Source: Pleomorphomonas diazotrophica
GTDB lineage: Bacteria > Pseudomonadota > Alphaproteobacteria > Rhizobiales > Pleomorphomonadaceae
NCBI RefSeq assembly: GCF_002844595.1
Contig: NZ_PJNW01000002.1
Coordinates: 806,001 to 870,000, forward strand
Reading direction: 5' to 3'
DNA length: 64,000 nucleotides
This document shows, piece after piece, positions 1 through 64,000 of the stretch (the stretch's first letter is position 1; each line of letters begins with the position of its first letter). The translations under genes and the position numbers were made by a program. The notes under the pieces are model-generated. The model did not search any database, was not told the origin of the DNA, and saw only the letters and a program-made list of their open reading frames with translations.

Positions 1-1
1 C

Positions 2-868
2 ATCGATCCGGCGGCGCGCAACATCGCCATGGTGTTCCAGAACTATGCGCTCTACCCGCACATGAGCGTCTACGACAATCTCGCCTACGGTCTCCGGAAC
101 CGCGGCGTTCCCAAGGCGGACATCGACGCCCGCGTTGCCGAGGCGGCGCGCATGCTGGAGATCGAACCATTTCTTGAGCGCAAGCCGAAGCAGCTGTCCG
201 GCGGCCAGCGGCAGCGCGTTGCCATGGGGCGAGCCATCGTCCGTAAGCCCGACGCCTTCCTGTTCGACGAGCCGCTCTCCAATCTCGACGCCAAGCTGCG
301 CGTTTCCATGCGGGGCGAGATCCGCCAGTTGCAGCGCCGGCTCGGCGTCACGTCGGTCTATGTGACGCACGACCAGCTCGAGGCGATGACGCTGGCCGAC
401 CGGATCGTCGTCTTGAACGGCGGCCGCGTCGAGCAGGTCGGTCGGCCGCTCGACGTCTATCACAGCCCCGCATCGACCTTCGTTGCGAGCTTCATCGGCT
501 CGCCGGCCATGAATCTCGCCGATGCCGAGGTGATGGGCGGCTCGGTGGCGATCGGCGGGCAAGTGGTAGCACGGGGCGTCGCCGGCATCGTCGACGGCAA
601 GCTGACCGTAGGCCTCCGAGCCGAGGACATCCAGCTAGCCACCTCGGGGGCCGGTGTGCCCTTTGTGGTCCGCTATGTCGAGGAGCTCGGCGCTCTCCGT
701 CTGGTGCATGGCTCGGTCGAGGGGAGGCACCTGACCATGGCACTGTCGCCGGATTTGCCGCTTTCCGACGAGATGAAGGTGGCGGTCGCTGCCGACCGGC
801 TGCATTTCTTCGAGGGAGCTAGTGGCCGGCGGTTGGCCCGGCCGGCTGACGCTCAGGTCGGCAGGTAG
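2..868 (+). CDS. ABC transporter ATP-binding protein, MalK/UgpC type (5' end missing)
   Basis: The gene is cut by the left edge; the frame is open from base 2 and the visible part is about 288 residues. It encodes the cytoplasmic ATPase of a carbohydrate or polyol importer of the CUT1 type. Visible are the Q-loop region ([14 protein letters not shown]), the signature [14 protein letters not shown], Walker [16 protein letters not shown] and the switch-His segment VTHDQLEAM, followed by a C-terminal TOBE-like domain typical of MalK/UgpC. Walker A lies outside the window. It converges with the following minus-strand gene and overlaps its 3' end by about 16 bases. The substrate cannot be told from the ATPase alone. 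Confidence 0.93.
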
Positions 869-1545
869 CCGATCGCCTCATCGGTGCTCATCACCGAGCA
901 GTAGATCATGTTCATGATCTCAAGCTCGCGATCATGCAGGTCCATGGTGCCGGCAGCGCAGGCATCCTCGGCGACGATGACGTCGAAGCTTTCATCGGCG
1001 AGGCTGCGCACCGTCGAGGCGACGCACTGGTCGGTGAAGATGCCGCAGCAGACCACGTGGGTGATGGCGAGGTTGGCGAGCACCAGGCGCAGATTGGTGC
1101 CGGTGAGCGCGCTGTCGGTGGTCTTGGTGACGACGATCTCGTCGCCCTCAGGCGCGATGGCCGGCACGATCTGGGACGCCAGCCCATCCTTCGGCAGCAG
1201 GAGGTTATTCCAGCCGGGCTTTTTCTGGCTGAGGGAGCGGTCGCGTCCATCATGGCGCAGGGCCGCGATGCGGGCATAGAGCACATCGAGGCCACGGCCG
1301 CGGAAAGCGGCAAGCAGCTTCTCAATCGATGGGATCACCGTGCCGTGCATGCGCTCGTGGAAGGGCGTCCAGGCATGATATCGGGCGAGGTCGTCGCCGA
1401 TCAGTTTCGTCGGATCCGGGCGGTCGAGATAGACGTTCTGAACGTCGATGATGAGCAGCGCCACCTTGCCGGGAAGGAGCATCGGGTCCTCCGGGGCGGG
1501 TGCGCCGTCATAATAGAAGGAGCGACGGGCGGTCTTCCAGGTCAT
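853..1545 (-). CDS. isochorismatase-superfamily cysteine hydrolase
   Basis: A 230-residue cysteine hydrolase of the isochorismatase/nicotinamidase superfamily, expected to cleave a C-N amide bond or a related bond in a small molecule. The catalytic triad is visible: Asp34 in LLIIDVQN, Lys141 in VVTKTTDS and Cys174 in [11 protein letters not shown]. The start ATG has a good Shine-Dalgarno (GAGGAG, 5 bases away). It reads in the same direction as the hydrolase and luxR genes to its right and may belong to the same catabolic locus, but a 150-base gap with a strong hairpin separates it. Members such as N-carbamoylsarcosine amidase and biuret hydrolase have this size; the substrate is unknown. Confidence 0.88.
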
Positions 1546-1562
1546 GGTTGCTCCTCAACGAT

Positions 1563-1596
1563 GCTGCTTCTTCATGAAGGCTGCTTCTTCATGAAG
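1563..1596. repeat. perfect tandem duplication of a 17-bp unit
   Basis: The 17-base unit GCTGCTTCTTCATGAAG occurs twice with no gap (1563-1579 and 1580-1596), just upstream of the minus-strand isochorismatase-family gene. It probably arose by slippage; it could also duplicate a regulatory half-site. No function is visible. Confidence 0.75.
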
Positions 1597-1598
1597 GC

Positions 1599-1640
1599 CC
1601 GCCCTCGCTTCCGCCGAGGCGAGGCGGGAGGCGAGGGCGG
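1599..1640. repeat. long two-part inverted repeat (strong hairpin)
   Basis: Two nested perfect stems: CCGCCCTCGC (1599-1608) pairs with GCGAGGGCGG (1631-1640), and inside it CCGCC (1611-1615) pairs with GGCGG (1623-1627). It lies between the isochorismatase-family gene and the hydrolase to its right, both on the minus strand. There is no T-run in either direction, so it is not a classical intrinsic terminator; it could stabilise or separate transcripts. Confidence 0.6.
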
Positions 1641-1695
1641 CAGGCCCCTCCGAGTGGCTGGCTCCACATGTACGGAGGGTGAAGGCCGAAAACGG

Positions 1696-2595
1696 TCACT
1701 CGTCGACCGATTTCAGGAAGTCCGACACGGTCGCAAGGCACTTTTCCTGTTCTTCGACGTGCGGCATATGGCTCGACTGCTCGAACAGCACCCAGCGGAT
1801 GCCGGGCACCTTCTCGACATAGGGGCGGACCACCTCAGGCGTCGCTTCGTCGTACTTGCCGGAGATGAGCAGCGTCGGCACGTTGATCTGCGGCAGGCGG
1901 TCCTCGATGGTCCAGTCCTTCATCGTACCGATGACGTGGAACTCGGTGGGGCCGTTCATGTTGATGTAGACGGTGTTGTCGAGGTCCATCAGCTCGAAGG
2001 TGCGGCTCACCTCCTTCGGCCAGGGATCGAGCCGGCAGACGTGACGGTTGTAGAATACCCTTGACGCCGCGACATAGTCGGGATGGGTGATGGTGCCGGC
2101 TTCCTCGTGCTTCAGTAGCGTCGCCTGTACCTCGGGCGGCAGTTCCTCGCGCAGGCGGTTGGCCTCGCTGACCCAGGTGTGCATGTTGGCCGGCGAGTTG
2201 GCGATGATGAGCGCCTTGAGGCCCTTCGGCCGGCGCACGGCATGTTCCGCGCCGAGCATTCCGCCCCAGGACTGGCCGAGATAGGCATAGCGGTCGGCGA
2301 TGCCGAGATGAGAGAGCAGGGCGTCGAGCTGATCGAGGAACAGCTCGACCGTCCAGAAGTCCTTGCCCTTGTCGGGCAGGTGGGTCGAGTTGCCTGAACC
2401 GAGCTGGTCGTAGTGGATGATCGCACGACCATCGAGGTCGGCGATGTGCTTGAAGCTGTCGACGTAATCGTGGGTGCAACCCGGTCCGCCATGGGCGACG
2501 ATCATCGGCAGTCGGGGCGACGATAGCGAGCCGGTGACGCGATACCAGGTTTCATAGGCGCCGAAGGGCGCAAATCCTTCCACGACATCGACCAC
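1696..2595 (-). CDS. proline iminopeptidase-like alpha/beta hydrolase (1)
   Basis: A 299-residue serine hydrolase of the proline iminopeptidase / L-amino-acid amidase family (peptidase family S33). Visible features are the oxyanion motif HGGPG (35-39), the nucleophile elbow GQSWGG with Ser109, acid Asp249 in SGKYDEATP and His276 in QSSHMP. The start is GTG at 2595, preceded by GGAGG at 7 bases; no signal peptide is seen, so it is cytoplasmic. It lies 66 bases downstream of the luxR gene on the same strand. Adjacent pip genes are a known companion of the plant-compound-sensing LuxR solos. It shares the segment around NRHVCRL with the second hydrolase at 3603, so the two are probably paralogues. 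Confidence 0.9.
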
Positions 2596-2661
2596 TGCTT
2601 GCCCTCCGATGCATATGCGTTGGGCAAAAACATAGCGCGACGAAAAGCTGAGCAGCAGCTA

Positions 2662-3444
2662 TCAGAAGTTATAGGTCGGGGGTTCGTCGAGGAGCCGATA
2701 ATGGATGGCACGCACGACAGCCTGGGTGCGATTGCGAGCACCGAGCTTGCGGATGGCCGAGTTGAGATGCATCACCACCGTCGGCACCGAGCGATCGATG
2801 ATGCGGGAAATCTCCTTGGCCGACAGCCCCTCGGCCGAATGGCGAAGGCATTCGCGCTCGCGATCGGTGAGGCGCGGCATGGCACCGACGCGGACCGGAG
2901 CGTCGAAGGCCGAATAGGCGGTTTCGTGGAACAGATGAGCGAGCAAGCCGAAATCGGCGATGGCTCTCTCGGCAGCATGCTGGAAATCGGGGCCGGCACC
3001 AAAGCGGACGCCGGTCACCGTCGCATAGTCGCCGCGCGGCAGGTGCACGGGAACGGTGACGCCGGAGGTCAGACCACGGTCGCGCAGATAGCTTTCTACC
3101 GGGCGACTGTCGTCACAGAGATAACGGCGGATCGCGGTGTCGGCGTTGCGGTCATAGTTCCAGAAGAACGGCGTCGATGTTCTGAGTGCCAGTTGCTGCA
3201 CCGGGTCGAAGCGGAAATAACCGCGGCCACACCAATACTCGTGCATGTCCTCCGGCACGTTCCTGAGCTTCAGGAGCGATGGGATGTTCATGCTGCCGTC
3301 GACGTCATAGGGCACCGGCGTGTAGTCGTAGATGAGCGCATCGAAGCCGAAGCCTTTGACCATGTCGAAGGCCTGGTCGATGCACCCCTCCAGGCTGGTC
3401 TCAGTGGCGAGACGCTCCCTGATGGCGGCAATGTCGACGGGCAT
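2662..3444 (-). CDS. orphan LuxR-family receptor, plant-compound-sensing (OryR/PipR-like) type
   Basis: A 260-residue transcription factor with an N-terminal autoinducer-binding domain (about 15-165) and a C-terminal LuxR helix-turn-helix (about 190-250: LTDRERECLRHSAEGLSAKEI). Aligning on the conserved DP (Asp80-Pro81 = TraR D70-P71) and Trp95 (= W85), the positions equal to TraR W57 and Y61 are Met67 and Trp71. That double change is the signature of the subfamily of LuxR solos from plant-associated bacteria that respond to plant-derived compounds instead of acyl-homoserine lactones. No luxI-type gene is in the window. It is flanked by two pip-like hydrolases and a peptide-type ABC importer, as expected for this group. 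The ATG start has GGAG about 9 bases upstream, inside a 10-bp palindrome. Confidence 0.9.
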   Translation of the reverse strand: MPVDIAAIRERLATETSLEGCIDQAFDMVKGFGFDALIYDYTPVPYDVDGSMNIPSLLKLRNVPEDMHEYWCGRGYFRFDPVQQLALRTSTPFFWNYDRNADTAIRRYLCDDSRPVESYLRDRGLTSGVTVPVHLPRGDYATVTGVRFGAGPDFQHAAERAIADFGLLAHLFHETAYSAFDAPVRVGAMPRLTDRERECLRHSAEGLSAKEISRIIDRSVPTVVMHLNSAIRKLGARNRTQAVVRAIHYRLLDEPPTYNF

Positions 3445-3602
3445 CTATAGCTACTCCGGAGTGGAAAGCCCCGTGAAAGGCGGCTTAGGCTCCTCCATCG
3501 CGTTGACCCTATCACTTCTAATAGCTGGTGTTGAGCGCCAATTCATCCAAAATTTGATCACGCTCAAATCGTGGGCTTTGAACTAAGCAGCGGAGATCGG
3601 TC
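3445..3602. promoter_or_regulatory. divergent promoter region between luxR and the hydrolase-transporter operon
   Basis: This 158-base region must carry both promoters. Two symmetric elements stand out: the perfect palindrome ACTCCGGAGT (3453-3462), which covers the Shine-Dalgarno of luxR, and a 7-bp inverted repeat TTGAGCG (3531-3537) / CGCTCAA (3561-3567) whose arms are 30 bases apart, about three helical turns, with an AAATTT core between them. The second is a candidate operator for the LuxR-type protein. No canonical 18-20 bp lux box was recognised, so the assignment is an inference. Confidence 0.45.
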
Positions 3603-4493
3603 ATGTGGCGGGAAATCGCCCCGGATGCCACCCACGTGGTGAAAGTCGACGGGTATGATGTCATCGCCTACGAGTTTGGTGAGGGCGATGAGGTCGTGTT
3701 CCTGGCCAACGGCGGTCCAGGTCTCCCTTGCGACTATCTGCGCGAGGCTCACTCCTGCCTGATCGACCACGGCTATCGCGTCGTTGCCTTTGACCAACTC
3801 GGTACCGGTGCCTCCGATCGTCCGACCGATCCCGCACTCTGGACGATCGGCCGCTATGTCGAGGAAACCGAGACGGTGCGGAGGGCTCTGGGCCTCGGAA
3901 AGGTGCATTTCCTCGGTCATTCCTGGGGCGGTTGGCTGGCGATCGACTACGCGTTGACCTATCCGGATGCGCTCAAGACGCTGGTCCTTGAGGATACCGT
4001 CGCCGATATGCCGCATCTCATCACCGAGCTCGAACGGCTGCGCGGCGCGCTCGGGTCGGAGACGGTGGCGATGATGCAGGCACACGAGGCGGCCGGCACC
4101 ATCGATCACCCCGAGTATATGGCGGCGATCACGCTGCTCAACTATCGCCATGTCTGCCGCCTGAAGGAATGGCCGGCGCCGGTCAACCGCTCGCTATCGG
4201 ACTGGAACATGGGCCCTTACGCCACCATGCAGGGGCCGAACGAGTTCCTCTACATCGGCAACCTCAAGGACTGGAACCGAGTTTCCGACCTTCACAAGAT
4301 TACCGTGCCGACGCTGATCACCTGTGGCGAGCACGATGAGCTGACGCCGGCCTGCGCGTTGCGCATGAAGCTCAATCTGCCCAACGCCGAGCTCAAGGTG
4401 TTTGCGAACTCCAGCCATATGCCCTTCTATGAGAACCCGAGGGACTACTATCCGGCGCTTCTTGCCTTCCTCGGGAAACACAGCCAGCGATGA
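3603..4493 (+). CDS. proline iminopeptidase-like alpha/beta hydrolase (2)
   Basis: A 296-residue serine hydrolase of the proline iminopeptidase family. It has NGGPG (36-40; the usual first residue is His), the elbow GHSWGG with Ser107, acid Asp245 in CGEHDELTP and His272 in NSSHMP. The ATG follows GGAG at 7 bases. It is the first gene of an apparent operon with the two permeases, fused ATPase and binding protein, and is divergent from the luxR-type gene. The arrangement suggests that an imported peptide or amide is cleaved in the cytoplasm. It is a paralogue of the hydrolase at 1696-2595; the Asn for His change in the oxyanion motif may mean a different substrate. Confidence 0.9.
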   Translation: MWREIAPDATHVVKVDGYDVIAYEFGEGDEVVFLANGGPGLPCDYLREAHSCLIDHGYRVVAFDQLGTGASDRPTDPALWTIGRYVEETETVRRALGLGKVHFLGHSWGGWLAIDYALTYPDALKTLVLEDTVADMPHLITELERLRGALGSETVAMMQAHEAAGTIDHPEYMAAITLLNYRHVCRLKEWPAPVNRSLSDWNMGPYATMQGPNEFLYIGNLKDWNRVSDLHKITVPTLITCGEHDELTPACALRMKLNLPNAELKVFANSSHMPFYENPRDYYPALLAFLGKHSQR

Positions 4494-4538
4494 TGCCCGC
4501 ACCAATCATGACATGCCTTGCCACATCCGGACGCTACG

Positions 4539-5477
4539 ATGCACCGGTATAAGTTCGTCCTCTATCGTCCCCTGCAGTTCCTGCCGGTGCTGTTCGGCAT
4601 CAGCCTCATCACCTTCGTGCTGGTGCGCCTGATCCCCGGCGATCCGGCGCGCGTACTGCTCGGCACCAAGTCGACGCCGACCGCCATCGCGGCCATCCGC
4701 GCCCAGTACGGTCTCGATCAACCGATCTGGCTGCAATATTTCTACTTCCTGCAGAATCTCGCCCAGGGCGAGATGGGCAAGTCGATCCTCTACAAGATCG
4801 ACGTGCTCAGGCTGATCACCACCCGCATCGAACCGACGCTGGCGCTGGTACTTTGCTCTGTGCTCCTGTCGCTGATCATCGCCGTGCCGCTCGCCTCGCT
4901 GGCCGCACGGTCGAACGGCGGCCCCGCCGATCACATCGTACGCTTCATCTCGACCTTCGGCATCGGTTTCCCACCCTTCTGGCTGGCGCTGATGCTGATC
5001 ATCTTCTTCTCGGTGCGGCTCGACCTGTTCCCCGTGTCCGGCTATGGCGAGAACCTTGCCGACAAGCTTTATCACCTGATCCTGCCGTCGCTGACCATCG
5101 CCCTGTCGCTGTCGACGGTGCTGATCCGGTCGCTGCGTACGGCGATGATTGCCGAACTGAAGGGCGATCTCGCCACGGCGGCGCGGGCGCGCGGCATGCC
5201 CGAGAGCATAGTCTTCTGGCGGCATGTCGTACCCAACTCGCTGGTACCGACGGTCAACCTCCTCGCCGTCAACATCGGCTGGCTGATCGGCGGCACGGTC
5301 GTCGTTGAAAGCGTGTTCGCTCTGCCCGGCATGGGCCAGTTGCTCGTCCGCGCCATCTTTTCCCGCGACTATATGGTGGTGCAGGGTGTGGCCATGGTGT
5401 TCGCCTGCGCGACGGTTCTGGTGAACTTCATTGCCGATATCGTCACCGTCGCCATCGACCCGAGGGTGAAGCAATGA
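4539..5477 (+). CDS. peptide/opine-type ABC transporter permease, DppB-like
   Basis: A 312-residue inner-membrane permease of the dipeptide/oligopeptide/nickel (PepT) family. It begins RPLQFLPVLFGISLITFVLV, the usual first membrane helix, followed by RLIPGDPARVLLG; the conserved cytoplasmic loop (RARGMPESIVFWRHVVPNSLVPTV) is near residues 210-235. An upstream in-frame TTG at 4518 exists, but the ATG at 4539 fits family N-termini better. It follows the hydrolase by 45 bases and overlaps the next permease by 4 bases, so it is co-transcribed. Confidence 0.93.
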   Translation: MHRYKFVLYRPLQFLPVLFGISLITFVLVRLIPGDPARVLLGTKSTPTAIAAIRAQYGLDQPIWLQYFYFLQNLAQGEMGKSILYKIDVLRLITTRIEPTLALVLCSVLLSLIIAVPLASLAARSNGGPADHIVRFISTFGIGFPPFWLALMLIIFFSVRLDLFPVSGYGENLADKLYHLILPSLTIALSLSTVLIRSLRTAMIAELKGDLATAARARGMPESIVFWRHVVPNSLVPTVNLLAVNIGWLIGGTVVVESVFALPGMGQLLVRAIFSRDYMVVQGVAMVFACATVLVNFIADIVTVAIDPRVKQ

Positions 5478-6310
5478 CCGCCGCGCTCGCTCCCGCCTGG
5501 GTGGCGGTTCGGCGGCGGCCGACGCTGCTCGCCGGGTTGATCCTGCTCACCGCCTTTCTCCTCATCGCCCTCACGGCGCCGCTGATCGCACCCTACGATC
5601 CGATCCTGCAGAACGGCGACCTGCGCCTCCAACCGCCGTCCTGGGCGCATCCCTTCGGCACCGACAACTTCGGCCGCGACATCTTCTCGCGCGTCATCTG
5701 GGGCACGCGGGTCGACCTTCAGATCGCGGTGATCGGCGTCGTCTTTCCCTTCCTGATCGGCACCACGGTCGGCACGGTCGCCGGCTATGTCGGCGGCAAG
5801 GTCGACATCGTCTTCATGCGCGTCATCGACATCATCCTCGCCTTTCCCTTCCTGGTGCTGATGCTGTCGATCATCGCCATCCTCGGGCCGGGTCTTCAGA
5901 GCTTCTACATCGCCATGGCGCTGGTCGGCTGGGTATCCTATGCCCGGCTGATCCGGGCGCAGATGCTGGTCTTGAAGACGGTGGACTATGCGACGGCGGC
6001 GCTCAGCCTCGGCTTTTCCGGGCCACGCATCATGTTCCGCCACCTGCTTCCCAATGCCATTGCGGGATCGGTGGTGTTCTCGATGTCGGATTGCGTGCTG
6101 GTGCTTCTTTCCGGCGCTGCCATCAGCTACCTCGGCCTCGGCGTACAGCCGCCCATCGCCGAGTGGGGCGTGATGGTGGCGGAGGGCCAGAGCTTCATCA
6201 CCACGGCCTGGTGGATCACGCTCTTTCCAGGCCTTTCCATCGTGACGCTGGCATTCGGCTTCTCCCTGACTGGTGACGGCCTCGGCGATCTACTGGGGGT
6301 GCGCGAATGA
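5474..6310 (+). CDS. peptide/opine-type ABC transporter permease, DppC-like
   Basis: A 278-residue second permease of the same importer. It shows an N-terminal membrane helix, the DppC hallmark [19 protein letters not shown] near residues 58-76, and the EAA-like loop around [24 protein letters not shown]. Start and stop overlap both neighbours by 4 bases (ATGA), indicating translational coupling with DppB-like and ATPase genes. Confidence 0.93.
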
Positions 6311-8028
6311 GCGAAGCGCTGCTCTCCGTCCGCGACCTCAGCGTCGTCTTCGCCGGCGACGATGGACCTCGCACGCTGATCGACAACCTGTCGTTCGACC
6401 TCGGCCAGGGCGAGATCCTCGGCCTCGTCGGTGAGAGTGGTTCGGGCAAGAGCCTCACCTGCCGTTCCTTGGTTCGGCTGATGCCATCGCCCAAACTCGC
6501 GATCACCTCGGGTGCGGTGATGCTCGACGGCCGCGACCTCACGAAAGTCTCGGAAGCCGACATTCGCGACGTGCGCGGCCGCGACATCGGCATGATCTTC
6601 CAGAACCCGACCAGCCATCTCGATCCCCTGATGCACATCGGCGACCAGATCGCCGAAGGAATCCGGGTGCATCGCGGCGTTGATGGCAAAGCGGCGAGGG
6701 CGGCCGCTCTGGATATTTTGGCGCAGGTTGGCTTTCCGCATCCGGCCCGGCAGTACAACGGCTACCCGCACGAGTTCTCGGGCGGCATGCGCCAGCGCGC
6801 CATGATCGGTGTGGCACTCTCCTGCGATCCGCGCATCCTGATCGCCGACGAGCCCACCACCGCGCTCGACGTGACCATTCAGGCGCAGATCCTGAAGCTG
6901 CTGATGGATCTCCGGGAGAGCCGGGGCCTGTCGGTGATCATGATCACCCACGATCTCGGCATCGTCGCCCAGACTTGCGACCGCATCGCCGTGCTCCGGC
7001 AGGGGAAACTGCTGGAGATCGGCGGCAAGCGCGACCTTCTCGGCCGGCCGCAGCATCCCTACACGCAAAACCTCATCGCCTCGCATCCGTCGATGCCGGC
7101 ACGGCAGGCGGCGATGTCCAGCCACATCGTCCACCCGACCGCCGTCGTTCCGAAGGCGCGTCCGCTCATCGAGATCGACGACCTTCATGTTCGTTTCCCG
7201 GTAACCGGGCGCGGCTTGTTCTCAGGTGGACCGCGCGAGTTCTCGGCCGTCAAGGGCGTCAGCCTGCAGGTGATGCCGGGTGAGACGGTGGGTATCGTCG
7301 GCGAGAGCGGTTCGGGCAAGTCGACGCTGGCGCGAGCGCTGTTGGGGCTGACGCCCATTTCCGACGGGCATGTGTCCTTCGACGGCGCCGACATCGTCAT
7401 GGAGAGGGCCAAGGCGCTGAGCAAGCTTCGCCAGGAGACGGCGATGGTGTTCCAGGACCCCTATAACGCGCTCAACCCACGCCTCACCATTGGCACCATG
7501 CTGGCCGAGGTGCTCGCCGTGCAGGACAGCGTGCCGAAGGAGCGGATCCCCGAGCGCATCGGCGAACTCCTCGACCTCGTCGGTCTCGAGCGCGAGTTCG
7601 CCGGCCGCAAGCCGCTCTCCATGAGCGGCGGCCAATGCCAACGCGCCGGTATCGCCCGGGCGCTGGCCGTCAATCCCAAGCTGATCGTCGCCGATGAATG
7701 CGTTGCCGCGCTCGATGTGACCATTCAGGCGCAGATCGTCGATCTCTTCCGCGACCTCAAGCGACGGCTCAATCTGACGCTGCTGTTCATCGCCCATGAT
7801 CTCGCCATCGTCCGCAGCCTCTGCGAGCGAGTGGTGGTCATGTACCACGGCGAAATCGTCGAGGAAGGGCCGACGGAGGACGTGTTCAGCGCGCCGCGCG
7901 AGGCTTACACGCGGGCACTGATCGACGCCATTCCGGATATCGATCCCGACAAGCGACTTGTGCCTCCACGGGGTGGAGATGCCTTGATTGAAGAAACGTC
8001 CGGGTTAGTCACGGACGAGATATCATAA
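6307..8028 (+). CDS. peptide ABC transporter, fused two-domain ATPase (DppD-DppF type)
   Basis: A 573-residue protein with two complete ATPase modules that are separate proteins in many species. The first has Walker A GESGSGKS (42-49), signature [11 protein letters not shown] and Walker [14 protein letters not shown]. The second has Walker [10 protein letters not shown] around residue 335, signature [15 protein letters not shown] and Walker [14 protein letters not shown], where the usual Pro after Glu is Cys. Both carry the oligopeptide-type ATPase C-terminal region, the first just before residue 280. It sits between the permeases and the binding protein in one operon and powers import from the cytoplasmic side. 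Confidence 0.94.
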
Positions 8029-8045
8029 CCAGAAGGGAACTCGAC

Positions 8046-9560
8046 ATGACCGCAAAGTGGACCAAACTCAGCGTGGCGACCGTTCTCGCCACCCTCATTT
8101 TCGGAGCTTCGATCGCCGAGGCCGCCGGCGTGCTCACCATCGGCCGCCGCGAGGACGGCACGACCTTCGATCCCATCAAGACGGCCCAGAACGTCGACAA
8201 CTGGGTGTTCTCCAACGTGTTCGACGTGCTGGTGCGCGTCGACAAGACCGGCACCAAGCTGATCCCGGGCCTTGCCGAGAGCTGGAGCGTGTCGGACGAC
8301 GGGCTGACCTATACCTTCAAGCTGCGCGACGCCAAGTTTTCCAACGGCGATCCGGTGACCGCCGACGACGCGGCTTTCTCGATCCTTCGCATTCGCGACA
8401 ATCCGGGGTCGCTGTGGGCCGACAGCTACAAGATCGTCGATACGGCCACGGCCGCCGACCCGAAGACGCTGGTCGTCAAGCTGACCGGCCCGTCGGCGCC
8501 CTTCCTGGCGTCACTTGCCCTGCCCAACGTGTCGGTACTGCCGAAGAAGGTGGTCGAGAGCATGGGCGAAGACGCCTTCGGCGAGGCGCCCATCGGTTCC
8601 GGTGCCTTTGCCGTCAAGGAATGGCGTCGCGGCGATCGCGTCATCCTCACCAAGAACCCGGAGTATTGGGACGCCGCCAACGTCAGCCTCGACGGGGTCG
8701 AGTGGATCTCCATTCCCGATGACAACACTCGCATGCTGAAGGTACAGGCTGGCGAGATCGACACGGCCATCTTCGTGCCCTTCTCGCGCATCGCCGAACT
8801 CCAGAAGGATCCCAATCTCAAGATCCATCTGGACACCTCGACGCGCGAGGATCACCTCTTGATCAACCATGAGCACGGCGCGCTCGCCAAGAAGGAGGTG
8901 CGTCAGGCGCTGGACATGGCGATCGACAAGAAGGCGATCGTCGACGCGGTGACCTTCGGCCTCGGCGAGGTCGCCTATTCCTATGTTCCGAAGGGTGCCC
9001 TCTACCACTACGCCGACAATCTCCAGCGCCCCTACGATCCGGAGAAAGCCAAGGCCATGCTGGCGGAAGCCGGCGCTGCCGATCTCAACCTCAACTATGT
9101 CGTCAATGCCGGCGACGAGGTCGACGAGCAGATCGCCGTGCTGTTGCAGCAGCAGCTTGCCAAGGCAGGCATTACGGTGAGCCTGCAGAAGGTCGATCCA
9201 AGCCAGAGCTGGGACATGCTGATCGCCGGCGACTACGACATATCGGTCATGTACTGGACCAATGACGTGCTGGACCCGGACCAGAAGACCACCTTCGTGC
9301 TCGGCCACGACAGCAACATGAACTACATGACCCGCTACAACAATCCGGCAGTCAAGGATCTGGTCGGCGCCGCGCGCGTCGAGATGGACCCCAAGAAGCG
9401 CGAAGAGATGTACATCGAGCTCCAGAAGATGGCGAAAGACGACGTCAACTGGATCGACCTCTACTACAGCCCCTATCGCAACGTGTCGCGCGCCAACATC
9501 GAGACCTTCGATCAGAACCCGCTTGGCCGCTTCTTCCTCGAAGAGACCAAGAAGAACTGA
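8046..9560 (+). CDS. ABC transporter periplasmic substrate-binding protein, family 5
   Basis: A 504-residue extracytoplasmic binding protein (SBP_bac_5 family: peptides, opines, nickel, glutathione). An N-terminal signal peptide (KWTKLSVATVLATLIFGAS ... EAA) precedes the mature start. The family signature region AESWSVSDDGLTYTFKLRDAKFSNGDPVTADD is seen near residues 78-110, and the typical DMAIDKKAIVDAVTFG further on. The start has AGAAGGGA upstream. It is the last gene of the hydrolase-transporter operon. In PipR-type systems this component captures the plant-derived signal or its precursor; here the ligand is unknown. Confidence 0.93.
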   Translation: MTAKWTKLSVATVLATLIFGASIAEAAGVLTIGRREDGTTFDPIKTAQNVDNWVFSNVFDVLVRVDKTGTKLIPGLAESWSVSDDGLTYTFKLRDAKFSNGDPVTADDAAFSILRIRDNPGSLWADSYKIVDTATAADPKTLVVKLTGPSAPFLASLALPNVSVLPKKVVESMGEDAFGEAPIGSGAFAVKEWRRGDRVILTKNPEYWDAANVSLDGVEWISIPDDNTRMLKVQAGEIDTAIFVPFSRIAELQKDPNLKIHLDTSTREDHLLINHEHGALAKKEVRQALDMAIDKKAIVDAVTFGLGEVAYSYVPKGALYHYADNLQRPYDPEKAKAMLAEAGAADLNLNYVVNAGDEVDEQIAVLLQQQLAKAGITVSLQKVDPSQSWDMLIAGDYDISVMYWTNDVLDPDQKTTFVLGHDSNMNYMTRYNNPAVKDLVGAARVEMDPKKREEMYIELQKMAKDDVNWIDLYYSPYRNVSRANIETFDQNPLGRFFLEETKKN

Positions 9561-9598
9561 GCCGTACCGCGCACGTGCGACATATCGGCTGAAGCGAT

Positions 9599-9625
9599 CG
9601 CCCCGGCAGCGGACCTGACGGGGCG
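9599..9625 (+). terminator. possible operon-end hairpin
   Basis: CGCCCCG (9599-9605) and CGGGGCG (9619-9625) form a 7-bp stem with a 13-base loop, 39 bases after the binding-protein stop codon. There is no T-run after it, so termination is only a possibility. Confidence 0.35.
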
Positions 9626-9737
9626 TCATCGTATCTACATCCGACGCATCATCGAACCGTCATCGCGGCGTCAACCCACTGACACCTGAGCTTTTTACCA
9701 ATGCCGGGCTTTGTCCATTCCTTTTCAGGTGAGCCCG

Positions 9738-11093
9738 ATGAAGATTTTGCTTTTGGCGTCCGCCGCCATCGTCGTTTCGTCCGCTGTTTCCTTCGCCGAT
9801 GAAACCGCCTTCAAGGCGACGCTGGTGTCGCAGACCGTACTGCCGGCCAACAGCGTCATCGCCGCTCCGGCCGACGCGCCGGCGTTCCTGAAGCAGGCCG
9901 GCAAGTTCTCGACGCCGGATCGCAAGCGCGCCACCACGCTCGGCTCGGTGCCGGGCCTCGACGGCGTCCGCAAGACCGGTCTCGGCCTGCCGTTCGACGG
10001 CCAGGCGATGCAGGGCTTCTCGGGCATCAAGACCATGACCGACGGCACCTTCTGGACGCTGAGCGACAATGGTTTCGGCAGCAAGGCCAACTCCAGCGAC
10101 GCCATGCTGATGCTGCACCACGTCAAGCTCGACTGGCAGGCCGGCACCGTCGACCGCCTCGACACGGTGTTCCTCAGCGACCCTGACAAGCTGGCGCCGT
10201 TCCCGATCGCCATGGAAGGCGCCGACAAGCGCTACCTCACGGGCGCCGATTTCGACATCGAGTCGATCCAGCCGGTGGGCGACGGCTTCTGGATCGGTGA
10301 GGAACTCGGCCCCTATCTCATCCACGTCACAGCCGACGGCAAGCTGACCGACGTCATCCCGACGCTGGTCGACGGCAAGCCGGTGCTCTCTCCGGACAAT
10401 CCGACGATGGCGCTGCCGGCCGACCCCACCAAGCCGCTGCCGGCCTTCAACGTTCGCCGCTCCAACGGCTTCGAGGGGCTGGCGCGGTCGAAGGACAGCA
10501 GCAAGCTCTATGCGCTGATGGAAGGGCCGCTGTACCTCGGCGACGGCAAGTTCGAGCAGGTCGACGGCGCGAACGCCATCCGCATCATCGAGTTCGACGT
10601 TGCCAAGAAGGCATGGACCGGCCGTTCCTGGCTCTATCCCTTCTCGGGCGCGGGTACCAACATCGGCGATTTCAACATGATCGACGAGAGCACGGCGCTG
10701 GTGATCGAACGTGACGGAGGTGCCGGCCTTGCCGACAAGGCTTGCGCCGATCCGGCCAAGCCCGAGCCGACCTGCTTCGACAAGCCCTCCAGGCACAAGC
10801 GCATCTACAAGATCGCCTTCGGCGACGACAACGTCGGCAAGGCGGTGCGCAAGGTCGGCTACATCGACCTCCTCAACATTGCCGATGCCAACGGCAAAGC
10901 CAAGCAGGGCACGGAAAACGGCATCTATACCATGCCCTTCGTCACCATCGAGAATGTCGACGTGGTCGACGCCACGCATATCGTGGTGGGCAACGATAAC
11001 AACCTGCCGTTCTCGGCCGGCCGCGCCGTCGACAAGGCCGACGACAACGAGTTCGTGCTGCTCGAGGTGGGTGAATTCCTGGCTGCGAAGTAA
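9738..11093 (+). CDS. secreted esterase-like activity of phytase family protein
   Basis: A 451-residue exported protein of the phytase-like/esterase-like family (PF13449), a beta-propeller-like fold of uncertain activity. The ATG at 9738 is preceded by AGGTGAG and begins a clear signal peptide (KILLLASAAIVVSSAVSFA). Family features include GFSGIKTMTDGTFWTLSDNGFG, SNGFEGLARSKDSSKLYALMEGPL and the C-terminal VVGNDNNLPFSAGR. An upstream in-frame ATG at 9711 lacks a ribosome site and would spoil the signal peptide. It stands alone, ending at a strong bidirectional terminator shared with dnaB. Confidence 0.87.
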   Translation: MKILLLASAAIVVSSAVSFADETAFKATLVSQTVLPANSVIAAPADAPAFLKQAGKFSTPDRKRATTLGSVPGLDGVRKTGLGLPFDGQAMQGFSGIKTMTDGTFWTLSDNGFGSKANSSDAMLMLHHVKLDWQAGTVDRLDTVFLSDPDKLAPFPIAMEGADKRYLTGADFDIESIQPVGDGFWIGEELGPYLIHVTADGKLTDVIPTLVDGKPVLSPDNPTMALPADPTKPLPAFNVRRSNGFEGLARSKDSSKLYALMEGPLYLGDGKFEQVDGANAIRIIEFDVAKKAWTGRSWLYPFSGAGTNIGDFNMIDESTALVIERDGGAGLADKACADPAKPEPTCFDKPSRHKRIYKIAFGDDNVGKAVRKVGYIDLLNIADANGKAKQGTENGIYTMPFVTIENVDVVDATHIVVGNDNNLPFSAGRAVDKADDNEFVLLEVGEFLAAK

Positions 11094-11115
11094 GCGATAC
11101 GAGGTTTGAAAATGG

Positions 11116-11150
11116 AAAGGCCCCGGAGCTTCGTGCGGCCGGGGCCTTTT
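11116..11150. terminator. bidirectional intrinsic terminator
   Basis: An 11-bp perfect stem, AAAGGCCCCGG (11116-11126) with CCGGGGCCTTT (11139-11149), flanked by A and T runs on the two sides. It lies between the convergent esterase-like gene and dnaB and can serve both. Confidence 0.9.
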
Positions 11151-11166
11151 CAGTTGGAGAGGATTC

Positions 11167-12654
11167 TTACTCGAAACGCTCGGGCAAATAGTCTTCCTTG
11201 GCGAGATCCGAGAAGCGGGTGACGGAGGCGTCGAAGGCGAGCTGCACGGTGCCTGTAGGGCCGTGGCGCTGCTTGCCGATGATCACTTCGGCCTTGCCCG
11301 TGACGCGGTCCATCTCGGCCTGCCACTTGAAGAAGTCCTCGGTGCCTTCCTTTGGCATGCGCGACTGCAGGTAATACTCGTCTCGGTAGATGAACATCAC
11401 CACGTCGGCGTCCTGCTCGATCGAGCCGGACTCACGCAGGTCGGACAGCTGTGGCCGCTTGTCGTCTCGGCTTTCGACCTGACGCGACAGCTGGGAGAGC
11501 GCGATGATCGGGACCGCTAGTTCCTTGGCCAATGCCTTGAGACCAGTGGTGATCTCAGTGATCTCCTGCACGCGGCCACCCTGTGCCGACTTCGACGAGC
11601 CGGACAGTAGCTGCAGGTAGTCGACGATGACGAGGTCGAGGCCGCGTTGACGCTTCAGGCGACGGGCGCGGGCGGCGAGCTGGGCGATGGAAATGCCACC
11701 GGTGTGGTCGATGTAGAGCGGCAGCGTCTGCATGCGCTGGGCGACGGCGGCGAGCTTGGCGAACTGGTTCTCATCGATATTGCCGCGGCGAATGTCCGAC
11801 GACGACACCTCCGACTGCTCGGCGAGAATACGCGTCGCCAGCTGCTCGGACGACATTTCCAGGCTGAAGAAGCCGACGATGCCACCGTTGACCGTTTTCA
11901 GCGACCCGTCCGGTTGCTCGGCGGCCTCATAGGAATTGGCGACGTTGAAGGCGATGTTGGTGACGAGCGACGTCTTGCCCATGGCCGGACGGGCGGCGAG
12001 GATGATCAGGTCGGATCGCTGCAGGCCACCCATGGTTCGGTCGAGGTCGTTGAGGCCGGTGGCGATGCCCGAGAGATGACCGTCGCGCTGATAGGCGGCG
12101 GCGGCCATGTCGATCGCTTCGCGCAACGCGTCGGAGAAGGTGTGGAAGCCGCCTTCGTAGCGGCCGCTTTCGGCAATGCCGAACAGCCGACGCTCGGCGT
12201 CCTCGATCTGGGCGCGCGGCGGCATGTCGATCGGCGCGTCATAGGCGATGTTGACCATGTCCTCGCCGATGCGGATCAGGTCGCGGCGAACGGCGAGGTC
12301 GTGGATGATGCGGCCGTAGTCCTCGGCATTGATGATGGTGGTCGCTTCGGAGGCGAGGCGCAGCAGATACTGCGTTACCGGCATCTCGGCGATCTGATAA
12401 TCGGCCGGGTAGAAGGTCTTCAGCGTGATCGGCGAGGCCACCTTGCCGCCGCGGATGAGCTGGCCGATCTTCTCGTAGATCGCCTTGTGTTGCTCGATGA
12501 AGAAGTGGGGCGGCTCAAGGAAGTCGGAGACGCGGAAGAACGTCTCGTTGTTCATCAGCATGGCACCCAGCAGCTGTCGTTCCGCCTCGACGTTGTGCGG
12601 CGCGCTGCGGGTGAGCGCGGTAGCCTGATCTTCGACGCGGCGGATGGTGGACAT
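11167..12654 (-). CDS. dnaB: replicative DNA helicase DnaB
   Basis: A 495-residue hexameric helicase that unwinds DNA at the replication fork. The N-terminal primase-interacting domain (NVEAERQLLGAMLMNNETF) and the RecA-like core are complete: Walker A ARPAMGKTS near residue 222, FFSLEMSSEQL, the Walker B region LVIVDYLQLL and SDLRESGSIEQDADVVMFIYRDEYY. There is no intein. It lies downstream of rplI, in the ribosomal protein S6/S18/L9 neighbourhood typical of many bacteria. Confidence 0.97.
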   Translation of the reverse strand: MSTIRRVEDQATALTRSAPHNVEAERQLLGAMLMNNETFFRVSDFLEPPHFFIEQHKAIYEKIGQLIRGGKVASPITLKTFYPADYQIAEMPVTQYLLRLASEATTIINAEDYGRIIHDLAVRRDLIRIGEDMVNIAYDAPIDMPPRAQIEDAERRLFGIAESGRYEGGFHTFSDALREAIDMAAAAYQRDGHLSGIATGLNDLDRTMGGLQRSDLIILAARPAMGKTSLVTNIAFNVANSYEAAEQPDGSLKTVNGGIVGFFSLEMSSEQLATRILAEQSEVSSSDIRRGNIDENQFAKLAAVAQRMQTLPLYIDHTGGISIAQLAARARRLKRQRGLDLVIVDYLQLLSGSSKSAQGGRVQEITEITTGLKALAKELAVPIIALSQLSRQVESRDDKRPQLSDLRESGSIEQDADVVMFIYRDEYYLQSRMPKEGTEDFFKWQAEMDRVTGKAEVIIGKQRHGPTGTVQLAFDASVTRFSDLAKEDYLPERFE

Positions 12655-12840
12655 GGGACGGACGTGTTCCTGCTGGCGGATGAAGAAGGGACAGTATCAA
12701 GCTGTCTTGTGACAGAGAGCGGCAGTTATCTCAGACTCCCGCAATCCACACAGGAGTCGGATTTCTCCGATGATGGTCATTGACTCTTGCTGCCTGGCGA
12801 GTCCGCGTGGAGAGAATCGTCAGGCTGTTGTTTTGGCAAG

Positions 12841-12868
12841 AAAAACCCCGGGATTTGACTCCCGGGGT
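12841..12868 (-). terminator. intrinsic terminator after rplI
   Basis: Read on the minus strand, ACCCCGGGA and TCCCGGGGT (12845-12853, 12860-12868) form a 9-bp stem with a 6-base loop, followed by TTTTT. It lies 36 bases beyond the rplI stop and ends the rpsF-rpsR-rplI unit, so dnaB needs its own promoter in 12655-12840. Confidence 0.9.
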
Positions 12869-12903
12869 AGATCCGTTGCGACGTAGTCGGAACCGAAGCC
12901 GGC

Positions 12904-13467
12904 TCAGAGCTCCTCGCGGTCCATGCCCTCGTCGTCGAGCACCGAACCGACTTCGCGAACGAAGGTGTCCTCGCGGGCGCCGGCGGTGACGTCCTCGCCC
13001 TTGGCCTGACGCTGGGCTTCGTCCTCGGAGCGAGCGATGTTGAGGGTGATGGTGGCGCGCACGTCGGCGTGCAGCACGATTTCGATCTCGTGAACACCGA
13101 GGTTCTTGATCGGCGCGTTGATGTTCACCTGCGAGCGGGTGATCGTCTCACCGGCGGCGGCGAGGATGTCGACGATGTCGCGCGCAGCGACGGAGCCGTA
13201 GAGCTGGCCGGTTTCGGCAGCCTGACGGACGACGACGAAGGAGCGCTGATCGAGACCGACCTTGATCTGCTCGGCCGACGACTTGCGCTCGGCGTTGCGA
13301 GCCTCGAGGTTGGCGCGCTCGCGGTCGAAGCGGGCCTGGTTCTCCTTGGTGGCGCGCAGCGCCTTGCCCTGCGGCAGCAGGTAGTTGCGGGCGAAGCCGT
13401 CGCGGACCTTGACGGTCTCGCCGAGGGTGCCGTGCTTGCCGATGCGCTCGAGAAGGATGACCTTCAT
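12904..13467 (-). CDS. rplI: 50S ribosomal protein L9
   Basis: A 187-residue L9, which bridges ribosomal domains near the L1 stalk. The N-terminal domain [36 protein letters not shown] is canonical, followed by the connecting helix and the C-terminal domain ([16 protein letters not shown]). It is about 40 residues longer than the E. coli protein because of an acidic tail ([23 protein letters not shown]), as usual in Alphaproteobacteria. Confidence 0.96.
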
Positions 13468-13524
13468 TTTCTGTACTCCGTTCTGTTTGTTGTGGCGTTG
13501 CCGCCGGTTCGGGGATCGGGGCCG

Positions 13525-14466
13525 TCAGGCACCCGGTCGTTTGTTGAGCCGCTTGGCCCTGAGGCCGAGCGGACCGTCGAGAATGCCGGCGATCGCCAGC
13601 GGAACGAGGGGGATGGAAAGCACGAAGGTGGCGCCATAGGTGACGCCGAGGATCAGCGGAGCTGCCGGGTTGGCGCGCACGACGACGTGGAGCACGGCGA
13701 AGCCGACCATCGCAAAGCCCATGCCCGCCGCGCCGGCGATGACGCCGGCAACAAGACCGAGCGAGCCGTCAAGGCCGGCGAGCAGCGCCGCGCCGGCGAA
13801 CACCCCAGCCATCCACATCGGCAGCGACAGCGTTTCGGCAATGGAATCGTCGCCGCGCTTCAGGCGTCCCGAAAGACGCACGACGCGGCTGCCCAGCCAG
13901 AGATTGAACGCCGTCAGCACCAGCCAGAACGCGCCGAGCGCGAAGGGCATCAGGCGCATGTAGAGGAGGAGGGCAGGCAGCAGATCCTCACGGGTCGGCG
14001 CGCCCGGCTCACCCGAGGCCTGCCCCATGGCCACCAGCATGTCGGCGACTTCGCCGGCGGTTGCCTCGATGTCGAAGCCGATGACCATGCCGACGCCAAT
14101 GATGGTGGCCGCCGTGATCAGCACCATGGCCGTGAAGACGCGGCCGAGCGGATACCACTCGAAGCTCCTGCCGTCTTCGTCGAGCGGCCGACCGAGGCCG
14201 ACGAGATAGCTATAGAAGGCCATGGGGGCGGCAACCACCAGGGCATGCAACAGCGCCGCTTTCCAGGAGACGAAGACCCACAAGCCAACGACGGCGGCCA
14301 GCACGGCGGCGATGCCGGCGAGCGTACCCCAGCCGATGGTGACGATGGCGACGGGAAGCGCGGACATGAAGAACAGCGGCGTGCCAAGGGCACCGCCACT
14401 TGTGACGGCCGCGAAAAGCAGAGCGGAGGCGGCACCTGCGGCGATGCCGAGAAGAAGTCCGTTCAC
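13525..14466 (-). CDS. DUF2232 family integral membrane protein
   Basis: A 313-residue hydrophobic protein with about eight predicted membrane segments, of the YybS/DUF2232 family. The central loop contains RLMPFALGAFWLVLTAFNLWLGSRVVRLSGRLKR, typical of the family. Its place between rpsR and rplI is conserved in Alphaproteobacteria. The function is unknown; related YybS proteins are sometimes discussed as transporter-like membrane components. Confidence 0.85.
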   Translation of the reverse strand: MNGLLLGIAAGAASALLFAAVTSGGALGTPLFFMSALPVAIVTIGWGTLAGIAAVLAAVVGLWVFVSWKAALLHALVVAAPMAFYSYLVGLGRPLDEDGRSFEWYPLGRVFTAMVLITAATIIGVGMVIGFDIEATAGEVADMLVAMGQASGEPGAPTREDLLPALLLYMRLMPFALGAFWLVLTAFNLWLGSRVVRLSGRLKRGDDSIAETLSLPMWMAGVFAGAALLAGLDGSLGLVAGVIAGAAGMGFAMVGFAVLHVVVRANPAAPLILGVTYGATFVLSIPLVPLAIAGILDGPLGLRAKRLNKRPGA

Positions 14467-14627
14467 GTTTCTCTCGCTGTCCCGCGCGATCGTCCAAAAA
14501 GACGACCGATGCTGTGATCGACGGCCGATGCCGCCGGGCGGTTAGGGGTGCCGAGCCCAAGGGCCGCATCCCAACTTTGCAGGAAAGGCGCCGCGACCGA
14601 TCGCGACGCCGGATGTTTCAAGGTCAT

Positions 14628-14648
14628 GAAGCCGCCTCCGGCAGCTTC
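14628..14648 (-). terminator. hairpin after rpsR, possible attenuator
   Basis: On the minus strand, GAAGCTGCC and GGCGGCTTC pair (9 positions, one G-U) around a GGA loop, 10 bases after the rpsR stop codon. There is no T-run. It may reduce read-through from the highly expressed ribosomal genes into the DUF2232 gene. Confidence 0.4.
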
Positions 14649-14657
14649 AAGCGTTCA

Positions 14658-14906
14658 TCACTTGATGATGAACGGCAGCAGGCCGAGGATGCGGGCGCGC
14701 TTGATCGCCTGGGCGAGCTCGCGCTGCTTCTTGGCCGACACCGCGGTGATGCGGGACGGAACGATCTTGCCGCGCTCGGAGATGTAGCGCTGCAGCAGGC
14801 GCACGTCCTTGTAGTCGATCTTCGGGGCGTTGGCGCCGGAGAACGGGCAGGTCTTCCGGCGACGGAAGAACGGACGGCGAGCGGCGGGGAGGGAGGTGAT
14901 TTCCAT
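14658..14906 (-). CDS. rpsR: 30S ribosomal protein S18
   Basis: A full-length 82-residue S18, which forms a heterodimer with S6 on the small-subunit platform. The conserved core [26 protein letters not shown] and [23 protein letters not shown] is present. It starts 2 bases after the rpsF stop, so the two are translationally coupled. Confidence 0.97.
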
Positions 14907-14908
14907 GA

Positions 14909-15355
14909 TTATTCCATATCCCCAGCTTCGGTTTCACGACGGGGAGCACGATCGCGGCGCGGGCCACGGTCGCCACCACGGAAGCCGCCACGGTCGCCAC
15001 GGCCGGCGGGAGCGCCATCGCGCTCGTCACGGTCGCGCTTCTGAAGCATGGCCGACGGGCCTTCTTCCAGCTCGTCGACGCGAATGGTCATCGTGCGAAG
15101 GATGTCCTCGCTGAGGCTCTCCTGGCGCTCCATCTCGGCGACGGCCGCGTGCGGCGCATCGAGATTGAACAGGACATAGTGAGCCTTGCGGTTCTTCTTG
15201 ACGCGGTAGGCGAGGGCGCGCAGGCCCCAGTTCTCCACCTTCTTCACCGCGCCGCCATTGCTTTCAATGACGGCCTTATACTGGTCAGCGATCGCTTCCA
15301 CCTGCTGGGCGGAAACGTCCTGGCGGACCAGGAACACGTGCTCGTAGAGCGCCAT
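14909..15355 (-). CDS. rpsF: 30S ribosomal protein S6
   Basis: A 148-residue S6. The ferredoxin-like core ([52 protein letters not shown]) is followed by a long charged Arg/Gly/Asp-rich tail ([23 protein letters not shown]), common in Alphaproteobacteria. It heads the rpsF-rpsR-DUF2232-rplI cluster; a structured leader precedes it. Confidence 0.97.
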
Positions 15356-15725
15356 GTCGGTACAGCCTTTCTCGGTTCATTGACCACCCGGCGCCAAGCC
15401 TCTGCGAACCCTCCGAAAGGCTCCACAGATACGAGATCGAGAGCGGAGACACGGGAAGACAATCCATTTTCAGGATCAGAAGCCTTGTCTTGCGACGCGG
15501 CCACCTTCCGTTCAGCCCCCAGCCGGGTACCGTCCACTTTGAACGATGGGCGGCTCTTACAGGAAACGGGCCGACGCGACAAGCGAAAATCGGCCCTCAA
15601 GACCGCTTTGCGTCCGAGACTGCCGGAAATTGCGGCAGCGCACAGGGATTTGCCCGAATGGTCAAGTTCATCGCGCCATGGTTGGCTGGCCGTCCTTGAA
15701 AGACGGCACGGCAGGGAGGGCCGAT
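15356..15725 (-). promoter_or_regulatory. rpsF upstream region with structured mRNA leader
   Basis: In this 370-base gene-free stretch the part nearest rpsF forms a long helix in the minus-strand transcript: AGCCTTTC (15415-15422) pairs with GAAAGGCT (15364-15371), then, after an internal loop GGAG/GA, GGTTC pairs with GAACC. A GC-rich loop including GGCGCCGGG lies at the top, and the element ends 8 bases before the start codon. S6:S18 complexes are known to repress their own mRNA by binding a helix with an asymmetric internal loop in many bacteria; this fits in position and shape. The rest of the stretch (15423-15725) must hold the rpsF promoter and the promoter of the divergent gene; nothing else was seen. 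Confidence 0.45.
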
Positions 15726-16262
15726 ATGGACGTGATGCTCGTCGTCGACATGCAGGTCGGCCTCAGGAATGGACTGCCGAAATACGATCTGCTGGGTGTC
15801 GTCGGCCGTATCAACGCCCTTGGGGCGGCCATCCGCAAGCGAGGCGGCCGGGTGGTGTTCATCCAGCACAATGGCGGTGAGGGCGACAGCTTCGAGCCGG
15901 GCACGCCCGGCTGGCGTTTCCTGCCGGAACTGAAGCGGGCACCCGATGATCTCGTGGTAGCCAAGAGCCTCAACGACGCCTTTCACGACAGCCCGCTGTC
16001 GGAGATTGTCGACAACCTCGGTGCAAAGCGTCTGTTCGTCACCGGCTGGGCGACCGATTTCTGCGTCGATTCCACGATAAGGCGGGCCGTGACGCTCGGC
16101 CGAACCGTGGTGCCGGTTGCCGATGCCCATACGGTCTCCGACCGGCCGCACCTGTCGGCCAGGGCCATCATCGAGCATCACAACTGGGTCTGGGGCGGCC
16201 TGATCGCGCCCGGTGGCGTCGAGGTGATGCCGACCCACGCCATCCTGAACGGCAACACCTGA
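15726..16262 (+). CDS. isochorismatase-superfamily cysteine hydrolase (nicotinamidase-like size)
   Basis: A 178-residue cysteine hydrolase with all three catalytic residues: Asp8 in VVDMQ, Lys80 in VVAKSLNDAF and Cys113 in GWATDFCVDSTIR. The start ATG at 15726 has AGGGAGGG 6 bases upstream; the open frame extends further 5' without a ribosome site. It is a single-gene unit between rpsF and a short minus-strand gene. It is not a close paralogue of the protein at 853-1545. The substrate is unknown. Confidence 0.85.
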   Translation: MDVMLVVDMQVGLRNGLPKYDLLGVVGRINALGAAIRKRGGRVVFIQHNGGEGDSFEPGTPGWRFLPELKRAPDDLVVAKSLNDAFHDSPLSEIVDNLGAKRLFVTGWATDFCVDSTIRRAVTLGRTVVPVADAHTVSDRPHLSARAIIEHHNWVWGGLIAPGGVEVMPTHAILNGNT

Positions 16263-16269
16263 TCGCCCC

Positions 16270-16467
16270 TCAGGACGCAAACCCATCGCCGAGCTTCGGA
16301 ACGACCTCTTCGCGCCAAAGTCGTTCTTCTTCGTCCGACAGGGCGGCCTCGCCTTCGCTGATGACCTTCTGGGCGGCGAGATAGGCGTCGGAGCCTTCTC
16401 GCAGTTCACCGTTGTCGACCAGCGTCAGCAGCGCTTCCGATAGCAGGAGATTGGATTGTCCGAGCAT
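16270..16467 (-). CDS. small uncharacterised protein
   Basis: A 65-residue acidic helical protein (MLGQSNLLLSEALLTLVDNGELREGSDAYLAAQKVISEG...). The ATG at 16467 is chosen because CCGGAGG lies 7 bases upstream; a longer frame to 16566 lacks a ribosome site and would run into the terminator of the tRNA gene. No signal peptide or membrane segment. Not recognised. Confidence 0.6.
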   Translation of the reverse strand: MLGQSNLLLSEALLTLVDNGELREGSDAYLAAQKVISEGEAALSDEEERLWREEVVPKLGDGFAS

Positions 16468-16558
16468 GGGATGAGCCTCCGGATTGACGGCATGGAGGCC
16501 TAACGCGTCAAGGATGGAGATGTTCCCAAATGCAACAGGGATTCTGAAGTCAAATATG

Positions 16559-16580
16559 AAAAACATCGCCCTGGGCGATG
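16559..16580 (-). terminator. intrinsic terminator downstream of tRNA-Asp
   Basis: CATCGCC and GGCGATG (7-bp stem, 3-base loop) are followed on the minus strand by TTTTTC, 28 bases beyond the tRNA 3' end. Confidence 0.8.
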
Positions 16581-16607
16581 ATTTTATTTCTCTTTCAGGA
16601 GAAAGTG

Positions 16608-16684
16608 GCGGGAGTGACGGGGCTCGAACCCGCGACCTCCGGCGTGACAGGCCGGCACTCTAACCAACTGAGCTACACCCCCGC
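16608..16684 (-). tRNA. tRNA-Asp (anticodon GTC)
   Basis: A 77-base cloverleaf on the minus strand. The anticodon loop CTGTCAC is closed by the stem CCGGC/GCCGG; the T-arm has GGTTCGAGCC, and the acceptor stem GCGGGGG pairs with CTCCCGC. The terminal CCA is not encoded. Confidence 0.96.
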
Positions 16685-17031
16685 TGGGCCGTATCGTACC
16701 GCTCGCTGTCTGTCGGCAGCGCCGCGTTCCGTGTTGGTGAGCGGTGAATTAGGGGATGCCTCCGGGGAAGTCAAGCGGCCTTTTTCGACTTTTTCTCGGG
16801 CCGGGGTGCCCCGCATGCGAAACTGGCGGAATCCTCCTGAATTTCCTCGTCAATTTCCTCCTGTGGGTTGTCATGCGAGAGGCCGTTTGACGGGCGGCAC
16901 TGTATCCAAGAGGACTTTGCCGGCGAATCCAAGCGAACGCTTCGGACGATAGCGCGACCGCGCGCGCTCAACGCCCTGGGGAAGCGCCGACACATCGTTC
17001 CACGGCTTGGCATGGTACCAACGGCAGCCGA
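16685..17031. other. 347-base stretch without a recognised gene
   Basis: Lies between tRNA-Asp and the end of the lytic transglycosylase gene and should hold the tRNA promoter. It contains a near-duplicate of GAGGAAATTGAC (minus strand, about 16845-16870). Short open frames exist on the minus strand, but none has a convincing start and composition. Confidence 0.5.
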
Positions 17032-19044
17032 TCAACTTCCGCGGCGGAGATCGTCTGCAATGGCAAGGCGGGCGCCGTCGAGGCGCTCGCGATAGACCTG
17101 GATGTTCTCGAGGACCCGTTGCACGTAGTTGCGCGTCTCGCCGTAGGGGATGCTCTCGATCCAGTCGACAGGGTCGACGCCGGGATTGCGCGGGTCGCCG
17201 AAGCGCTGCACCCATTCGCGAACACGGCTCTTGCCGGCGTTGTAGGCGGCAAAGGTCAGGATATAGGAACCGCCGAACTCATCCAGAAGCTCACGAAGAT
17301 GGGCGGCGCCCAGTGTGGCGTTGTAGCCGGGATCGCTGGTGAGGCGATCCTTGGAAAACTTGACGCCGATCGCTTTCGCCGTGTTGGCTGCGGTGGTCGG
17401 AATGAGCTGCAAGAGACCGAGGGCGCCGGCCGACGAACGGGCGCGCGGATCAAAGGCGCTTTCCTGACGGGCGATGCCATAGACCATCGCCGTTTCCACC
17501 AGCTTCTGATGGCGGGCGCTTTCGGGAATCGCGTCGAGCGGAAAAGCGAGGCGCTCGGCTCCGAGGCCGCGATCGGCGGCAAGCTTGCCGATCTGGAGGG
17601 CAAGCCGGTGGTCGCCCTGGCTCTCGGCGAAGCCAGCGAGCAGCGCCACTTGGCCGCCGGTGGGCAGCGTCTTCGCCAGTTCGAGATAGAGGAGGTTGGC
17701 ATCGCTGTCCCGACCGGCCCTCAGCAACTGCACCAGAACGCGAGCAAGGTCGGTGCGCGCGAAGGCGGCCCGGTCGGCGTCGCTGGGTTTCGGCGCCGGC
17801 GGCATGCCAAGGGTCGGAAGGCCAAGCTTCACGCGCGACAACTGACCGTAGAAGGTAAACTCGTCAGCGGCGGCACGGCCGTAGCGGTTGCGCGCGTTGT
17901 CGATGCGGCCGGCGGCCTCCTCGGCGCGGGCAATCCAGTAGTTGGCACGGGCGCGGGAAATCGGCTTCTGGGACACCGTTTCGAGATCGGCGAAATGCCG
18001 GAGCGCCGACTGCGGATCCTTGAGGAAGCGCAGGGCATACCAGCCGGCATGGAAATAGGCTTCCTGCAGCGTGGTTTCGTTGCCGCCCGCCTGGCTGGCC
18101 ACGACCTTGTAGGCGAGGCGATGGCTGCTCTTCTCCATGAGGTCGCGCGACACGATGCGCCGCTCCACCCACCACTCATCGCCGTGCGGCGCCGTTGCCT
18201 TGGCGGCGACCGACAGAATGGCCTTGGCCGCATCCTCCGGCCGGTCGGCGCGGCGATGCCATTCGGCGAGCGTGAAGGCGTAAAGCGGATCCTTGCGGGC
18301 AGCCTTCGGCACGGCGTCGAGCTTGCGGCCGGCGTCAGAGCTGCCGCGCAGCACGGCGGTGCGGGCTGCGGCGAGGGCGGCATAGCCGTCGGTCAAGTAG
18401 GGCGTGAGCGCCGCCGCCTGGGTGACGCGGTCGGCGTACATCAGCATGTCGTAGCGCGCCTTGTGCTGGGCGCGGGTCAACACGCCTCCGAACTCGGCCA
18501 TCACCGCCTTGTCGTCGGCCGGCGACAAGGGTTCGCGCGCCCACCAGGCACCGAGCAGCGCCGATGCGTCGGCGTTGCGGCCTGTGGCGATCAAGGCGCG
18601 GGCGAGCGACTTCGTTCCCTTGTCAGAGATCGGTGCCGAACCGCCATAGGCGGCGATCTCGTCGGCCGGGGCGAGATTCATGTCGGTGAGTGCCTGCTCG
18701 GCCCGGCGGCGCATCAACTCCACCGAGGGCCAATCGGGGCGGCGGCGCGCGAAATCGGTGATGGTGGCGGGCGTCAACCCTTCGGCGCCGCGACGAATGG
18801 CCATCCAGGTGACGATGTCGCGATCAATCTCCGGCAGGCTGGCGGCGATGGTGAGGGCACCGGCGAGGTTTCTGGAATCGAGCGCGTCAAGGGCCGAACG
18901 CAGACCGTCGACACTGCTCTGCGACAGGTTCGGCAGCGCACCTGTGATGTCGGCAGCGGGGCCGGCAAGGCTCGGTAACGGCTCCGACAGCATGGCCGGC
19001 AGGGCGATCAGCAGCGCGGCAACGAGCGAAGGCGTCTTGAGCAT
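17032..19044 (-). CDS. soluble lytic murein transglycosylase (Slt family)
   Basis: A 670-residue periplasmic enzyme that cleaves the glycan strand of peptidoglycan, giving 1,6-anhydromuropeptides. The ATG at 19044 (MLKTPSLVAALLIALPAM) is chosen because AGGG lies 6 bases upstream and it opens a signal peptide. A long alpha-helical superhelix (about 60-480) is followed by the GH23 domain with the catalytic Glu in GIARQESAFDPRARS, then GALGLLQLIPTTA and FAAYNAGKSRVREWVQRFG. The open frame extends about 180 residues upstream through non-coding DNA. It is divergent from dapA. Confidence 0.93.
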   Translation of the reverse strand: MLKTPSLVAALLIALPAMLSEPLPSLAGPAADITGALPNLSQSSVDGLRSALDALDSRNLAGALTIAASLPEIDRDIVTWMAIRRGAEGLTPATITDFARRRPDWPSVELMRRRAEQALTDMNLAPADEIAAYGGSAPISDKGTKSLARALIATGRNADASALLGAWWAREPLSPADDKAVMAEFGGVLTRAQHKARYDMLMYADRVTQAAALTPYLTDGYAALAAARTAVLRGSSDAGRKLDAVPKAARKDPLYAFTLAEWHRRADRPEDAAKAILSVAAKATAPHGDEWWVERRIVSRDLMEKSSHRLAYKVVASQAGGNETTLQEAYFHAGWYALRFLKDPQSALRHFADLETVSQKPISRARANYWIARAEEAAGRIDNARNRYGRAAADEFTFYGQLSRVKLGLPTLGMPPAPKPSDADRAAFARTDLARVLVQLLRAGRDSDANLLYLELAKTLPTGGQVALLAGFAESQGDHRLALQIGKLAADRGLGAERLAFPLDAIPESARHQKLVETAMVYGIARQESAFDPRARSSAGALGLLQLIPTTAANTAKAIGVKFSKDRLTSDPGYNATLGAAHLRELLDEFGGSYILTFAAYNAGKSRVREWVQRFGDPRNPGVDPVDWIESIPYGETRNYVQRVLENIQVYRERLDGARLAIADDLRRGS

Positions 19045-19147
19045 GGCAACCCTCATCAAGTGAAAATTAACTTCAAGATGTCGCCACTTTGTTGAGGAAA
19101 TCTTGACGCCGCCGACGGGGGGAGGGTGAACCCGATTTATGACACGG

Positions 19148-19170
19148 CTTTGTGGCAAATTTCCACAAAG
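19148..19170. promoter_or_regulatory. perfect 8-bp palindrome upstream of dapA
   Basis: CTTTGTGG (19148-19155) and CCACAAAG (19163-19170) with a 7-base AT-rich spacer, in the slt-dapA divergent intergenic region, about 105 bases before each start. Its form suits a dimeric regulator or a -35-proximal operator. No known consensus was recognised. Confidence 0.4.
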
Positions 19171-19273
19171 GCGGGCGGAGCAGTTGTCCTTCGCCCATCC
19201 TCGCCTTATTGTCCGCCGGCTGCGGACCGGGGGGCACTTTCGCTTCCCGCCCAGTCCATCATGAAGAGGGATC

Positions 19274-20149
19274 ATGTTCAAGGGATCGATCACCGCGCTC
19301 GTCACGCCTTTTCGCGACGGTGCCATCGATTGGAAAGCCTTCGAAGCTTTCGTCGATTGGCAGGTCACGGAAGGCAGCCACGGCCTGGTTCCGGTGGGGA
19401 CCACGGGCGAAAGCCCGACGCTTAGCCATGACGAGCACAAACGGGTGGTCGAGGCCTGCATCAAGGTGACGGCCGGCCGCGTGCCGGTGATCGCCGGCGC
19501 CGGCTCCAACAACACGGCCGAGGCCATTGATCTCGCCCAGTTCGCCGAAAAGGCCGGGGCGAACGCGCTGCTCGTCGTCACGCCCTATTACAACAAGCCG
19601 AACCAGGAAGGCCTTTACCGGCACTTCAAGGCGATCAACGACGCCGTCGGCCTGCCGATCTTCATCTACAACATCCCCGGACGGTCGGTGATCGACATGT
19701 CGGTGGAGACGATGGCTCGGCTCAACGAGCTCAGGAACATCGTCGGGGTCAAGGATGCCACGGCGAAGCTCGAACGCGTGTCCGCCCAGCGGCAGGCGAT
19801 GGGTCCCGGCTTCATCCAGCTCTCGGGCGAGGATGGAACAGCGTTGGCCTTCATGGCCCACGGCGGGCATGGCTGCATTTCGGTGACGGCCAACATCGCG
19901 CCGCGCCTTTGTGCCGAGTTCCAGAACGCTTGCCTCTCGGGCGACTTCGCGACAGCGCTGTCGATCCAGGACAAGCTGTTCCCGCTGCACAACGCGCTGT
20001 TCATCGAGCCGAACCCGCAGGGTGCCAAATACGCCCTGTCGCTGATCGGCAAGATGCAGAACGAGCTGCGCCTGCCGCTGGTGCCGGTGGCGCCCTCGAC
20101 GGAAGCGGCCCTGCGCAAGGCGCTCGAGCACGCCGGCCTTCTGAACTGA
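19274..20149 (+). CDS. dapA: 4-hydroxy-tetrahydrodipicolinate synthase
   Basis: A 291-residue TIM-barrel enzyme that condenses pyruvate with aspartate semialdehyde, the first committed step of lysine and diaminopimelate synthesis. The Schiff-base Lys160 (GVKDATAKL), Tyr132 (YNIPGRSV), and Thr43-Thr44 (GTTGESPTL) are present. SmpB follows by 13 bases in the same direction. The nearby lytic transglycosylase is divergent. Confidence 0.97.
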
Positions 20150-20162
20150 CGGATGGCAGGTG

Positions 20163-20645
20163 ATGGCGCAGAAGAAGAAAAAGGCCGATCCGAACCGGAA
20201 GGTCGTCGCCGACAACCGGGCGGCGCGCTATCACTACGCGCTCGGCGAAAAGCTCGAGGCGGGCATCATGCTGCTCGGCACGGAGGTGAAAAGCCTGCGT
20301 GCCGGGCGCATCAACCTGGGAGAGGCCTATGTCGGCGTCGCCGGCAGCGAGGTCTACCTCTACAACGCCCACATCCCCGAGTATCTCCAGGGCAACCGGT
20401 TCAATCACGAGCTCAGGCGTCCGCGCAAACTCCTGTTGCATCGCAGGCAGATCGACCGGCTGATCGCCTCGATCCAGCGCCAGGGCATGACCATCGTGCC
20501 GCTCCGCCTCTATTTCAACGAGCGCGGCATGGCGAAATGCGAGATATCGGTGGCCGAGGGCAAGAAGCTGCACGACAAGCGGCAGGCGACCAAGGAACGC
20601 GACTGGAACCGCGAGAAGGCACGGCTGCTTCGCTCGCACAACTGA
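20163..20645 (+). CDS. smpB: SsrA-binding protein SmpB
   Basis: A 160-residue RNA-binding protein that carries tmRNA to stalled ribosomes. The core ([39 protein letters not shown]) and the basic C-terminal tail ([24 protein letters not shown]) are complete. The ATG at 20163 follows a GTG at 20160 in frame; either could start. Confidence 0.97.
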
Positions 20646-20696
20646 GCGAATCCCTTGCCAAGACGACGAAAAGTCGACATGGTCGCGCGCCGGCAG

Positions 20697-20786
20697 GGAC
20701 GGATGGCCGAGTGGTTTAAGGCAGCGGTCTTGAAAACCGCCGAGGGTGCAAGCCCTCCGTGAGTTCGAATCTCACTCCGTCCGCCA
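20697..20786 (+). tRNA. tRNA-Ser (anticodon TGA)
   Basis: A 90-base class II tRNA. The acceptor stem GGACGGA pairs with TCCGTCC; the anticodon loop CTTGAAA reads TGA; a long variable arm (GAGGGTGCAAGCCCTC) follows; the T-arm is GAGTTCGAATCTC, and CCA is encoded. The accessory genes start about 350 bases downstream, but no direct repeat of the tRNA 3' end was seen, so an integrated element is not supported. Confidence 0.96.
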
Positions 20787-21142
20787 TCGGGCGCCGATAG
20801 CCCTCTATTGTGCGATATGACCGCCAATGGTCGCGCGTCCAGCAAGTGGCGCGACGGTTGACGATTCTAGGCTTCAGCTCGGGTATGTTCGGCAGGACCA
20901 CACATTGATTCAGTGCAACTGTGGCAAGTTACGCCCTCATTTGCGACGTAGAACGCCAAGTGGAGATGGGGAATCTAACGTTCGTGAAACATCCCCGCCA
21001 ACACCTGTTGTACAAGATCCGAGACCGCAACATTGTGACGCGATCCGCGTGACCGGCGAGGTCAGTGGGATCACCATCGGGGAGCGCGGATCGTTTGGGA
21101 CGCCGCTCGCCGAGCTCTCCGCTAAACGAAGGGAGACTGCCG
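20787..21142. other. 356-base stretch without a recognised gene
   Basis: Lies between tRNA-Ser and the LysE gene and has a lower GC content than its surroundings. It must hold the LysE promoter. Open frames on the minus strand across it look like shadows. No attachment repeat was found. Confidence 0.5.
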
Positions 21143-21781
21143 ATGTCTGCATCTCTTGCAATCTTCAGCATCCTCGGAGCGATTCTCCTCGGCGCTGTTA
21201 GTCCCGGCCCAAGCTTTGTCCTCGTGTCCCGCATTTCCATGAAGTCATCCCGTATGGACAGCTTGGCGGCGGCTTTAGGAATGGGCATCGGAGGTGCGAT
21301 CTTTGCGACATTGGCGCTGTTTGGTCTCGTGACGATCCTTCTTCAGGTGGAATGGCTGTACTTGGCGCTTCGCGTTCTCGGCGGCTTCTACCTAGTCTAC
21401 CTCGGCATCCGCATATGGTGCGGTGCGTCGGAGCCGCTCGACGTTTCGAACGCAGACACGACGCGTCCATCTTCGACCGTCCGTTCGTTCGCACTGGGGC
21501 TCGTCACACAGCTAAGCAATCCCAAGACGGCGATCGTTTATGCCAGCATCTTTGCAGTTCTCCTGCCCGCATCGGCGCCGTCGTGGTTATTCCTGTCGTT
21601 GCCGCCGCTGGTCTTTGCGCTGGAAACGTCATGGTACGCCGTTGTCGCCTTAGCTTTCTCGGCACAAAGGCCCCGCGCTGCCTACCTGCGCTCAAAGGTA
21701 TGGGTGGATCGGGCTGCCGGTGCGGTACTGGGAGTCCTTGGGGCACGGCTTGTCTCGGAGACGTTCCTCTCGAGGAGCTGA
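21143..21781 (+). CDS. LysE/RhtB family amino-acid exporter
   Basis: A 212-residue inner-membrane protein of the LysE/RhtB family, exporting amino acids or their derivatives. The ATG at 21143 follows GAAGGGAG at 7 bases. The N-terminal motif GAVSPGPSFVLVSRISM is the family hallmark, with about six hydrophobic segments and GLVTQLSNPKTAIVYASIF in the middle. It stands alone and converges with the alpha/beta hydrolase. The substrate cannot be inferred. Confidence 0.9.
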   Translation: MSASLAIFSILGAILLGAVSPGPSFVLVSRISMKSSRMDSLAAALGMGIGGAIFATLALFGLVTILLQVEWLYLALRVLGGFYLVYLGIRIWCGASEPLDVSNADTTRPSSTVRSFALGLVTQLSNPKTAIVYASIFAVLLPASAPSWLFLSLPPLVFALETSWYAVVALAFSAQRPRAAYLRSKVWVDRAAGAVLGVLGARLVSETFLSRS

Positions 21782-21974
21782 CGCAGCCAACGGCATGGAG
21801 GTCTCCGCTTCCTGGATCCGGAGACAGAAGCGGACGGCCCCCCATCCTCCATCGTCGCTCCACTGAGGTTGAGGAGAGGCATGGCGGGCTGTGGCGTAAA
21901 CGTAGTTCTCCATTTCATCGCTCTCAACTCGCCAGAGCGATACGATGACCATGTTTGGGTGCGCTTTGACGCCG

Positions 21975-22838
21975 CTAAGTTTGGCGAGCGGAGAGGCCGT
22001 CGGCGAACTGGAGCAATGCTGCGACAAGCAGGTCCGGCGCCTCAACCGACAGCAACTCGCCACTGCCCGGAATCGTCTTTCCCTGTACCCGGCTGGCGCC
22101 TGCCTTGCGTAAGCCATCAAGATACGGGTCGATTGGCCGGCGATCGGCGTCGCCACGCAGGTAGAGAATGGGGGTGTCGATCGGTTGGGTGACGGCGTTG
22201 TGCTCCGCATCCTGGGGCATGGAGCGGTACCAGTCGAAGCCGGTACGAAGCGCTGATGGCGTCGCGTATTGCTCGACGCAGGCTCGGCGAAGCTGGTCGT
22301 CGAGCTTCGTCTTGTCGGCAGCCAGCATGTCGAGAAAGAAATCGAAATAGGCCCGTTCGCGTCCGGTGACCAAGATTTCCGGAAGATTGGTAATTTGGTG
22401 CAGGGCGAAATGCCAGATTTGCGGATGGGCGAGCAGCTCGTTCCACGGATCGAGCCCCGGCAGGACCGTGTTCATGATCACCGCGCCGGCGACCCGGTTG
22501 CCGAAGTCGCGCGCCGCCGCGAAGGCGATCATGCCGCCGACGTCGACACCCGCCACAATGAGGTCCCTGGCGCCTAGGGCATTGGCACCGTCAAGGATCG
22601 CCTCGGCGATATCGGCTTTCAACGTTGGGATCGGGGTGCCGCCTGTCGATTTGCCAGTGCCGGGAAGGTCGAACGCGAGGACGAACCGCTCCTTGCTCAA
22701 TTGCGGCATTACCGGCGCCCAGATCGCGCTGCAAAGCGGCCAGCCATGGAGAAGGACGATGGCGGGGCGTTCGGATGAGCCGGCAGTGAGCGCCGCAAGG
22801 CGGAGAGCTCCGACTTCGGCGAATGCTTGCGTGGACAT
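21975..22838 (-). CDS. alpha/beta hydrolase, epoxide hydrolase/dehalogenase-like, catalytic His replaced
   Basis: A 287-residue alpha/beta hydrolase with oxyanion motif HGWP (31-34) and an Asp nucleophile elbow GVDVGG (Asp99), as in epoxide hydrolases and haloalkane/fluoroacetate dehalogenases. At the end of the fold, where the family has GxGHFxxxExP, the sequence is GSGELLSVEAP: Glu261 stands in the place of the catalytic His, read directly as GAG. No signal peptide. It may be inactive, or the chemistry may differ. It is upstream of nothing else on its strand; the GlxA-type regulator gene ends 51 bases upstream, so the two may be co-transcribed. Confidence 0.82.
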   Translation of the reverse strand: MSTQAFAEVGALRLAALTAGSSERPAIVLLHGWPLCSAIWAPVMPQLSKERFVLAFDLPGTGKSTGGTPIPTLKADIAEAILDGANALGARDLIVAGVDVGGMIAFAAARDFGNRVAGAVIMNTVLPGLDPWNELLAHPQIWHFALHQITNLPEILVTGRERAYFDFFLDMLAADKTKLDDQLRRACVEQYATPSALRTGFDWYRSMPQDAEHNAVTQPIDTPILYLRGDADRRPIDPYLDGLRKAGASRVQGKTIPGSGELLSVEAPDLLVAALLQFADGLSARQT

Positions 22839-22889
22839 CAGCCGGTAACGGCTTGGCCGTCATTTGGTTCCCGGAAACCTACCGCATTG

Positions 22890-23831
22890 TCATCCGAAGG
22901 CGCGGCGGATGGCTTGCGGCGGCTGCCGAAAGTGCCTCAGGAAGGCACGACGCATGCGTTCCGGGTCACCGAACCCGGTCGTTGCCGCAATCTGCTCGAT
23001 CGGTTCACGCGAGTTTTCCACCCGCTCTCGCGCCGCTTCCAGCCTGAGACGCTCGACCGCCTTGGCGGGGCTGGTACCGACCTCGCGCAAGAAGGCGCGC
23101 GCGAAATTGCGCGGGCTCATGGCCATGCGCTCGGCGAGTTGTTCCACCGTAAGCCGCTCGGCAAGATTGGCACGCATCCAATCGAGCAGCGGAGAGAAGA
23201 TTCCGGCGTCGCCGCCCAGCTCGGCAAGCGCGGAGAACTGCGACTGGCCGCCCGGCCGGCGATAATAAACCACCATTTCCTGCGCCACACGCCGGGCGAC
23301 CTTTTCGCCCAGATCGTCGGCGATCAACGCAAGGGCGAGGTCGATGCCGGCGCTGATCCCCGCTGACGTCCAGGTTTCGCCGTCGCGGATGTGGATACGA
23401 TCGGCTTCGACCATGACCGCCGGAAACAGCTGCTGAAGCTGTTCCGCTCGACGCCAATGGGTCGTTGCTCGCTTGCCATCGAGCAAACCTGCCGCAGCCA
23501 GCGGAAATGCACCGGAGCAGACGCTGCACATGCGTCGGACATCGGCAGCGCGGTTGCGCAGAAAGGCAATCGTATCAGGGCATTGCATCGCATCGCGACT
23601 GCCGTTGCCGCCGGAGACGATCAGTGTGTCGAGGTTGGCGGCCTTGGACACAGCCACGCTATCCATCGAGGCACCCGACGAACTTGCGACCGATCCGCCC
23701 TCGATCGACAGGATCGTCAGCCGATAGGCGTTCGGCCTTGCCCGGCCGGCAATCTCGAACACGGTGATCGGCCCGGCGACGTCGAGGAGCTGGAAGTCGT
23801 TGTAGAGAAAGATGCCGATGTTCTTGGTCAT
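22890..23831 (-). CDS. GlxA family transcriptional regulator (DJ-1/PfpI domain plus AraC HTH)
   Basis: A 313-residue regulator with an N-terminal DJ-1/PfpI-type sensing domain (about 3-165; CSVCSGAFPLAAAGLLDGKRATTHW) and a C-terminal AraC-type DNA-binding domain (about 215-310; LTVEQLAERMAMSPRNFARAFLREVGTSPAKAVERLRLEAARE). The ATG at 23831 is chosen because it begins the conserved first strand (KNIGIFLYNDFQLLDVAGP); a longer frame to 23924 would overlap the divergent gene. It is divergent from the isonitrile hydratase homologue and likely controls it. Confidence 0.9.
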   Translation of the reverse strand: MTKNIGIFLYNDFQLLDVAGPITVFEIAGRARPNAYRLTILSIEGGSVASSSGASMDSVAVSKAANLDTLIVSGGNGSRDAMQCPDTIAFLRNRAADVRRMCSVCSGAFPLAAAGLLDGKRATTHWRRAEQLQQLFPAVMVEADRIHIRDGETWTSAGISAGIDLALALIADDLGEKVARRVAQEMVVYYRRPGGQSQFSALAELGGDAGIFSPLLDWMRANLAERLTVEQLAERMAMSPRNFARAFLREVGTSPAKAVERLRLEAARERVENSREPIEQIAATTGFGDPERMRRAFLRHFRQPPQAIRRAFG

Positions 23832-23908
23832 GGCTGAAAACGAGGGATCCTTGTCGTTTCGCCAGGTTGCTCGCTCCGGCATGATGGAGCAAGCAAAAAG
23901 GAAGTCCC
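23832..23908. promoter_or_regulatory. divergent promoter between glxA-type regulator and isonitrile hydratase homologue
   Basis: A 77-base gap between two divergent starts, so both promoters and the regulator's binding site should be here. The plus-strand gene has AAGGAAG before its ATG. No clear -35/-10 pair was assigned. Confidence 0.5.
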
Positions 23909-24613
23909 ATGACCATGTCGCCATTCAGAGTCGTCTTCGCCATCTATCCCGGCATGACACAGCTCGACTTCACCGGGCCATATCAGTTCTTGTCGCGCCT
24001 GCCGCAAGGCGAGGTGGTCGTTGCCAGCGCGGCAGGGGGAAACGTGGCCAGCGAAGGGCTGATTTTCGCGGCAACCCAACGGCTTGCCGATATTTCTTCC
24101 TGTGACCTGATCTGCGTTCCCGGCGGCGCAAATGCGACGACCGTTGCGTTGGACACCGATTTTATCGGAGAAATCAGGCGCCTGGCGTTCACCGCGCGTT
24201 ATGTCACGTCGGTCTGCACCGGGTCGCTGATCCTCGGCGCGGCGGGCCTTCTGAAGGGACGGCGCGCCGCCTGCCACTGGGCATGGCGGCATCTGCTGCC
24301 CTTATATGACGCAATCGCCGATGAGGGGCGTGTTGTTCGGGACGGCAACCTCATCACCGGTGGTGGGGTGACGGCCGGTATCGACTTCGCGCTGGCAGTG
24401 CTGGCTGAGGTCGCCGGAGCCACAGCGGCTCAGGCGATCCAGCTCGGGCTCGAGTATGCGCCGGCGCCGCCTTTCAGCGCCGGGCATCCCGACAGTGCTC
24501 CGCCTGCGGTTCTCACCGCCTATCGCGAACGAATGGCCGGCCTGCTACCGCTTCGGGAAGCCGAAGCTCGCGCAGCTGCCGAACGACTCGCTGCCATGGC
24601 GAGCGAAAGATGA
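23909..24613 (+). CDS. inhA: isonitrile hydratase homologue (DJ-1/PfpI family)
   Basis: A 234-residue DJ-1/PfpI protein that resembles Pseudomonas isonitrile hydratase, which hydrates isonitriles to N-substituted formamides. It keeps the residues reported as important there: Asp20 in QLDFTGP, and Cys103-Thr104 in RYVTSVCTGSLILGAAGLL. It also keeps the later segments RVVRDGNLITGGGVTAGIDFAL and LEYAPAPPFSAGHPD. There is no AraC domain, which distinguishes it from the divergent regulator. The match to the enzyme was made from memory of the family and not by a search. Confidence 0.8.
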   Translation: MTMSPFRVVFAIYPGMTQLDFTGPYQFLSRLPQGEVVVASAAGGNVASEGLIFAATQRLADISSCDLICVPGGANATTVALDTDFIGEIRRLAFTARYVTSVCTGSLILGAAGLLKGRRAACHWAWRHLLPLYDAIADEGRVVRDGNLITGGGVTAGIDFALAVLAEVAGATAAQAIQLGLEYAPAPPFSAGHPDSAPPAVLTAYRERMAGLLPLREAEARAAAERLAAMASER

Positions 24614-24619
24614 CGGAGA

Positions 24620-24649
24620 TTGTCATGCATCCTCACGGACGCATGACAA
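24620..24649. terminator. hairpin between convergent inhA and ftcR
   Basis: TTGTCATGC (24620-24628) and GCATGACAA (24641-24649) form a perfect 9-bp stem with a 12-base loop, 6 bases after the isonitrile hydratase stop and 43 bases beyond the ftcR stop. There is no long T-run, so it is probably a weak or bidirectional terminator. Confidence 0.5.
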
Positions 24650-24692
24650 CTTCGCTTTGTCATCGCATCGGACCGCGGCTGGACGTTGGCCT

Positions 24693-25367
24693 TCAGCCGT
24701 TTTCCAGCATGTAGCCGACATAGCGTTTGGAATCGATCGGATCGAAGCCGAGGCGCGCCCGCAACTTCTTGCGCAGCTTGCTGATGTGGCTTTCGATCAC
24801 GCTCTCTTCGACCTCTTCGTTGCAGAAGCCGTAGACGAAGCCGAAGATCTTTTCCTTGGTGACGCGTTTGTTTTGATTTCGCACCAGGTACTCAAGGATC
24901 CGGCGTTCGCGGCGCGGTAGCACGAAGGGTTCGCCATTCACTTCCGGGTCGCGCCCGTCGAAGAAGACGCGCATCGACCCGATGATCCGGCAATCCTCGG
25001 TCTGACCGCCGGCCCGGCGCTGGATGGCGCCGGCCCGGGCGATGATTTCGCGGACATGAACCGGCTGCCGGACGACGTCGTCGACGCCGACGGCGAACAG
25101 ATTCAGTGTCTGCTCGAGGCTGGGAACGTCACTGAAGGCAATCAGAGGAGCACCGCATCTCTCACGGATGATTTTCGGCACCGACTGACGATCTTCGCAA
25201 CTGCCCAGCAGAAAGCCCTCGATGGTTAAAAGGTCGCTGTCAGGTGCGGCCCCCATCCAGTCTCGGAACTCCGGCGATCGAAACCCGATCGAGGAAACCC
25301 CTTCTCGTTCAAACCCTGACGCATAGCCGGAAGTTACAATCTTCCGGTCATCAATGATAACGAACAT
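24693..25367 (-). CDS. ftcR: flagellar transcriptional regulator FtcR (Rem)
   Basis: A 224-residue OmpR-type regulator, the flagellar master activator of Brucella (FtcR) and Sinorhizobium (Rem). A receiver-like domain (1-115) precedes a winged helix (about 130-224; RRERRILEYLVRN, ESVIESHISKLRKKLRA). The receiver is degenerate: Glu50 occupies the phospho-acceptor strand (DLLTIEGFLLG) and Gln101 replaces the usual Lys before Pro, while the acidic pair Asp6-Asp7 is kept. It therefore probably acts without phosphorylation. It lies at the left end of the flagellar locus behind an AT-rich 331-base region. Confidence 0.92.
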   Translation of the reverse strand: MFVIIDDRKIVTSGYASGFEREGVSSIGFRSPEFRDWMGAAPDSDLLTIEGFLLGSCEDRQSVPKIIRERCGAPLIAFSDVPSLEQTLNLFAVGVDDVVRQPVHVREIIARAGAIQRRAGGQTEDCRIIGSMRVFFDGRDPEVNGEPFVLPRRERRILEYLVRNQNKRVTKEKIFGFVYGFCNEEVEESVIESHISKLRKKLRARLGFDPIDSKRYVGYMLENG

Positions 25368-25698
25368 AGCTCACATTCCCCGTCAATCGACCTGTTGGTA
25401 AAGATCAACGTCGGGAATACGCTAGGTTGATAAGTGTGGATTGGTCAACGTTTTGCCATATGTATCTGGCATGCTTCTGGAGACGTGTTTATATATTTGG
25501 AAACGCTACCAGTCCAATTTGTCAGACAAACGCCGCGATTAAGTACTGAAAAATTCGATAAAATTAAGAACTGTTGTCAATGAAGTTCATTTTCTATTCA
25601 TAATGGGTTTCATCTATACGCCGTTCCCAACCCCGGTCAAGTCCCCTGGGGTATACGCTCCGTGTATTTGCTTAAACTTTGATGAGCGATCAGCCGGT
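25368..25698. promoter_or_regulatory. AT-rich regulatory region upstream of ftcR
   Basis: A 331-base gene-free stretch, markedly AT-rich against its surroundings (for example TGTTTATATATTTGG and GATAAAATTAAGAAC). It lies upstream of ftcR and downstream of the lytic transglycosylase gene. It is a likely site for input to the flagellar master regulator, for example nucleoid proteins or upstream activators. No CTTG-type box as seen at other flagellar units was found here. Confidence 0.55.
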
Positions 25699-26265
25699 CT
25701 AGTGGCCGCAGAACGCCGCCGAGTTGGGCGTCCAGGCACCAAATCCGCTCCGCACCATGTTCCCGATGACAAGGCAAACATAGCGCTTCTGCGCCGGATT
25801 GTTGTTCGGGCCGGCGTGATAGCGGGCAACGGCCATCGTCCAGGTGTCGTGCCTTGCGTGCAGCTCGTTGAGGAAGCGGGCGGCATATTGGACGTTCTTG
25901 TGAGGATCGAACATCTCGGTCACCGAGGCGAAGCGTTCGCCGTGATAGTGGTGGTTGATCTGCATGCAGCCGAGGTCGATGAGCTTGACGCCGCGCGCCC
26001 GCTCCGTCTCGAAACGTGCGAGGCCCTCCGCAAGGCTGGGGGCAACATAGGGTTTGCCGGCGATGTTCATCGCCAGCGGCTGCAATCCTTTCTTGCCGCC
26101 GCTCTCGGTCATGCCGACGGCGTAGAGCACACCGAGCGGGATGCCGTACTCGTCGGCCGCAGCCCGCATTTCGCGCTCGCAGATGGTCAGTTCCTCGGCG
26201 GGGGCGCTATCCACGCAGCTAAAGGTAGAGATCGCCGCCAGAACGGCCAACGCCGCTGTCTTCAT
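25699..26265 (-). CDS. flagellum-associated lytic transglycosylase
   Basis: A 188-residue secreted transglycosylase (SLT domain). A signal peptide (MKTAALAVLAAISTFSCVDSAPA) is followed by the catalytic region with Glu54 in YAVGMTESGG, then LGCMQINHHYHGERF and AVARYHAG. In alphaproteobacterial flagellar loci such an enzyme opens peptidoglycan for the rod, because FlgJ there has only the rod-binding domain, as is the case here. Its start overlaps the 3' end of fliK by 47 bases in another frame. Confidence 0.87.
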   Translation of the reverse strand: MKTAALAVLAAISTFSCVDSAPAEELTICEREMRAAADEYGIPLGVLYAVGMTESGGKKGLQPLAMNIAGKPYVAPSLAEGLARFETERARGVKLIDLGCMQINHHYHGERFASVTEMFDPHKNVQYAARFLNELHARHDTWTMAVARYHAGPNNNPAQKRYVCLVIGNMVRSGFGAWTPNSAAFCGH

Positions 26266-27436
26266 GGGTCACTCCTTGGGTCTGATTGGGGCGGGCCGGC
26301 TGTCGATCGCCGCCGCCCATCGCATTGTTCGGGTCTCGATGACCGCCCGCCTGGGCGCCGGACTGACCGGCCGAAGCCTGGCTGCCCGAGCGGCTATCGC
26401 CCGCCATCTGGCCGCCGTCGGGTGTCGTTGAGGTGGTGATGGCCACGACATCGGCGGTGTAGCCCGAACCGCGCAAAGCCCGCGTCAGCATGTCCCGATC
26501 CTTGGCGAGAAGATCGGCGGTTTCCTGGCGGGAGGCTACCACCTCCAGCTCCAGCGTCTTGTCGACAAGCCGCATCTTGAGAACGACAGCGCCGAGATCC
26601 TCCGGTTCGAGCTTGACGTGCAGCACCTTGAGCGGTCCGGAATGGCGGGACGGCTCCGTCGTCTGCGAGCTGGTGTCCGCTGGAGCCGCGTCGGCGACAT
26701 TGGCGAGGTCCTCACCGATCGCCGTAGCGATCTGCTGCACCGGCGAGAGGCGCGCCACCGGCTCGAAATGCGTCTCACGGGTGACGACGGACATCTTGAT
26801 GGGGTCGAGGTCCGGCGTTTCCGTTTCGACAGACGCATCCGTGACACGATCGAGCAGGGACGATAGCGCCGTGAAGGGATCAGCCGCCTCGGTCGTCATC
26901 GGCTGGACCGTGTCGGTAAGCGCGAGATCCAGACCGGCCGTGGAAGGCAGCGTCAGGCCCGCCGCCCGGTCGAGACGATCGGCTGGGTGGGCGGTCTTTT
27001 GCGGCGGCTGAGCCGCGACATCGATGCCCGACTCGCGTGTCGCAACGAGGGCCGCCAGATCAACTGCCGCGGCACGCTGCTGGCCTTGCGGCTCACCGCC
27101 CAGAATGGTCTGCCAGGCGAATGCCGATTCTCCGCCGGCTGGCGGCTCGACGAGTTGCGCGGCGGCGTCGGTCTCGATTGCCGGATCTGCCGTCTTGTCG
27201 TCCTTGGGCCCAATACGGTGGCGAAGGGTCGACCCGAGCCTGCCGTCATCGAGAGGCGTCTTCGTGTCCTTGCCGGCAGTCCCCTTGGCGGCGTTTTCGT
27301 GATTGCCCAGCTGTTTGAGCAGCGACCGGAAAGCAGCCTGCCGGCTGTCGCCCTCCTTGGAAGCGGCTTTGCCGACGGTCTTGTCGACCGGTTTGTCCGA
27401 GGTCGGTGGAGCAAGCGGCGTCTCGATCCTGGTCAT
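26219..27436 (-). CDS. fliK: flagellar hook-length control protein FliK
   Basis: A 405-residue secreted molecular ruler. The first 260 residues are low-complexity and rich in Asp, Ala and Thr; the C-terminal hook-length domain is at about 265-345 (LKVLHVKLEPEDLGAVVLKMRLVDKTLELEVVASRQETADLL). A disordered Gly/Gln-rich tail follows. The ATG overlaps the stop of motC by 4 bases. It switches the export gate (FlhB) from hook to filament substrates. Confidence 0.87.
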   Translation of the reverse strand: MTRIETPLAPPTSDKPVDKTVGKAASKEGDSRQAAFRSLLKQLGNHENAAKGTAGKDTKTPLDDGRLGSTLRHRIGPKDDKTADPAIETDAAAQLVEPPAGGESAFAWQTILGGEPQGQQRAAAVDLAALVATRESGIDVAAQPPQKTAHPADRLDRAAGLTLPSTAGLDLALTDTVQPMTTEAADPFTALSSLLDRVTDASVETETPDLDPIKMSVVTRETHFEPVARLSPVQQIATAIGEDLANVADAAPADTSSQTTEPSRHSGPLKVLHVKLEPEDLGAVVLKMRLVDKTLELEVVASRQETADLLAKDRDMLTRALRGSGYTADVVAITTSTTPDGGQMAGDSRSGSQASAGQSGAQAGGHRDPNNAMGGGDRQPARPNQTQGVTHEDSGVGRSGGDLYL

Positions 27437-28605
27437 GGGCTGTTCGCCTTTTCAAGAAGGGCATCGGCGGCGGAAAGACCGGCTTCGGCGGTGCGCATGG
27501 TCGCGGTCACCCATTTGTCGCCGCGCTGGGCATCGGCGGCGACCACCGGGACCGGGTCGAGCGGGGAGGGGGCGGCCGGCACCTCGCCAACGGCGGCGGC
27601 GACCGCGACCGCGGCGTCCAGGAGATCGGTGTCGCGTCGGCCGAGCTGACGACGGTTGAGGCTGTCGAGCCGCTTGCGCACGTCGCCGATGTCACGGCCG
27701 GCGACGATCGAGGCGGCGGCATCGTAAAGACCGGCCCGCATGGCGTCGCTGCCGCCGAGCGGGGCGAGTGCCGCCGCGTCGGCCGCCGCCGACCGTGCCG
27801 TGCCGAGCTTGCCGTGGACGACAGCCGCCTGGGCGAGTTGCAGGAACAGCGCCCGCTGGTTTTCCGGGTCGGAGGATTTCAGGATCGCCTCGAGGCGCGG
27901 AAAGCGGTCGTCGCCGTCGGCGATGCCCAGACGGGCGATGGCGGTCGCAAACCTCTGGCGAAAATCCTCGGCATAGATCGACGTGCCGAAGCGGCGAAGA
28001 TACTGGCGCGACAGGAACTCGAAGCGATCGAGGTTGCCGGTCTGGGCGATGAGGAACACCTCGCGGCGCAGCGCGGCTTCTTCCACGAGCGTACCCGGCA
28101 TCAGCAGACGAGCGTCGTCAAGAAGGCGGATCGCCTTGGGAATATCCTCCCGGGCGATGAGGCCGGCCTGAACCAGCGCCACCTGACCGCTGAGCGACAT
28201 CGGCAGCGCGCGGGCGTCGATCGGCAACAGGCGCTTGCGGGCTTCCTCCTCGTGGTTCTCGATATAGGCGAGCGCGCCCCTTGCAAGATCGGCGTCGACG
28301 GCGATTGGTGGCTGGAGCGAGAGAAGGCGCCGCATCAGCCGGGGGCTGCCGCCGGACAGGGTATAGGTGACGGCGGCGCGCGCATTGCGCCCGTCCCGCC
28401 AGACGGCCGGATCGGCAGCAAGGGATCTCCGTTCCATCAGTCCGAGCAGTTCGCGCTGCGCGGCGACGGCGGCGGCGTTGCCGCCGGCGATCTGCGCCTG
28501 CAAGGTCTGCAAGGTGCGCACCATCTCGAAGGGCGGAGCGACTTCCTCGGCGGCGAGCGGACCTGCGGCCAAGAGCGAGACGAGCAGGAGGATGCGGCGG
28601 ATCAC
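27433..28605 (-). CDS. motC: periplasmic motility protein MotC
   Basis: A 390-residue exported protein of the rhizobial MotC family, which binds the periplasmic part of MotB and is required for motor rotation. It has a signal peptide (MIRRILLLVSLLAAGPLAA) and a helical-repeat body. The start is GTG, overlapping the motB stop by 4 bases (GTGA). The order motB-motC-fliK is that of Sinorhizobium and Agrobacterium. Confidence 0.9.
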   Translation of the reverse strand: MIRRILLLVSLLAAGPLAAEEVAPPFEMVRTLQTLQAQIAGGNAAAVAAQRELLGLMERRSLAADPAVWRDGRNARAAVTYTLSGGSPRLMRRLLSLQPPIAVDADLARGALAYIENHEEEARKRLLPIDARALPMSLSGQVALVQAGLIAREDIPKAIRLLDDARLLMPGTLVEEAALRREVFLIAQTGNLDRFEFLSRQYLRRFGTSIYAEDFRQRFATAIARLGIADGDDRFPRLEAILKSSDPENQRALFLQLAQAAVVHGKLGTARSAAADAAALAPLGGSDAMRAGLYDAAASIVAGRDIGDVRKRLDSLNRRQLGRRDTDLLDAAVAVAAAVGEVPAAPSPLDPVPVVAADAQRGDKWVTATMRTAEAGLSAADALLEKANSP

Positions 28606-30032
28606 GTCGATGCCTCCCGGATCAGGATCTCGATGCGACGGTTCTCAGGCGCCTCCGGGTCGCCGGTGTTCTTCAGCCAGTGATCGGCATAGCCTTCGAT
28701 CTTCTCGAAGCGCGTTTCCGGAACGCCGCCCCGCACCAGCATGTAGTAGGCCATGTGGGCGCGAGCGGTGGACAGGCGCCAGTTGTCATAGTCCTTGTTG
28801 CGGAACGGACGGGCGTCGGTGTGGCCGCGCACGACGATCTTGCCGGGCCGCTTCTCGATCAGCTTGCCGATCGCATCGATGGTGCGGATGAGTTCGGGCT
28901 CAGGTTCGGCCGAACCGACGGCGAACATGCCGAACTTGCGCTCGTCCATCAGCGTCACCAACAGGCCTTCCGGCGCTGCGGTCACCTCGATGCCCGGTGT
29001 CGGACCGATGTTGCCGACGGCGGCCTGGATGTCGTGGTCGAGCGTCGTGGCGTCGACGCCGGTCTTGGCTTCGGCGACCTTGGCCGGCGCGGGCGCCGGG
29101 CTTCCGATTGGCTTATCGGGAGCGAAGAGAGGCTTTTCCGGCTGAGCGCCATTGGCCTTGTCAGGCTCGATCGCCACCGATGGCGGGGTCGGTTCCGGCT
29201 GGGACGCCTTGGCAGCGACGTGAATCTCCTTGGCATCCTCGGCGCTCGGTGACGCCGGAGGCGGAACGGCAGGTGCGTTGGCGAGCGTCTCGCTCTTCTC
29301 AACCTCGTTCGGCACCGGCTTGGCGGGCGGGGTGGGCGGGACGGCGACCTTGGCCTCGTCCTTTGCGGCAGTATTGGCTTCGGTTGCAGCGGGTTGGGCC
29401 TCGATCGGCTTGCGCTCCACCTTGTCGTTGGCGACCTCGGCGCCGCCCGCCTCCTCACCGTCACCAGGGGACGGCGTCCGGGACATTTTCCAGTAGACGG
29501 GGTCGAAAGGATCGCGTTGGGCGTCGCCGCCGTTGAGACCGGGTTCGCCGGACTGGCCGAGCGTCTCGAAGGCACCGACATTGTCCGCCAACTGATCGGG
29601 TTCAGAGCCGGCGACCAGCGCCGCCAGCACCGCGTAGGGGTCCTCGAACAGGGCCGCTTCCGAGTAGCGCGGCTTGCGCTCGTTTGGCTTGTCGAGCGTC
29701 TGGCTGTAGCCTTCCAGGCTGGCGTCGACGCTTTTCACGGCCGACCGTTGATCCTTGCCGTCGGGCACGCCTTCCTTCTCGGTTTCCAGAGGATCGCGCA
29801 GACCCTTCTTGTCGACGGTGGCCTCGGCGAGCTTGATCGGGTTGAAATAGCTGGCAACGGCCTCGCGCGTCTTCTGGTCGGTGGCGTTGATCAGCCACAT
29901 GACCAGAAAGAAGGCCATCATGGCCGTCATGAAGTCGGCATAGGCGATCTTCCAGACACCGTGCTGCGGCGCTTCGATCCTGCGGTTCAGCGAGCGGCGG
30001 ACGAAGACGATTTCCGGGGGTTCGGCACTCAT
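28602..30032 (-). CDS. motB: flagellar stator protein MotB
   Basis: A 476-residue stator subunit that anchors the proton channel to peptidoglycan. Its single membrane helix holds the proton-carrying Asp33 (WKIAYADFMTAMMAFFLVMWLIN). A very long Pro/Ala/Glu-rich linker (about 60-310) leads to the OmpA-like domain (VVRGHTDARPF, RIEILIREAST). The ATG at 30032 sits 5 bases after the upstream stop; a GTG 9 bases earlier is an alternative. The long linker is usual for MotB proteins that work with MotC. Confidence 0.93.
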   Translation of the reverse strand: MSAEPPEIVFVRRSLNRRIEAPQHGVWKIAYADFMTAMMAFFLVMWLINATDQKTREAVASYFNPIKLAEATVDKKGLRDPLETEKEGVPDGKDQRSAVKSVDASLEGYSQTLDKPNERKPRYSEAALFEDPYAVLAALVAGSEPDQLADNVGAFETLGQSGEPGLNGGDAQRDPFDPVYWKMSRTPSPGDGEEAGGAEVANDKVERKPIEAQPAATEANTAAKDEAKVAVPPTPPAKPVPNEVEKSETLANAPAVPPPASPSAEDAKEIHVAAKASQPEPTPPSVAIEPDKANGAQPEKPLFAPDKPIGSPAPAPAKVAEAKTGVDATTLDHDIQAAVGNIGPTPGIEVTAAPEGLLVTLMDERKFGMFAVGSAEPEPELIRTIDAIGKLIEKRPGKIVVRGHTDARPFRNKDYDNWRLSTARAHMAYYMLVRGGVPETRFEKIEGYADHWLKNTGDPEAPENRRIEILIREAST

Positions 30033-30037
30033 GGCGC

Positions 30038-30661
30038 TCACTCTTCACTGTGCAAGAGGCGGGCAACCCATTCCCGGAGGCGGGTCTCGATCAGGGTTTC
30101 ACCCGCCGTCACGACGATGTCGGCATGATCGCCAGGGCGAAAGGTGATGGCGGCAGCGTGTCCGCCCAGCTTTTCGGCAAGCCGATCGAGAAGGTCGGCC
30201 GGCCCGGTGATCTCCAGGGGCGGCGCCGAGCCGTCGGTCATCAGGCCACGGAGGCAGTCGGCGAGGTCGTCCACCGACCGATCGACCACGCGTTCGACCA
30301 GAAACGGCCTGAGCGCGCGGGCAGCGGCGACACCAAGCTGTTCGCCGAGCTCGGCGAACCGCGCATCGATGGCCGCAGCGATGCGGTCGGACTGCTCCTC
30401 GACCCAGGCGTTGCGGGCAACCTCCTGCTCGGCGCGGAGCGATCTCGCCTGTTCGGCCAAGGCCTCGGTCAGTTGCCATTCGGCATCGGCGCGTTCCTCC
30501 GCCCGTACGGCGGCGACCGCCTCGGCGACCCGGCGCTCGATCTCCTCGGCAACGGAGTAGCCGAGCGGCTCGATAGGAGGCTCGGCCTCCAGCGCCACCG
30601 GTGGCGGATCGGGTCGGTCGAGATCGAAGACGGCGAGGACGTCGATGGCCGAACGGAGCAT
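30038..30661 (-). CDS. fliH: FliH-like flagellar export ATPase regulator
   Basis: A 207-residue protein between fliF and motB. The N-terminal half is a charged coiled-coil (IERRVAEAVAAVRAEERADAEWQLTEALAEQ), and the C-terminal half (AAITFRPGDHADIVVTAGETLIETRLREWVARL) fits the FliH/YscL end that binds the ATPase FliI. The ATG at 30661 overlaps the fliF stop by 1 base. The sequence is divergent, so the assignment rests on position and layout. Confidence 0.68.
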   Translation of the reverse strand: MLRSAIDVLAVFDLDRPDPPPVALEAEPPIEPLGYSVAEEIERRVAEAVAAVRAEERADAEWQLTEALAEQARSLRAEQEVARNAWVEEQSDRIAAAIDARFAELGEQLGVAAARALRPFLVERVVDRSVDDLADCLRGLMTDGSAPPLEITGPADLLDRLAEKLGGHAAAITFRPGDHADIVVTAGETLIETRLREWVARLLHSEE

Positions 30662-32322
30662 CAGGCGGCCTCCTCTTCGCTCATCCACTGCCTCAGGATG
30701 CTGGCAGCCTGTTCCTCATCCATCTCGACAAGCTGCTCGAGCACCTTGAGCGGCGAGTTGCGCATGCGGGCGTTCATGTCTTCGATCAGATGCTGCATGG
30801 CACCGGCGGCCTCTCCGACCGGAAGCGCCGCCTGTCCGGCGCCGGGCAGGGCGGCAGCGGCTTCACCAGAGGTATCGGCAAGAGCGACGGCTTCCTTCTC
30901 GTCGGCCTTCGCTTCGAGGCGCGGCAGCAGAGCGTTCATCGCCGGCCGGAGGCCGAACCAGATGAGCAGCAGGGCGACGGCGAGAATGACCACCGCATTG
31001 ACGACCGTACCGGCCTGGCGCAGCAGCACGTCCTTGAAGGTCAAAGGCGGCACGGGCTGCATGTCGGCGTAGTTGTCGCTGAAATCGACGGCGGTCACCT
31101 GAATGCGGTCGCCGCGCTTTTCATTGAGTCCGGCGGCGGAGGCGGCAAGGTTGCGCATTTCCGTCACGCGCGCCTCGACGGCCTCGGCAGTGGGATTGTC
31201 GCCGAGGGACTGAGCGATGCGATTGCGGTTGACGATGAGAGCGACCGACAGCGACTTCACCTGATAGCCGTCGCTGATCACCTCCTTGGTGGTGGTCGAT
31301 ATCTCGTAGTTGGTCAGCTCCTCGCGGCGCTGGTTCTCTTCGCTGGAGCGCTCGCCAGCGTCGGCCGACTGCACCGTCTCCTCCGGCAGGTTCTGCTCGA
31401 CGGTGGTGGGCGCATCCTGGCTGGAGTTCTGCGAGTTGCCGCTCTCCCGCACGGTGCGAACCGACCGTTCGACGCGCGAGTCCGGGTCGAACAGCGTCTG
31501 GTTGGTGCGGGTGCGGTCGGTGTTGAGTTCGGCGGCGACACTGATCTGGAAGTTCTCGGACCCGAGATAGGGCGTCAGCGCGTGGCGAATGTTGGCCTCG
31601 ATGCCGGTCGCCACGGTGCGTTCGAGACGGTTGGTCTTGCTGCCAGGCAGGGTCGTCGCGTCCTCGCCCGAGGCCAGCACGGTGCCTTCGGTGTCGAGTA
31701 CGGTGATGCGGTCAACGCCGAGGCCCGGTACGCCGCCGGCCACCAGTTGCCGGATCGCCTCGGCCATGCGGACGTCTTCGGGCACGTCGGTGCGAATGAT
31801 GACCGAAGCCGACGGCGGCTGCTGGTCGCGCCGGAACGAGCCACGGTCGGGCAGAACAATATGGACGCGTGCCGCCTTGACGCCCTTCATCGTCTGGATG
31901 GTGCGGGCGAGTTCACCTTCGAGCGCCCGCACCCTGGTCACTTCCTGCATGAAGGAGGTGAGGCCGAGCGAGCCGAGCTCGTTGAACAGCTCATAGCCCG
32001 CTGCGGCGCTGCGCGGCAGCCCCTTCTCGGCCAAGAGCATGCGTGCCTGCGAGGTCTGGGCCGGCGTGACGTAGACCGTGGCGCCGTCGGCGCTGACATC
32101 GAAGGCGATGCCCGCGTCGGTCAGCGCCGAGCCGATGCGCGAGGCGTCGCCGTTCTCAAGGCCGGTGTAGAGCACCGTGTACTGCGGGCGGCTCAGGTAG
32201 TAGGCCGATCCGGCGATCAGCGCCATCATGGTGGCGGCGACCATTGCCAGGGCGGCGAGCCGCCGCGGTCCGAGGTCGAGGAGATTGAGCCAGAGGGTTT
32301 CGGCGTGTTCGCGAGCGGTCAT
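30661..32322 (-). CDS. fliF: flagellar MS-ring protein FliF
   Basis: A 553-residue inner-membrane ring protein. Membrane helices lie at about 25-46 and 430-455 (AGTVVNAVVILAVALLLIWFG), with the ring-building motifs between them (YTVLYTGLENGDASRIGSALTDAGIAF; EGELARTIQTMKGVKAARVHIVLPD). The C-terminal tail that binds FliG is present. It heads the fliF-fliH-motB-motC-fliK unit. Confidence 0.96.
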   Translation of the reverse strand: MTAREHAETLWLNLLDLGPRRLAALAMVAATMMALIAGSAYYLSRPQYTVLYTGLENGDASRIGSALTDAGIAFDVSADGATVYVTPAQTSQARMLLAEKGLPRSAAAGYELFNELGSLGLTSFMQEVTRVRALEGELARTIQTMKGVKAARVHIVLPDRGSFRRDQQPPSASVIIRTDVPEDVRMAEAIRQLVAGGVPGLGVDRITVLDTEGTVLASGEDATTLPGSKTNRLERTVATGIEANIRHALTPYLGSENFQISVAAELNTDRTRTNQTLFDPDSRVERSVRTVRESGNSQNSSQDAPTTVEQNLPEETVQSADAGERSSEENQRREELTNYEISTTTKEVISDGYQVKSLSVALIVNRNRIAQSLGDNPTAEAVEARVTEMRNLAASAAGLNEKRGDRIQVTAVDFSDNYADMQPVPPLTFKDVLLRQAGTVVNAVVILAVALLLIWFGLRPAMNALLPRLEAKADEKEAVALADTSGEAAAALPGAGQAALPVGEAAGAMQHLIEDMNARMRNSPLKVLEQLVEMDEEQAASILRQWMSEEEAA

Positions 32323-32407
32323 CTGTCGATCTCGATGCGGTCCGTTGCGTCAGGGGCGGAGCCGGCGGGGCCGGAGGTCTTCTTGCCGGCCAGTGTCGGT
32401 CGGCAAA

Positions 32408-32422
32408 CTTGCGCGAGCATTG
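32408..32422. promoter_or_regulatory. candidate flagellar box upstream of fliF
   Basis: CTTGCGCGAGCATTG, 86 bases upstream of the fliF start and after the flagellin terminator. It shares the first nine bases with the elements upstream of flagellin and flgE, and its second half-site is ATTG 11 bases on. Confidence 0.35.
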
Positions 32423-32431
32423 CCGCCAAGG

Positions 32432-32460
32432 AAAAAGCCACGCCCCGGAGGGCGTGGCTT
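32432..32460 (-). terminator. intrinsic terminator of the flagellin gene
   Basis: On the minus strand AAGCCACGCC pairs with GGCGTGGCTT around a short CG-rich loop, followed by TTT. It lies 30 bases beyond the flagellin stop. Confidence 0.88.
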
Positions 32461-32489
32461 CCAGACGGCTTTGAGCGGGTGGTGGCCGC

Positions 32490-33515
32490 TTAGCCGCGGA
32501 ACAGCGACAGGATGTTCTGGCTGTTGGAGTTGGCGATCGACAGCGCCTGGATGCCGAGCTGCTGCTGGGTCTGCAGAGCCTGGAGGCGGGTCGACTCGGC
32601 GTTCATGTCGGCGTCGACCAACTGGCCGATGCCGCGGCCGATGGCATCGGTCAGCGCCTGGACGAAGTCCTTCTGCGTGTCGATGCGGTTCTTGACGGCA
32701 CCGAGGTTCGAGGCACCGTCCGTCAGCTTGCTGAGGGCGGCGTCAACGATCTCGATGTAGGCCGTCAACTTCTCCTGGTCGGCAGCCGAGTCGGTGAGCG
32801 CAGAGATATCCAGGTCCTTGATCGACAGCGTCTGGGCCGTGTAGGCCGGGGTCGCCGCACCGTCAGACGTGGTGATGGCCCACTGGGAGTCGAACAGACC
32901 CTGGCCGCCGACCTTGACCGCACCCAGCGCGAAACCAGCGGCGTCGGCGGTCGGGGCGGTACCAACGGCGGTGGCACCGGTGTTGGCGTCGTAGAGCTTG
33001 ATCTCGTTGACGTCGACCTTGATGGTCTCGATCGAGATCGCATCGCCGACACGCGAGAAGGAGGCGACGACCGACTTGTCCTTGTTGAAGTCGGCAGCCG
33101 CGGAATCAACCGACAGCCAGTTCTCGCTGTTGAACACCGACGACGAGGCGATCGAGCTCATCTGGCCGAGACGGGCCTTGATGTCTTCCTGGATCTGGCC
33201 ACGGTTGACGCCCGGGGTCTTGGCGCTGACGAGCAGCTTGCCGATCTCGGTGAGCTCTTTGACGGTGGCTTCGAGAGCGGTGTACTGCACGTCCACCGTC
33301 GCGGCGCCGAGGCCAAGGCTGTCCTGCACGGCAGACAGCGACTTGTTGTCGGAACGCATGGTGGTGGCGATCGACCAGTAAGCGGCACCGTCGGAGGCCG
33401 TCGAGATGCGCATGCCCGTGGAAATACGGTTCTGCGTTGTGTCGAGCGACTTGTTGGTGGACGCGAGGGTCTGGAGGGCGGTCATTGCCGCGGCATTGGT
33501 CAGAAGGCTGGCCAT
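32490..33515 (-). CDS. fla: flagellin
   Basis: A 341-residue filament protein. The N-terminal D0/D1 helices (ALQTLASTNKSLDTTQNRISTGMRISTASDGAAYWSIATTMRSD) and the C-terminal ones (LQALQTQQQLGIQALSIANSNSQNILSLFRG) are canonical, and the variable centre is short. The start has AAGGGA 9 bases upstream. It is monocistronic, between two terminators. Only one flagellin gene is in the window, while rhizobia often have several. Confidence 0.97.
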   Translation of the reverse strand: MASLLTNAAAMTALQTLASTNKSLDTTQNRISTGMRISTASDGAAYWSIATTMRSDNKSLSAVQDSLGLGAATVDVQYTALEATVKELTEIGKLLVSAKTPGVNRGQIQEDIKARLGQMSSIASSSVFNSENWLSVDSAAADFNKDKSVVASFSRVGDAISIETIKVDVNEIKLYDANTGATAVGTAPTADAAGFALGAVKVGGQGLFDSQWAITTSDGAATPAYTAQTLSIKDLDISALTDSAADQEKLTAYIEIVDAALSKLTDGASNLGAVKNRIDTQKDFVQALTDAIGRGIGQLVDADMNAESTRLQALQTQQQLGIQALSIANSNSQNILSLFRG

Positions 33516-33653
33516 TTTCGTATGTCCCTTTGTGATCAGTGAAATGGGACATTCCGGGTTTTCACCGGGATGGCAGGAGCGGCATCATGCCCTTGGATCC
33601 TCTTGGTTCGCTGAGCGATCCAACCTGCCATGGCCACACCATGTCCGATGAGG

Positions 33654-33668
33654 CTTGCGCGAAGCTGA
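33654..33668. promoter_or_regulatory. candidate flagellar box upstream of flagellin
   Basis: CTTGCGCGAAGCTGA, 139 bases upstream of the flagellin start. Twelve of its first thirteen bases are shared with the motA element and all thirteen with the flgE element. Confidence 0.42.
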
Positions 33669-33727
33669 CGCGCCGCAAATGGCCGAAAACGCCAGTTTTT
33701 CCGCGACAGTGGTCTGTTTCCAAATGC

Positions 33728-33758
33728 AAAAGCCCGCTCCGGCAGGGGAGCGGGCTTT
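33728..33758 (-). terminator. intrinsic terminator after fliP
   Basis: AAAGCCCGCTCC (33729-33740) pairs with GGAGCGGGCTTT (33747-33758), a 12-bp stem with a 6-base loop, and is followed on the minus strand by TTTTGCATTT. It lies 22 bases after the fliP stop and ends the long flagellar run. Confidence 0.92.
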
Positions 33759-33779
33759 GATGGACAAGACGTTTGCCGG

Positions 33780-34538
33780 CTAGAAGAAGGACCGAACCAG
33801 GCCGCCGACCAGCATGTTCCAGCCGTCGATCAGCACGAAGAACAGCACCTTGAAGGGCAGCGACAGCACGGTGGGGGGCAGCATCATCATGCCCATGGAC
33901 ATGGTGAGCGTCGCCACGATCATGTCGATGACGAGGAAGGGCAGGGCGATCAGGAAGCCGATCTCAAAGCCGCGCCTCAGCTCGGAAATCATGAAGGCGG
34001 GGATCAGCACCCGAAGCGGCGCGGCGCCGCTTTCGGGCTTGATGCCGAGATGTTCGACGGCGAGATCCTCGAACAGCTTCATGTCCTTGTCACGGACGCG
34101 TTCGGCCATGAAGTCGCGGAACGGATCCGAAATCTTCTCGAAGGCCACTTCCTCGGTGATCTCGTTGCGGGTCAACGGCAGCACGCCGTCGGTCCAGGCC
34201 CGATCAAAGGTCGGCGACATGACGTAGAAGGTCATGAACAGCGCCAGAGAGATCAGGATGAGGTTGGCCGGCGTCGTCTGCAAACCGATGCCGGAGCGCA
34301 GGAAGGACAGCGCGACGACGATGCGCGTGAAGCTCGTCACCATGATGAGCAGCCCGGGCGCCACCGACAGGACCGTCAGAAGGGCAACCAGTTGGACGAT
34401 GCGGCCGGATGCCGATCCCTCGCCGGCCGGGATCAGCGAGCCGAGATCGGGAATGCTGCCACCGAGGCCGGGAATCTGAGCGAAGGCCGGCGCGCCTGAG
34501 ACGGCCAGCAGCAGGATGGCGAGCAGGAGTTTTTTCAC
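33780..34538 (-). CDS. fliP: flagellar export gate protein FliP
   Basis: A 252-residue export-gate core protein with a signal peptide (MKKLLLAILLLAVSGAPAFA) and the canonical segments MVTSFTRIVVALSFLRSGIGLQTTPANLILISLALFMTF and LIALPFLVIDMIVATLTMSMGMMMLPP. The start is GTG at 34538, overlapping the fliL stop by 4 bases. FliO is not encoded nearby. Confidence 0.97.
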   Translation of the reverse strand: MKKLLLAILLLAVSGAPAFAQIPGLGGSIPDLGSLIPAGEGSASGRIVQLVALLTVLSVAPGLLIMVTSFTRIVVALSFLRSGIGLQTTPANLILISLALFMTFYVMSPTFDRAWTDGVLPLTRNEITEEVAFEKISDPFRDFMAERVRDKDMKLFEDLAVEHLGIKPESGAAPLRVLIPAFMISELRRGFEIGFLIALPFLVIDMIVATLTMSMGMMMLPPTVLSLPFKVLFFVLIDGWNMLVGGLVRSFF

Positions 34539-35059
34539 TGGACGACCAGGCTTTCGATGATGAGATCACGGACGTCGCCGCCCGAGCGGATGGCGACGCG
34601 GTCCTTGAGATCTTCGCGCAGGTGCTGAAGCTGGGTTGCGCCCTCGAGTTGTCCGACCTTCAGCGTCTTCAGGAAGGCGAGGAGATCCTCGGAGATTTCC
34701 GCCGAGATGACCTCGGAGTTGGGCATCTCGTCCTCGAAGACGATCGCCGCGTCGAGACGAAGCCAGACGTCGGCCGGTTCGGTCAGGTTGGTCACGATCG
34801 GCTTCAGGCGATAGAGCCGTGAGGTGCGGGGATCGTGCTCACCTGCGGCAACCGTATCCTTCTCCTTGGTGGCATCGGCGATCTGCGCATAACGGACGAG
34901 ATGGATGCCGAGGCCGAGACCGGCCGCCACGGCCAGTATCGTCAGAAACAGCGCCGGCTTCAGTACGCCTACGCGTTCGGGCATCGGCGGCCTGCGCACC
35001 TCGGCGTCGGCCTCGGTGGGCGCCGCCTCGCGGGCGGCTGGAAGCGAGAGCTTGGCCAT
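34535..35059 (-). CDS. fliL: flagellar basal-body protein FliL
   Basis: A 174-residue protein with one membrane helix near residues 30-52 (KPALFLTILAVAAGLGLGIHLV) and a periplasmic domain ending LREDLKDRVAIRSGGDVRDLIIESLVVQ, the FliL pattern. FliL rings surround and stabilise stators. It is in the operon between flgH and fliP. Confidence 0.9.
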   Translation of the reverse strand: MAKLSLPAAREAAPTEADAEVRRPPMPERVGVLKPALFLTILAVAAGLGLGIHLVRYAQIADATKEKDTVAAGEHDPRTSRLYRLKPIVTNLTEPADVWLRLDAAIVFEDEMPNSEVISAEISEDLLAFLKTLKVGQLEGATQLQHLREDLKDRVAIRSGGDVRDLIIESLVVQ

Positions 35060-35067
35060 GCTGCCTC

Positions 35068-35751
35068 TCAGAAGGGAGCCACGCGATCGTAGAGCTGGTG
35101 GAGGACACCGGGCTGCTGCACTTCGGTCAGCCGGCCACGGCCGCCATAGGAGATGCGGGCCTCGGCAATCTTCTCGTAGGGCACGACATTGGTGCCGGAG
35201 ATGTCGCGCTGACGAACGATGCCCTGGATATTGACCACCCGCATCTCGTAGTTGACGCGCATTTCCTGCGAGCCGGAGATGATCAGATTGCCGTTGGGCA
35301 AGACGCTGGTGACGACCGCCGCCAAGGTAACCTTGATCGCCTCGGAGCGTTCGACCGCGCCTTCGCCCTTCGAGCGGGACGAGGAGTTGACGCTGCCGTC
35401 GAGGCTGGCATCCGACCCTTCGCCGGCCACCGAGAAGCCGAAGCCGGCGCCGAAGCCGGCGCTGGAGACGCGGGAGCGCTCCGACGAGTTGTCGAGCGCG
35501 GCCTTGTCGTTCATTTGGATCAGAACGGTGAGGACATCACCGACCTGATGAGCGCGGGAATCACGAAACAGCCCCTCTCCGCCATGGACATAGGTGGAGT
35601 TGGGGTCGCGGAACATCGCCGGCGTGGGCGTCAGCGCGTTGAGCGGCAACGCCGCGCCGACCTGCGACATCGCAGGCTCGGTATTGAGATCGGGAGAAGT
35701 CGTGCAGCCGACGAGCGTCAGGCCGGCGATGAGAAGCAGGACGCGCTTCAA
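35068..35751 (-). CDS. flgH: flagellar L-ring lipoprotein FlgH
   Basis: A 227-residue outer-membrane L-ring protein. The lipoprotein signal ends LTLVGC with a lipobox Cys. Conserved segments include LFRDSRAHQVGDVLTVLIQMND and GNLIISGSQEMRVNYEMRVVNIQGIVRQRDI. The start is TTG, overlapping the motE stop by 4 bases. Confidence 0.96.
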   Translation of the reverse strand: MKRVLLLIAGLTLVGCTTSPDLNTEPAMSQVGAALPLNALTPTPAMFRDPNSTYVHGGEGLFRDSRAHQVGDVLTVLIQMNDKAALDNSSERSRVSSAGFGAGFGFSVAGEGSDASLDGSVNSSSRSKGEGAVERSEAIKVTLAAVVTSVLPNGNLIISGSQEMRVNYEMRVVNIQGIVRQRDISGTNVVPYEKIAEARISYGGRGRLTEVQQPGVLHQLYDRVAPF

Positions 35752-36314
35752 GGGGTCTCTCCTTTGGCGGACAGTTCGGTCATGCCGGCCAGTGCGCTGG
35801 CGAGCTGCGAGGCGCGGGCAGGGTCCATTTCGTTGAGAATGGCGCTGGAGGCGCGGGTGTTGAGCCGGGCGAGGACGGCCGCGGCCATGTCGTCGTCCAG
35901 GGCGGTGAGCTGGCCGGCGGCGGCTTCTGGCCGCATCTTGGCGTAGATCGCCACGACATCCTCGCGGGCAGCGGCGAGGAAATCCTCGCGCTTCTTCAGC
36001 CAGGCCTCGTATTCGGCCCGCTTTTCCTCAAGGGCGGCGATGCGCTCGGCGATGCGTTTGTCGAGCGCTTCCAGCGTCGACTTCTGCCAGGCGTAGCGGG
36101 CGTCGGCGGCGACGTCGCGGATGTTGACACAATACTGGCGCGCCTCTTCGGTCAGCGCCCGCATTTCGAGGCCTGAGTGACTGGTGGCGGCGGTCTCGAT
36201 CGGCGACACCGTCTTCGGTGCCGTCTCGGCTGCCTGCGTCACGACAGGGCAGAGCTGAAGCGCCAGGGTCGCTGCGAGCAGGCGAAACAGAATGCGCCGT
36301 CGGATCGACGTCAT
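35748..36314 (-). CDS. motE: MotE family periplasmic protein
   Basis: A 188-residue exported protein with a signal peptide, a coiled-coil (about 75-115: LEALDKRIAERIAALEEKRAEYEAWLKKREDFL) and a MgtE-N-like helical module (YAKMRPEAAAGQLTALDDDMAAAVLARLNTRASSAILNEMDPARASQLASAL). In Sinorhizobium MotE is a chaperone for MotC. It lies between flgI and flgH, as in rhizobia. Confidence 0.85.
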   Translation of the reverse strand: MTSIRRRILFRLLAATLALQLCPVVTQAAETAPKTVSPIETAATSHSGLEMRALTEEARQYCVNIRDVAADARYAWQKSTLEALDKRIAERIAALEEKRAEYEAWLKKREDFLAAAREDVVAIYAKMRPEAAAGQLTALDDDMAAAVLARLNTRASSAILNEMDPARASQLASALAGMTELSAKGETP

Positions 36315-36366
36315 GCCGAAACCCCTTCAGTCGTTGAGTTCATGGGTTGCAGGATCGCACCGCAGT

Positions 36367-36381
36367 CTTGCGCGGGGCTGG
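36367..36381. promoter_or_regulatory. weak candidate flagellar box upstream of motE
   Basis: CTTGCGCGGGGCTGG in the 83-base gap between flgI and motE. It matches the first eight bases of the strong elements but differs in the A at position 9 and in the second half-site. Confidence 0.22.
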
Positions 36382-36397
36382 CTCCGCTGGGCGCGGA

Positions 36398-37738
36398 TCA
36401 CTGCACCACGAGATCCGCCTGGAGTGCGCCGGCGGTCTTCATCGCCTGGACGATGGCAATGACGCCGGTCGGTTTGAGGCCGATCTGGTTGAGGCCGCGC
36501 ACCAGCGTCTGAAGATCGGTGCCGCCGATTATGGCAAGGTTGCCGCCGCTTTCGCTGGCGTCGACCATGGTGCGCGGCAGCACGACCGTTTCGCCCTTCT
36601 CAGAGAATGGAGCCGGCTGCGAGGCGACCGGCGCTTCGGTCACGCGGATGCTGAGGTTGCCGTGCGTGATGGCCACCGTCGAGATGCGGACGTCGGCGCC
36701 CATCACCACCGTGCCCGAACGCTCATCGATGACGACACGAGCCGGCGTGTCCGGACGTACCGGCAGTCCTTCGATCTCGGCGATGAAACGGGCCGCCGAC
36801 ATGCCGCGCGGTTTGATGAGCGCAACGGTGCGATAGTCGCGTTCCTCGGCGACAGCCGCGCCATAGCGGCGCCGGCTGTAGGTGTTGATCGCATCGGTGA
36901 TGCGGATGGCGGTGCGGAAGTCGGGATTGCGCAATTTGAAGGTCAGTGCGCCGAGACCGTCGAGGTTGGTCTGGAGCTCGCGCTCGACCAGAGCGCCGTT
37001 CGGGATGCGGCCGGCTGTCGGCGTGCCCTTCTGTACGCTCTCGGCCATGCCGGCGGCGCTGTAGCCGGTAACCGCGATCGGTCCCTGCGCCACCGCGTAG
37101 ACCTCGCCATCGGCGCCGGCGAGCTGGGTGATGATCAACGTGCCGCCCTGCAGCGAACTGGCATCGCCGAGCGAGGCAACGCTGACGTCGATGCGCGAGC
37201 CGGCGCCGGCGAAGGCCGGCAGTTCGGCAGTGGCGATCACCGCGGCAATGTTGCGCGTACGGAGCGCGCTGTCGCGGACGTTGACGCCGAGACGCTCCAG
37301 CATCGACTGCAGCGACTGCTCGGAGAAGGCGGCGTTGCGCAATGTGTCGCCGGTCCCCTGCAGGCCCACGACGAGACCGTAGCCGACGAGCTGGTTCTCG
37401 CGGACGCCCTCGACGGAGGCGATATCCTTGATGCGCACGTCGCCGGGCGACAGCGAATGCACCATGGTATCCGGTGTGGTCGGGGCCTTGGGCTCAGGGC
37501 CCGTTCGCGCCACGACGGGCGTGACGGTGGGAGGCGGCAACAGCGGCGCGTTCGGCGCCATGTCGGCGGCCAGCAGCGTCGGTTCGCGACCGTCGACGAA
37601 GGGCAGGCGGCCGTCGACAATGCTGACCACCTCGCCGGTCTGGGGATCGAGGGTGATCGGCATCCGCGGGCCATCCTCGGCGAAGGCCGACTGGAAACCG
37701 AGGAAGCCGGTGACGAGGCCGGCGATAAGGAGACGCAT
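36398..37738 (-). CDS. flgI: flagellar P-ring protein FlgI with N-terminal insertion
   Basis: A 446-residue P-ring protein, about 70-80 residues longer than usual. A signal peptide (to about residue 20) is followed by an unusual segment, 21-100, rich in Pro, Thr and Ala (APNAPLLPPPTVTPVVARTG), before the usual mature start VRIKDIASVEGVRENQLVGYGLVVGL. The rest is canonical to the C-terminus (GLNQIGLKPTGVIAIVQAMKTAGALQADLVVQ). It is in the operon after flgA. Confidence 0.95.
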   Translation of the reverse strand: MRLLIAGLVTGFLGFQSAFAEDGPRMPITLDPQTGEVVSIVDGRLPFVDGREPTLLAADMAPNAPLLPPPTVTPVVARTGPEPKAPTTPDTMVHSLSPGDVRIKDIASVEGVRENQLVGYGLVVGLQGTGDTLRNAAFSEQSLQSMLERLGVNVRDSALRTRNIAAVIATAELPAFAGAGSRIDVSVASLGDASSLQGGTLIITQLAGADGEVYAVAQGPIAVTGYSAAGMAESVQKGTPTAGRIPNGALVERELQTNLDGLGALTFKLRNPDFRTAIRITDAINTYSRRRYGAAVAEERDYRTVALIKPRGMSAARFIAEIEGLPVRPDTPARVVIDERSGTVVMGADVRISTVAITHGNLSIRVTEAPVASQPAPFSEKGETVVLPRTMVDASESGGNLAIIGGTDLQTLVRGLNQIGLKPTGVIAIVQAMKTAGALQADLVVQ

Positions 37739-38196
37739 CAGCTCTTTCCTACGACGATGCTGCCGTCGGCCTGGACGACGCCGACGATGACGGTGCCGGA
37801 CTCGGTGTTTCGTACCCGGATCACCTCACCAACGCTGCCGGACTGCATCGGCTCGGCGTAGGTGATGATGGTGAGCCCGCCCTCGACGAAAACGAGACGA
37901 ACCGGGACTCCGCGCCGCACCAGCTTGGGGTTCTCGACGGCATTGACGGTGATCGGCTGCCCCGGCAGCAGGGTGCGCCGCGCTACCTTGCCGACCAGCA
38001 TCTCTCGGCCGGCGACGACCGCTTCGAGTGAGGCGCGCGTCAGACGGAAGCGGCGCTCGGTCAGCATGTCGTCGGTGATCGGATCGCCGGGGTAGATGGT
38101 GATGCCGGGGACCGGCAGCGTCGACACCATCTGAGCGCCCGCCGGCAGAGTGGCGGCGAGGAAGGCGAAGGCGGCAATGAGCAGCAGGCGTTTCAT
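37738..38196 (-). CDS. flgA: P-ring chaperone FlgA
   Basis: A 152-residue periplasmic chaperone for P-ring assembly. It has a signal peptide and an SAF-type domain (GREMLVGKVARRTLLPGQPITVNAVENPKLVRRGVPVRLVF ... GEVIRVRNTESGTVIVGVVQADGSIVV). Its stop overlaps the flgI start by one base. Confidence 0.93.
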   Translation of the reverse strand: MKRLLLIAAFAFLAATLPAGAQMVSTLPVPGITIYPGDPITDDMLTERRFRLTRASLEAVVAGREMLVGKVARRTLLPGQPITVNAVENPKLVRRGVPVRLVFVEGGLTIITYAEPMQSGSVGEVIRVRNTESGTVIVGVVQADGSIVVGKS

Positions 38197-38214
38197 GGAA
38201 AAGCCTTTCCGGCG

Positions 38215-39003
38215 TCAGCGCAGTCCGTTGGAAACGGTGCCGGCCATGGAGTCGGCCGCCTGGATGACCTTGGAGTTCATCTCGTAGGCGCGCTGGGCGG
38301 AAATGAGCTCGGTGATCTCAGAGACGGGATCGACGTTGGACGCCTCGAGATATTTCTGGCGGATCTTGCCGAAGCCCGGATCGGTGGGGATGCCGGCGAC
38401 CGGCGTGCCGGAGGCGAGCGTCTCGCGATAGAGGTTGCCGCCGATCGGCTCCAGGCCGACGTCGTTGGTGAAGTTGGCAAGCGACAGCTGACCGAGAGAC
38501 TGCGGCGCCGCCTGTCCGGGAACCGTGGCGAAGATCTCACCGGACTCGTTGACCGTGAGGTCGGTCGCGTTGGCCGGAACGAGGATCGCCGGCTGCACGG
38601 CGTAGCCGTCGAGCGTGACGAGCTGGCCGTCGGCGTTCTTGTTGAAGGCGCCGGCGCGGGTGTAGAGCGTCTCGCCGTTCGGCCCGTCGACCTGGAACCA
38701 GCCGCGGCCGTCGATCGCCATGTCATAGGTGTTGCCGGTCAGCGTCAGGCCGCCCTGGAGGTGAAGGTTGCGAATGGCCGCGGCGCGAACGCCCAGGCCC
38801 TGTCGTACGCCTTCGGGGATCACCGACTGGCCGCCCTGGTTGGGCACGCCCTGCATACGCTGGGTCTGATAGAGCAGGTCGGTAAATTCGGCGCGCGACC
38901 GCTTGAACGCGGTCGTGTTGATGTTGGCGATGTTGTTGGCAATGACCTCGACGTTGAGCTGCTGGGCGGTCATACCGGTGGCGGCGATGGCGAGCGCTTT
39001 CAT
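38215..39003 (-). CDS. flgG: flagellar distal rod protein FlgG
   Basis: A full-length 262-residue distal rod protein, with N-terminal [36 protein letters not shown] and C-terminal [34 protein letters not shown]. It follows fliE in the rod operon. Confidence 0.97.
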
Positions 39004-39013
39004 CTCTGGCTCC

Positions 39014-39349
39014 TCAAATGGCCATGCGGCCGATTTCCTGGTAGGCGGATACGACCTTGTCGCGAACGGCGAGGGCGGTTTGCAGCGACTTCTCGGCGGA
39101 CATCACCGCTTCGACGACCTGCTGCACGCTCATCTTGCCTTCCATGCCGGCGATGGAGGCGGCTTCGCCGGCCCTGAGGTCGGCCATGGCCGAGCCGGAG
39201 ACTTCGGCCAGCACGTCCATGAAGTCGACCGGTTGAGCGGCCGTCGAGGCGGCGGCTTGGGTGGGCGCGGCGGCACGCACGGAAGGGGCTGCGGTCGGCG
39301 GCGACAATCGGTCGAGGTTGAAATCGAGCGAGGAGATGGGGTTCAGCAT
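39014..39349 (-). CDS. fliE: flagellar MS-ring-rod junction protein FliE
   Basis: A 111-residue FliE. The conserved C-terminal half ([53 protein letters not shown]) is present. The ATG at 39349 is preferred over the adjacent GTG at 39352 because of the ribosome site spacing; both overlap the flgC stop. Confidence 0.93.
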
Positions 39350-39765
39350 CACGAGTTCCTCAGGAGGTCGATGTTCATCGTCAGCATCGAACGGGCCTGG
39401 GTGATCGCCTCGACGTTGGCCGAGTAGGACCGATTGGCCTGGCGAAGGTCGCTGAGCTCGATGAGCACGTTGACATTGGGCATCTTGACGTTGCCGTTGG
39501 CGTCGGCAGCGGGATTGCCGGGATCGTGGGTCACCTCGAAGGGACTGCGGTCGGCGCCGATATCCTTGACCACGACGGTCGGCGTTCCCATGGCGCGGTC
39601 CATCTCCTCGGCAAAGGTCACGGTCTTGCGACGATAGGGATCAGCGCCGGGCGTTCGGCCGGTCGACTGGGCGTTGGCGAGATTTTCGGAGACGATGCGC
39701 ATGCGCGTCGACTGGGCCTGCATGCCCGATCCGGAAATCTTGAGGGCGGCGGCTAGCTGGTCCAT
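39349..39765 (-). CDS. flgC: flagellar proximal rod protein FlgC
   Basis: A 138-residue rod protein: [30 protein letters not shown] at the N-terminus and [41 protein letters not shown] at the C-terminus. It follows flgB by 3 bases and overlaps fliE. Confidence 0.97.
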
Positions 39766-39768
39766 CGG

Positions 39769-40149
39769 TCAGCCCTTCACGGCGGAGGTCAGCATGCGGC
39801 CGAAGGCGGCGACGATGCTGCGGTTGAGGGAGAAGCTGGTGTGAATGTCGCCGGCCTTGATCATCTCCTGCTCAAGGCTGACCGAGTTGCCGGAATGGGT
39901 GATTTCCCAGGATTCCTCGCGGCGGACGTCGGTCGCCGCGGCATCAAGGCCACTGGGCGCCATATGCGCAGGATTGGTTGAAGCGAGCTGAAGCCGCGTC
40001 TGGGAAAGGATGTCGCCGAAGGGTTCCACGTCGACGGCGCGGTACTTCGGCGTGTCGGCGTTGGCGACGTTCTGGGCGACCGTCGCCTGACGGACGGACA
40101 GCCAGTCGGCTTGCCGGGAGGCGATGGAAAAGAGATGGATGGGCTGCAA
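39769..40149 (-). CDS. flgB: flagellar proximal rod protein FlgB
   Basis: A 126-residue rod protein: SRQADWLSVRQATVAQNVANADTPKYRAVDVEPF and VSLEQEMIKAGDIHTSFSLNRSIVAAFGRML. It is the first gene of the flgB-flgC-fliE-flgG-flgA-flgI run. Confidence 0.96.
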   Translation of the reverse strand: MQPIHLFSIASRQADWLSVRQATVAQNVANADTPKYRAVDVEPFGDILSQTRLQLASTNPAHMAPSGLDAAATDVRREESWEITHSGNSVSLEQEMIKAGDIHTSFSLNRSIVAAFGRMLTSAVKG

Positions 40150-40192
40150 GGCGATCCCTCCGATTGTTCGGAAAGGATCATGGCGGCGAAAT

Positions 40193-40207
40193 CTTGCCCG
40201 AGGCTGG
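40193..40207. promoter_or_regulatory. weak candidate flagellar box upstream of flgB
   Basis: CTTGCCCGAGGCTGG, 44 bases upstream of the flgB start in the 79-base gap after the unknown gene. It has one mismatch in the core and a degenerate second half-site. Confidence 0.25.
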
Positions 40208-40228
40208 CCTCGTCAGCAGCCGCGCCGA

Positions 40229-40660
40229 TCAGCCGATCGGAACGAGCCGCGCGTCGGCAATGGCTTCGACGAGACGATGTGTGTTCTCTTCCGGATCACC
40301 GGAAGAACCTGAGACGGCAAAGTAGTGGATCTCGACACCGGCGTTGAGCGGGCCGAGGATCAGGCTGAAGAACACCGTCACGCCCTGGTTCTGGAACTCC
40401 ATGTCGAGCGTCACCGTGGTCGGTCCGGACCAGTCGGTGTCGACGGCGGCGCGCCAGCCGTAGCGAAGCGTGTCGGGCTTGAAATAGAGCTCGACCGAGG
40501 AGGCAACGAGGTCGTCAAGGTTGCCGTGCTTCTCAAGCTGGATGTAGACGACCAGATTGACGATGTCGATCAGGCGCAGCTCGGCCGCGACGTCCTTGAC
40601 GCCCTCGGCGATAGCCTTCTCTCGAGCTATGGATCGGTGGTCGTTCCGGGTGTCCGTCAT
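40229..40660 (-). CDS. uncharacterised protein coupled to flhB
   Basis: A 143-residue soluble protein without signal peptide or membrane segment. It has a helical, charged N-terminus (AREKAIAEGVKDVAAELRLIDIVNLVVYIQLEKHGNLDDL) and a beta-rich centre (STVELYFKP-like; VTLDMEFQNQGVTVFFSLIL; GVEIHYFAVSGSSGD). The ATG overlaps the flhB stop (ATGA), so it is translated with flhB, and flgB follows by 79 bases. The family was not recognised. Position suggests a flagellar role. Confidence 0.7.
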   Translation of the reverse strand: MTDTRNDHRSIAREKAIAEGVKDVAAELRLIDIVNLVVYIQLEKHGNLDDLVASSVELYFKPDTLRYGWRAAVDTDWSGPTTVTLDMEFQNQGVTVFFSLILGPLNAGVEIHYFAVSGSSGDPEENTHRLVEAIADARLVPIG

Positions 40661-41757
40661 GGGTGGCCGTTGACGATGGCAGGCAGGTGACTATCGGTCG
40701 ACCGAACCTGAAGCAGATAGATGATTTCCGCCACGGCCCGGTAGAACTCGACGGGGATCATCTGGTCGAGTTCCACCTTACCGTACATGGCCCTGGTTAG
40801 CAATTTATCCTCAACCACCGGGATTCCATTCTCTTCGGCGATCTCGCGGATCTTCAGGGCAACGAGGTCCTGACCCTTGGCGAGCACCACCGGCGCGCCG
40901 CCTTCCTCGTAGACGTAGCGCAGCGCGATGGCATAGTGGGTGGGGTTGGCGAGCACCAATGTCGCGCGGGGGACGCTGGCCATCATGCGATGACGGATGC
41001 GATCGCGGGCCAGCGAGCGCATGCGCGCCTTGACCAGCGGGTCACCCTCGGTGTTCTTGAACTCGTCCTTCACCTCCTGCTTGGTCATGCGCAGGTTGCG
41101 CCGCCACTGGATGCGAGCCCAGATGAGGTCGGCGGCCACCAGCAGCACCGTGGCGATGCAGACGGCGGAGAGCAAGTGGATGGCGATGCCGACGGTGGAG
41201 TCGACCAGGGCGCCTGGGTCGGAGAACATGGCGTTCACCATCCGATGCTGTTCGGTTTTGAGGATGATCGACACCACGAGAGCCGTGGCGCTGAACTTGA
41301 ACAGCGCCTTACCGAACTCGACGAGGCTCTGAAGACCGAAAAGACGCTTCCATCCCTTGGCGAGGGAGAGACGCCCAAGCTCCGGCTTGATGCGGTCGAA
41401 CACCACCTGCGGCACGTTCTGCACGAAGGCGCCGGCCAGGCCGGCGACCGTGAAGATGACGATGGCCGGCACCAGGAAACGGCCCATTTCGAGGCCGATG
41501 GCATTGAGCAACAGAACGGCATCCTGTCCCTGTTCAAGGCGGACGTCTCCGGGGTTGTCGAGGAAGCCGCGAAGGGTGGAGGCAAGCCGCGCGGCGCCGT
41601 TGCCGAGCACCCAGACCATGACGATCAGCATGGCGCCGAGGGAGAACAGGACCGGCAGTTCGCGCGACTGGGCTATGTTGCCCTTCTCGATGGCGTCCTG
41701 AGTTTTCTTAGGGGTTGCTTCCTCGGTTTTACTGTCTTGTTCCGGCTCGTCGCTCAT
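40657..41757 (-). CDS. flhB: flagellar export switch protein FlhB
   Basis: A 366-residue export-gate protein with four membrane segments and a cytoplasmic domain with the autocleavage site NPTH (271-274, in VLANPTHYAIALRY). The N-terminus KTEEATPKKTQDAIEKGNIAQSREL is canonical. Cleavage at Asn-Pro is needed for the switch from rod/hook to filament substrates. Confidence 0.97.
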   Translation of the reverse strand: MSDEPEQDSKTEEATPKKTQDAIEKGNIAQSRELPVLFSLGAMLIVMVWVLGNGAARLASTLRGFLDNPGDVRLEQGQDAVLLLNAIGLEMGRFLVPAIVIFTVAGLAGAFVQNVPQVVFDRIKPELGRLSLAKGWKRLFGLQSLVEFGKALFKFSATALVVSIILKTEQHRMVNAMFSDPGALVDSTVGIAIHLLSAVCIATVLLVAADLIWARIQWRRNLRMTKQEVKDEFKNTEGDPLVKARMRSLARDRIRHRMMASVPRATLVLANPTHYAIALRYVYEEGGAPVVLAKGQDLVALKIREIAEENGIPVVEDKLLTRAMYGKVELDQMIPVEFYRAVAEIIYLLQVRSTDSHLPAIVNGHP

Positions 41758-41765
41758 GACGCACC

Positions 41766-42797
41766 TCAGCGCACGTAGGTGTCGTCATCCTGATCGGAAT
41801 TGAGCTCGATCTCGCCGCGACCGGCCATATCGAGCGCCAGATCGGCAATCACCCGGCGTGCCTCGAGCACGTCGCGCTGTGGCGAGGGCTCGCTGGTGGC
41901 CAGTTCGTTCTCGACGATGCGGCGTGCGCGCGCGGCGAGGGACGACAGGATGGCGTCGCGGAACTCGAGGTCGGTGCCCTTGAGGGCCAGCACCACCCGT
42001 TCGGTCGGGATCTGGTCGAAGATGGCCTGCCGGGCGCGCGGGGCCAGGTTGACGATGTCGTCGAAGGTGAACAGGAGGCCCTTCAGCATCTCGGCGGATT
42101 CCGGCTTCACCTTCTTGATGCCCTCGAGCGCGTCCTCCATGTCCTGACGTTCCATCTTGTTCAGGATGTCGGCCATGCGGGCATGGGTGTCGGCACCCAT
42201 GTTGCGCGAGAAGTTCAGCATGAAGTCCTCATGCAGCGTGCGTTCGGCGATCGCCACCGTGTCCTCGACGATCGGCTTGAGGTTCAGCATGCGGCGCATC
42301 AGCTCGTGGCGCAGCGGCTGCGGCAGATGGCTCATGGTGCGGGCAGCGAAGCTCGGGCGCACCTTGGAGAGGATGAGCGCGGCCGTCTGCGGGTGCTCCT
42401 TCTGGAGGTAGTTGGCGAAGATCGCCTCGGAAACCGAGGAGATCCGGTCCCAGATGGAGCGGTTGGCGTAGCCGAGCACGTCCGACATGATGTCGGACAC
42501 CTGGTCGGGCGGCAGGATGCCCGTCAGCATCTTCTCGACGTCGCTGACCGTGCCGAGCAGATTGCCGCCCGTGAAGCGGGTGGCAAACTCCTCGACGATG
42601 TCGGAGATCTGCTTGGCCGAAACGGCGCCGAGATCGGCGATTGAACGGGTGACCTGCTTGATCTCGCCGGTATCGAAATGGGAGAGCAGCCGACCCGACA
42701 ACGGCTGGCCGAGGGCCAGCAGCAGGACCGCCGCCTTGTCGGGGCCCTGCAGGGCGCGGTCGCTCTTGTTCTTTTTCGCCGAAGCCGAGGCTGCCAT
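41766..42797 (-). CDS. fliG: flagellar motor switch protein FliG
   Basis: A 343-residue C-ring protein that contacts the stator. All three domains are visible, with QKEHPQTAALILSKVRPSFAARTMSHLPQPLRHELMRRM in the middle and the torque helix region LVLALKGTDLEFRDAILSSLAARARRIVENEL near the C-terminus (with charged residues). It follows fliN by 17 bases. Confidence 0.97.
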   Translation of the reverse strand: MAASASAKKNKSDRALQGPDKAAVLLLALGQPLSGRLLSHFDTGEIKQVTRSIADLGAVSAKQISDIVEEFATRFTGGNLLGTVSDVEKMLTGILPPDQVSDIMSDVLGYANRSIWDRISSVSEAIFANYLQKEHPQTAALILSKVRPSFAARTMSHLPQPLRHELMRRMLNLKPIVEDTVAIAERTLHEDFMLNFSRNMGADTHARMADILNKMERQDMEDALEGIKKVKPESAEMLKGLLFTFDDIVNLAPRARQAIFDQIPTERVVLALKGTDLEFRDAILSSLAARARRIVENELATSEPSPQRDVLEARRVIADLALDMAGRGEIELNSDQDDDTYVR

Positions 42798-42814
42798 GAT
42801 CTTCCGTCTGCTGT

Positions 42815-43261
42815 TCAGGCGTTGGAGGCGTTGCCGCCGATGATCTCGGTGAGCGAGATGCCGAAGCGGGACGTATCGTCTTCGACCACCACCACTTCGC
42901 CGCGGGCGACGGTGCGACCGTTGACCACGACGTCGACCGGCTCGCCGACGCGATGGTCGAGCGGAATGGCCGAGCCGCGCCGCAGCTTCATCAAGTTGGC
43001 GACCGGCATGACGGCGGAGCCGAGAACCACCTGGATGGTGACGGGGATGCGCATCACCGCCTCGAGGTTGCGCACCGTCCCGAAACTGTCTTCGACGCTG
43101 GGGCCACTCTCTTCCCGAGGCTCGTCCTCGGCCTCGCGGCTGGCGATCGTCTCGACGGCAACTGCCTCCAGAACATCTCCGGCCGGTGTCGGGGCGGAGG
43201 GGCCGTCCATCTCGGCCATGATCTCGTCAATGTCGCGCTGAGTCTTGGAACTGCGGGCCAT
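42815..43261 (-). CDS. fliN: flagellar motor switch protein FliN
   Basis: A 148-residue C-ring protein. The SpoA domain is at about 65-143 (LEAVMRIPVTIQVVLGSAVMPVANLMKLRRGSAIPLDHRVGEPVDVVVNGRTVARGEVVVVEDDTSRFGISLTEII), preceded by an acidic extension. The ATG at 43261 has AAGGATAGGATC upstream; the frame continues 40 codons upstream through the preceding gene. Confidence 0.95.
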   Translation of the reverse strand: MARSSKTQRDIDEIMAEMDGPSAPTPAGDVLEAVAVETIASREAEDEPREESGPSVEDSFGTVRNLEAVMRIPVTIQVVLGSAVMPVANLMKLRRGSAIPLDHRVGEPVDVVVNGRTVARGEVVVVEDDTSRFGISLTEIIGGNASNA

Positions 43262-43307
43262 GATCCTATCCTTTTTCCTGAAATTGCGTTGGGACGGGGC
43301 CTGGCGA

Positions 43308-43625
43308 TCAGCGGCCGGCGGTTCGCGCGGCGCGTCTCGTCGGTTCAGCCGGGGCGAGGCCGGCGGCCTTTTCCAGCTCATCGAGCATGGACCGGGCCCT
43401 TTCGATTTCGACGATCAGGTTCTGAAGCGTGGTCAGGCCCTGCATGTTGATCTCGCGGATGGCGTTGCCGACCGTCATCAGGGCAACGCCGGTCTCGTCG
43501 AGCGAGCTGGCATAGGTTGCCTGATGGGACTTGAGCTCGCGCAGTTCGCGCCGGAAGACGAGCAGGCCGGCGATGGTGCCAATCAGTGCGATCAGCAGGA
43601 TGCTTTCAACGAGAAAGGATGTCAT
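43308..43625 (-). CDS. small single-span membrane protein between fliM and fliN
   Basis: A 105-residue protein with one N-terminal membrane helix (SFLVESILLIALIGTIAGLLVF) and a cytoplasmic coiled-coil (RRELRELKSHQATYASSLDETGVALMTVGNAIREINMQGLTTLQNLIVEIERARSMLDELEKAA). The ATG at 43625 follows AGGAG at 7 bases and overlaps the end of fliM by 20 bases. It may be a DUF6468-like flagellar-locus protein, but this was not established. It could link the C ring with the membrane. Confidence 0.75.
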   Translation of the reverse strand: MTSFLVESILLIALIGTIAGLLVFRRELRELKSHQATYASSLDETGVALMTVGNAIREINMQGLTTLQNLIVEIERARSMLDELEKAAGLAPAEPTRRAARTAGR

Positions 43626-44538
43626 TGAGGAACTCCTGATCGGCATCGACGTGTTCGTCGATCTTGATGGTGTAGAGACCGTTGCTCTGGCCGAGCTGGC
43701 ACCAGAACAGAGGCTCGCCGCGACAGGTCAGCTTGACGCGGCTGCGTGGCGTCGCCTGCAGTTCGATGACCTGGCCGACCTCGAAGTTGGTGACATCGAG
43801 GAGGTCGATCAGTCGCTCTTCGAGGATGGCGTCAATGCGCATCTCGGTGCGCTGCACCTCGCTCTGGATCTGGCGCGCCCAGCGCGGATCGCGCGGCGCC
43901 GCCTCGCCGGCCATGGTGTTGGCCAGCGTTTCACGCACCGGGTTCAGGGCCGACTGCGGCAGGATGACGAACATCTCGCCGCCGCGATTGAGGGCCTGCA
44001 ACAGAAACCTGGCGACCAGTGCCTGGTTGTTGCGACGCCCGATGATCGCGAAGTCCATGCGCGTTTCGATGCGCTCGAACTTGAAGGCGGTATCGTGAGG
44101 GGCGCCGAAGGCGAGCGGCAGCACCTTGGCCATGCGCTCGAAGATCGCCTGGGCGATGTTGATCTCGATGTTCGAGAAGGGACGCTCGACGTCGATCGGC
44201 GGTTCGCTGCCATCGGCGCCGAACAGCACCTCGACCATGGAGAAGACGAAGTCGCGGTCGAAGCCGACGAGAATGCGCGAGTCCCAGGCCGGCACGTGGA
44301 AGACGCCGGCGATGGCGTTGGCCTCGTATTCGTCCAACACGTCGTCGATGCGCGCCGGGGCGACATTGGATAGCGAGAAGTAGGCCGGGGAGGCCGACAT
44401 CTGGCGGAGACTATCCGCGCAGTGCGTCGCCAGACGGTCGAAGGCGACGTGCAGCATCGGGATGCGGTCGACCGAAATGCCGCTCGCATCGAGAAGCTTG
44501 TCGGAAACCGGGCGGGTGGCGCTATGCAGGCTGGCCAT
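43606..44538 (-). CDS. fliM: flagellar motor switch protein FliM
   Basis: A 310-residue C-ring protein that binds CheY-P. The CheC-like middle domain (RILVGFDRDFVFSMVEVLFGADG) and the C-terminal SpoA domain (IDLLDVTNFEVGQVIELQATPRSRVKLTCRGEPLFWCQLGQSNGLYTIKI) are present. The classical N-terminal CheY-binding motif LSQxEIDALL is not apparent; the N-terminus reads SLHSATRPVSDKLLDASG, as in rhizobial FliM. Confidence 0.93.
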   Translation of the reverse strand: MASLHSATRPVSDKLLDASGISVDRIPMLHVAFDRLATHCADSLRQMSASPAYFSLSNVAPARIDDVLDEYEANAIAGVFHVPAWDSRILVGFDRDFVFSMVEVLFGADGSEPPIDVERPFSNIEINIAQAIFERMAKVLPLAFGAPHDTAFKFERIETRMDFAIIGRRNNQALVARFLLQALNRGGEMFVILPQSALNPVRETLANTMAGEAAPRDPRWARQIQSEVQRTEMRIDAILEERLIDLLDVTNFEVGQVIELQATPRSRVKLTCRGEPLFWCQLGQSNGLYTIKIDEHVDADQEFLNDILSR

Positions 44539-45440
44539 CAGGCAGCACTCCGCTGGGCGGCTTCACCGGCCTTCGCGGCGGCCTGCGTGGGTGAGGAGAT
44601 GACCTCATCCTCGACGTCGTCGATGGTCGGCCGCTGGTGGGCAGGGATGGTCTTGCGCCCGTATTCGAGCGCGATCTGGGGCACGGCCCCGTTCATTGAG
44701 GCGATCAGCGTCTGCTTGATCAGAATGTAAGGGGCGAGCTGGCGCTCGCGTGTCGCCTTGATCTTGCCGGCGATCGGCGCCACCACGCCGTAGGACAGGA
44801 AGATGCCACCGAAGGTGCCAACCAGGGCGGCGCCGATCAGCGCGCCGAGAATCTGCGGCGACTGGTCGATGGCGCCCATCGCCTTGATGACGCCGAGCAC
44901 GGCGGCGACGATGCCGAGCGCCGGCAGTGCCTCGGCAATCGCGCCGAGAGCGAGGTAGGGCATCAGCCGCTCGTGGGCGATGGTCTGGATTTCCTCGTCC
45001 ATCAACTGCTCGACCTCATGCGGCCGGGCGTTGCCGACGATGATCAGCCGGAAGTAGTCGCAGATGAAGGCGCGCATTTCCTTGTCGCGGGTGACATAGG
45101 GTACCTTGCGGAAAATTTCGGAATTCTCCGGGTCTTCGATGTGCTTCTCGACGTCGCTGCGCCCCTTGGATCTCAACTCGCGCATCAGGGCGTAGAGCAC
45201 CTCGAGCACGCCGAGATAATGCTCTCGCCGGGGCACGTTGCCCAGCACCGCCTCTAGCACGCCGCGGCCGGTGTCCCGCACCGTGCGCAACGTGTTGCCG
45301 ACGATGAAAATGCCGAGGGCCGTGCCGCCGATGATCACGAATTCCCACGGCTGCCACAGCACCGTGAGATGTCCGCCAAGCGCCGCGTAGCCGCCGAGCA
45401 AGGAGCCGATCGCGATGATGAAGCCGATCAAACTACCCAA
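44538..45440 (-). CDS. motA: flagellar stator protein MotA
   Basis: A 300-residue stator subunit with four membrane segments (MGSLIGFIIAIGSLLGGYAALGG; EALPALGIVAAVLGVIKAMGAI; LGALIGAALVGTFGGIFLSYGVVAPI) and a large cytoplasmic loop with charged residues for contact to FliG. The start is TTG, with AAGGAG 7 bases upstream. It heads the long minus-strand run and is divergent from the DUF1217 gene. Confidence 0.96.
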   Translation of the reverse strand: MGSLIGFIIAIGSLLGGYAALGGHLTVLWQPWEFVIIGGTALGIFIVGNTLRTVRDTGRGVLEAVLGNVPRREHYLGVLEVLYALMRELRSKGRSDVEKHIEDPENSEIFRKVPYVTRDKEMRAFICDYFRLIIVGNARPHEVEQLMDEEIQTIAHERLMPYLALGAIAEALPALGIVAAVLGVIKAMGAIDQSPQILGALIGAALVGTFGGIFLSYGVVAPIAGKIKATRERQLAPYILIKQTLIASMNGAVPQIALEYGRKTIPAHQRPTIDDVEDEVISSPTQAAAKAGEAAQRSAA

Positions 45441-45489
45441 GGCTCTGCTCCTTCTCGTGGTTGCCTGCCGTCGGGTCTAGGCGGCGAGG

Positions 45490-45504
45490 CTTGTGCGAGG
45501 CTTG
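45490..45504. promoter_or_regulatory. candidate flagellar box between motA and DUF1217 gene
   Basis: CTTGTGCGAGGCTTG within a longer direct repeat, GCGAGGCTTG at 45484-45493 and again at 45495-45504, 11 bases apart. It lies 50 bases upstream of motA and 68 bases upstream of the divergent DUF1217 gene. Direct repeats at one helical turn are the usual binding form of OmpR-type regulators. Confidence 0.45.
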
Positions 45505-45572
45505 GGCGGTCTCTGACCAGCCACGTGCAAGGTTCGGGCGGCAAACATCAAGGCAAGACAAGGAGAAAGGCC

Positions 45573-46697
45573 ATGCTGTCGACGCCGCTCAGCTATCAGA
45601 TGATCACCCGCGACATGTCGGCGACGGTGAAGCGCACGGCGGCCCAGCCGGACGTCAAGCGGGCAAGCGAGTATTACCGTGAGAACATCGGCAAGGTGGC
45701 GAACCTTGAGGAGTTCTTCGGCGATCATCGCCTGTACTCCTATGCGATGAAGGCCTACGGCCTTGAGGACATGACCTACGCCAAGGCCTTCATGCGCAAG
45801 GTGTTGGAGAGCGACCTCAGCGACCCCAAGAGCTTTGCCAACAAGCTCGTCGACAAGCGCTACCAGGAGTTCGCCAAGGCCTTCTCTTTCCTCAAGCCCT
45901 CGGCGCAAAGCCCGGAAGCGCTCTCCGACATCGAGAATAGATATGCCGTCAAGGCCGCCGAACAGGGCGACTCCGCCACGCTGATCCGCTTCGGAACGCT
46001 CGCCTATGAGGAGATGCTGCCGACGGTGAAGACGGTCGACGATTTTCTCGCCGACAACACGCTAGTCGCCTATGCCACTACCGCCTTCGGCGTCGAGCCC
46101 CCTGGCACGGCAGCCAGTGCCAAGTCTTTTCTTCGGCGCATCCTCACGTCCGATCCCGCAGACGCCGACAGCTTCGCCGCCCGCCAGACCAACCCGGCAT
46201 GGAGGGACTTCGCTGCGGCATTCAACTTCTCCGAAGACGGGACCGTCCGCGTCCAGACAAGCAAGCAGGTGGAGACCACCGTCTCCAGCTATCTTCGGCA
46301 GACGATCGAAACCCAAGCTGGCAAGGAAAACGAGGGCGTTCGCCTTGCCCTTTATTTCGAGCGCAAGGCGCCGACCATCACGTCCGGCTACAGCATTCTC
46401 GCCGACCCCGCGCTTCTCAAGGTGGCGCAGACCGCGCTGGGCTTGTCGTCGCAGACCGGCAACGCCGACATCGACGTTCAGGCCAAGTACATGGAAAGCA
46501 AGATCGACATCAAAAGCCTTTCAAAGCCGGCCGAACTCAAGAAGTTTCTCACCCGCTTCACCGCCATGTGGGAGGCTGCCAATCCCAGCAGCACGGCGAC
46601 ATCGTCAGTCGCCACGCTGATCACCGGCCAGAGCCGCACGGTGATGAGCGCCGATACCTTGAAAAGCCTGCAAGGGCTGAAACTCGGAGGCCGTTGA
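45573..46697 (+). CDS. DUF1217 flagellar-locus protein
   Basis: A 374-residue protein of the DUF1217 family, found next to flgF in rhizobial flagellar loci. It consists of repeated helical units (YYRENIGKVANLEEFFGDHRLYSYAMKAYGLEDMTYAKAFMRKVLESDLSDPKSFANKLVDKRYQEFAKAFSF and two more copies of the pattern). The start is chosen at AAGGAGAAAGGCC-ATG. There is no signal peptide; it may be secreted by the flagellar export system. It is the first gene of the DUF1217-flgF-fliI unit. Confidence 0.83.
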   Translation: MLSTPLSYQMITRDMSATVKRTAAQPDVKRASEYYRENIGKVANLEEFFGDHRLYSYAMKAYGLEDMTYAKAFMRKVLESDLSDPKSFANKLVDKRYQEFAKAFSFLKPSAQSPEALSDIENRYAVKAAEQGDSATLIRFGTLAYEEMLPTVKTVDDFLADNTLVAYATTAFGVEPPGTAASAKSFLRRILTSDPADADSFAARQTNPAWRDFAAAFNFSEDGTVRVQTSKQVETTVSSYLRQTIETQAGKENEGVRLALYFERKAPTITSGYSILADPALLKVAQTALGLSSQTGNADIDVQAKYMESKIDIKSLSKPAELKKFLTRFTAMWEAANPSSTATSSVATLITGQSRTVMSADTLKSLQGLKLGGR

Positions 46698-46700
46698 ACC

Positions 46701-47426
46701 GTGCAGAGTTCTCTCTACGTCTCGCTGTCGGCGCAGGTGGCGCTTGCCAACCGCCTCGATACGCTGGCCAGCAACGTTGCCAATCTCTCTACGGCCGGCT
46801 ATCGCGCCGACGAGGTGAAGTTCGACACCTATCTGTCGCGGGCCGGCGCCGATCCGGTCGCTTACTCGTCGACGGGCCAGACCTTCATTTCCCGCGACAA
46901 GGGCGGACTACGCCAGACGGGCAACGATCTCGACGTCGCCGTGGACGGCGAAGGCTGGCTCGCGGTGCAGACGCCGACCGGCAATGTCTACACCCGTGAC
47001 GGCCGTTTGCAGATCTCCGCCGACGGCGTTCTCCAGACCGTGGCAGGCAATCCCATTCTCGATCCGGGCGGAGCTTCGATCCTGGTCGACACCGACGCCG
47101 GCCGCCTCACCATCGGTCGGGATGGCATGATCTCCCAGAACGGCCGGGCGATCGGCGCCATCGGCCTGTTCTCCATTCCCGACGAGGCGAAGCTCGCACG
47201 TGGCACCAACTCGGGCGTCATTCCCGATCAGCCGGCGGTGCCGGTGGTCGATTTCGTCGGCCAGGGCGTTGCCCAGGGCTTCGTCGAAGAGGCGAACGTC
47301 AACCCGGTGCTCGAGATGACGCGTCTCATCGAGGTGACCCGGGCCTTCGAGCAGGTCACCAACGCTTCGACCAAGTCCGAACAGTCGATGCAAGACGCCA
47401 TCAAGCGGCTGGGTCAGGTCTCGTGA
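46701..47426 (+). CDS. flgF: flagellar proximal rod protein FlgF
   Basis: A 241-residue rod protein with the FlgF N-terminus LYVSLSAQVALANRLDTLASNVANLSTAGYRADEVKF and the C-terminus EEANVNPVLEMTRLIEVTRAFEQVTNASTKSEQSMQDAIKRL. The start is GTG, 3 bases after the DUF1217 stop. Its stop overlaps the fliI start by 4 bases. Confidence 0.94.
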   Translation: MQSSLYVSLSAQVALANRLDTLASNVANLSTAGYRADEVKFDTYLSRAGADPVAYSSTGQTFISRDKGGLRQTGNDLDVAVDGEGWLAVQTPTGNVYTRDGRLQISADGVLQTVAGNPILDPGGASILVDTDAGRLTIGRDGMISQNGRAIGAIGLFSIPDEAKLARGTNSGVIPDQPAVPVVDFVGQGVAQGFVEEANVNPVLEMTRLIEVTRAFEQVTNASTKSEQSMQDAIKRLGQVS

Positions 47427-48772
47427 CGAAAAGCTTCGGCCTTGAAAACCTTGCCGACCGAGTCGCGACGGCGGCTCATGAACTCGGCTACGTGCGGATT
47501 GGCGGGCGGGTGTCGGAGGTCGCGCCTGACGCGTTCCGCCTGCGCGGCCTGTCGCGCCATGTTCGCCTCGGAGACCGCGTCGAGATCGCAGCCGCCGACG
47601 GCGCAAGGCTCGCCGAAGTGCTGCGCATCGATGGCGATGGCGTCACCGTCAAACCCTTTGCCCCGCGCCTCGACGTCGGTCTTGGCGCCGCTGCCTGGCA
47701 TGCCGGGCCCGTGGTGCTGGCCCCGCATCCGTCGTGGAAGGGGCGCGTCATCGACGCCATGGCAGCGCCGGTCGACGGCCTCGGGCCGCTCACGCCGGGC
47801 GGCGTCGCCGTGCCGGTGGACGGTCGGCCGCCCAACGCGCTTCGGCGCGCCCGCGTCAAGAAGCCTATCCGTACCGGCGTCCGCGCCTTCGATCTGTTTA
47901 CGCCGATCTGCGCCGGCCAGCGCATCGGCATCTTCGCGGGATCCGGCGTCGGCAAGTCCACAACGCTCTCGATGATCGCCCGGTCGCGTGCTTTCGACAC
48001 GGTGGTCATCGCGCTGGTCGGCGAGCGCGGCCGCGAGGTGCGCGAGTTTCTCGACGATTCCCTTGGCGACAACCGCGCCCGTTCGGTCACGGTGGTGGCG
48101 ACCGGCGACGAGAGCCCCATGATGCGGCGCCTGGCGCCTCGCACCGCCATGGCGGTCGCCGAGTATTTTCGCGACCGTGGCGAGGAAGTGCTGCTGATCG
48201 TCGACTCGGTAACGCGCTATGCCCATGCGGCCCGCGACGTAGCGCTCGCCGCCGGCGAGCCGGCCGTGGCGCGCGGCTACGCGCCGAGCGTCTTCACCAG
48301 CCTGCCCGAGCTCCTGGAACGGGCCGGCCCCGGCGAGGAGGGCGGCGGGTCGATCACCGGCGTGTTCGCCGTCCTGGTCGATGGCGACGATCACAACGAT
48401 CCGGTGGCCGACAACATCCGCGGCACCCTCGACGGCCACATCGTGCTGGATCGGTCGATCGCCGATCAGGGCCGCTATCCGGCCGTCAATGTCCTCGCAT
48501 CGATTTCCCGCCTTGCCCAGCACGTCTGGAGCCGCGAGGAACGCGATCTCGTGCTTAGGCTCAGGAGCCTGATCGCCCGCTTCGAGGATACCCGCGACCT
48601 GCGCCTGATGGGCGGCTATCAGTCCGGCCAGGACCCCGAGCTCGATCAGGCGGTATCTCTGGTGCCGCGCATCTACGACGGCCTCCGACAGAACCCGACG
48701 GATCCGCTCAGTCAGGACGCCTTTCGGGAACTTGCCGAGAAGATGCAGCCGCCGCCGGCGCCATCCAACTGA
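47423..48772 (+). CDS. fliI: flagellum-specific ATPase FliI
   Basis: A 449-residue ATPase of the flagellar export apparatus, with Walker A GSGVGKST (173-180), LVGERGREVREFL, Walker B LLIVDSVTRYAHAARDVALAAGEPA and GSITGVFAVLVDGDDHNDPVADNIRGTLDGHI. The start is GTG, overlapping the flgF stop. Partners FliH (30038) and FliJ (50420) are encoded apart. Confidence 0.97.
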   Translation: MTKSFGLENLADRVATAAHELGYVRIGGRVSEVAPDAFRLRGLSRHVRLGDRVEIAAADGARLAEVLRIDGDGVTVKPFAPRLDVGLGAAAWHAGPVVLAPHPSWKGRVIDAMAAPVDGLGPLTPGGVAVPVDGRPPNALRRARVKKPIRTGVRAFDLFTPICAGQRIGIFAGSGVGKSTTLSMIARSRAFDTVVIALVGERGREVREFLDDSLGDNRARSVTVVATGDESPMMRRLAPRTAMAVAEYFRDRGEEVLLIVDSVTRYAHAARDVALAAGEPAVARGYAPSVFTSLPELLERAGPGEEGGGSITGVFAVLVDGDDHNDPVADNIRGTLDGHIVLDRSIADQGRYPAVNVLASISRLAQHVWSREERDLVLRLRSLIARFEDTRDLRLMGGYQSGQDPELDQAVSLVPRIYDGLRQNPTDPLSQDAFRELAEKMQPPPAPSN

Positions 48773-48795
48773 ACCGGTCCGACGCAGTTGCAACG

Positions 48796-48834
48796 AAAGA
48801 GGCGGCCCTCCAACCAAGGAGAGCCGCCTTTCTT
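48796..48834. terminator. terminator between convergent fliI and FliL-like gene
   Basis: GGCGGC (48801-48806) pairs with GCCGCC (48823-48828) and CTCC with GGAG inside, followed on the plus strand by TTTCTT; AAAG precedes it for the other direction. It lies 24 bases after the fliI stop. Confidence 0.78.
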
Positions 48835-48852
48835 GCAAGCCGGAACTGAAGA

Positions 48853-49308
48853 CTACTGCTTCATGGCGTCGCGCGAGAAGTAGCTGATCTGGTCGACCAG
48901 AACCTCCTGGACGATGTCGCTTTTCAGGCGCACGTTGACCTTCTGGCGGATGCCATCGGCGAAAGCCTTGAGATCGTAGCGCTGGATGTGGTCGAGATCG
49001 ACGGTTTCATCGCCATAGATCGTTCGGAAGGCCTCGTCTGTGACGAACAGCTCCGGCGGCACCGGCGCTTCCTTGAGGCGGGTGCTGTCAGCCGTAAACA
49101 CCAGTTCCAGGACGCTGTAGCCCATCAGCTTGCCGTCGCGGATCATCGGCACGTTGATCGGCTCCGTCTTGACATACTGGAGACCCTCCCAGGTTGGCTC
49201 GGCCGTCGGCTTTGCCACGCTGCCGTTCACCAGCCACCAGGCGGCGCTGTAGGCCGACAGCAGCGTGACGACGCAGACCCAGAGGCCGGTGAGAAGCAGG
49301 CGGCTCAT
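48853..49308 (-). CDS. FliL-like single-span membrane protein
   Basis: A 151-residue protein with an N-terminal membrane helix (RLLLTGLWVCVVTLLSAYSAAWWLV) and a periplasmic domain whose end (LKAFADGIRQKVNVRLKSDIVQEVLVDQISYFSRD) follows the same pattern as the end of the FliL in this locus. The ATG at 49308 overlaps the stop of the FlgN-like gene (ATGA). It is the last gene of the flgE-to-flgN unit. It could be a second FliL-type stator accessory; the similarity is weak. Confidence 0.6.
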   Translation of the reverse strand: MSRLLLTGLWVCVVTLLSAYSAAWWLVNGSVAKPTAEPTWEGLQYVKTEPINVPMIRDGKLMGYSVLELVFTADSTRLKEAPVPPELFVTDEAFRTIYGDETVDLDHIQRYDLKAFADGIRQKVNVRLKSDIVQEVLVDQISYFSRDAMKQ

Positions 49309-49766
49309 TGCGGCAACGTCCACAAGCGCTGCGGCGGCGCGTATGTACCGTCGGATTCGGCGTCACGGATGGCCGCAGTCAGAATGGCCGAGATCTCTCG
49401 TGTGGCGTCGAGGTGGGTCTTGAGCAGCATTCGGTTGCGCTCAAGCTGTTCGCGGAAGCTCTCCAGCCGGTCTCGCAGGTCATCGCCAATGCTCAGGGGG
49501 TCGACGAGGCGCATGGCCCGCGTCAGTTCCAGGAGACCATGGCTCTTGCGATAGTTGAGGTCCTCAAAGGCCGGCGTCTCGCCAGCGCGGAGGGTTTGCG
49601 TTTCCTGATCCACCACCTGTTCGAGACGGGCAATGGCCTTGAGAAGCGCATGAACCTCGATCGGCGTGCTGTCGTCCGGACCGTTCCAGACGTCGGGGGT
49701 GGTGGACAACCCGGTAGGAGTGGCGGATTCAAACGAAGTGGAGACGGCGGCGAGCGGTTCGTCCAT
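49305..49766 (-). CDS. FlgN-like flagellar export chaperone
   Basis: A 153-residue protein that is mostly helical (IEVHALLKAIARLEQVVDQETQTL; LLELTRAMRLVDP; LRDRLESFREQLERNRMLLKTHLDATREISAILTAAIRDAESDGTY). This matches the FlgN-type chaperones of rhizobial flagellar loci that escort FlgK/FlgL. It is between flgJ and the FliL-like gene. The assignment rests on pattern and place. Confidence 0.7.
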   Translation of the reverse strand: MDEPLAAVSTSFESATPTGLSTTPDVWNGPDDSTPIEVHALLKAIARLEQVVDQETQTLRAGETPAFEDLNYRKSHGLLELTRAMRLVDPLSIGDDLRDRLESFREQLERNRMLLKTHLDATREISAILTAAIRDAESDGTYAPPQRLWTLPQ

Positions 49767-49793
49767 CAGGAAACTCCGAAATTTGGTCGGACG

Positions 49794-50375
49794 TCAGATA
49801 CGCGGGACGGTTGAAAGAAGCGCGGCAAGGCGCAGCGGAGAGGGGCCGGCCGCGCCCGTGCTGGCATCGGCCACATGTCCGGCAGCGAGGCGATCGGCTA
49901 TGCCGATGCCGCCGGCTCTTGCCATCTGCACGCCGAGCTGGTCGGAGAGCATGGATTTCCATACGTCGCCGGCCGTGCCGGAGCCATAGACGCCCTCCGC
50001 CCCTTCAGGAAGCATCGAGCCGATAAAGGTGCCGAGCACCATTGCCTCGAAACTTTCAAGTGTCTTGGAGCGACGGTCACCAGCAAGGGCCTCCGCGGCG
50101 TCCACACGGCTGGCCAGAGCCGTCTCGTTCTGAAGGCGAAGGCGGGCGCGGTGAAGATCGAAGGGTGCCGAGGGGCTCGGGTCCACGACCGGCGCCGTGT
50201 CGGCCAAGGCGACCAGAGCGTTGCCGGCCTCGGATACGGCGGGCATCAGGTCGGCAAAGGCGGTGCCGGCGGTCTCCGCCAGGCGGTCGAGCTTGGCAGT
50301 TGCCACCTTGAGCCGCTCGGGGTCGGCGGCGCGGGCGACGTCGAGAATGATATCCGACGGGGGAGAGATGGCCAT
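49794..50375 (-). CDS. flgJ: FlgJ-type rod-binding protein (without muramidase domain)
   Basis: A 193-residue protein whose core (SKTLESFEAMVLGTFIGSMLPEGAEGVYGSGTAGDVWKSMLSDQLGVQMARAGGIGIADRL) is the rod-binding domain of FlgJ. The C-terminal peptidoglycan-cleaving domain of the enterobacterial protein is absent; the lytic transglycosylase at 25699 likely supplies the activity. Confidence 0.87.
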   Translation of the reverse strand: MAISPPSDIILDVARAADPERLKVATAKLDRLAETAGTAFADLMPAVSEAGNALVALADTAPVVDPSPSAPFDLHRARLRLQNETALASRVDAAEALAGDRRSKTLESFEAMVLGTFIGSMLPEGAEGVYGSGTAGDVWKSMLSDQLGVQMARAGGIGIADRLAAGHVADASTGAAGPSPLRLAALLSTVPRI

Positions 50376-50419
50376 CAGCGTCCTCCGGAAACGTTGCGAA
50401 ACAGATTAGCCGGCCGAGC

Positions 50420-50833
50420 TTAAGCGAGGCTGGCGTGGCGTCGTCGGGCGAGGGCGCCTTCGACGAGGCTTTCGAGCTGGCGCTTCTCCTCCTCGGCGGC
50501 GACGCCAACCTCCAATCGGTCGATCATGGTCTCGGCGAAGCGCGTGTGGCGCGCCTCCGTCATCACGGCGGCAATCTGTTGCGCCTTCAGCGGTTCGAGC
50601 AGCGCACGCTGCTCTGTTAGACGTTTGAGACGGCTCGCCATATGGCCGGCAAACAGTCCGTGCAACGGCGTGTCGTCGTTGAGCGTGGCGATCAGCGCCA
50701 CGCATTTCTCGTCGATCTCAGCTTCCTCGCGCATGACGCGGGCAAGGCGCAGTTCCTCGATCTGCTTGAGCTGCCGGCGGAGCTCGGCGATACGACGCAT
50801 GGCTTCGAGGCGTTTCTTGTCGGGCGCGGTCAT
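50420..50833 (-). CDS. fliJ: FliJ-like export apparatus coiled-coil protein
   Basis: A 137-residue, highly charged, all-helical protein (KKRLEAMRRIAELRRQLKQIEELRLARVMREEAEIDEKC ... ASRLKRLTEQRALLEPLKAQQIAAVMTEARHTRFAETMIDRLE), the layout of FliJ, the stalk that links FliI to FlhA. The ATG overlaps the fliR stop by 4 bases. The sequence is divergent, so the call is from layout and position. Confidence 0.62.
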   Translation of the reverse strand: MTAPDKKRLEAMRRIAELRRQLKQIEELRLARVMREEAEIDEKCVALIATLNDDTPLHGLFAGHMASRLKRLTEQRALLEPLKAQQIAAVMTEARHTRFAETMIDRLEVGVAAEEEKRQLESLVEGALARRRHASLA

Positions 50834-51582
50834 TGCGAAGCCAGCCAGTCGGAAAAGCCGAGCACGAACAGTTGCTGGAACTCGACTGCGGTGAAGTAGA
50901 AAAGCATCAGGCCGCCGAACATCACGAAGGGCATCGAGATGAAGTAGACGGGGATCGAGGGCGTCATCTTGTTGACGAGGCCGAGGGTGAAGTTGATCAC
51001 CAGGCCATAGATGATGAAGGGGCTGGCGAGACGCAGCGCCAGCCAGAAGGCGGTGGAGAGCGTATCGGTCACTTCGATGAGGCTGCCCTGCGGATCGAAG
51101 GCGCCGGCAACCGGCAGCACCCTGTAAGAGGAAATGACCGCTTCCAGCACCTTGGCGTGCTGGTCGGTCAGGAAGAACATCAGCGTCGCCGTCAACATGA
51201 TCAAGGCCGTCATGGCCGGCAACGCCTCCTGATCCTCGATCGCCGTGTCGGGCATCGAGAAGCCGGCGGTCATCGCCATGGCATGCGACAGCATCTGAAG
51301 GGCGAGGAAGAACAGGCGGCCCAGAAGTCCGATGAAGAGGCCGGTGAAGGTCTCGGCGGCGATGAGGCGCAGAAGCGTTACCGGCGCGTCATCCGTTATG
51401 GCCGCAGCGGCCTCGTCGACCAGCATGGGAGCCACGGCGAGCGTCAGGCCGAAGGCCAGAAACAGACGCACCTGCATGGGCACGCGGGCACTGGACACGC
51501 CGACCATCAGCATCAGCACCCCGCCGATGCGGCAGAACAACAGGCATACGGCCAGAACGGTGGTCGAGCCGACGCCGGTCAT
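50830..51582 (-). CDS. fliR: flagellar export gate protein FliR
   Basis: A 250-residue export-gate protein with several membrane segments ([115 protein letters not shown]). The ATG at 51582 overlaps the flhA stop; the open frame continues upstream only as a shadow of flhA. Confidence 0.95.
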
Positions 51583-53672
51583 GAAATGGTTCCGAGCGCT
51601 TCCACTTCGACGCCGCGGGCGATTTCCACGTGGCTCAGCACCGGCAGCGACGGGAACAGCCGCTCGACGATGAGCCGCACATAGGGGCGGGCCTCGGGCG
51701 CGGTGACCACGGCAAAGCTGTGTCCCTGCGACAGGCGGCTGCGGACCGCTTCCGACACCTCGGTGCCGAACTGTTCGACGAGGCGCGGATCGATGTCGAA
51801 CTCGATGACGTCGCCCTTGCCGTCGCGTTTCAGGCCCTGATGGAACGTCAGGTCCCAGCGGTTGCCGAGGCGCAATACCTTGAGCGTGCCGCCATCGGCC
51901 AGGTCGCCGCAGATCTGCTGGGCGATGCGCATGCGAACGTGCTCGGCGATCTGCTCGGCACGCCGGACATGCGGGGCGATCTCGGCCACCGCTTCGAGAA
52001 TGAGATGAAGGTTGCGGATCGACACGCGCTCGGCCAGCAGCAGCTTCAGCACCGCCTGGAGGCCGGAGAAGGAGATCTGCGACGGGCAGATGTCGTCGAC
52101 GAGGCGCTTGTACTCGGGATCGAGGCGATCGATCAGGACGCGCATGTCCTTGTAGGACAGGAGCTGCGGCAGATTGTTGCGTAGCACCTCCGACAGGTGG
52201 GTGAGCATCACCGACATGCTGTCGATCGGCGAGTAGCCCTCGCGCGTCACCTCGTTCACATAGTCCTGCGACACCCACATCGCCTTCATGCCGAAGGCCG
52301 GCTCACGAGTCTCGTCGCCGGGCACGTCGGGCCCAGCCGTATCACCGGTGATGACCATCACCTCGCCGAGCCGCAGTTCCTGGGCGGCAATGACCGTGCC
52401 GTGGATCTTGATGCGGTACTCCTTCTGCGGCATCGCCACGCTGTCGCCGAGCTTGATATCGGGGACTACGAAGCCATACTGCTGGGCAAACTTGCGCCGC
52501 ATCTTGCCGACGCGATGGGCCAGCTCGCCGTGATTGTTCATCATACGCGCGGCAATCTGCTTGCCGAGGCAGAGTTCGATCTCGTTGGTGCGAAGCTGTT
52601 CCTTGACCGAGTCCTTGGTCTCAGACTTGGTTGCCTGTTCGAGCCGGCTCTTCTCGGCCGCCTCGGCGGCGGCACGCTCGGCGCGACGCTTGGGGATCGC
52701 CCGGGCGACGAAGCCCATCAGAGCGGCCGGGATGAGGAAGGGCAGGAGCGGCAGTCCGGGAACCAGCGACAGGCCGGCCAGAAGGCCGGCGGCCACCACG
52801 AGGGCGCGCGGATAGCCGCCCAGCTGCCCCATGACCGCCTGTTCGGCGGAACCGCGCGTACCGCCCTTGGATACCAGGAGGCCGGCGGCCAACGAGACGA
52901 TCAACGCCGGAATCTGGGTGACAAGGCCGTCGCCGACGGCGAGCTTGACGAAGGCGTCGGCCGCCTCCGACACCGGCAGGCCGTGGCGGGTGGAGCCGAT
53001 GACGATGCCGCCGAAGATGTTGACGGCGGTGATGATGATGCCAGCGATGGCGTCGCCGCGCACGAACTTCGAGGCGCCGTCCATCGAGCCGAAGAAGGTG
53101 CTTTCCTCCTCAAGCTCGCGCCGCCGCTGCTGCGCTTCCTTGTCGGTGATCAGGCCGGCCGACAGGTCGGCGTCGATGGCCATCTGCTTGCCGGGAATGG
53201 CGTCCAGCGTGAAGCGGGCGCCGACCTCGGCGATGCGGGTGGCGCCCTTGGTGATGACCACGAAGTTGACGACGATCAGAATGGCGAAGATGACCAGACC
53301 GATCACGAAGTCGCCGCTCATCACCAGCCGCGAGAAGCCCTGGATGATGTGTCCGGCAGCGCCGTCGCCGGCGTGCCCTCCCGCCAGGATCTGGCGCGTC
53401 GTCGCCACGTTGAGCGCAAGGCGCAGCAGCGTGGCGATCAGGAGGACGGTCGGGAAGGAGGAGAAGTCGAGCGGCCGCTGGATCCACAGCGCCACCATCA
53501 GGATGAGCACCGAGAGAGCGATCGACATTGCAAGCCCGGTGTCGATCAGGATCGGCGGGATCGGCAGGAACAGCACAGCCAGGATGGCGACGATGCCGAT
53601 GGCGAAGCCGATGTCGCGCGAGCCTGAAGCACTCTTGGCACCGGCCGGGGGCGACAGGCTGAGGTTCGACAT
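51579..53672 (-). CDS. flhA: flagellar export gate protein FlhA
   Basis: A 697-residue export-gate protein with eight membrane segments in the first half, the FHIPEP region ([37 protein letters not shown]), and the cytoplasmic domain that docks chaperones ([79 protein letters not shown]). It is between fliQ and fliR. Confidence 0.98.
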
Positions 53673-53750
53673 GCGGTGTGCTCCTGAATGCGGTCAGTTC
53701 TGAAATAATCCCGGTAGATGGAGCGGGGCTTGCGCCCCATGTCCTGGGCT

Positions 53751-53853
53751 AGAGGTTCTCCGGGAAACAGGTTCGCCGGGGAACCTCTATATCCTTGTTA
53801 AGACGCAGTTCCGGACGCAAAACCGGTTCCCACTTTTGCTGGAACTGCTCTAG
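53751..53853. repeat. intergenic mosaic-type repeat between fliQ and flhA
   Basis: Two parts: a 13-position hairpin, AGAGGTTCTCCGG (53751-53763) with CCGGGGAACCTCT (53776-53788), one G-T pair; and a segment 53811-53853 starting CCGGACGCAAAACCGG and ending GGAACTGCTCTAG. The second resembles a repeat I know as widespread in Rhizobiales intergenic regions (RIME-like). Its last bases supply the fliQ stop codon (TAG at 53850-53852 on the minus strand). The 177-base gap is long for this tightly packed operon. Confidence 0.5.
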
Positions 53854-54116
53854 AATCCGCTTTCGATGCGGCCGTAGACGATTTCAGTGAAGGCGTAGAT
53901 CTGGGCACCGATGAACGGGCCCGTGGCGACGATGGTCAGCAGGATGGCGACGATCTTGGGGATGAAGGTCAGCGTGATTTCCTGCACCTGCGTCAACGCC
54001 TGCAACAGCGCGATGACCACCCCCACCGTCATGGCCGCAAGGACTGCCGGCCCGGAGCCGATGATGATGGTCCAGATGGCGTCTCGGACCAGGTCGAGGG
54101 CGTCGAACTCGTTCAT
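53850..54116 (-). CDS. fliQ: flagellar export gate protein FliQ
   Basis: A full-length 88-residue protein with two membrane helices (IIIGSGPAVLAAMTVGVVIALLQALTQVQEITLTFIPKIVAILLTIVATGPFIG). It overlaps the flgD stop by one base. Its stop codon lies at the edge of an intergenic repeat. Confidence 0.96.
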   Translation of the reverse strand: MNEFDALDLVRDAIWTIIIGSGPAVLAAMTVGVVIALLQALTQVQEITLTFIPKIVAILLTIVATGPFIGAQIYAFTEIVYGRIESGF

Positions 54117-54511
54117 CAGGTAACGACCACGCCGGGGCCGAGCACCACCGACTTGCCGGTGTCGAGGTCGGCCAGCGCGCCGCCGTTGACGATGCGAACC
54201 GCGGTGACCTTGCCGGAAATGCTGCCATCTTCGGAGGTGAGCGTACGGCCGATGATGCCGTCGGCCTGCGACAGGGCAAGGGACGACAGGAGGCCGTCGA
54301 GCTTGGTGTTGGTGGCTACCGATTGTTCGACCTGCGAGAAGGTGGCGAACTGCGCGATATACTCCGTCGAACTCGTCGGGGCCGTCGGGTCCTGGTTCTT
54401 CATCTCGGCCATGAACAGCTGCAGGAAGGCGTCGTAGTCGAGGGAAGGACTGCTGGAGGATTTTGTCGTCGATGACGAAGTGGAGTTCTGGTTGTTGGTG
54501 TTGACTTGCAT
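54116..54511 (-). CDS. flgD: flagellar hook capping protein FlgD (short form)
   Basis: A 131-residue hook-cap protein, much shorter than the enterobacterial one. It has the N-terminal FlgD region (YDAFLQLFMAEMKNQDPTAPTSSTEYIAQFATFSQVEQSVATNTKLDGLL) and a short beta segment ending GPGVVVT, but lacks the rest. Short FlgD is usual in rhizobia. A Ser/Thr/Asn-rich leader likely serves export. Confidence 0.93.
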   Translation of the reverse strand: MQVNTNNQNSTSSSTTKSSSSPSLDYDAFLQLFMAEMKNQDPTAPTSSTEYIAQFATFSQVEQSVATNTKLDGLLSSLALSQADGIIGRTLTSEDGSISGKVTAVRIVNGGALADLDTGKSVVLGPGVVVT

Positions 54512-54527
54512 GGCGCGTCCTCCGGGA

Positions 54528-54935
54528 TCAGGCGGCTATGAGCCCGCCCAGCACGCCGGCCTCGACCGGAAACAGCGAGCGGATGGTTTTGAGCGCATCG
54601 AAGGGGCGTTCGGCGGCAAGCTGTGCCTCGACTGCCCGGAGGCCGGTGCGGATATCGGGGTTGATCAGCGTCCGGTCGAGCGAGGCGATCAGTCCGGCGG
54701 CGATCGAGCGGGCACTGCGATTGTCGGCGCCGTCGATCATGATCATCTGGACGGCAAAGTAGAGCTGGCGCAGTGGGGTGGTGGTCTCTTCGGGCTGCAT
54801 GACATGGGCTTCGAGCAGGAAGCTCACGTCGTTCAGAAGCTCGATGGACACCTTGCGATCGACGCGGATGACCGCGCCGTTGATGTAGAGGCGCTCGCGG
54901 GCGCGGAGACCGATGTGCATCGAACGGCTGCTCAT
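54528..54935 (-). CDS. flbT: flagellin translation regulator FlbT
   Basis: A 135-residue post-transcriptional regulator that binds flagellin mRNA in Caulobacter and its relatives. It starts MSSRSMHIGLRARERLYINGAVIRVDRKVSIELLNDVSFLLEAHVMQPEETTTPLRQLYFAVQMIMIDG, which is typical. It overlaps flaF by 4 bases. Together they adjust flagellin synthesis to hook completion. Confidence 0.95.
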   Translation of the reverse strand: MSSRSMHIGLRARERLYINGAVIRVDRKVSIELLNDVSFLLEAHVMQPEETTTPLRQLYFAVQMIMIDGADNRSARSIAAGLIASLDRTLINPDIRTGLRAVEAQLAAERPFDALKTIRSLFPVEAGVLGGLIAA

Positions 54936-55279
54936 GCGAGACCCGCCCGAATGATGGCGTTGATTTCAATCAGTCCGTCGAAGTTCTCGGACTCGTTGCG
55001 GCGGATCTGCTCGGCCTCCTTGATGATCCAGAGGCCGATGGAAATGAGGTCGGCGCGCAGCTTGTCCGGCAGGTCGTTGTCGGGGCTGGCGAGGTCCTCG
55101 ATGAGGTAACTCCACAAACGGCGGAGATAGAGGACCGCGTCGGTCGCTTCGCGCGACCGGCTGCCCTTGGTCTTGGCCCGTTCGAGGAGTTCGACGGCAT
55201 GGTCCATTGCCTCGGCCTCGTGCTGGCGCGCGAGGTTGACGGCATCGCTGACGATGTCGGCGTAGGAAAACTGATGCAT
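54932..55279 (-). CDS. flaF: flagellar biosynthesis regulator FlaF
   Basis: A 115-residue protein of the FlaF family, needed for flagellin secretion and translation in Alphaproteobacteria. Typical segments: RELEAMDHAVELLERAK-like first helix and LYLRRLWSYLIEDLASPDNDLPDKLRADLISIGLWIIKEAEQI. It lies between flgL and flbT. Confidence 0.95.
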   Translation of the reverse strand: MHQFSYADIVSDAVNLARQHEAEAMDHAVELLERAKTKGSRSREATDAVLYLRRLWSYLIEDLASPDNDLPDKLRADLISIGLWIIKEAEQIRRNESENFDGLIEINAIIRAGLA

Positions 55280-55331
55280 GAAACACCCTGCGGGTTGAGA
55301 TGAAGCGAGCCGCCCGGCGGACCGGGAGGGA

Positions 55332-56387
55332 TCAGAGGTAGTTGAGCAGGCTGAGCTGCTGCATGCGGCTGGTCAGCGCGAACGCCATGTCGAGCTGCGT
55401 CTCCAGCGCGGAAATGCGCGTTTGGGCTTCGATCGGGTCGACCTGCTCGAAGTTGTTGATGTTGCGATTCAAGATGTCCATCTGGGCCTTGATGCGACCG
55501 TTGGCATTGCTGACGCGCTCCTGCGCGGTGCCGAGCCGCGCCTTGACGACGGTGACGTCCACGGTGGCGTTGCCGACGATCTGGGCGGTCTTGTCGATCA
55601 GGCTCTGATAGGCCATCTCCGACAGGCCGCTGTCGGCAAGTTCGCTGATCATGGTGTAGGCCATGGCCAGCTTGCGGAAGGCCGGATCGTTGGCGTTGGC
55701 CGAAGTCTCGATCAGTTCCGATGTCGAGATACGGCTCTTGACGTTCTGACCTGAGGCAGACGACCAGCCGGTCGCCGGGTCGGTCCAGCTTGTCGCGTCG
55801 AACATGCCGGCAAGGTTGACGTCGATGAAGGTCGCAAGATCGCTGGCCGAGAGATCGCCGGGCGTGGCGGCGCCGACGCTTACGCAATAGTTGGCAAGCT
55901 CGGTGTCGAAGGCCGCCTTGGTGGCCGAGGTCGGCGTGGCGAAATAGTCGGCAACCGGACGGACGTCGGTGTTGATGCCGGCGAACAGATATTCGCCGTT
56001 GATGGACGTGTTGAGCGAGGCGATCAGCGACTGGAGGTTGTTCTTGGCATCGTCCGCGATCACTTCCGCGCCGACCTTGCCTGACCGGACGGCGATCAGC
56101 GAGGCCGCAAAGTCCTGGGCGCTCTTCAGCACGCCATCGAGCGCCGCCTGGCTAGTGTCGAGGCGCGAGGCGACGAGACCGTTGGTATCGCGGATGGCGT
56201 CGAGGCGCTGGTAGTCCTGGCGGAGCGAAATGGTGCGCCCAGTCTTGTTGCCGAGCTCCAAACCGACGTCGGCCCAGCGGCCGGAACTCAGCTCCTTGGT
56301 GTTCTTGGCGAGCTCGGTCTGCATCTTGAGGATGGAAAGACGGGACGCCGTGGACGCCGCCTGGGTCGAGATGTAGGTGGTTTTCAT
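55332..56387 (-). CDS. flgL: hook-filament junction protein FlgL
   Basis: A 351-residue junction protein with flagellin-like ends: ASTASRLSILKMQTELAKNTKELSSGRWADVGLELGNKTGRTISLRQDY and IEAQTRISALETQLDMAFALTSRMQQLSLLNYL. It lies between flgK and flaF. Confidence 0.94.
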   Translation of the reverse strand: MKTTYISTQAASTASRLSILKMQTELAKNTKELSSGRWADVGLELGNKTGRTISLRQDYQRLDAIRDTNGLVASRLDTSQAALDGVLKSAQDFAASLIAVRSGKVGAEVIADDAKNNLQSLIASLNTSINGEYLFAGINTDVRPVADYFATPTSATKAAFDTELANYCVSVGAATPGDLSASDLATFIDVNLAGMFDATSWTDPATGWSSASGQNVKSRISTSELIETSANANDPAFRKLAMAYTMISELADSGLSEMAYQSLIDKTAQIVGNATVDVTVVKARLGTAQERVSNANGRIKAQMDILNRNINNFEQVDPIEAQTRISALETQLDMAFALTSRMQQLSLLNYL

Positions 56388-56401
56388 GTCTCACTCCTCT
56401 C

Positions 56402-57847
56402 TCAGACGGCGTTGAGCAGATCTTGAAGCATTTGGTCGACCGCCGAGATGAGCTTGGCGGACGCCGCGTAGGTGCGCTCGATCTCAAGCTGCTTGGACAG
56501 CTCGTCGTCGAGGTTGACGCCGGTGGTGTTGGACAGCGCTTCGGAGGCGCGCTGCAGCATGGTCGACTGGTAGGTCGATGACGTGTCGACCTGCTGCCGA
56601 TTGAACTCGAGCCAGCTGGCCGAGGATGCGGCGTAGTCGGCGAGCGTGTTCGTGGGGTCGGCACCCGAGTCCGGATCGAACACCCGCGCTTCGCCAAGTT
56701 CGGTGACGATAGCGTTCAGGCGCGTGGCATAACCGGCCTCGTTGGTGGTGTTGTAGTCGTAGGTGATGCCGTCGCGAATGAGGTCGAGGTTGCCGCCGGT
56801 CGAAGGATCGACAGCAGGATTGACCTTGATGAGGCCGGCAAGCCCGGTTTCGATGGTGGCTGTGGCCGGTATCGTGCCCGCCGGCCAGGTGAACAGTCCC
56901 GGCACGTCCGGACCGATGCCGGACGGATCGGTTTCCGAGAATGCCTCGATCAGGCCGCGGGCAATTTCATCGAGCTGGCTCTGATAGGTGACGCCCACCT
57001 CGTCGCGCAACGTGGCGAGGCCGGCAAGGCGGCCAGTCGTGCTGGGCATCGAAGACGAGCCACCAACCACGGCGACGCCGTCGACATAGACCGCATTGCC
57101 GACGGTGGATGCGCTGAAGATATTGGTTGCCTGGAAGCTAACCTCGCGGGGGTGGGTCTCGAACAGGGTCACGCCGCCGTCCGTGTAGATGGCGACATCA
57201 TTGTTGTCGCGCGCCACCACGGAAATACCAATCTCCTCGGAAAGCTGGGAAATCAGGTTGTCGCGGCTGTCCAGGCTGTCGGTGATGTCGGCACCGGTCA
57301 CCGTCCCGTGGACGATGGTGGTATTGAGCGTATCGATCTTGGCGAGCAGATCGTTGATGCGCTGGACCGAGGTTGCCATGTCGGCGTCGGCAAGCGCTCG
57401 CGTGGACTGAACCGTCGTGGTCGCCTGGTTGAGGGTGGTGGCCAGAGTGGAGGCCGAACTCAGGACCGACTGGGCGAGAATGGTGTTGCTGGGATTGGCG
57501 GCATACTGCTGCAGTTTGTCGTTGAGATCACCCAGCTTGGCCGCCGGGCTCTGATCGAGTTCGGGGTCGCCAATGGTCTGGGACAGCTTGGTGAGACCGT
57601 CGAGCAACGCGTCCTGCGTGGCCGAGGCTGAGGTCGCCTTCAGCATGGTCTTGTAGAGGGCGGCATCGGTGGCGCGCTGGATCGACATCACCTGAACGGT
57701 GCCGCCGGTGCCGGTGACGACCACGGCCGACTTGCGCGAGTAGGAAGCCTCCTTGGCGCCGGCGATGTTGCGCGACGTCGTCGCCGTCTGCACACCGGAG
57801 GTCTGCAGCGAGGAGTTGGCGACGTTGAGGGCCATCGAGAGGGACAT
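56402..57847 (-). CDS. flgK: hook-filament junction protein FlgK
   Basis: A 481-residue junction protein. N-terminal SLSMALNVANSSLQTSGVQTATTSRNIAGAKEASYSRKSAVV and C-terminal GVNLDDELSKQLEIERTYAASAKLISAVDQMLQDLLNAV are canonical. It follows flgE by 26 bases. Confidence 0.95.
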   Translation of the reverse strand: MSLSMALNVANSSLQTSGVQTATTSRNIAGAKEASYSRKSAVVVTGTGGTVQVMSIQRATDAALYKTMLKATSASATQDALLDGLTKLSQTIGDPELDQSPAAKLGDLNDKLQQYAANPSNTILAQSVLSSASTLATTLNQATTTVQSTRALADADMATSVQRINDLLAKIDTLNTTIVHGTVTGADITDSLDSRDNLISQLSEEIGISVVARDNNDVAIYTDGGVTLFETHPREVSFQATNIFSASTVGNAVYVDGVAVVGGSSSMPSTTGRLAGLATLRDEVGVTYQSQLDEIARGLIEAFSETDPSGIGPDVPGLFTWPAGTIPATATIETGLAGLIKVNPAVDPSTGGNLDLIRDGITYDYNTTNEAGYATRLNAIVTELGEARVFDPDSGADPTNTLADYAASSASWLEFNRQQVDTSSTYQSTMLQRASEALSNTTGVNLDDELSKQLEIERTYAASAKLISAVDQMLQDLLNAV

Positions 57848-57873
57848 GGGAGGATTCCGCCGGGGGTTGGAGG

Positions 57874-59151
57874 TCAGCGCTTCAGGTTGACGAGCACGTC
57901 GAGCAGATCGGAGCCGGTCTGGAAGACCTTGGAGTTGGCCGTGTAGCCGCGCTGCGCCTCGATCATGGCCGTGAGCTCGCTCGCCATGTCGGCGTTGGAC
58001 TGCTCCAGCGAGCCGGATTTGATAACGCCGAAGCTCGACGATCCGGCAAAGCCGAGGCTGGGATCGCCCGAGTCCATCGAGATGGAGTAGGCGTTGCCGG
58101 CGATGGGCGTCAGGTTGTCCGGGCTCGGAACGTTGGCGAGCGGGATCTGGAAGGTGGCCTTGCGGGTGCCGTCGCCGAAGATGGCGTAGACGATACCCTT
58201 GTCGCTGATTTCGATGCTGTCGACCGCCTGCGCCGCGTTGCCGTCGGTGTCGCCGGTCGGATTGAACTCCTTGGTTCCAAGCTGCGTCATGGACGAGAGG
58301 TCAAGCGTCATCGTCTGCGACGAACCGCCGTTGGGCACCGAGAAGGAGGCGATCGCCGGGGCGGTCAGATTGCCATTGGCGGGATTGAAGTTGAGCGTGC
58401 CCGTGCTGAGAACCGGACCGACGGCCGGCGTTCCGGTGGCAACGTAGGGGAAGCCGCCGCCCGTGGCGCCGGCGCGGTCGAAAACCGCGTACTCCCACTG
58501 ATTGGCACCGGTCTTGGTGAAGTAGACGTCCAGCATCACCTCGTTGCCGAGGTTGTCGTAGGCCGTCAGCGAGGTCTTGTTGGTATAGGTGGAGGCCGCC
58601 GTGTTGCCGCTGGCCGGGGTCGCCGATGCCGTGGCATTGGAATCGAGCGTGGCGGTGAGATAGCCGCTCGTCGTCGGCGAGGCCGTCATGCCCAGGGCGT
58701 CGACATTGACCGGCACCAGGCCCGTCAGACTGTTGGCGGACGGGGAGGGCGGGCCGTTGGCCAGATCATAGCCGAGAAGCGTGAAGCCGCCGGCGTTTTT
58801 CAGCGTGCCGTCGGTCTGTTCAACGAAAGAACCGGCGCGCGTTAGGTAGGGGGTACCGCCGGCGTCCTGCACCACGAAGAAACCTGAACCGGTGACGGCG
58901 AGATCGAGGCCGCTGGTGGTCGACAGATAGGAACCAGCCTCGCCAATGGCGTAGCGCGTCTGGGTCGTTACGCCGGCCGGCTGGTAGGCGCCGGACCGGC
59001 TGTTGCCGATCACCATCGACGAGAATTCGGTCGAGGCGCGCTTGTAACCAACCGTATTGGCGTTGGCGATGTTGTCGGCGGTGGTAGCCAACCGGCTGCC
59101 CTGGGCGTTCATTCCGGAAACGCCGCTGCGCAAGACACCGTAAAGACTCAT
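57874..59151 (-). CDS. flgE: flagellar hook protein FlgE
   Basis: A 425-residue hook protein: SLYGVLRSGVSGMNAQGSRLATTADNIANANTVGYKRASTEFSSMVIG at the N-terminus and GSLEQSNADMASELTAMIEAQRGYTANSKVFQTGSDLLDVLVNLKR at the C-terminus. It heads the unit that runs to the FliL-like gene. A candidate regulatory box lies 49 bases upstream. Confidence 0.96.
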   Translation of the reverse strand: MSLYGVLRSGVSGMNAQGSRLATTADNIANANTVGYKRASTEFSSMVIGNSRSGAYQPAGVTTQTRYAIGEAGSYLSTTSGLDLAVTGSGFFVVQDAGGTPYLTRAGSFVEQTDGTLKNAGGFTLLGYDLANGPPSPSANSLTGLVPVNVDALGMTASPTTSGYLTATLDSNATASATPASGNTAASTYTNKTSLTAYDNLGNEVMLDVYFTKTGANQWEYAVFDRAGATGGGFPYVATGTPAVGPVLSTGTLNFNPANGNLTAPAIASFSVPNGGSSQTMTLDLSSMTQLGTKEFNPTGDTDGNAAQAVDSIEISDKGIVYAIFGDGTRKATFQIPLANVPSPDNLTPIAGNAYSISMDSGDPSLGFAGSSSFGVIKSGSLEQSNADMASELTAMIEAQRGYTANSKVFQTGSDLLDVLVNLKR

Positions 59152-59511
59152 CGCTCATCTCCTGAAGCACTGTCATTGCTTGCAGGAAACACCGCCACCC
59201 TTGCGCGAAGCTTGTGATTGGAAAGCTAAAATTGGAAGTAAAACACTATCAATGCAGATATTATCTCGGTGTCTTCTGCCAGCATAGCTGGCGTTAACAC
59301 GATATTCCGGATCTTTGCCCCTCTTGGCAAAAATACCAAGTCTCTTGACCGGTCATTTACGCCGAATGGGCCTCATACCCCACCGTCGTCAGTCTTGGGG
59401 AGCTTTCTCACCAGAACTGTGCCGAGTTGGAACACCACGGTTCGCCTGCCGACACAAGACACCTTGGCAACTTTTGATTGTATTCGCTGTCGCGTGGGGC
59501 GGCTGGGCGGC
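59152..59511. promoter_or_regulatory. 360-base gene-free region upstream of flgE
   Basis: It separates flgE from the DUF4037 gene; both are on the minus strand, so it holds the flgE promoter. It is AT-richer than its surroundings, especially around 59220-59270. Besides the CTTG box at 59200 it contains an 18-bp inverted repeat, CTTGG (59323-59327) and CCAAG (59336-59340) with an 8-base A/T-rich spacer. No gene was recognised. Confidence 0.5.
59200..59214. promoter_or_regulatory. candidate flagellar box upstream of flgE
   Basis: CTTGCGCGAAGCTTG, 49 bases upstream of the flgE start. It has two CTTG half-sites exactly 11 bases apart and shares 13 successive bases with the element upstream of the flagellin gene. 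It is the best copy of the recurring element. Confidence 0.45.
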
Positions 59512-60597
59512 TCAGCTCTTGGCGCGATCCGCAAGCAAGGCGAAGGTGGCCTTTCGGGCCCCTTCTGGCGAGGCGATCAATGGCGTGGCATCGGTGACCT
59601 GATCTATGGAGCCGACAACCGGCCGGCCGCGCAGGAGCGGATCGACAATACTCGCGGCAAGGTCGGCGCTGAGGTCTTCCGCGTTGATCGTCGGAAACGG
59701 GCGGTCGTAATAGGGGCCGATCCTGGGCGTCACGGACAGCGGAAAGCCGGCAGCCGCATGCATTTCGGCGACAACAAGGCAAGCCTGCGCGAGACCTGCC
59801 TGGCGAGGCTCCCAGGTCTCGGCCTCCAGCACTGCCGTAAGCATCGGCAACAGTACCTCCGAGCTTGCAAGTCGAGCGAATGCCGAACCGAACCATTTGG
59901 CATAAGGCGCGTAGCGGCCTTCGAGCAGGAAGCAAACTCGCATGATGTCGCGTACGAGCCGCGCGGCGATGACGCGGGAGCCGAGGTCGTCACCGACGTA
60001 ACCCGCCCGGCCGACAAAGGCCTGCTCGTCGGCGATGCGGCGCCACTGCGCCGCGAGCTTGTAAAGCGTGACGTCGCGCGGACAGCGAGCGAAGGTTTCC
60101 CTGAGATGCGGGAGAGCGCCTAGGCCGGTGTGGAACACCTCGCCGGCCGTCAGTTCCAACAGTTTCTGTTCAGGCAAGGAAAGCCAGATCAAGGCATCGA
60201 GCGGTGTCCCCGGATCAAGCGCAAGCGTCGTTCTCAACATGCCCTTGGCGGTGAAGACCTCGACGCCGTGTTCTGGACGCCCAAGGGCGTCTTCTGCGAC
60301 AATCGGAGGATGCGGGCGAGAGCGGTAGCCGATGGGCTCGCCAAGGAAAGTCGCGGGCTTCACCGCGTCAAAGCCATCGATGATCGCCGCAGCGTGCGTC
60401 GCAAAGTCCCCATCGGTCACCACGAGCTGGACACGCGGTCCCCAATTGTGGTCACGCGACATGTCGTCGTCGAAACCGAGGAGCTCGGAGCCGTAGCCGA
60501 AAATCCCCGCATCGTGCCTGAGGCTGGGAAATGCTTCGTCCAGCCAGGGACGGACGACGTTCCGATAGAACAAGTTTGAGAGATGGACACCCTTCAT
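59512..60597 (-). CDS. DUF4037 nucleotidyltransferase-like protein
   Basis: A 361-residue protein of the DUF4037 family. The N-terminal region shows a nucleotidyltransferase-type motif, GYGSELLGFDDDMSRDHNWGPRVQLVV, with acidic residues that could bind metal. Downstream are IWLSLPEQKLLELTAGEVFHTGLG and LYKLAAQWRRIADEQAFVGRAG. No signal peptide. It is a separate transcription unit outside the flagellar locus. The substrate is unknown. Confidence 0.82.
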   Translation of the reverse strand: MKGVHLSNLFYRNVVRPWLDEAFPSLRHDAGIFGYGSELLGFDDDMSRDHNWGPRVQLVVTDGDFATHAAAIIDGFDAVKPATFLGEPIGYRSRPHPPIVAEDALGRPEHGVEVFTAKGMLRTTLALDPGTPLDALIWLSLPEQKLLELTAGEVFHTGLGALPHLRETFARCPRDVTLYKLAAQWRRIADEQAFVGRAGYVGDDLGSRVIAARLVRDIMRVCFLLEGRYAPYAKWFGSAFARLASSEVLLPMLTAVLEAETWEPRQAGLAQACLVVAEMHAAAGFPLSVTPRIGPYYDRPFPTINAEDLSADLAASIVDPLLRGRPVVGSIDQVTDATPLIASPEGARKATFALLADRAKS

Positions 60598-60610
60598 CGC
60601 CGGTTCCGAC

Positions 60611-61936
60611 TCAATGGGTCAGGTGCGTCTCGTTTACCACATTGGCGAACAACTGGGTCAGAACGGCGCTGACGTCACCGGATGGCGCGACTTCGGCATA
60701 CAGACCTTCCGAGGCACAGGTTTTCATGTTGGTCGCGATCTTCGACTGGAAGGGCGCGATCCAGGTCGTGTACCAGGTGTTGCTCGGGATCTTCTGGTAG
60801 GTGGTGTAGAGGCTGGCGAGCTTTACGGCGTTGGCCTTGATATCCGAGCAGGCTGTGGTGTCGAGCGGTTGCTGACAACGGTCGCCAGTGAGCTTCTCCT
60901 TGCAGTTCTTCGGACGCTCGGCATCCTCCACGCCGTCGCTGATGAGGAAGAGAACCTTGATGGGATCATTCGCAGACAGCCCACTACCGCTCGTGCCAAT
61001 GAGGGCCTTGATGTCCTTGAGGGCGGTCAGCAGGTCGGTTTGCTGATCGTTGTCGTAGTTCTGATAGGGAATCGTCATGAGGTCGACATTGGCCGCCGCG
61101 GTGGCGACGGAGGAAAGCGACGATGACAGGGCGGCGACCTGGGTGAGCTTGGTGACCTGCGCGTCGGGTCCCAGGGAGTAGACTGCCATCTTGTACTGGT
61201 TCGACACGAGCTGGCTGGCGGCCGCCTTGTTGATCATCGACTGAACGGCTCGGGACACCACCTGGTAACGAAGGGTGATGCCTCGTTGCTTGGCAAGGAT
61301 GTAGGTGTCGTAGGTCGCGCCGGTGATATGACAGGCAAAGGCGCAACCCCCGTTCACGGCTTCAAGGGCGGAGATGTCGGCTGCCGTGGCACCTAGCCCC
61401 ATGGATGGGCTGTTATCGATCAGAACATAGAAATTATAGTAGTAAATCGGCTTGTTTTGCGCCGTTGCACGCGCCGTGACTGCGACGTTGTTGACGCCGA
61501 ACAGGCGAACGAAATAGGTGGGCACATCCGACGTCAGAGTGACGTCGGAGTTGAACGTATTGCTGGCGTAGCGCACCGAGATCTGCGATGATGTAATGCT
61601 TGAAAACCTTGAGCCACCGAAATTCGTCTGGGCGATCTTGAGAGCGTCACTCTCCGCCACCGCTATGTTGCCGACCGTCCCGGTCTGGATGACCTGCTTC
61701 ACGGCGCTGGAACTCATGGATATGGCGCCAACGGCGGCGGCGTCAGCCGCCGACTGCAGCATGTCCTTGGTACGAGAGGCGATCGCATAGTCGACCGCGG
61801 CCCCGATCACGATCATCAACGGCAAGATGACAAGCGCAAAGATGATACTGATAGCGCCGGACCGGTCCGACCAGATCCCATCCCTGCCGCCCTGCAATCG
61901 TTTGCCCGGTCTGGCAATCTGCTTTGCGAAGAGCAC
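60611..61936 (-). CDS. TadG-like pilus assembly protein with von Willebrand A domain
   Basis: A 441-residue membrane-anchored protein. The N-terminal TadE/TadG-type segment (DRSGAISIIFALVILPLMIVIGAAVDYAIASRTKDMLQSAADAAAVGA) is followed by a vWFA domain with the metal site DNSPS (Asp174, Ser176, Ser178) and FLISDGVEDAERP. Start GTG at 61936. It lies outside any visible tad/flp cluster. Such proteins are often scattered in Hyphomicrobiales; a role in adhesion or surface structures is likely. Confidence 0.85.
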   Translation of the reverse strand: MLFAKQIARPGKRLQGGRDGIWSDRSGAISIIFALVILPLMIVIGAAVDYAIASRTKDMLQSAADAAAVGAISMSSSAVKQVIQTGTVGNIAVAESDALKIAQTNFGGSRFSSITSSQISVRYASNTFNSDVTLTSDVPTYFVRLFGVNNVAVTARATAQNKPIYYYNFYVLIDNSPSMGLGATAADISALEAVNGGCAFACHITGATYDTYILAKQRGITLRYQVVSRAVQSMINKAAASQLVSNQYKMAVYSLGPDAQVTKLTQVAALSSSLSSVATAAANVDLMTIPYQNYDNDQQTDLLTALKDIKALIGTSGSGLSANDPIKVLFLISDGVEDAERPKNCKEKLTGDRCQQPLDTTACSDIKANAVKLASLYTTYQKIPSNTWYTTWIAPFQSKIATNMKTCASEGLYAEVAPSGDVSAVLTQLFANVVNETHLTH

Positions 61937-62059
61937 CGATCACCCCCGTTTCGGCGAGGCAAGCCTTCTGGCCGCCGGTCATGCAGGCGTTCCGGCGTCC
62001 ATCCCGCAAGCACCTGCATCGACGATCTGCGCATGAGCCGGTGAAATAATTGCTAAAGC

Positions 62060-63361
62060 TTAGGAGATTGCCACCTCGACGGGAGGCGGGTTGTAAAGTA
62101 AGGTGATCAGGATGGCGCGGAAATCGTTGACATTGGTCAGCGTCGGGCCGGTGATGATCGCATCGCCGAGCGCGCCGAAAAAGCCGTGACCATCGTTGTT
62201 GTCGAGGGCGGCTTGCGGGTTGATGCCCCGCGCCCAGGCACGGGAGAGACTGTCCGGCGTCAACAAGGCGCCGGCGATTTCTTCAAGACCATCGACGCCG
62301 TCGGTATCGCCGGCCAGTGCCCAGACGCTCTCAAAGCCCCGCAGATGCAGGCCGAGCGACAGCAGGAGTTCCACGTTACGACCTCCGCGCCCACCGCCGC
62401 GTAGCGTCACCGTGGTTTCCCCGCCCGACAGCAGAACGCAAGGCGGGGTGAACGGCTGGCCGCGCTGGACGACTTGACGCGCGACTGCGGCCAGCACGGC
62501 TCCTACGTCGCGCGCCTCGCCTTCAAGAGCATCACCGAGGATATGGGCGGCGAAACCGGCCTCGCGGGCCACGGCAGCGGCCGCCTCCAACGAGGCCTGA
62601 GGGGCGGCGACGATATGCGTCTCGTTGCCGGCGAGGCGAGGATCATCCGGCTTCACCGTCTCGCCACTTCCACTTTCGAGCAACGCTTCGGCAGCCGGCG
62701 GCAGGGCGATGCGGTAACGGCGGAGGATGGCGAGGGCATTCGCGCAGGTGGTGGGATCGCCGACGGTGGGGCCGGACGCGATATCGACAGGGTTGTCGCC
62801 CGGCACGTCCGATATCAGCAGCGTCACCACCTTGGCCGGATGGGCGAGGGCGGCGAGACGACCGCCCTTCACCGCCGACAGGTGTCGGCGGACGCAGTTC
62901 ATCTCGGAAATCGGCGCGCCGGAGGCAAGCAGCGCCCGATTGACGGCTTGCTTGTCATCAAGGCTGATGCCATCCAGCGGGAGGGCAAGTAAAGCCGATC
63001 CACCGCCGGAGATCAGGCAGAGCACCGTATCGTCGGGCTCGGCAGCGGCGGCGAAGTCGCGGATGCGACGCGCCGCCTGAAGACCTGCGGCATCGGGTAC
63101 GGGATGTGCCGCCTCGACGATCTCGATGCGCTCCGTCGGCACAGCATGGCCGTAGCGTGTCACCACCAGCCCTTCCAGCGGTCCGCTCCAGTGACGTTCC
63201 ACAGCCCTTGCCATGGCAGCCGACGCCTTTCCGGCACCAAGGACGATCAGGCGCCCCTTTGGACCGGCCGGCAGGAAGGGCGGAATGCAGCGGTCCGGCT
63301 GAGCAGCAGCGATCGCCGCATCGAACATGGAGCGGAGGAGGGCGCGTGGATCGGCGGACAT
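62060..63361 (-). CDS. glycerate 2-kinase (GckA/TtuD, MOFRL family)
   Basis: A 433-residue enzyme that phosphorylates D-glycerate to 2-phosphoglycerate, linking tartrate, hydroxypyruvate or serine-cycle metabolism with glycolysis. The N-terminal DUF4147 domain (VLGAGKASAAMARAVE; CLISGGGSALLALP; LLISDVPGDNPVDIASGPTVGDPTT) and the C-terminal MOFRL domain (LLSGGETTVTLRGGGRGGRNVELLLSL; DTDGVDG) are intact. The ATG at 63361 follows GAGG at 8 bases; a GTG 9 bases earlier is in frame. It follows the nucleoside hydrolase by 10 bases, so the two may share a transcript. Confidence 0.92.
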   Translation of the reverse strand: MSADPRALLRSMFDAAIAAAQPDRCIPPFLPAGPKGRLIVLGAGKASAAMARAVERHWSGPLEGLVVTRYGHAVPTERIEIVEAAHPVPDAAGLQAARRIRDFAAAAEPDDTVLCLISGGGSALLALPLDGISLDDKQAVNRALLASGAPISEMNCVRRHLSAVKGGRLAALAHPAKVVTLLISDVPGDNPVDIASGPTVGDPTTCANALAILRRYRIALPPAAEALLESGSGETVKPDDPRLAGNETHIVAAPQASLEAAAAVAREAGFAAHILGDALEGEARDVGAVLAAVARQVVQRGQPFTPPCVLLSGGETTVTLRGGGRGGRNVELLLSLGLHLRGFESVWALAGDTDGVDGLEEIAGALLTPDSLSRAWARGINPQAALDNNDGHGFFGALGDAIITGPTLTNVNDFRAILITLLYNPPPVEVAIS

Positions 63362-63371
63362 AAGCTTCACC

Positions 63372-64000
63372 TCAGCCTAACGAGCGGATCGCCGCCTTGT
63401 AGCTCTCGACGACGCCGGCACAGTCGGCCTCGGCGGCCACCAGCTTCGACGGGTGACCGTCCCAGGCGTTGGGACCGAAGCTGTGGCCGTCCGGTTTCTG
63501 GATCGTCTGACCGATGGCGATGCCCTCGGTAACGACGCGCACCGGACCCGAGCGGAGGGTGAACAACTCCGGCGCCACGAGATAAGCAGCCGCCGCGACG
63601 TCGTGCAGGCAACAGCCATCGACCTGATTGCGGCGTTGATACAGAGCCTCATATCCGCGCGAGATATCCCAGAGGAAGCGGCCCGCCTCGCCGCTTTCCG
63701 CCAGTTCCGCCGCGTCCGCGTGGCTCGCCACGCAATGACTGGTGACGTCGAGGCCGATGGCTGTCACCGGCCAGGCGGCGGTAAAGACCATATCGGCGGC
63801 ATGCGGATCGTTGTGGACGTTGGCCTCGGCCGCCGGCGTCGCGTTGCCGCGCCGTCCGCCCCAGCCGAAGGCGCCGCCCATGATCACCACGTCTTTCACC
63901 AGCGTGGCGATGCCGGGATCGCGTTGAAGGGCGAGGGCAAGGTTGGTCAGCGGCGCGACGGCGAGAATGGTGACCTTGCCCGGGTTGGCCCTGACGATCT
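63372..64000 (-). CDS. nucleoside hydrolase (5' end beyond the window)
   Basis: The C-terminal 208 residues of an inosine-uridine-preferring nucleoside hydrolase, which splits ribonucleosides into base and ribose. The frame is open to the right edge: KVTILAVAPLTNLALALQRDPGIATLVKDVVIMGGAF is the family core, followed by EANVHNDPHAADMVF and, later, HDVAAAAYLVAPELF with the Asp typical of the active site. The N-terminal DTDPGxDD motif lies outside. It is upstream of glycerate kinase. Confidence 0.93.
   Translation of the reverse strand, partial: IVRANPGKVTILAVAPLTNLALALQRDPGIATLVKDVVIMGGAFGWGGRRGNATPAAEANVHNDPHAADMVFTAAWPVTAIGLDVTSHCVASHADAAELAESGEAGRFLWDISRGYEALYQRRNQVDGCCLHDVAAAAYLVAPELFTLRSGPVRVVTEGIAIGQTIQKPDGHSFGPNAWDGHPSKLVAAEADCAGVVESYKAAIRSLG

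Follow-up and report, generated by a model that had tools for sequence, protein, structure and literature searches.

Gene content of the locus

The locus lies in a 64,000-nucleotide stretch of the Pleomorphomonas diazotrophica genome that was analyzed at full length (hereafter, the window); the source contig is contig 11 of 40 in a genome of 4.53 Mb. Family scans of every gene named in a preliminary description of this DNA upheld the gene identities and coordinates between positions 1696 and 9560 (Table 1). That description had placed a hydrolase of the proline-iminopeptidase family on either side of a LuxR-type receptor, and both proteins pass the TIGR01250 cut-off of 167.65 bits, with scores of 269.7 and 267.3 bits. 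The GGPG, GQSWGG, DEATP and SSHMP motifs are present in the hydrolase at the PipA position. The scans also confirmed a peptide-type ABC importer beside the receptor (4518-9560), which is complete and consists of two permeases, a fused ATPase and an SBP_bac_5 protein. The counterpart of the fused AapD+AapE protein is encoded by two annotated genes in Rahnella (L150) and gives two separate matches in two Pseudomonas-type loci (L158 and L161).

Table 1. Genes and putative operators of the locus; positions are counted from the first nucleotide of the window
Feature	Coordinates	Strand	Remarks
Isochorismatase-family cysteine hydrolase	853..1545	(-)	Linked neighbor, seen in the Pleomorphomonas clade only
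Proline-iminopeptidase-family hydrolase, PipA position, downstream of luxR	1696..2595	(-)	Family scan
Operator 2 (putative), CCTATAACTTCTGATAGCTG	2656..2675	(-)	Overlaps the luxR stop codon
LuxR-type receptor/regulator, NesR/PipR orthologue	2662..3444	(-)	260 aa; Met67, Trp71, Gln83, Val116, Leu120
Operator 1 (putative), CCTATCACTTCTAATAGCTG	3508..3527	(+)	luxR/aapA-type intergenic region
Proline-iminopeptidase-family hydrolase, AapA position, divergent from luxR, heads the importer operon	3603..4493	(+)	
ABC permease, AapB position	4518..5477	(+)	
ABC permease, AapC position	5474..6310	(+)	
Fused double ATPase, AapD+AapE position	6307..8028	(+)	
Solute-binding protein, AapF orthologue	8046..9560	(+)	SBP_bac_5, E 2e-101

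The best PDB match of the solute-binding protein is AapF (E 3e-236), and the protein is 70.8% identical to the crystallized AapF chain of PDB entries 7kz8 and 7kz9. As in the PipR-Aap system, an AapF-type protein and its importer are linked to the receptor gene. In a tree of 31 solute-binding proteins, the window copy falls among the alphaproteobacterial ones on a branch that is not firm (88/77), and AapF groups with two Pseudomonas-type proteins (100/100). Forty near-fixed differences set AapF and the L158 and L161 proteins apart from 83 other solute-binding rows, in a comparison that omitted L150, L159 and L160.

Pocket residues and phylogeny of the receptor

The receptor has the LuxR architecture, with Autoind_bind (E 5.2e-30) and GerE (E 6.8e-14) domains, and a Pfam search found Autoind_bind at E 0.001 or better at one place in the whole genome. 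A profile search with PF00765, the AHL synthase family covered here, gave 0 matches in the genome, and by this search the receptor is an orphan, as had been proposed. The P. oryzae genome also gave 0 PF00765 matches, and the positive controls returned three matches in S. meliloti, four in R. leguminosarum (one with an internal stop) and one in P. carboxyditropha.

Met67 and Trp71 had been reported at the positions of TraR W57 and Y61. This assignment was confirmed with phmmer, which aligned the receptor to engineered variants of RhlR and to chains of CviR and LasR: Met67 falls on the conserved Trp and Trp71 on the conserved Tyr of these chains, with D80, P81 and W95 in register. The W57 and Y61 that a canonical AHL receptor keeps are thus both replaced. 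Residues were counted after removal of identical sequences and of the copies of the window (L001, L090, L152 and L153). Trp occupies position 71 in 91/91 clade rows and in 0/30 outgroup rows; therefore, its presence is not a matter of chance. At the same position, Tyr is found in 27 of the 30 outgroup rows and in none of the 91 clade rows. Met67 is kept in 87/91 clade rows, and Trp stands at position 67 in 25/30 outgroup rows compared with 4/91 clade rows. Additionally, Q83, V116 and L120 match further pocket residues of the PAB list, which gives Gln for V73, Val for F101 and Leu/Met for A105 (excerpts of PMC7301841), with the equivalence of V116 and L120 counted from the conserved Gly128. Gln83 is present in every clade row (91/91) and in one of the 30 outgroup rows, and Leu120 likewise occurs in 1/30 outgroup rows. 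Val116, however, is a poor discriminator because it is found in 91/91 clade rows but also in 10/30 outgroup rows.

In the receptor tree, the clade separates from the outgroup with a support of 100/99, a split that is partly expected because similarity scores had decided which rows entered the clade set; the Pleomorphomonas branch has a support of 97/93. The tree holds 38 clade rows and 12 of the 30 outgroup rows (to limit its size, 18 outgroup and most Rhizobium rows were omitted), and the tree program issued a long-branch warning. NesR is represented by S. meliloti 4H41, and OryR, PipR and TraR are absent from the tree. The receptor stood apart from LuxRs most of which keep AHL-type residues. 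The pocket residues, the adjacent pip gene and the clade separation support the proposed membership of the OryR/NesR/PipR ("PAB") group. The Met/Trp pair had also been taken as a mark of PipR, which fails, since PipR carries Trp/Trp (excerpts of PMC4981722 and PMC7301841).

Synteny and distribution

A search for relatives found 136 loci, and the best 80 of the 136 were used for synteny. The divergent order F-DE-C-B-hydrolase / luxR-hydrolase is present in 80/80 of these loci, with the F end lost at a contig border in L009. By sequence, the NesR locus of Sinorhizobium and the PipR-AapA-F locus of Pseudomonas GM79 are orthologous to that of the window. Two hydrolases had been described as a departure from a single one in known systems. 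We found no such difference: the loci of GM79 and S. meliloti were published with two (excerpts of PMC4981722 and PMC10134790), and both hydrolases are present in all of the best 80 of 136 related loci. Therefore, the presence of two hydrolases is no novelty.

The nearest named relatives among the best 80 of 136 are P. carboxyditropha and P. oryzae, with receptor identities of 95% and 90%; most of the next ones are Rhizobiaceae (65-71%), among them S. meliloti 4H41 with 67%. Eleven of 14 Pleomorphomonas genomes (own included) carry the receptor at 90% identity or more, and none of six genomes from five other genera of the family carries it. Pleomorphomonas is mentioned in passages of the literature on rice and other plants. 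Some handles denote one organism, namely, L002 and G003, together with G408 on the basis of identical coordinates, and L007, G004 and G410. Sequence from two genomes revealed no empty insertion site; over 19.5 kb of G409, only a phytase-like neighbor matched, and on a 13.5-kb contig of G419, an isochorismatase was the sole close match.

In a survey of 398 Pseudomonadota genomes, with at most six candidates scored per genome, 12 genomes (own included) matched the receptor at an identity of at least 47% and a score of at least 241 bits, and the best-scoring match below them reached 91 bits and 30% identity. Both hydrolases are present in 8 of the 11 other carriers, the pipA-type hydrolase stands alone in two (L100/L159 and L101/L157), and neither is present in one (L097/L156). 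A match was also found in 649 plasmid records, of which three annotated plasmids were opened. Those of R. leguminosarum WSM1325 and Pannonibacter phragmitetus 31801 carry both hydrolases, and that of Rahnella aceris is without the aapA-type hydrolase. The Pannonibacter strain with this plasmid-borne locus is recorded from human blood or liver abscess drainage.

Operator-like sites

A near-identical candidate operator, CCTATNACTTNTNATAGCTG, precedes each hydrolase gene. The core of operator 1 is centered at -86.5 relative to the ATG of the hydrolase gene and at -72.5 relative to that of luxR, and the palindrome of operator 2 is centered, as computed from the coordinates, at -71.5 relative to the GTG with which the pipA-type gene starts. 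We take both putative operators to be lux-box-type sites of the form CT-N12-AG. After dinucleotide shuffling, the window gave a mean of 0.02 operator matches with up to three mismatches.

CTAT-N8-ATAG boxes are present upstream in 84/84 loci (L002-L081, L149, L151, L157 and L160) and downstream in 83/84 of the same loci, with L157 lacking the downstream box. The pattern C-[CTAT]-n-ACTT-n-T-n-[ATAG]-CTG is conserved at 92-100% per base in both the upstream and downstream sets, the CTAT and ATAG letters being fixed by the way in which the sites were found. The downstream box overlaps the end of the luxR coding region or its stop codon in 79/83 loci; thus, the conservation of operator 2 could partly be protein-level. 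Coding constraint alone is nevertheless insufficient to explain the downstream box because it lies wholly beyond the luxR stop in 4/83 loci. The exact CTAT-N8-ATAG box is absent from the gammaproteobacterial relatives examined, and four Pseudomonas-type loci (L158, L161, L098 and L099) have ACCTAG..TAG boxes, downstream in 4/4 and upstream in 2/4. From their conservation, position and symmetry, we infer an operator function for both sites. The preliminary description had placed promoters at 3445-3602; an operator-like site is present there, but a scan of 2560-3640 revealed no sigma-70 consensus promoter. Four spellings of the operator core had no match in the open-access main texts searched.

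Each of the 11 receptor-carrying Pleomorphomonas genomes holds exactly two copies of CTATNACTTNTNATAG, always at the locus, and the three Pleomorphomonas genomes without the receptor hold none; the reversed CTATNACTTNTNATAG control gave no match in the 14 genomes. When one mismatch was allowed, the 14 genomes held 5 further sites against 13 control matches, so there was no excess. In the own genome, four matches with up to two mismatches (two of them exact, at the locus) compare with eight in the reversed control; on this count, we rejected the reading that exact or near-exact sites form a larger regulon here. A slightly looser pattern, CTATNANTTNTNATAG, chosen after the Rhizobium boxes were known, was surveyed in 18 carriers picked by hand from the 80 loci, 16 of them outside Pleomorphomonas. 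The pair stands at the locus in 18/18 carriers, as judged from coordinates and spacing and as already expected from the box survey. Elsewhere in the genome, 16 of the 18 carriers have nothing and two have one stray match each, with three control matches. This distribution suggests a closed two-operator circuit that induces the uptake and degradation of a single compound, not a broad plant-signal regulon.

Discussion

We consider it highly probable that this orthologue of NesR/PipR-AapA-F combines the import, receptor sensing, two-operator activation and hydrolase shut-off of a small amide- or peptide-like compound. The AapF-type protein would capture the compound in the periplasm, and the ABC transporter would import it. 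The compound would then bind the LuxR-type receptor, whose pocket is without the AHL-type W57/Y61 pair, and the liganded receptor would activate transcription from the two operators, one driving the aapA-type hydrolase and the importer operon and the other driving the pipA-type hydrolase. Finally, the hydrolases would consume the ligand or a derivative of it and turn the circuit off. This model starts from the orthology, synteny, pocket residues and paired operator-like sites observed at the locus; import dependence, activation and negative feedback are predicted by analogy with GM79, in which an aapB mutant was unresponsive, peptidase mutants over-responded and a negative-feedback loop was proposed (excerpts of PMC4981722). 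The combination of import, sensing and cleavage given in the preliminary description therefore fits the locus but repeats the model already published for GM79. What is new is the pair of operator-like sites and their restriction to the locus; the rest of the finding is largely ordinary.

HEHEAA had been put forward as the inducer class. Although it has been named as the PipR ligand, the transporter protein that binds it has a close homologue that does not (excerpts of PMC10134790). In a strain with PsrR, a Met/Trp receptor, none of HEHEAA, ethanolamine and rice root extract induced pip in an assay that may have failed (excerpts of PMC7301841); this difference among Pip systems also counts against the preferred model. 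Therefore, the link to HEHEAA is doubtful and weaker than claimed, and the ligand of the Met/Trp receptor type may differ from HEHEAA.

An ordinary LuxR solo eavesdropping on the AHLs of its neighbors would account for the intact Autoind_bind domain, the retained D80, P81 and W95 and the luxI of the congener P. carboxyditropha. Nevertheless, we regard such a receptor as very improbable because the W57/Y61 pair is replaced, the clade stands apart from other LuxRs, the gene is linked to an importer and hydrolases, and none of six AHLs elicited a response from PipR of GM79 (excerpts of PMC4981722). It was rejected on the pocket residues, the tree and the lack of a PF00765 luxI. A version of the circuit with three hydrolases in Pleomorphomonas, in which the imported amide would be a substrate of the neighboring isochorismatase-family cysteine hydrolase as well, is unlikely, if less so. 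The isochorismatase gene adjoins the pipA-type gene in 11/11 genus carriers, and its product has IDVQN, TKT and TDQC motifs, which presumably hold the catalytic Asp, Lys and Cys of this family. However, a 150-bp gap separates it from the pip gene, no isochorismatase was seen in the flanks of carriers outside the Pleomorphomonas clade (some flanks being only ~1.5 kb), and G419, which is without the locus, has a copy with 79% identity. The isochorismatase was rejected as a core part on this last ground and is probably not one.

The preferred model of import, sensing and shut-off also admits a narrower form, in which the receptor is the catabolic regulator of a dedicated nutrient circuit for one small nitrogen-containing compound or peptide class, uptake and breakdown are the only direct targets, and plant signaling is incidental. 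This form is a special case of the preferred model, so the two overlap in probability, and we give it slightly less than an even chance. In its favor, the exact core is confined to the locus in 11/11 genus carriers and in 16/18 carriers surveyed, and one-mismatch sites do not exceed the reversed control (5 extra against 13 in 14 genomes). The carriers include the clinical Pannonibacter plasmid, PipR answers peptone (excerpts of PMC4981722), and NesR is tied to carbon-source use and stress survival (excerpts of PMC3824090). On the other hand, plant extracts elicit a response from OryR and PipR, certain homologues are important in planta (excerpts of PMC4981722 and PMC7301841), and degenerate or half operators may exist elsewhere.

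We tentatively propose, while leaning somewhat against it, that the NesR/PipR-type receptor of the Hyphomicrobiales is strictly local, with two operators and with its own importer and hydrolases as sole direct targets, and acts as a LuxR-fold catabolic switch. With the same reserve, the substrate of such a switch would be a small imported amide or peptide, and the receptor would be no broad regulator of interkingdom signaling. If the local reading is true, the operator sequence lets Hyphomicrobiales carrier genomes be scored for it. The paired operator offers a direct and cheap test between broad plant-sensing programs and the management of one compound, and in laboratory rhizobia, it provides reporter sites with which the ligand of Met/Trp-type receptors can be sought.

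Comparison with known systems

One of the closest known systems is found at locus L061 of S. meliloti 4H41, which we infer to be the published nesR locus from its species, context and similarity. It shares the gene order, the strands and the Met/Trp pair with the window; the receptors are 67% identical, the hydrolases 77 and 82% and the importer proteins 72-83%. The operator pair is also present, with no other copy in that genome. In contrast, each operator core differs from that of the window by one base, and no isochorismatase neighbor was seen in the flanks.

In GM79, pipR has a peptidase gene on each side, followed by aapB-F, an arrangement that was likened to that of E. meliloti nesR (excerpts of PMC4981722). 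GM79 has the gene set found here, namely two peptidases plus an ABC importer for peptides, and its pipA needs a site centered at -71.5, the spacing of operator 2. However, PipR keeps Trp57 in its Trp/Trp pair, and the NBDs are encoded by two separate genes (excerpts of PMC4981722). The Pseudomonas-type loci differ further in their boxes, which are ACCTAG..TAG instead of CTAT-N8-ATAG. OryR, XccR and XagR of Xanthomonas belong to the same receptor subfamily and have an adjacent pip gene (excerpts of PMC10134790), but they are associated with an APC-family permease instead of a linked ABC importer (excerpts of PMC4981722).

Variation among related loci

Coordinates of features discussed in this section
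Feature	Position	Source
Isochorismatase-family cysteine hydrolase	853-1545	window
NesR/PipR-type receptor (Met/Trp, 49% identical)	L156:8940-9746	gammaproteobacterium G360
Related locus with distant importer	L157:3115-10636	alphaproteobacterium G390

Within the Pleomorphomonas clade, the cysteine hydrolase gene adjoins the receptor locus. G419, a genome without the locus, also carries a copy, which is 79% identical.

At L157, the receptor and the pipA-type hydrolase gene are both retained. No aapA-type gene was found, and the importer is an only distantly related peptide-type ABC set (28-42% identity), which together suggest that the import module was exchanged. No hydrolase match was found within about 9 kb of the L156 receptor, whose gene is divergent to that of an amino-acid (APC-type) permease. 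L156 runs counter to the claim that such receptors always have a pip gene next to them.

In the residue alignment, four receptors of the NesR/PipR-type clade carry Trp/Trp (those of L158, L161, L098 and L099, which are probably Pseudomonas-type loci). Receptor pocket type matches binding-protein type in the few cases seen, since the solute-binding proteins of L158 and L161, the two of these four loci compared, are 94-95% identical to AapF of the Pseudomonas sp. GM79 PipR-Aap importer.
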